Positions 1-16,148 of a stretch of 16,148 bases of DNA are shown here, in pieces (the first letter of the stretch is position 1; the number at the start of each line of letters is the position of its first letter). The stretch is taken from contig CALFXV010000063.1 in assembly GCA_937957775.1 (NCBI GenBank), positions 1-16,148 on the forward strand. Direction: 5' to 3'. The position numbers and the translations under genes were made by a program. The DNA comes from an uncultured Methylotenera sp. (GTDB taxonomy: Bacteria; Pseudomonadota; Gammaproteobacteria; Burkholderiales; Methylophilaceae). Under the pieces are notes generated by a model. The model was not told the origin of the DNA. It worked only from the letters and a program-made list of their open reading frames with translations, and did not search any database.

Positions 1-175
1 AGCCGTATTGAAAGCCTGAGCATCCGCCGCCGCTAACAAACACGCGCAATTTAAGATCAGGCGAACCTTCTTCTTCTATCAACTCTTTTACTTTTTTGGC
101 CGCGTTGTCAGTAAAAACCAATGGCGCAGGCATTTGTTCCATGTCTACTTCTTGCATATCCGTAACTGTGTTCAT
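1..175 (-). CDS. erpA: ErpA, iron-sulfur cluster insertion protein (partial, N-terminal 58 residues)
   Basis: A-type carrier protein that receives Fe-S clusters from the scaffold machinery and delivers them to apo-enzymes in the cytoplasm. I translated the reverse strand from the ATG at 175. The product has a short variable N-terminus, then [17 protein letters not shown], then [18 protein letters not shown], which is the ErpA/IscA signature. C52 is the first of the three conserved Fe-S ligand cysteines. The C-terminal CGCG-type pair lies beyond the window edge. A good ribosome site (AGGAG, 182-186) sits 6 bases upstream of the ATG and supports this start. It is the last visible gene of the argC-DUF6776-bactofilin-erpA series, 78 bases after the bactofilin stop. 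The length of the N-terminal segment and its sequence fit ErpA better than IscA or SufA. Confidence 0.93.
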
Positions 176-253
176 CTCGTACTCCTAAATTTCTAATAAG
201 CTAAATCCTGAATCAATCGAGGGCTCAAGCACTAGCCCACTCTTTTGCCACGA

Positions 254-646
254 CTAGTGGCCAACGTCTTCCAATACTGGCAGGTGCTCACCCAAATACA
301 CCAACTTTCCTTCTATCACTGCGCCGGTGTGCATTTCCAAGGACTTATAATTCACGTCCCCTTTGATGCTGGCCTTGGCTTGCAGTTCAATAAACTGAGA
401 GGCTTTAACATTGCCTATAACTTTACCATTGATGACAATTTTTGAGGCGGTCACCGATCCCTCTATGCTGCCGTGTTCACTTAAAATAAGTGTGCTGGCT
501 TGATCGACCGGCTCGGTCACATTGCCTTTAATCTGGCCATCTACGCGCAAGCCGCCGGAAAAATGGATGTCGCCCTCAACCCGGGTATCGGCACCAATTA
601 GGGTATCAATGCTATTTTGTACCCGATTACTTTTCTTAAAAAACAT
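254..646 (-). CDS. Bactofilin (polymer-forming cytoskeletal protein, DUF583)
   Basis: Bactofilins polymerise without nucleotide into filaments that scaffold cell-wall or envelope machinery, often at the inner membrane. This 130-residue protein has a short polar N-terminus (about 1-15). A repetitive beta-helix core follows (about 16-118), in which short strands alternate with glycine turns: IGADTRVEGDI, LRVDGQIKGNV, HGSIEGSVTA, INGKVIGNV, ASIKGDV, GAVIEGKLVY. That is the right-handed beta-helix pattern of the family, and the length is typical. AGGA about 8 bases upstream of the ATG supports the start. It lies between the DUF6776-type gene (56-base gap) and erpA, an arrangement I recognise from betaproteobacteria. 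The specific cellular role here cannot be read from sequence. Confidence 0.92.
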   Translation of the reverse strand: MFFKKSNRVQNSIDTLIGADTRVEGDIHFSGGLRVDGQIKGNVTEPVDQASTLILSEHGSIEGSVTASKIVINGKVIGNVKASQFIELQAKASIKGDVNYKSLEMHTGAVIEGKLVYLGEHLPVLEDVGH

Positions 647-702
647 AGTCTATTCCTATTTTAATTACTTAAGCTTAATTTTGTTGCATGCTTAATGCGC
701 TA

Positions 703-1071
703 TTACCTAAAGCGCTTCTTATTACCCAGCATGTTTTTATAAAACAATAAGTCTTCTTTAACCTTCATGTTTTCATCTTGCACAAGATTTAACTCTTTAT
801 CAAGGTTACGTTGGGCCGCTTGTTCAATTTGCAACTGCCGCTCCAATTGGATGACTTTGGTTTGCAAACTTTGGTTGTCAAAATTAGCCTGCTTTAACTT
901 CTCGGCTAAATTTTCACCGGCGGTAAATTGCCGGTAGGCCACAAAATAACCCAATCCTATAAATAAAGCCGCCAAAGCCCACTGAAAATACCATGGGCGC
1001 TGTGAGCGAACCGCCACTTGTTTGGCGGTTAGGCCAAAATGCCTACGAATTTTTCTTCTAACCGGTTTCAT
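703..1071 (-). CDS. DUF6776-type membrane-anchored coiled-coil protein, apparently short
   Basis: Unknown function. From the ATG at 1071 the product is 122 residues. It has a basic N-terminus (MKPVRRKIRRHFG), one membrane segment (about 28-46, WALAALFIGLGYFVAY), then a long coiled coil (about 53-112) ending EDLLFYKNMLG, followed by a basic tail and the stop. An N-in, single-pass topology with the coiled coil outside the inner membrane is inferred. As I recall the family, members continue past this ED(L/A)xFY/F motif into a further C-terminal domain. Here the stop follows directly and only 56 bases remain before the bactofilin, so that domain is missing. The frame is open upstream to 1137, overlapping the argC end, but that extension looks unnatural. 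I see no strong ribosome site for 1071, so coupling to argC (stop at 1088) is likely. Family assignment is moderately sure. Confidence 0.72.
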   Translation of the reverse strand: MKPVRRKIRRHFGLTAKQVAVRSQRPWYFQWALAALFIGLGYFVAYRQFTAGENLAEKLKQANFDNQSLQTKVIQLERQLQIEQAAQRNLDKELNLVQDENMKVKEDLLFYKNMLGNKKRFR

Positions 1072-1087
1072 GGATGAGACGACCAAA

Positions 1088-2155
1088 CTACGGTAACAGC
1101 GGCACAACGGCCAAGCCGGTGTGCTCAGGCAAATCAAACATGATGTTCATGTTTTGTATGGCTTGCCCCGCCGCCCCTTTAACCAAGTTATCTTGTACCA
1201 CAACCAGCGTCAAATAACCCGCATCCGACTGTTTATGCAGTGCAATGCGAATTTGATTCGATCCTCTGACCGACCGCGTTTCCGGTAACACGCCAGCTGG
1301 CAACACATCGACAAAACGCTCGTGCTGATAGCGTTTTTCAAACAACGCTTGCAAATCCAAAGACTGGGCTGAGTCAGACAGTTTAACGTATAGGGTGGTG
1401 AGCATGCCCCGTATCATGGGAATTAAATGCGGCACGAAGATAAATTGCGGTGCTTGGCCAGCCAAGTGAGTGAGTTGCGCGTGAATTTCCGGATGATGCC
1501 TATGGCCACTTAAGCCATAAGCCTTCATGTTATCACTGGATTCTGCGAACAAAGTGGCCACTTCGGCTTTTCTACCGGCACCCGACACACCGGATTTGGC
1601 ATCGGCGATGATGGGCGCGTTAAGATCAAGCAAGTCCTGCTCCAATAAAGGCGCCAACCCAAGCAAGATCGTAGTTGGGTAACAGCCTGGGTTGCCTATG
1701 ATGTTGGCCGACTTAATTTTTTCCCGGTACAACTCCGGTAGGCCATACACCGCTTCTTTGAGTAAGGTTGGGCAGCCATGTGGCATCTTGTACCAATGTT
1801 CAAACACCGCCGTGTCTTGCAAACGGAAATCGGCAGCCAGGTCGATGACTTTAACCTTGGCATCCAATAAGGCCTGCGCTTGACTCATGGCCACGCCGTG
1901 TGGGGTGGCAAAGAACACCGCATCGCACTGATCTAAATTGGCTTGTGCTGGGTCAGAAAAACACAAATCCACGTAACCGCGCAAACTGGGAAACATATCG
2001 GCAACCGCAAGCCCTGCGTCACCCCTGGAGGTGATGGCGGTGAGGCTGACATTGGGGTGCACGCTTAATAGCCTTAGCAATTCAACACCGGTATAACCGG
2101 TGCCACCAACGATGCCTATTTTTAATTTTTTATTGCTCACTTTTATCTCGCTCAT
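1088..2155 (-). CDS. argC: ArgC, N-acetyl-gamma-glutamyl-phosphate reductase
   Basis: Catalyses the NADPH-dependent reduction of N-acetylglutamyl-5-phosphate to the semialdehyde, the third step of arginine synthesis, in the cytoplasm. From the ATG at 2155 the protein has 355 residues. The Rossmann loop [17 protein letters not shown] is near the N-terminus. The catalytic cysteine is in [10 protein letters not shown] (C158 from this start), and [10 protein letters not shown] and the later GHRHHPEI stretch are also typical. A TTG at 2188 would add 11 residues ([11 protein letters not shown]) with no family counterpart. The ATG at 2155 is preferred because a candidate extended -10 element places the transcript start on its A. 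It follows the rpsI terminator and leads the argC-DUF6776-bactofilin-erpA series. No other arginine genes are adjacent. Confidence 0.95.
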
Positions 2156-2160
2156 AGCGC

Positions 2161-2170
2161 CATGATAACA
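2161..2170 (-). promoter_or_regulatory. Candidate extended -10 promoter for argC (possible leaderless mRNA)
   Basis: On the minus strand the sequence TGTTATCAT reads as an extended -10 (TG-N-TATCAT, against TG-N-TATAAT) and is followed by a six-base spacer, GGCGCT, and then the argC ATG. Transcription would therefore begin at, or within a base of, the start codon. The -35 region is poor (a TTGTTT lies 15 bases upstream). It is needed because a terminator sits just upstream, so argC should have its own promoter. This is inference from pattern only. Confidence 0.35.
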
Positions 2171-2213
2171 AATCTTATTGTCAAACAAACCGCTCCAGTA
2201 AAAATTGTCCGTT

Positions 2214-2245
2214 AAATAAAAAAGGCCGCTAACGCGGCCTTTTTT
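2214..2245 (-). terminator. Rho-independent terminator after rplM-rpsI
   Basis: A perfect 7-bp stem AGGCCGC/GCGGCCT with a TAAC loop (2223-2240) is flanked by an A-run on the left and a T-run on the right. Read on the minus strand it is a GC-rich hairpin followed by a U-rich tract, about 30 bases after the rpsI stop. It is symmetric, so it could terminate in both directions, but no plus-strand gene needs it. It separates the ribosomal protein operon from argC. Confidence 0.9.
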
Positions 2246-2269
2246 ATTCTTAAGCGCTGAATATAAATA

Positions 2270-2662
2270 TTAGCGTTTAGAGAATTGTTTACGACGACGC
2301 GCTTTGCGGAAGCCGACTTTTTTACGCTCAACTTCACGTGCATCGCGTGTTACGAAGCCAGCGTTTGATAAGGCGCTTTTTAAGTTAGCATCAAAATCGA
2401 TTAGGGCGCGAGTGATACCATGACGCACTGCACCAGCTTGACCAGACTCACCGCCGCCAATTACGTTTACCATAATATCGAAGCTGCTTAGATTGTTAGT
2501 CAACTCCAATGGTTGACGTAAAATCATACGTGCAGTCACGCGAGAGAAATACTCATCAACAGGTTTATCGTTAACAACGATGTTGCCTTTGCCTGTTTTC
2601 AAAAACACGCGCGCTACTGAACTCTTGCGGCGGCCTGTACCATAATTATATTTACCGATCAT
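2270..2662 (-). CDS. rpsI: Ribosomal protein uS9
   Basis: Small-subunit protein S9. Its C-terminal basic tail reaches the decoding centre and contacts P-site tRNA. The 130 residues equal the usual length. The protein begins with the family motif [17 protein letters not shown], contains the conserved [19 protein letters not shown] stretch (about residues 70-88), and ends in the basic tail [11 protein letters not shown]. The stop of rplM is 10 bases upstream, and an AAGGG ribosome site overlaps that stop about 7 bases before the ATG. The two genes are therefore translated from one message. The hairpin terminator follows directly. Confidence 0.99.
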
Positions 2663-2672
2663 CTTTATACCC

Positions 2673-3101
2673 TTAGATTTTCAATTCTTGCGGTTGTTGT
2701 GCCGCGTGGTCATGCGTGCTGCCTGCATAAACCTTCATTTTTTTGATCATTGCATAACCCAAAGGACCCTTAGGTAACATGCCTTTAACTGCTTTTTCTA
2801 AAGCACGGCCTGGGAAACGGTCTTGCATTTTTGCAAAAGTAGTGGTGCTGATGCCGCCTGGATAACCAGAGTGGCTGTGGTAAAGCTTACCGTCTGCTTT
2901 GTTACCCGTCACTTTTAATTTGTCGGCATTAATCACAACAATGTAATCACCGGTATCAACGTGAGGCGTATAAATAGTTTTATGTTTACCGCGTAAACGG
3001 TGCGCAACTGCGCTGGCTAAACGGCCTAGCACTAGATCCGTGGCATCAACCACAAACCAATCGCGCTTCACTTCATGAGATTTTGCTGAGAAGGTTTTCA
3101 T
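2673..3101 (-). CDS. rplM: Ribosomal protein uL13
   Basis: Large-subunit protein L13, an early 50S assembly protein. The 142 residues match the usual length. Diagnostic segments include [20 protein letters not shown] (about 20-39), [15 protein letters not shown], the SGYPGG motif and [13 protein letters not shown] near the C-terminus. It is the first gene of the rplM-rpsI operon, which keeps its canonical order. A near-consensus promoter lies just upstream, giving a leader of about 33 bases. The ribosome site is weak (AAGA near the ATG). In E. coli L13 represses its own operon. Whether that happens here is not visible. Confidence 0.99.
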
Positions 3102-3140
3102 TGTCTTATCAATACTATGGCTAAAAAAATTAAGAGGCGG

Positions 3141-3170
3141 ATTTTATGCTGAAGCAAAGCAGTTTGTCAA
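3141..3170 (-). promoter_or_regulatory. Sigma-70 promoter for rplM-rpsI
   Basis: On the minus strand a perfect -35 TTGACA (3165-3170) is separated by 18 bases from a -10 TAAAAT (3141-3146). The predicted start point is near 3134, about 33 bases before the rplM ATG. The strength fits a ribosomal protein operon. Confidence 0.85.
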
Positions 3171-3301
3171 ACATTATGTGCAGCACAAACACGAATAATT
3201 GCAATTAGCTTGAATACGGGCTGGATTGAGCCGGCATTTTACCCCAAAGCAGGTCGCCCAGCAGGAATTTAACAGCTCTTTAACCAAACAAAAGGCATAA
3301 A

Positions 3302-3331
3302 TTACAGGCTTTTAATGGCTTATGCTAGGAT
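3302..3331 (+). promoter_or_regulatory. Weak candidate promoter for the FimV-like gene
   Basis: The 298-base gap 3102-3399 lies between the divergent rplM and the FimV-like gene. Besides the rplM promoter it holds only this weak match: TTACAG (3302-3307), an 18-base spacer, then TAGGAT (3326-3331). This would give a leader of about 60 bases. I see no strong hairpin, repeat or convincing small gene in the rest of the gap. Confidence 0.25.
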
Positions 3332-3399
3332 GGTCATGTCTCTTTTGTATTGCCGTCAATAACCGGCACGCAACGCCCACCTAAACCGAGCTTTAACCA

Positions 3400-4647
3400 T
3401 TGCGATTTTTTTTACTGTTACTGTTAGCTAGCTATGCCCAACTCAGCACGGCCATCGGCCTGGCCGATCTTGAGCTTAAATCCCACTTAGGCGAAACGCT
3501 CAAAGCGCAATTATTAGTGGTCGACCTGCCGCCCAATGCCGATGTCAGCTGCTTTAGCGTCGACGACTTGAGCGAAACAGGCCAAGCGCAAAAAATCAAC
3601 CTTAGCTTGCAAACCAAGCCTAGTGGCATGCAACTTTTATTAAGCAGTGCCGAGGTGCTGCTCGAACCCATCGTCAACTTACGCTTAAGTTATGGTTGCG
3701 AACCAAAATTGGAGCGGGACTACACCCTATTATTGGACCCCACCCCCAAGCAAGCACTAAGCAGCCAACAGGAGGCGATGGATACCATGACTATGGCCGC
3801 CGATGAAGCCCAGCCACCCCTTGCTACTGTGGGCAAAAAGCGCACAAATAAACGCGCGACATCCACTCCCGCAAAAAGCCGCGCAGTTCGCGACCAAACT
3901 TGGGAAATCACAATAGATGAAAAATTGCTCGCCGCTTACACCGGCAAACCCAGCCAGGTCGACGCCAGCAAAAACGTGCCTAAGCCTGCAGGCGCCTCAA
4001 GCAGTCAAGCCAGCAAACCAGCAGCATTGATCATTTCTGGTGCCACGGCCAAAGAAAGCCTGCAGCCAGCAGGATTAAGCCTGCGTTTAAGTAAAAGCAT
4101 TGATACTAATCGGCCGCCTGCTTTGCCGGCAGACAGCGCAGAAATGGACGAAAGCACGGTCATGGCAAATCGCTTAGCCCACTTGGATAAACAAATTGCC
4201 GCCTTGCAAGAACGCAACCGCTTGCTGCAAGCAGAAGCCGAAATAAGGCAGAACAAAAACACTTACTTTGCTATGCCTAGCCTGCTAACGGCCGCCTTTA
4301 TCTTGGCGGTTTTAGGGCTGGCGTGGTGGCTACGCCGTCGCATGCTCACGCGCCCCGTTCGCCCCGAGCCAGATTGGTTTGTCCAGCCGGCTGCCACCGC
4401 GCCCATAGTCGGCAACACCGCCAATCAAACGGACGCCGATTTTAGTCTTGCCACGGACGCAAGCTTGGGCCCCGATAAAGCTGCGGCTTTTAGCATAGAA
4501 GAGATCACCATGCCGGTAGCGCTGGGTAACGATGTCGATCTAATTAAAGAGGCGCCGCTGGACGACGATGCAGGGTGGGATTTTTCACAGACGGCCAGTT
4601 CTAAGACGGCTGATTCTGATGCGGCCGATAAAATGGATGGAAAATAA
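3400..4647 (+). CDS. Short FimV-like envelope protein (FimV N-terminal domain, one membrane helix)
   Basis: FimV-family proteins are inner-membrane proteins that bind peptidoglycan and organise type IV pilus and polar machinery. This 415-residue protein has a signal peptide (about 1-18, cleavage near STA/IG). It is followed by the FimV N-terminal domain (about 19-113: LADLELKSHLGETLKAQLLV at 21-40, then LNLRLSYGC-like VNLRLSYGCEP and DYTLLLDP), with cysteines at 51 and 100 that could form a disulfide. A Pro/Ala/Ser-rich linker, a short coiled coil (about 255-285), a single helix (about 291-310), an RRR stop-transfer and an acidic, disordered cytoplasmic tail complete it. No LysM domain or TPR/FimV C-terminal domain is seen, unlike the long pseudomonad FimV. 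The start must be TTG: an in-frame TAA is two codons upstream and no ATG precedes the signal peptide. It is the only plus-strand gene, divergent from rplM and convergent with ubiA. Confidence 0.8.
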   Translation: MRFFLLLLLASYAQLSTAIGLADLELKSHLGETLKAQLLVVDLPPNADVSCFSVDDLSETGQAQKINLSLQTKPSGMQLLLSSAEVLLEPIVNLRLSYGCEPKLERDYTLLLDPTPKQALSSQQEAMDTMTMAADEAQPPLATVGKKRTNKRATSTPAKSRAVRDQTWEITIDEKLLAAYTGKPSQVDASKNVPKPAGASSSQASKPAALIISGATAKESLQPAGLSLRLSKSIDTNRPPALPADSAEMDESTVMANRLAHLDKQIAALQERNRLLQAEAEIRQNKNTYFAMPSLLTAAFILAVLGLAWWLRRRMLTRPVRPEPDWFVQPAATAPIVGNTANQTDADFSLATDASLGPDKAAAFSIEEITMPVALGNDVDLIKEAPLDDDAGWDFSQTASSKTADSDAADKMDGK

Positions 4648-4668
4648 GTCGCTAAGTTTGCCGCGGCG

Positions 4669-5547
4669 TTAACTTAAGGCATAGTGGGCGACCAGCCCAG
4701 CGAACACGGCCAATCCAAACCAATTATTGTGTAAAAAAGCTTGGAAACAGCGCGCTTTCTCACGCTGCCGTATTAAAAAATAATGGCGCAATGCCACGCC
4801 ACTAGCCACCAGCAAACCCAAATAATACAAATAGCCTAAGTGCGCCATCAGCCCTGCACCAGCCAACAGCAGCAAACTCAGCGCGTAACAAATCATGACG
4901 GCCAAGACATCGAAGCGGCCAAACGTGATGGCCGATGAGCGTAGGCCAATTTTCAAATCGTCATCACGATCCACCATGGCATACTCGGTGTCGTAAGCAA
5001 TCGCCCAACAGACATTGGCCAGCAACATTACCCAAGCCACGTCAGGAATACTGTTGCTAGTAGCGGCAAAGGCCATGGGTATGCCCCAGGCGAAAGCGAT
5101 GCCTAAATACGCTTGCGGGAGGGCAAAAAAGCGTTTGGTCAAAGGGTAAGTCATGGCCAAAAACAAGGCAACCAAAGACAAAGCGATGGTGTAGCGATTT
5201 AATGCGCAAACCAAGGCAAACGCCACTAGGCTTAAAGCCGCCGCCAACAACGCGGCTTCTTTCTTGCTCACTTCTTCTTTAGCTAGGGGCCGGTTTTGCG
5301 TGCGTTCAACCAAGCCATCGTATTGGCTATCGGCCACGTCGTTCATCACGCAACCGGCACTGCGCATCAGCACCGTGCCAGTCACAAAGACTATGAGTAA
5401 TCGCCAATCTGGCTGACCTTGGCTAGCTATCCACAAAGCCCATAAAGTCGGCCACAACAACAGCAATATGCCTATCGGTTTATCCAAGCGCATTAGCCGT
5501 TCGTAGGCGTCCAGTTTTTTTACTAATGCATCGCTAATTAGCTTCAT
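4669..5547 (-). CDS. ubiA: UbiA, 4-hydroxybenzoate polyprenyltransferase
   Basis: Integral membrane prenyltransferase that attaches the polyprenyl tail to 4-hydroxybenzoate, the second committed step of ubiquinone synthesis. From the ATG at 5547 it has 292 residues, the normal size, with about nine hydrophobic segments. The two Asp-rich Mg-diphosphate motifs are intact: NDVADSQYD (N69, D70, D73, D77) and DTEYAMVDRDDD (D186, D193, D196, D197). The frame is open further upstream, but that extension lies inside ubiC and is not natural. The start overlaps the ubiC stop as ATGA, so the two are translationally coupled and the product of UbiC is handed to UbiA. It ends only 21 bases from the end of the convergent FimV-like gene. 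No clear terminator is visible between them. Confidence 0.97.
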   Translation of the reverse strand: MKLISDALVKKLDAYERLMRLDKPIGILLLLWPTLWALWIASQGQPDWRLLIVFVTGTVLMRSAGCVMNDVADSQYDGLVERTQNRPLAKEEVSKKEAALLAAALSLVAFALVCALNRYTIALSLVALFLAMTYPLTKRFFALPQAYLGIAFAWGIPMAFAATSNSIPDVAWVMLLANVCWAIAYDTEYAMVDRDDDLKIGLRSSAITFGRFDVLAVMICYALSLLLLAGAGLMAHLGYLYYLGLLVASGVALRHYFLIRQREKARCFQAFLHNNWFGLAVFAGLVAHYALS

Positions 5548-6077
5548 TTGGCCACCACCATTTCGGGTAAAAACACCTCGGTCACCATAATGTTCGCCTG
5601 ATGCAAATGAAACACTGAACGGCGCGCCCATAAGTAACAAGGCTTAGGGTCAATATTCGCCACCGCTTGCTGATATAAGGCATGCTGCGCATGCAGTTTT
5701 TGGAAACGTAAGGCCGTGCGTTTAACTTGTGGATTAGCAAACAAGGCCTCGCCCAAGGGCTGGCTGCCTAATTGACGCAAGCCTAACCAAGGCCCACGCA
5801 AACTGCTTAAAGGCAGCACGCTGTGGGCAAACACCACGGCTTGCCGGTTACCCAGTAACAACACATTGCGTATTAATGCCGCTTGGCGAAAAGTCAGGCC
5901 CAAGGCCGGCATTTCATCTAAATGGGCGCGGCCATGACTGACCGATAAAGGCTGCACGGCAAAATCAGCAAAGCGCGCTTTCAAACGCGTGGTCAATGAA
6001 CCGCGGTCGCTTAATGCCGGACGGTAGGGGCCACTTAATAGCGGTTTTTTAAGCCAACGGGCGCGCTTATTCTGCAT
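5544..6077 (-). CDS. ubiC: UbiC, chorismate pyruvate-lyase
   Basis: Soluble enzyme that splits chorismate into 4-hydroxybenzoate and pyruvate, opening ubiquinone synthesis. The 177 residues are close to the family length. Recognisable features are ALIRNVLLLG, where R70 matches the substrate-binding Arg of the E. coli enzyme; PLGEALF (L108-G109 region); and the C-terminal TEVFLPE, where E167 matches the catalytic Glu. The N-terminal WLKKPLLSGPYRPALSDRGSLTTRL stretch is also typical of the family. It is coupled to ubiA by a 4-base ATGA overlap. A 94-base gap separates it from recG upstream. No obvious ribosome site precedes the ATG, which is unusual for the first gene of a unit. Confidence 0.93.
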   Translation of the reverse strand: MQNKRARWLKKPLLSGPYRPALSDRGSLTTRLKARFADFAVQPLSVSHGRAHLDEMPALGLTFRQAALIRNVLLLGNRQAVVFAHSVLPLSSLRGPWLGLRQLGSQPLGEALFANPQVKRTALRFQKLHAQHALYQQAVANIDPKPCYLWARRSVFHLHQANIMVTEVFLPEMVVAK

Positions 6078-6112
6078 GATGGGGTTGGAAAGTTAGACGG
6101 TGCACGGTAAAA

Positions 6113-6121
6113 ATTATGACA
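6113..6121 (-). promoter_or_regulatory. Candidate extended -10 promoter for ubiC-ubiA
   Basis: In the recG-ubiC gap the minus strand reads TGTCATAAT, an extended -10 (TG-N-CATAAT), with no good -35 at 16-18 bases. The start point would be near 6106, leaving a leader of about 29 bases before the ubiC ATG. No terminator hairpin with a U-run follows recG in this gap, so read-through from recG is also possible. Confidence 0.3.
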
Positions 6122-6171
6122 CAGAATCGCCGCAATGCCGCGACACCAGCAAGCAAACAGTCTGCATGACA

Positions 6172-8211
6172 TTAGACTTTAACCAATTCATCGGCATGGC
6201 CTAACCAGCGATCAAGGTGCTGCTCCACCGCACTGGGGTAGTCGTTTAACAAGGCCTCGGCCTGCGACTTGGCGTATTCTAATAAATCGGCATCGCGATT
6301 CAAATCGGCTATTTTCAGCATGGGCACGCCGCTTTGGCGTAAGCCTAAAAACTCACCCGGGCCACGCAAATTCAAATCAGCCTGGGCGATGGCAAAGCCA
6401 TCGTTGCTCTCGTAGATGACTTTTAATCGGGCGCTGGCCATTTCTGATAGCTTGTTTTGATAAAGCAATATGCAGGTGCTTTTAGCCGCCCCTCGGCCGA
6501 CACGGCCACGCAGTTGATGCAGTTGACTCAAGCCCATGCGTTCGGCGTGCTCTATGACCATTAAATTCGCGTTGGGCACGTCCACGCCGACCTCCACCAC
6601 GGTGGTGGCCACCAGCAGCTGTATGCGACCGGCACTAAACTCGGTCATGACTGCCTGTTTTTCTGCCGATTTAAGTCGGCCGTGCACCAAGCCTATGGCC
6701 AGTTCCGGGAAAATACTTTGCATCAAGGCGAAGGTGTCGTTGGCGGTAACCAATTGCAAGGCTTCCGATTCTTCAATTAATGGGCAGACCCAATAGGCTT
6801 GGTGCCCTTGCGCGCAAGATTCCCGAACACGCTGCAAAATTTCATCGCGGCGCGCTTCGGATACCAATTTGGTGACGATGGGCGTGCGCCCAGGCGGCAA
6901 TTCGTCTATCACCGACACGTCCAAATCCGCGTAATAACTCATGGATAAAGTGCGCGGAATGGGCGTGGCGGTCATCATCAATTGATGCGGTTCCGGCTGG
7001 CCTTTTTGCCGCAAAGCCAAGCGTTGCTGCACGCCAAAACGGTGTTGCTCATCAATAATCGCCAAGCCTAATTGCTTAAATTGCACCGCCTCTTGAAATA
7101 AAGCATGGGTGCCCACCGCCAATTGCGCGCTACCATTTGCGATAGCCTGCATGGCCAGCTCACGGTCTTTTTTTGATTGGCTGCCGGTTAACCAGGCAGT
7201 TTGTATGCCGAGTGGCTTTAGCCAACCCAGCATTTTTTGATAATGTTGTTCCGCCAGAATTTCCGTGGGCGCCATCAGCGCCACTTGCCAACCGTTTTCT
7301 ATGGCTTGCAAGGCGGCCATACAGGCCACTATGGTTTTACCGCTGCCCACGTCGCCTTGTAAAAGGCGCTGCATAGGGTGGGCCTGCGTTAAGTCACGCT
7401 CAATTTCCAAGGCGACTTTTTGTTGGGCTGCCGTCAGGGCAAAAGGCAAACTTTTGAGTAAAGCCGAAACCCATTTTTTGGATGGCATAAACCTAGGCGC
7501 ATCGACACTGCGGCGGCGCGCATAATGTTTGCGCATGGACAACTGTTGCGCTAGCAATTCGTCCAAGGCTAAGCGCCGACTGTGCGGCGTGGTTTTATCC
7601 GACAAAGCCGCCACATCGGCATCGGCAGCCGGGTTATGCAAGGCCTGCAAACTGTCAGCAAAACTGGGTAAATTTAAGGCTTGATAAACTTTGGCTGGCA
7701 GCGTCTCAGGCCATGCCTGTTGCTTTAAGGCAAGGCCTATGGCTTTACGCAAACTGCCTTGGCTTAGGCCGGCGACGCTCGGGTAAACCGGCGTGAGGGT
7801 TTGTGCAACAACGCTGGTTTCGCCCACCGTCTTGCAGCTCGGGTGCACCATTTCGTAACCAAAGAAACCGCTGCGCACTTCCCCGTACACTCGCAGTTTT
7901 TTACCCACTTTTAAGGCGGCTATTTGGCTGGGGTAAAAATGTAAAAAACGCAAAGTGAGTTGACCGCTGGCGTCTTCCAATCTGGCCATCAAGGTTTTTC
8001 TTGGTTTGTAACTGACCTCGGCATGCACAATCTCGCCTTCCACTTGCACCGATTCCCCCACGCGCAAATCGCGCACCGCTGTTATGTGGGTTTCGTCTAT
8101 ATAGCGTAGCGGCAAATGCAACAACAAACCTTGCACAGACTGAATGCCGAGTTTGCTTAAGTTGCTAATAAGAGGCTTGCTGAAGGCGGAGATAGCGCTA
8201 AGCGGGGTCAT
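6172..8211 (-). CDS. recG: RecG, ATP-dependent DNA helicase
   Basis: Double-stranded DNA translocase that regresses stalled replication forks and processes branched recombination intermediates. The 679 residues match the usual length. The N-terminal wedge (OB-fold) domain covers about 45-150. Superfamily 2 motifs follow: Walker A GDVGSGKT (286-293), DEQHRFG (387-393), TATPIPRT (414-421), VVEVGVDVP (538-546) and QLRGRVGRG (566-574). The C-terminal RGPGEFLGLRQSG (616-628) is the TRG translocation motif specific to RecG and Mfd. It lies 35 bases after spoT, as in the enterobacterial spoT-trmH-recG order but with no trmH between. No clear ribosome site precedes the ATG. Confidence 0.98.
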   Translation of the reverse strand: MTPLSAISAFSKPLISNLSKLGIQSVQGLLLHLPLRYIDETHITAVRDLRVGESVQVEGEIVHAEVSYKPRKTLMARLEDASGQLTLRFLHFYPSQIAALKVGKKLRVYGEVRSGFFGYEMVHPSCKTVGETSVVAQTLTPVYPSVAGLSQGSLRKAIGLALKQQAWPETLPAKVYQALNLPSFADSLQALHNPAADADVAALSDKTTPHSRRLALDELLAQQLSMRKHYARRRSVDAPRFMPSKKWVSALLKSLPFALTAAQQKVALEIERDLTQAHPMQRLLQGDVGSGKTIVACMAALQAIENGWQVALMAPTEILAEQHYQKMLGWLKPLGIQTAWLTGSQSKKDRELAMQAIANGSAQLAVGTHALFQEAVQFKQLGLAIIDEQHRFGVQQRLALRQKGQPEPHQLMMTATPIPRTLSMSYYADLDVSVIDELPPGRTPIVTKLVSEARRDEILQRVRESCAQGHQAYWVCPLIEESEALQLVTANDTFALMQSIFPELAIGLVHGRLKSAEKQAVMTEFSAGRIQLLVATTVVEVGVDVPNANLMVIEHAERMGLSQLHQLRGRVGRGAAKSTCILLYQNKLSEMASARLKVIYESNDGFAIAQADLNLRGPGEFLGLRQSGVPMLKIADLNRDADLLEYAKSQAEALLNDYPSAVEQHLDRWLGHADELVKV

Positions 8212-8246
8212 AAAAAACGGCGTCTAAAACAAGTGGCCAAAGCCAA

Positions 8247-10526
8247 TTAGCTGACGGATTTACCATCTTGCGTCGCTGGGTTGCCCTTGCTTCGATTGAT
8301 GCGCACCACATCGGGAATTTTTCGTAAACCGCGCATGAGCTCAGCCAAATGAATCCGATTTTTTACTTGCACGGTAAAGTAAAGGTTGGCGTAACTGCTG
8401 CCATCCGGCTCTTCCACGCTGACGTTGTCTATGTTGGAGCCGGCGTCGGCTATGCCGCTGGCAATTTTAGCCAGCATACCCGGTTGGTTAGCCACGGTTA
8501 AATTCAGATTGGCTTTATACAAATGCTCGCTGTCCGGCTCCCACTCCACGTCCAGCCACTTTTCTGGATCCAAACGGAATTTACGTATGGCCGGGCAATC
8601 GTGGGTGTGCACCACCAAGCCCTTGTCCTTATTAATAAAGCCCAATATCGGGTCACCTGGTATGGGGCGGCAACACGGGGCAAACTGCACCGCCATGCCC
8701 TCTGATCCGCGTATGGTGATGGTGTCCAAAGGCTTGCTGGGTTTACGGAAAATTTTACCTAAGAACTTACCTATGCCACCTTCAGGGCTTTCTTCCAACA
8801 TCTCGCCCATGGCCAATAATTGATGCGCCACCATGACATTTTGCCGTTTGCCCAAGCCTATGTCGGTCAGTATTTCCGATTTCTTTTTCAGGCCGTAATC
8901 GCGTATCAGTTTTTGCCAATGCGCTTCGGTAATTTGATCCGGCTCTATGTGCATGGCGCGCAGCGCCTGGTTCAACATGCGTTCGCCAAGGTGCGCGGAC
9001 TCGGTGGAGTGTTGCGACTTCAGGTAATGCCGTATGTGCGCTCTGGCGCGACCGGTCACCACGTAATTAAGCCAAGCCGGATTGGGTTTGGCCAAGGAAC
9101 CGGTGATGATTTCCACGTGATCGCCGTTATGCAATTCCGTGCGCAGCGGCGCCAAATCTTGATTAATCCTCACTGCCACGCAACTGTTGCCTATGCCAGA
9201 GTGCACGGCGTAAGCAAAGTCGACTGCCGTCGCGCCTTTAGGCAAGGCTAAAATTTTACCTTTAGGGGTAAACACGTAAACTTCATCTGGGAACAGATCG
9301 ATCTTCAAATGCTCAAGGAAATCCAGCGAATCGGCACTGTCACTTTGAATTTCAAGCAAGCGTTGCAACCATTGGTGGGTCTTTTGCTGCAAGGCCGTCA
9401 ACTGCGCGTCATTGGATTTATACAACCAATGGGCGGCCACACCGGCGGCAGCGATATTGTGCATTTCGGCACTGCGTATTTGCACTTCTATGGGCGTACC
9501 AAACGGGCCAAATAAAGTGGTGTGCAAAGATTGGTAGCCGTTGGCCTTGGGGATAGCGATGTAGTCTTTGAATTTACTGGTAATGGGTTTGTACAAACCA
9601 TGCAGCGCGCCCAAAGCTGAGTAACAACTGGCCAAGTCTTTTACCACCACGCGAAAACCGTAAATGTCGTAAATTTGCGAAAAAGAGGTCGTTTTGCCAC
9701 TCATCTTCTTGTAAATGCTGTAAAGATGCTTTTCTCGGCCCGACACTTCAGCCTCGATTTTCATGCCAACAAGCTGGTGCTTAATTGATTCCAATATCTT
9801 GCTAACCACTTCTTTGCGGTTGCCGCGGGCCGCCATGACTGCGTTAGCGATAGCGTTGTAACGCATGGGGTGGAGGTATTTAAAGCTTAGGTCTTCCAGC
9901 TCTTGGTAAATCTCGTTTAGGCCCAAGCGATTGGCAATCGGCGCGTAGATGTCCAAGGTTTCTTTGGCGATGAGCTTTTGCTTTTCTGGGCGCATGCCTT
10001 CTAGGGTTTGCATGTTATGCAATCTATCGGCCAATTTCACTAAAATCACGCGCACGTCTTGCGACATGGCCAAAAGCATTTTGCGGAAGTTTTCCGCTTG
10101 CGCCACGCTGGCACTTTGAAATTCGATTTTGTCCAACTTGGTCACGCCATCAACCAATTCGGCCACTTGCTGACCAAACTTTTCTTTGATGTCGTCGGTG
10201 CTGATGTCGGTATCTTCCACCACATCGTGCAACAAGGCCGCCATGATGGTGGGCAAATCCATGTGCATATCGGCCAAAATACAGGCCACCGACACCGGGT
10301 GGCTGATGTAAGGCTCACCGGTTTTACGCACCACGCCCTGGTGGGCTTGGTCGGCATAACGGTATGCCTCCCAAACCTGGGTGATGTCTTCGGATTTAAG
10401 GTAGTGTTTTAAGCGTAAGCTTAGGGCTGAATCGTCGCGGTCTGCGGGTAACAGCAATTCGGCAGCGAGTGGATGGGCATGCGTACTAGACGATGCGTGT
10501 TTGTGTGCAGTAGCCGATTTAGGCAT
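8247..10526 (-). CDS. spoT: SpoT, bifunctional (p)ppGpp synthetase/hydrolase
   Basis: Makes and degrades the stringent-response alarmone in the cytoplasm. The 759 residues carry all RSH domains: an HD hydrolase domain (H76, H100-D101 in LLHDVVEDT, plus later LADRLHNM at 165-172), a synthetase domain (about 260-370, with DIYGFRVVVKD at 287-297 and NGYQSLHT at 329-336), a TGS domain (about 405-475), a conserved-cysteine region (CCR at 618-620, C644) and a C-terminal ACT domain (about 674-745). The intact HD residues and the basic KFKD at 318-321, in the place of the R-x-K-D that marks bifunctional enzymes and unlike the acidic E-x-D-D of RelA, indicate hydrolase plus Mg-dependent synthetase activity. 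It follows rpoZ by 27 bases and precedes recG by 35. The ATG has no Shine-Dalgarno; CCUCCU lies next to it instead. Confidence 0.97.
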   Translation of the reverse strand: MPKSATAHKHASSSTHAHPLAAELLLPADRDDSALSLRLKHYLKSEDITQVWEAYRYADQAHQGVVRKTGEPYISHPVSVACILADMHMDLPTIMAALLHDVVEDTDISTDDIKEKFGQQVAELVDGVTKLDKIEFQSASVAQAENFRKMLLAMSQDVRVILVKLADRLHNMQTLEGMRPEKQKLIAKETLDIYAPIANRLGLNEIYQELEDLSFKYLHPMRYNAIANAVMAARGNRKEVVSKILESIKHQLVGMKIEAEVSGREKHLYSIYKKMSGKTTSFSQIYDIYGFRVVVKDLASCYSALGALHGLYKPITSKFKDYIAIPKANGYQSLHTTLFGPFGTPIEVQIRSAEMHNIAAAGVAAHWLYKSNDAQLTALQQKTHQWLQRLLEIQSDSADSLDFLEHLKIDLFPDEVYVFTPKGKILALPKGATAVDFAYAVHSGIGNSCVAVRINQDLAPLRTELHNGDHVEIITGSLAKPNPAWLNYVVTGRARAHIRHYLKSQHSTESAHLGERMLNQALRAMHIEPDQITEAHWQKLIRDYGLKKKSEILTDIGLGKRQNVMVAHQLLAMGEMLEESPEGGIGKFLGKIFRKPSKPLDTITIRGSEGMAVQFAPCCRPIPGDPILGFINKDKGLVVHTHDCPAIRKFRLDPEKWLDVEWEPDSEHLYKANLNLTVANQPGMLAKIASGIADAGSNIDNVSVEEPDGSSYANLYFTVQVKNRIHLAELMRGLRKIPDVVRINRSKGNPATQDGKSVS

Positions 10527-10527
10527 G

Positions 10528-10542
10528 AGGAGGTCACCGCCT
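10528..10542 (-). promoter_or_regulatory. Small hairpin and anti-Shine-Dalgarno-like motif before spoT
   Basis: The spoT leader in the 27-base rpoZ-spoT gap reads AGGCGG-UGA-CCUCCU. It can fold into a stem of five pairs and one mismatch with a three-base loop, ending one base before the AUG. Its right arm is identical to the core of the 16S rRNA 3' end, so it cannot act as a ribosome site. A regulatory role is only inferred. Confidence 0.35.
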
Positions 10543-10553
10543 AGGCAGGGAAA

Positions 10554-10760
10554 TTAAACGCGCGTTAAAATTTCCACACCCACTTTACCGGCTGCAATTT
10601 CACGCAAGGCCAACACGGTTGGTTTGTCACGCAAACCTTGCACATTGATCAATGGCTCAGAACCATTGTGCAATTGGCGGGCACGGTAGGCCGCCACTAA
10701 CGTTAATTGAAAACGGTTAGGAATTTGATCTAAACAATCGTCTACAGTAATACGGGCCAT
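10554..10760 (-). CDS. rpoZ: RNA polymerase omega subunit
   Basis: Small subunit that clamps the beta-prime chain, helps assemble RNA polymerase and, in E. coli, forms part of a ppGpp binding site. The 68-residue product begins [29 protein letters not shown] and contains [13 protein letters not shown], both diagnostic of omega. The length is at the short end of the normal range. AGGAA lies about 9 bases before the ATG. It is placed between gmk (52-base gap) and spoT (27-base gap), the conserved arrangement that ties transcription, GMP supply and (p)ppGpp together. Confidence 0.97.
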
Positions 10761-10780
10761 GGTGTTGTTTCCTATTGAGC

Positions 10781-10798
10781 GCCCGGCTTATGCCAGGC
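10781..10798 (-). other. RNA hairpin in the gmk-rpoZ gap
   Basis: The minus-strand sequence GCCTGGC-ATAA-GCCGGGC forms a 7-pair stem (one G-U) with a tetraloop. It lies just downstream of the gmk stop and 7 bases upstream of the rpoZ ribosome site. No U-run follows, so it is not a standard terminator. It could protect or punctuate the message between the two genes. Confidence 0.5.
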
Positions 10799-10812
10799 TG
10801 ATATTTAAGATA

Positions 10813-11418
10813 TTAAGTGAGCGTTTTAATCAAACCAGCATGCCGCTGCATTTGAATTGAACCGACTAAGCGTTCTGCTCGAAATATGGCCGCTATGTCT
10901 TGCAAGGCCACATCGAAATTATCGTTAATTGTAACATAATCGAACTCGCCCACGTGCGCCATTTCCGAGCGGGCTGCCGCCACACGTTTGGCGATGACTT
11001 CGGCCGCATCTTGGCCACGGCCATTGAGTCGTTGTTCCAAGGTTTCTATCGATGGCGGCAAAATAAATATACTGATGGCTTGCGGGTACAAACGCCGCAC
11101 TTGTGCCGCGCCTTGCCAGTCGATTTCTAAAATCACATCGAAGCCCGCAGCCAGTTGTTGGTCCACTCCGGCTTGCGAAGTGCCATAGCGCGCCTCGTGC
11201 ACCAGCGCACTTTCTAAAAACTGCGCCTCACCTAGCATGCTGATGAAAGTGGCGTCGTCGACAAAATGGTAATCCACCCCGTCTATTTCGCTAGGCCTAG
11301 GCTTGCGCGTGGTGTGAGAAATGGACAGCTTTAATTGCGGGTCGTTGGCCAGCAAGGCTTTAATTAAACTGGTTTTACCTGCGCCAGAAGCCGCAGTGAT
11401 GATAAATAAGTTAGCCAT
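10813..11418 (-). CDS. gmk: Guanylate kinase
   Basis: Phosphorylates GMP to GDP with ATP, an essential step toward GTP and hence (p)ppGpp. From the ATG at 11418 the protein has 201 residues, normal for the family. The P-loop is ITAASGAGKTSLI near the N-terminus. The GMP-binding segment SHTTRKPRPSEIDGVDYHFV (about 34-53) and EIDWQGAAQVRRLYP (about 97-111) are intact. An ATG two codons upstream (11424) is possible, but the AAGA ribosome site lies 7 bases from 11418 and only 1 base from 11424. The usual betaproteobacterial upstream neighbour yicC is not present. Instead the Anbu gene ends 32 bases upstream, and I see no clear terminator between them. Confidence 0.97.
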   Translation of the reverse strand: MANLFIITAASGAGKTSLIKALLANDPQLKLSISHTTRKPRPSEIDGVDYHFVDDATFISMLGEAQFLESALVHEARYGTSQAGVDQQLAAGFDVILEIDWQGAAQVRRLYPQAISIFILPPSIETLEQRLNGRGQDAAEVIAKRVAAARSEMAHVGEFDYVTINDNFDVALQDIAAIFRAERLVGSIQMQRHAGLIKTLT

Positions 11419-11450
11419 GGTCATGTCTTTTTTGGGTTCGTTTAGCTAAT

Positions 11451-12185
11451 TTAGCACCAATCTGGATTAGGCAAGCCACTGAAAACGGCTTTCAAGCCGT
11501 CGCCCCAGCCTTGCCGTATCTGCAAATAATAGGGGTCGTTTTCGGTAATGCGTTGATAGCAATCGGCATGCAAGGTGTCGGATCGGTATAACAATAAATC
11601 AATCGGCGCTGCCACCGACACATTACTGCGTATGGTGGAATCAAAGGAAATCAACAAGCATTTAACGGCGTCCATCATCTCGGTATGGTATTTCACCACG
11701 CGGTCTATGATGGGCTTGCCGTACTTGGTTTCGCCTATTTGGAAATACGGGGTTTCGCTGCAAGTCTCGATAAAATTACCGGCAGCGTAGACATTAAACA
11801 AGCGGGGCTTTTCACCTTTGATCTGACCGCCTAGCAAGATGGTCGCATTAAAATCAATGTTGTGGTTTTTTAGAAATTCGGCATCGCGTTCAAACGCCGC
11901 GCGCAACTCGGCCCCCACTAAACCGGCCGCCTCAAATAAGCTCTTCACATTATGCAGGTGCTTGGCACCTTTTTTGTTGGCCTCTATGGCGGCGCGCAAA
12001 TGCCCGACCACGGCTTGGGTGATGGCTAAATTACCGGCCGTCATCAAGACAATAACGCGGTCACCCTTAACTTCAAACACGTGCATTTTGGGGGAAATAG
12101 CGACTTGATCTACCCCAGCATTGGTGCGCGTATCCGAGGCAAACACCAAACCTTGTTTTAACAATAAACCAACACAATAGGTCAT
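11451..12185 (-). CDS. Anbu, proteasome beta-subunit-like Ntn hydrolase (COG3484)
   Basis: Member of the Anbu (ancestral beta subunit) branch of the T1 proteasome family. Structures of relatives show open, helical assemblies, but peptidase substrates are not established. The 244-residue protein begins MTYCVGLLLKQGLVFASDTR. Removal of Met would expose the nucleophile Thr (T2). Counting from that Thr, D17 and K32 sit where the proteasome catalytic Asp17 and Lys33 are expected. Further family segments are FNATILLGGQ (112-121) and GETKYGKPI (151-159). There is no propeptide, as usual for Anbu. It is the last gene of the ATP-grasp/alpha-E/transglutaminase set, 57 bases after the DUF2721 gene and 32 bases before gmk. 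Proteolytic activity is inferred from conserved residues only. Confidence 0.95.
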   Translation of the reverse strand: MTYCVGLLLKQGLVFASDTRTNAGVDQVAISPKMHVFEVKGDRVIVLMTAGNLAITQAVVGHLRAAIEANKKGAKHLHNVKSLFEAAGLVGAELRAAFERDAEFLKNHNIDFNATILLGGQIKGEKPRLFNVYAAGNFIETCSETPYFQIGETKYGKPIIDRVVKYHTEMMDAVKCLLISFDSTIRSNVSVAAPIDLLLYRSDTLHADCYQRITENDPYYLQIRQGWGDGLKAVFSGLPNPDWC

Positions 12186-12242
12186 AACTAACTCTAAGAT
12201 AAAGGTGAATTAAGCGAGCTCAAATCATACCATTAGGCCGCC

Positions 12243-12695
12243 CTAGCGACCATGTAAATCTTGTCTGTGGCGGGTAATCACCTCTTGCGAGGCCAGGATG
12301 ATTTCCCTTAAAAAACACAATAAACCAAAAATCAGGGAGACCATGGCGGTAATAAAAGTCATCAAGACAAAATTCGACAAATGGATATTAATCGCCACAC
12401 CGACGAATATGGCGGCAATCGCCAAGGACACACACAAACCGGCAAAGATAAACAAACCCACCGACCAACGCATCCAAGATGTGCGCACCGCGATGATGTC
12501 CAACTCGTCTAGAAACAACTTGCGCTGATCGGCACTGAGGCCATTTAAATTTCTGGCTCTATCTATGGCGCGGCCTAAACGGTTAACCAACACGCCCAAA
12601 ATGGAGCCTATGCCGGTTAACAAAAACACCGGGGCTACCGCATCGCGAATAGCCTCCGATACGTCACGAATATCAGATGGAGAGTTAAATAACAT
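12243..12695 (-). CDS. DUF2721 family membrane protein
   Basis: Function unknown. The 150-residue protein has three predicted membrane helices (about 20-40, 77-102 and 108-129). A basic/polar segment after the first helix includes NRLGRAIDRARNL, which resembles the DUF2721 signature (a conserved R-x-x-x-I/L-D-R region), and a cytoplasmic region with LFLDELDIIAVR precedes the second helix. The C-terminus is polar and basic. It lies inside the operon between the transglutaminase gene (30-base gap) and Anbu (57-base gap), so it is probably co-expressed with them. It might anchor or link the system to the inner membrane, but nothing in the sequence proves that. The ATG has only a weak GAGA ribosome site. 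Confidence 0.8.
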   Translation of the reverse strand: MLFNSPSDIRDVSEAIRDAVAPVFLLTGIGSILGVLVNRLGRAIDRARNLNGLSADQRKLFLDELDIIAVRTSWMRWSVGLFIFAGLCVSLAIAAIFVGVAINIHLSNFVLMTFITAMVSLIFGLLCFLREIILASQEVITRHRQDLHGR

Positions 12696-12725
12696 AGGGT
12701 CTCAATTGCATGGCTTATAGGGAAA

Positions 12726-13601
12726 TTATTGTTGGGCTTGCTGATTTTGTCGCATTAACTCGGCATGCTTAAGCAATGCGGCCGTGTCTATGCGGCGCTG
12801 ATCGACAAGCGCCACGCCGGCTTGATTAACGATCACGCTGCTGGCCATGCCTTCTATGCCCCCGCCGGATCGCATGCCACTGACCGGGCTGGCGCTGCGG
12901 TAATCCAAACCGGTGGCCAAGCGCACGTGGGTTTCACCGGCACGGCAACCGTTGGACACATCGAAACTTTGCCAGCCGCTGTCGCTTAAATACACATCGG
13001 CCCAGGCATGCGTTTGCATCAAGCTGCCGTCCGCAGTGAATAAATAGCCACTGACGTAGCGCGCCGGTAAACCCATGCTACGGCAACAAGCAATAAAAAT
13101 ATGCGCGTGATCTTGGCATACGCCTTGGCCCAGCTCAAAGGCTTCCATCGCCGAGGTGTTGACTTGGGTGGCGCCACTTAAGTATTTCACCCTAACCAAA
13201 AGCGCATGCATCATGGCCGACAAGGCCGAACTTTGCTGGTGCGGCGCCGCTTTAAATTGCCCGGCAAAATCACGCATGGCCGCATTGCTCAGCGTTAAGG
13301 GCGTGTCACGCAAATAAATAGAAAGCGGCAAGCTCTGGTGTTGCGTCATTACCTCTAGGCCGGTTTCAATTTCCCCCTGCGCCACAATCAAAATTTCCTG
13401 ATGCGGCTTATCTATGACCAAGGTGTGCGTGCTATTACCATAGGCGTCTTCAGTGGGATGCAAGGCCCCCGCTACTTTGATGTCCCAGCGTTTGACGTGT
13501 TGACCAAAGCCATTTTGCGGGCTTAAACGCAGTTGCTGTATGGTGTAGTTAACCGATTCGCTGTAAACATATCGGGTGTGGTGCTCGATGTTGAGTAACA
13601 T
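12726..13601 (-). CDS. Transglutaminase-like cysteine peptidase (COG1305)
   Basis: Papain-fold protein expected to cut, or rearrange, amide bonds. The 291 residues comprise the bacterial transglutaminase N-terminal domain (about 1-80, with TRYVYSESV and LRLSPQ) and the catalytic domain (about 125-235). The catalytic triad is visible: C162 in GVCQDHAH, H198 in THAWADVY, and D214 in SFDVSNG. The last motif is more often FDPTNG, so the two residues after Asp differ, but the Asp itself is kept. There is no signal peptide, so it acts in the cytoplasm. The start is 2 bases after the alpha-E stop and has no clear ribosome site, which implies translational coupling. In this operon it is expected to act with the ATP-grasp and alpha-E proteins on peptides or isopeptides. 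The substrate is unknown. Confidence 0.93.
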   Translation of the reverse strand: MLLNIEHHTRYVYSESVNYTIQQLRLSPQNGFGQHVKRWDIKVAGALHPTEDAYGNSTHTLVIDKPHQEILIVAQGEIETGLEVMTQHQSLPLSIYLRDTPLTLSNAAMRDFAGQFKAAPHQQSSALSAMMHALLVRVKYLSGATQVNTSAMEAFELGQGVCQDHAHIFIACCRSMGLPARYVSGYLFTADGSLMQTHAWADVYLSDSGWQSFDVSNGCRAGETHVRLATGLDYRSASPVSGMRSGGGIEGMASSVIVNQAGVALVDQRRIDTAALLKHAELMRQNQQAQQ

Positions 13602-13603
13602 AA

Positions 13604-14566
13604 TTAACGGGTCGCAATGCTAAAAAAGGTGTTGTGCACTTCGGCACCCAGTCTGTTGTTGGCTTTAACAAAGTCATCAAGAAACTCATGCAGGCCATGC
13701 TGAAAAATACTGCGCATTTTGCCGAAGCGTAATTTGGCGTGCAATTCACCGGCTAAGCGTTTGCATTCGCTTTGGCGGGTGCCAGACAGCTGCTCTAAAA
13801 TCTGCGTGATTTCGTCAAAACAAGCGTGCAAGGAGCGGGGCATGTCGCGCCTTAAGACCAAGAGCTCGGCCACTCGCCACGGTTCTATCGAATCGCTGTA
13901 GATTTTTTGGTAGGCCTGAAACGCCGACACCGAACGCAACACCGCGCTCCATTCGTAATAATCCACGGCGCCGCCCACCTCTTCTTGTTCCGGCAACAGC
14001 AAATGGTATTTCACGTCCAGCAAGCGGGCGGTGTTATCGGCTCGCTCAATAAAGGTGCCTAAACGCACGAAACTGAAGGCATCGTCGCGTAACATGGTGC
14101 CAAAACACACGCCGCGGAATAAATGCGAGCGGGCTTTTACCCAATCACAAAACTCACGCAAACCGTTTTTAGCCAAGTCTTGGCCTATAAATTGGCTGAA
14201 TTCCAACCACAAGGCGTTGATGTTTTCCCAGGTTTCCGAGGTCATGGCCACCCGCACCGCATGGGCGTTTTCTCGGGCACTGCGCAACGCGTTGTAGATG
14301 CTAGAGGGGTTGTTTTCATCCATGGCTAAATAATGGATCACCCCGGCGGCGGTGTACTCATCGCCGTCTTTTTTGAAATAATCGCGCTCGTAGGCATCGA
14401 CATTGCCGGAGATGTCTAAAGCCGTCACCCAAAGGGCAGCCTCGCTTTCAGCGGCGTTGGGCACCAAGGACATGTTGTAGGTCACGTCCAAAACGCGCGC
14501 CATGTTTTCTGCCCGCTCGATGTATCGCGCCATCCAATACAAATGATCTGCTGTCCGACTTAACAT
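13604..14566 (-). CDS. Alpha-E domain protein (DUF403, COG2307)
   Basis: All-helical protein of unknown biochemical role that travels with circularly permuted ATP-grasp and transglutaminase genes. The 320 residues carry the family N-terminus LSRTADHLYWMARYIERAEN (IERAE at 16-20) and RSARENAHAVR (95-105). A second copy of the first motif appears as VRLGTFIERADNTARLLDV (167-185, IERAD at 173-177), showing an internal duplication typical of this fold. The ATG overlaps the end of the ATP-grasp gene by 7 bases, and a strong AGGAGG ribosome site lies inside that gene 5 bases upstream. The pair are therefore coupled and probably made in similar amounts. In other genomes the two domains are sometimes fused, which supports a physical complex. 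Confidence 0.95.
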   Translation of the reverse strand: MLSRTADHLYWMARYIERAENMARVLDVTYNMSLVPNAAESEAALWVTALDISGNVDAYERDYFKKDGDEYTAAGVIHYLAMDENNPSSIYNALRSARENAHAVRVAMTSETWENINALWLEFSQFIGQDLAKNGLREFCDWVKARSHLFRGVCFGTMLRDDAFSFVRLGTFIERADNTARLLDVKYHLLLPEQEEVGGAVDYYEWSAVLRSVSAFQAYQKIYSDSIEPWRVAELLVLRRDMPRSLHACFDEITQILEQLSGTRQSECKRLAGELHAKLRFGKMRSIFQHGLHEFLDDFVKANNRLGAEVHNTFFSIATR

Positions 14567-16047
14567 GCTGCCTCCTCGTCTATGCTGCTGGCTTCCAACT
14601 TATCGTCCGCGCTATCGCTGCTTGCGTCTTGCAACACCCAGGTGTCTTTGGTGCCGCCGCCTTGCGAGGAATTCACCACCAGCGAGCCCTCTTTCATGGC
14701 CACCCGACACAAGGCACCGGGCACCAAGCTGACGGTTTTCCCAGACAACACAAACGGCCTTAAATCCACGTGGCGCGGCGCAATGCCGGCCTCAACCAAA
14801 GTTGGGCAGGTAGACAAAGCCAAGGTCGGCTGCGCTATGTAATTAGCCGGATTGGCCTCTATGCGTAGCTTGAAGTCGGCCAACTCTTTTTTGCTGGCGG
14901 CCGGGCCAACCAACATGCCGTAGCCGCCCGAGCCCTGCACTTCTTTCACCACCAGTTCCGGCAAATGCGCCAAGGTGTAGGCTAGGTCGTCGGGTTTGCT
15001 TAATTCGTAAGTGGGCACGTTTTCTAGTAGCGCCTCCTCACCCAAATAAAATTTGATCATGGCCGGCACATGGATGTAGGTGGCCTTATCGTCGGCCACG
15101 CCGGTGCCCACCGCATTGGCCAAGGTCACTCCGCCGTTACGGTAAACCGACAACAATCCGGGCACGCCCAACATGGAGTCGGCGTTAAATACGAGTGGGT
15201 CGATGTAGTCGTCGTCTATGCGTCGATAAATGACGTCGACTTTTTGTGGGCCTTGGGTGGTGCGCATGTAAACCGCGTTATTGCGCACGAATAAATCAGG
15301 CCCCTCGACTAATTCCACACCCATTTGCTGCGCCAAAAAGGCGTGCTCAAAATACGCGCTGTTATAAGCACCTGGCGTTAATACCACCACGGTCGGCTCG
15401 TGCACACCGGCTTGCGGCACGGCACGTAAATTTTTTAACAAGACTTGCGGGTAATGATCGACCGGCGCCACCGAATAGCGCCTGAATAATTCCGGGAATA
15501 AACGCATCATCATTTTGCGGTCCTCCAGCATGTAAGACACGCCGGACGGGGTGCGCAAATTGTCTTCCAACACATAGAATTGCGACTCGCTGGTGCGCAC
15601 CAAATCGATACCGGCGATGTGCGCATAAATTTGATTGGGCACGTCCACGCCAAACATCTCTGGTCGGTATTGGGCATTGGCTAGGATGCTTGCTGGCACG
15701 ATGCCAGCTTGGATGATTTCTTGACCGTGGTAGATGTCGTGCAAAAACATATTGAGTGCGCGCACGCGCTGTATGGCACCGGCAGACAATTTGGCCCATT
15801 CCTTGGCCGCTAAAATGCGCGGTAACACATCAAATGGAATCAGGCGCTCGGCACCGTCGTCGTCACCGTATACGTTAAAGGTGATGCCCACTCGGCGAAA
15901 CAGCAATTCGGCTTCTTGGCGCTTGCTGTTGAGTTGATGATGCGGCACGCCCTTAAGCCAAGCGTCATAAGCGGCGTAAATGTCGCGGACACTGCTGTCC
16001 GCGTGGATATGCATTTCATCAAAAAATGCGGCTGCGGTGTTTTTCAT
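14560..16047 (-). CDS. Circularly permuted ATP-grasp type 2 protein (COG2308)
   Basis: ATP-grasp enzymes join a carboxylate to an amine through an acyl-phosphate. This permuted branch is predicted to form peptide or amide bonds, but no substrate is known. The 495-residue length is typical. Conserved segments are LEDNLRTPSGVSYMLEDR (160-177), DVIYRRIDDDYIDPL (271-285), NAVGTGVADDKATY (311-324), VVKEVQGSGGYGMLVGP (366-382), RHVDLRPFV (425-433) and NSSQGGGTKDTWVL (459-472). These supply the expected acidic and basic ATP-Mg residues. The final 20 residues are Ser/Asp/Glu-rich and look disordered. It is the first gene of the operon, with the sigma-54/IHF region directly upstream. The ATG has a GAAAG about 7 bases ahead. 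Confidence 0.96.
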   Translation of the reverse strand: MKNTAAAFFDEMHIHADSSVRDIYAAYDAWLKGVPHHQLNSKRQEAELLFRRVGITFNVYGDDDGAERLIPFDVLPRILAAKEWAKLSAGAIQRVRALNMFLHDIYHGQEIIQAGIVPASILANAQYRPEMFGVDVPNQIYAHIAGIDLVRTSESQFYVLEDNLRTPSGVSYMLEDRKMMMRLFPELFRRYSVAPVDHYPQVLLKNLRAVPQAGVHEPTVVVLTPGAYNSAYFEHAFLAQQMGVELVEGPDLFVRNNAVYMRTTQGPQKVDVIYRRIDDDYIDPLVFNADSMLGVPGLLSVYRNGGVTLANAVGTGVADDKATYIHVPAMIKFYLGEEALLENVPTYELSKPDDLAYTLAHLPELVVKEVQGSGGYGMLVGPAASKKELADFKLRIEANPANYIAQPTLALSTCPTLVEAGIAPRHVDLRPFVLSGKTVSLVPGALCRVAMKEGSLVVNSSQGGGTKDTWVLQDASSDSADDKLEASSIDEEAAC

Positions 16048-16080
16048 GGCCTTGCTTTCTTTTATAGGTATAAAAGACTA

Positions 16081-16097
16081 AGCAAAACCCATACCAA
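16081..16097 (-). promoter_or_regulatory. Sigma-54 (RpoN) -24/-12 promoter for the Anbu-type operon
   Basis: On the minus strand the sequence reads TTGGTATGGGTTTTGCT. It aligns without gaps to the sigma-54 consensus YTGGCACGRNNNTTGCW with only two differences (C to T at both consensus C positions of the -24 block). The invariant GG and GC are exactly 10 bases apart. The predicted start point is about 16070, about 23 bases before the ATG. No sigma-70 match of similar quality with correct spacing is present. Confidence 0.6.
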
Positions 16098-16112
16098 ATT
16101 TTTGTTGTTTTA

Positions 16113-16125
16113 AATCAATTGCTTA
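16113..16125 (+). promoter_or_regulatory. IHF binding site upstream of the sigma-54 promoter
   Basis: The plus strand reads AATCAATTGCTTA, an exact match to WATCAANNNNTTR. Its centre is about 50 bases upstream of the predicted sigma-54 start point, where IHF usually bends DNA to bring a distal activator to the polymerase. The surroundings are very AT-rich and include a 12-base palindrome (16123-16134), which favours bending but also raises the chance of a random match. Any activator site would lie beyond the window edge. Confidence 0.5.
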
Positions 16126-16148
16126 AAATTTTAAATTTATTCATAAGG

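Follow-up and report, generated by a model that had tools for sequence, protein, structure and literature searches.

Classical NtrC-activated sigma-54 promoters are those of the glnA and glnK-amtB type, and NtrC sites are typically arranged as GCAC and GTGC half-sites at a fixed spacing (GCAC-N7-GTGC). The promoter considered here is similar in that its relatives combine such dyads, ~90-145 bases upstream, with a -24/-12 element, an arrangement also found before ammonium-transporter genes of the ~400-aa type in the same genomes; it differs in serving an enzyme set rather than nitrogen uptake or assimilation.

In gene content, two described systems come close. The first, PP_2688-PP_2685 of P. 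putida, looks like the same operon in the accessible parts of its published descriptions: genes for an ATP-grasp protein (PP_2688), a transglutaminase (PP_2686), and a proteasome beta-like protein (PP_2685, anbu) follow in the same order, with a nitrogen-responsive promoter before the ATP-grasp gene and constitutive activity before anbu. PP_2687, called hypothetical in the P. putida papers, we infer to be alpha-E. When 200-300 bases from before PP_2688 and from before PP_2685 were cloned, the former gave a 3.7-fold induction on nitrogen depletion and the latter was constitutive, like the sigma-70 tac promoter, while PP_2685 mRNA was up by log2 4.44 on nitrate (PMC8050072). A second study of nitrogen-limited wild type reports PP_2686-2688 up 12.6-, 11.0-, and 14.7-fold and PP_2685 unchanged (1.12-fold), gives NtrB/NtrC as putative regulator of PP_2686-2688 (citing Hervas 2009), and has the same three genes up 17-37-fold in a relA/spoT mutant (PMC7801951); another gives a value of 11.1 for PP2685 when nitrogen is limiting (PMC3325844). 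P. putida departs from a strict sigma-54 case in one respect: in an rpoN mutant, PP_2686-2688 were still up 14.2-, 16.0-, and 19.6-fold, with urtA-D likewise undiminished (PMC7801951, Table 2). As reported, this speaks against strict sigma-54 dependence in that species; since urtA-D behave alike, the reason could be either that rpoN mutant or another promoter.

The second, I35_5080-83 of B. cenocepacia H111, is a betaproteobacterial ATP-grasp/alpha-E/transglutaminase cluster (DUF404/407, DUF403, and two transglutaminase-like proteins) that depends strongly on ntrC (log2 changes of -6.0 to -9.4 when the gene is mutated) and is among the common sigma-54/NtrC targets (PMC5491218). It differs in that its description, in the part accessible, mentions no Anbu, and in ending with a large transglutaminase-like protein. 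Anbu itself is presumably COG3484. A COG3484 proteasome-type protease is listed in a predicted sigma-54 regulon (PMC12316311), and Anbu is mentioned in connection with nitrogen limitation in the accessible text of two further papers (PMC5666114, PMC6376114). Given the P. putida and B. cenocepacia reports, the nitrogen signal is already known, and on this point they overtake a sequence-only reading of the present DNA, which had seen no clear physiological signal.

Other sources, as far as their text is accessible, are silent: no mention of these genes was found in the main text of a P. phymatum nitrogen paper, none of transglutaminase or proteasome in a Methylophilaceae transcriptome paper, and in a Caulobacter NtrC preprint just another transglutaminase homologue. 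Within the part of the open-access literature covered, no report linking Anbu with NtrC was found, and the papers listed for NtrC, sigma-54, or Anbu in the Methylophilaceae and for Anbu with gmk or spoT showed nothing on the details added here. What is added here is the likely activator in this family, an IHF site limited to one clade, the separation of Anbu into a unit that it shares with gmk-rpoZ-spoT-recG, and, at the inferred start, a repeat whose arms covary. Relative to the P. putida operon, compared through its published descriptions and not its promoter sequence, the DUF2721 gene, gmk-rpoZ-spoT behind anbu, the position of the IHF site, and the inverted repeat are described for this clade.

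The window is the whole 16,148-nt stretch analyzed, from an uncultured Methylotenera sp. Its genes for ATP-grasp, alpha-E, transglutaminase, and Anbu are contiguous on the minus strand, with a DUF2721 gene before anbu. The first ATG of the ATP-grasp gene is at 16047, leaving 16148-16048 (minus) as its upstream region.

Table 1. Promoter elements and genes in the window, with the evidence or placement for each.
Feature	Coordinates	Strand	Basis or remark
IHF consensus AATCAATTGCTTA (exact WATCAANNNNTTR)	16113-16125	plus-strand reading	-55 to -43 from inferred start
Sigma-54 -24/-12 promoter element TTGGTATGGGTTTTGCT, GG-N10-GC	16097-16081	minus	direct reading and consensus scoring
Inverted repeat TCTTTTAT-acct-ATAAAAGA	16077-16058	minus	between -12 box and ribosome-binding region
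Inferred transcription start	~16070	minus	12 bases past the -12 GC, the usual sigma-54 distance
ATP-grasp, circularly permuted (CP_ATPgrasp_2); first gene downstream of the sigma-54 promoter	14560-16047	minus	Pfam PF14403
Alpha-E protein	13604-14566	minus	Pfam PF04168
Transglutaminase-like protein	12726-13601	minus	Pfam PF01841 and PF08379
DUF2721 protein, presence variable among relatives	12243-12695	minus	Pfam PF11026
Extended -10 box TGGTATGAT; would serve anbu-gmk-rpoZ-spoT-recG as a vegetative promoter	12232-12224	minus	conservation
Anbu (proteasome-like)	11451-12185	minus	solved Anbu structures, best E 7.6e-86; Pfam PF00227
gmk (guanylate kinase), 26 bases past anbu	10813-11424	minus	TIGR03263
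rpoZ (RNA polymerase omega)	10554-10760	minus	TIGR00690
spoT, RelA/SpoT-family (p)ppGpp enzyme	8247-10526	minus	TIGR00691 and Pfam
recG	6172-8211	minus	RecG domains

From comparison of these elements with those of relatives, it is highly probable that a nitrogen-starvation promoter using NtrC, IHF, and sigma-54 lies before the ATP-grasp cluster, and that Anbu has a second promoter. When nitrogen is scarce, NtrB would phosphorylate NtrC, which would bind one or two GCAC-N7-GTGC-type dyads with their centres at about -94 and -136; IHF would bind its site and bend the DNA, and NtrC would activate sigma-54 polymerase waiting at the -24/-12 element. The transcript would run from ~16070 through the ATP-grasp, alpha-E, and transglutaminase genes (and DUF2721). 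Anbu could be reached by read-through from this promoter, and would in addition have its own vegetative box, shared with gmk-rpoZ-spoT-recG.

Sigma-54 promoters have the consensus YTGGCACG-N4-TTGCW, which is the scoring standard used here. The window's TTGGTATGGGTTTTGCT, with GG at 16095-16094, GC at 16083-16082, and 10 bases between, matches it at 11 of 13 informative positions; the mismatches are C to T at motif positions 5 and 7. The core has been printed as GGcacg-N4-ttGC (PMC5491218). A single site of this quality is unlikely by chance, as shuffled 200-base upstream regions yield 0.9 with 11/13 or better per 125 regions, but it is conservation that decides. For this the best GG-N10-GC was taken from the 200 bases upstream of 125 loci whose ATP-grasp proteins have at least 50% identity, leaving out five distant paralogues (L026-L030), two duplicates (L033, L036), a fragment (L025), and a locus with 12 bases upstream (L122). 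Scores of at least 10/13 were found at 96 of these loci (4.7 in shuffles, 6 on the reverse strand, 9 in a coding control), and scores of at least 11/13 at 73 (0.9, 0, and 1, respectively), counts that are non-independent because the loci are related. All 44 rows with at least 74% identity, the window being one, reach 10/13. In a further set of 40 family upstream regions, from genomes partly overlapping the 125-locus set, 39 have the element (the sole miss is G049), and 34 carry it together with a dyad within one mismatch. The -24/-12 element with exact spacing and two mismatches, proposed from the window's letters alone, thus holds up at its place and across relatives.

A few of the counted matches, such as those at L040 and L104, are over 90 bases away from the start codon and could be due to chance. 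The 29 loci failing the strict pattern comprise, by eye, 15 with GG-N10-GA or -GT, 11 with nothing clear, and three weak ones; the 15 variants are mainly Oxalobacteraceae, with a -24 box and TTGA or TTGT at -12. Among the Oxalobacteraceae-type loci, TGGCAC..TTGA/TTGT is a recurrent sigma-54 box variant by eye (L039, L042, L043, L053, L055, L056, L059, L078, and others). Absence of the promoter from the Oxalobacteraceae was considered and set aside, since most carry this variant, as judged by eye with a relaxed pattern that had no shuffle control. Five of the 11 loci with nothing clear are of Polynucleobacter type (L080, L083, L085, L089, L093); they have a perfect GCAC-N7-GTGC dyad starting ~80 bases before the start codon and no clear -24/-12. 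At another group (L011-L014, L035, L037, L038, L131, L133) the -12 GC is just 12-15 bases 5' of the start codon, so that a sigma-54 mRNA would be nearly leaderless. The sigma factor gene, rpoN, was found in 177 of 187 family genomes at a strict cut-off, many of them drafts and the closest relative (G157) among those with it; one genome (G002) has the ATP-grasp gene and no rpoN at that cut-off.

Around the inferred start lies the inverted repeat. The energy of its arm duplex beats that of shuffles (p<=0.05) at 21 of 28 clade loci, with a mean z of -2.78. In the other groups this level is reached at two of five loci of 74-80% identity, three of 44 elsewhere, one of seven further family loci, and none of five at class level. 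Each locus's own arms pair more strongly (mean -9.27 kcal/mol) than arms swapped between relatives (-6.46; 25 loci), none of 20000 permutations reaches the own-arm mean, and the result holds with 19 distinct 5' arms. Judged from these pairings, the arms covary among relatives, largely within the window's clade. RNAalifold predicted no pairs for the hairpin, a result that counts neither way because at least one input (L112) was wrongly cut.

If the repeat has a function, it could be at the DNA or the RNA level. As DNA it might be the operator of a repressor; transcription from the inferred start would begin past its 5' arm, leaving this arm out of the sigma-54 mRNA, and the core AGTCTTT/AAAGACT is recurrent. 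A sequence-specific operator should however keep its sequence, whereas here the arms of relatives diverge and complementarity stays. Ungapped repeat scoring, which is weaker than the duplex energies, points the same way: 13 of 29 loci are significant with Watson-Crick pairs, and admitting G-U pairs lifts this to 17. We regard an operator as possible but doubtful.

As RNA, the repeat could be a fold-back hairpin that silences mRNA reading through from upstream. Pairing of the ribosome-binding region is predicted to be 0.75 in a read-through RNA vs. 0.45 in one beginning at the inferred start, and to be higher in the former at 22 of 27 loci. The neighbouring long frame runs in the same direction as the ATP-grasp gene at 23 of 26 loci; at one (L006) the repeat is present though the neighbour is on the other strand. 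In many clade members the upstream neighbour is yicC, which has the same orientation and ends 180-540 bases short of the ATP-grasp gene; at L120 the distance is 1193. In genomes that lack the cassette at this site, yicC was seen no more than 1500 bases upstream of gmk at 22 of 25 gmk loci. One such genome (G151, 86% complete; locus L317) aligns with window positions 11451 to 3 at 94.9% over 11,468 bases, the alignment ending exactly at the anbu stop codon; where the window has the cassette, this genome has yicC, and its gmk is preceded by a promoter-like TGTCATAAT.

A more elaborate model can be built on this, in which the cassette, located between yicC and gmk in this clade, is a self-insulated nitrogen-starvation module tied to (p)ppGpp metabolism. 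The hairpin, extending over the -12 box and ribosome-binding region, would block translation of yicC read-through mRNA; because sigma-54 mRNA lacks the 5' arm, only mRNA started by NtrC and sigma-54 would be translated. At the other end, because the end of the cassette replaces the relative's promoter-like sequence before gmk, read-through from the NtrC promoter would raise anbu-gmk-rpoZ-spoT-recG above its vegetative level. If true, this would link nitrogen starvation to SpoT. Hairpin insulation and read-through into spoT together make a rather unlikely combination.

The proteasome-like Anbu gene appears, from conservation of the sequence before it, to have a second, everyday (vegetative-type) promoter. 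An extended -10 box (TGNTA...T, at least 5/6 to TATAAT, within 70 bases before anbu) was found at all 18 gmk-adjacent loci including the window (0.78 in shuffles), at four of 16 other family loci (0.37 in shuffles), and at none of 41 further loci of the scan, four of which (L031, L033, L034, L037) are probably family; the count omits L067, which has anbu on the other strand. Boxes of the TGGTATGAT type are 36-48 bases before anbu. Anbu and gmk are closely spaced (2-75 bases in 17 of 17 relatives with both genes). A sigma-54 promoter of anbu's own was also considered and rejected, the best scores in the 250 bases before anbu in family loci being no higher than 9/13.

It could alternatively be argued that ATP-grasp to Anbu is one NtrC operon without a separate Anbu promoter, which is the literal wording of the sequence-only reading. 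In the window the genes are contiguous and on the same strand; P. putida anbu was up in nitrogen limitation in two data sets (log2 4.44 and 11.1-fold, as accessible); a terminator scan of 5500-16148 gave 18 hits vs. 17.3 in shuffles, no excess, with a weak one inside DUF2721 (12654-12633); and a sigma-70 promoter scan of 5500-16148 showed no excess over shuffles, the anbu box being absent from its list. That scan requires a -35 hexamer and is for this reason silent on the box. Against a single operon, the box is present at every gmk-adjacent locus, and it is kept where opposite-strand frames lie between anbu and transglutaminase (L032, L223, L233, L238, L243); frames of this kind, longer than 160 aa, split anbu from the transglutaminase part in five of 17 gmk-adjacent relatives. 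The TGGTATGAT box moreover stands directly before gmk at L289 and L297, from two genomes in which no ATP-grasp match was found (G165, G021), and there is no yicC within 1500 bases. The published constitutive activity upstream of PP_2685, in the part of that report accessible, also weighs against it and is consistent with the box seen here. A single operon is thus quite unlikely. With a conserved vegetative-type box before anbu, the sigma-54 promoter would be at most one of two Anbu inputs: as the promoter of the ATP-grasp, alpha-E, and transglutaminase genes the original proposal stands, while anbu has its own box and groups with gmk-rpoZ-spoT-recG.

The intergenic regions around anbu hold some further sequences. 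At L227 and L231-L233 an AT-rich, hairpin-like sequence was seen by eye between anbu and gmk. A same-strand frame of 400-419 aa lies between transglutaminase and anbu at L226 (8030-9232), L224, L229, L231, L232, and L233; a Pfam search with the L226 copy gave no match.

The activator was approached through dyads of the form GCAC-Nn-GTGC (n = 1-15) at the 122 loci for which 350 or more bases of upstream sequence were available. Exact dyads with n = 7 are present at 50 of these (shuffle mean 1.8, maximum 4), against five or fewer for any other spacing; with one mismatch allowed the figure is 96, vs. 32.5 in shuffles. Most dyads in the window's clade begin between -100 and -103, and many of these loci show another, weaker dyad around -143; in L111, the closest relative at 92% identity, a perfect dyad is found at -100. 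By these positions the nearer dyad of the window's own genome is expected at ~16157-16171, just beyond the window's end. NtrC-type repeats, suggested in the sequence-only reading as something to look for upstream, are thus found in relatives at a fixed distance and with the half-sites and spacing of NtrC.

A composite pattern (dyad, 45-75 bases, -24/-12) was searched in 12 whole genomes. It gave 13 matches, 10 of them at the ATP-grasp/Anbu operon, and the reversed pattern gave none; two genomes lack it (G013, which has the operon, and G136). The other three matches precede genes for an NMT1-like substrate-binding protein and a glutathione synthetase, and a frame that has no Pfam hit. Ammonium-transporter genes served as the positive control: 30 of the 33 matches from 13 genomes were scanned, 8 of the 11 of ~400-aa type having a locus. 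The composite precedes six of these eight, with double dyads at -94/-95 and -124/-125. Since the same dyads precede these transporter genes, the activator of the ATP-grasp operon promoter in this family is, from sequence likeness, very probably NtrC. The ntrC gene was found in 154 of 187 family genomes, in 109 of 119 near-complete ones, and in the closest relative (G157); at least nine of 102 family genomes with the ATP-grasp gene, one of them 99% complete (G168), show no ntrC at a strict cut-off, many being drafts.

The promoter could be a real sigma-54 promoter with an enhancer-binding protein other than NtrC, the signal then not being nitrogen. First-look ntrC candidates number 4 to 108 per listed genome, so that there are many other response regulators and activators, and the composite is at just two of 22 canonical amt loci, at one of them weakly. 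The single dyad spacing (N7) argues the other way, however, as do the double dyad shared with the ~400-aa transporter genes and the P. putida and B. cenocepacia papers, whose accessible parts name nitrogen and NtrC. We consider another activator very unlikely.

The IHF consensus, proposed at ~50 bases upstream of the start, is at that distance if the start is taken as the transcription start. Among 31 loci with at least 80% identity (one qualifying locus with less than 40 bases before the motif was left out), the site is exact at 15 (0.4 expected) and within one mismatch at 30 (7.4 expected), and for 28 of them the best match, on the same strand, falls between -55 and -57. It is exact at two of 12 loci of 74-80% identity and at two of 52 more distant ones; because exact sites are this rare outside the clade, help from IHF would be a feature of the clade and not of the system, and the position is conserved in the window's clade but not beyond. 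IHF alpha is encoded in all 13 genomes tested. Both the -24/-12 element and the IHF site being conserved in the clade, and arranged as in enhancer-dependent promoters, the suggestion that the two together exceed chance is borne out. Taken alone, a consensus as short as that of IHF would be weak in such AT-rich DNA, but with the shuffles, the reverse strand, the coding control, and the fixed positions all against chance, the probability that the -24/-12 and IHF matches are mere coincidence is close to nil.

The Anbu system is widespread. With NtrC-type dyads and -24/-12 elements across the family, and -24/-12 elements in much of the order, these comparisons point to nitrogen scarcity as a common signal in Betaproteobacteria, in line with P. 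putida. If so, the substrate is narrowed to something made or recovered at nitrogen shortage. A separate Anbu promoter would mean that production of the peptidase can be uncoupled from that of the ligase/transglutaminase enzymes; it could explain conflicting anbu expression data, and it bears on models in which Anbu simply reverses the enzymes' product.

Two observations concern the surroundings of the ATP-grasp gene. In four genomes (G150, G154, G014, G011) an ammonium-transporter gene lies ~4-8 kb from it. At L026-L030, a distant second ATP-grasp paralogue (frames of ~860-890 aa, 35-37% identity) is found ~4.5-14 kb away on the same contig.
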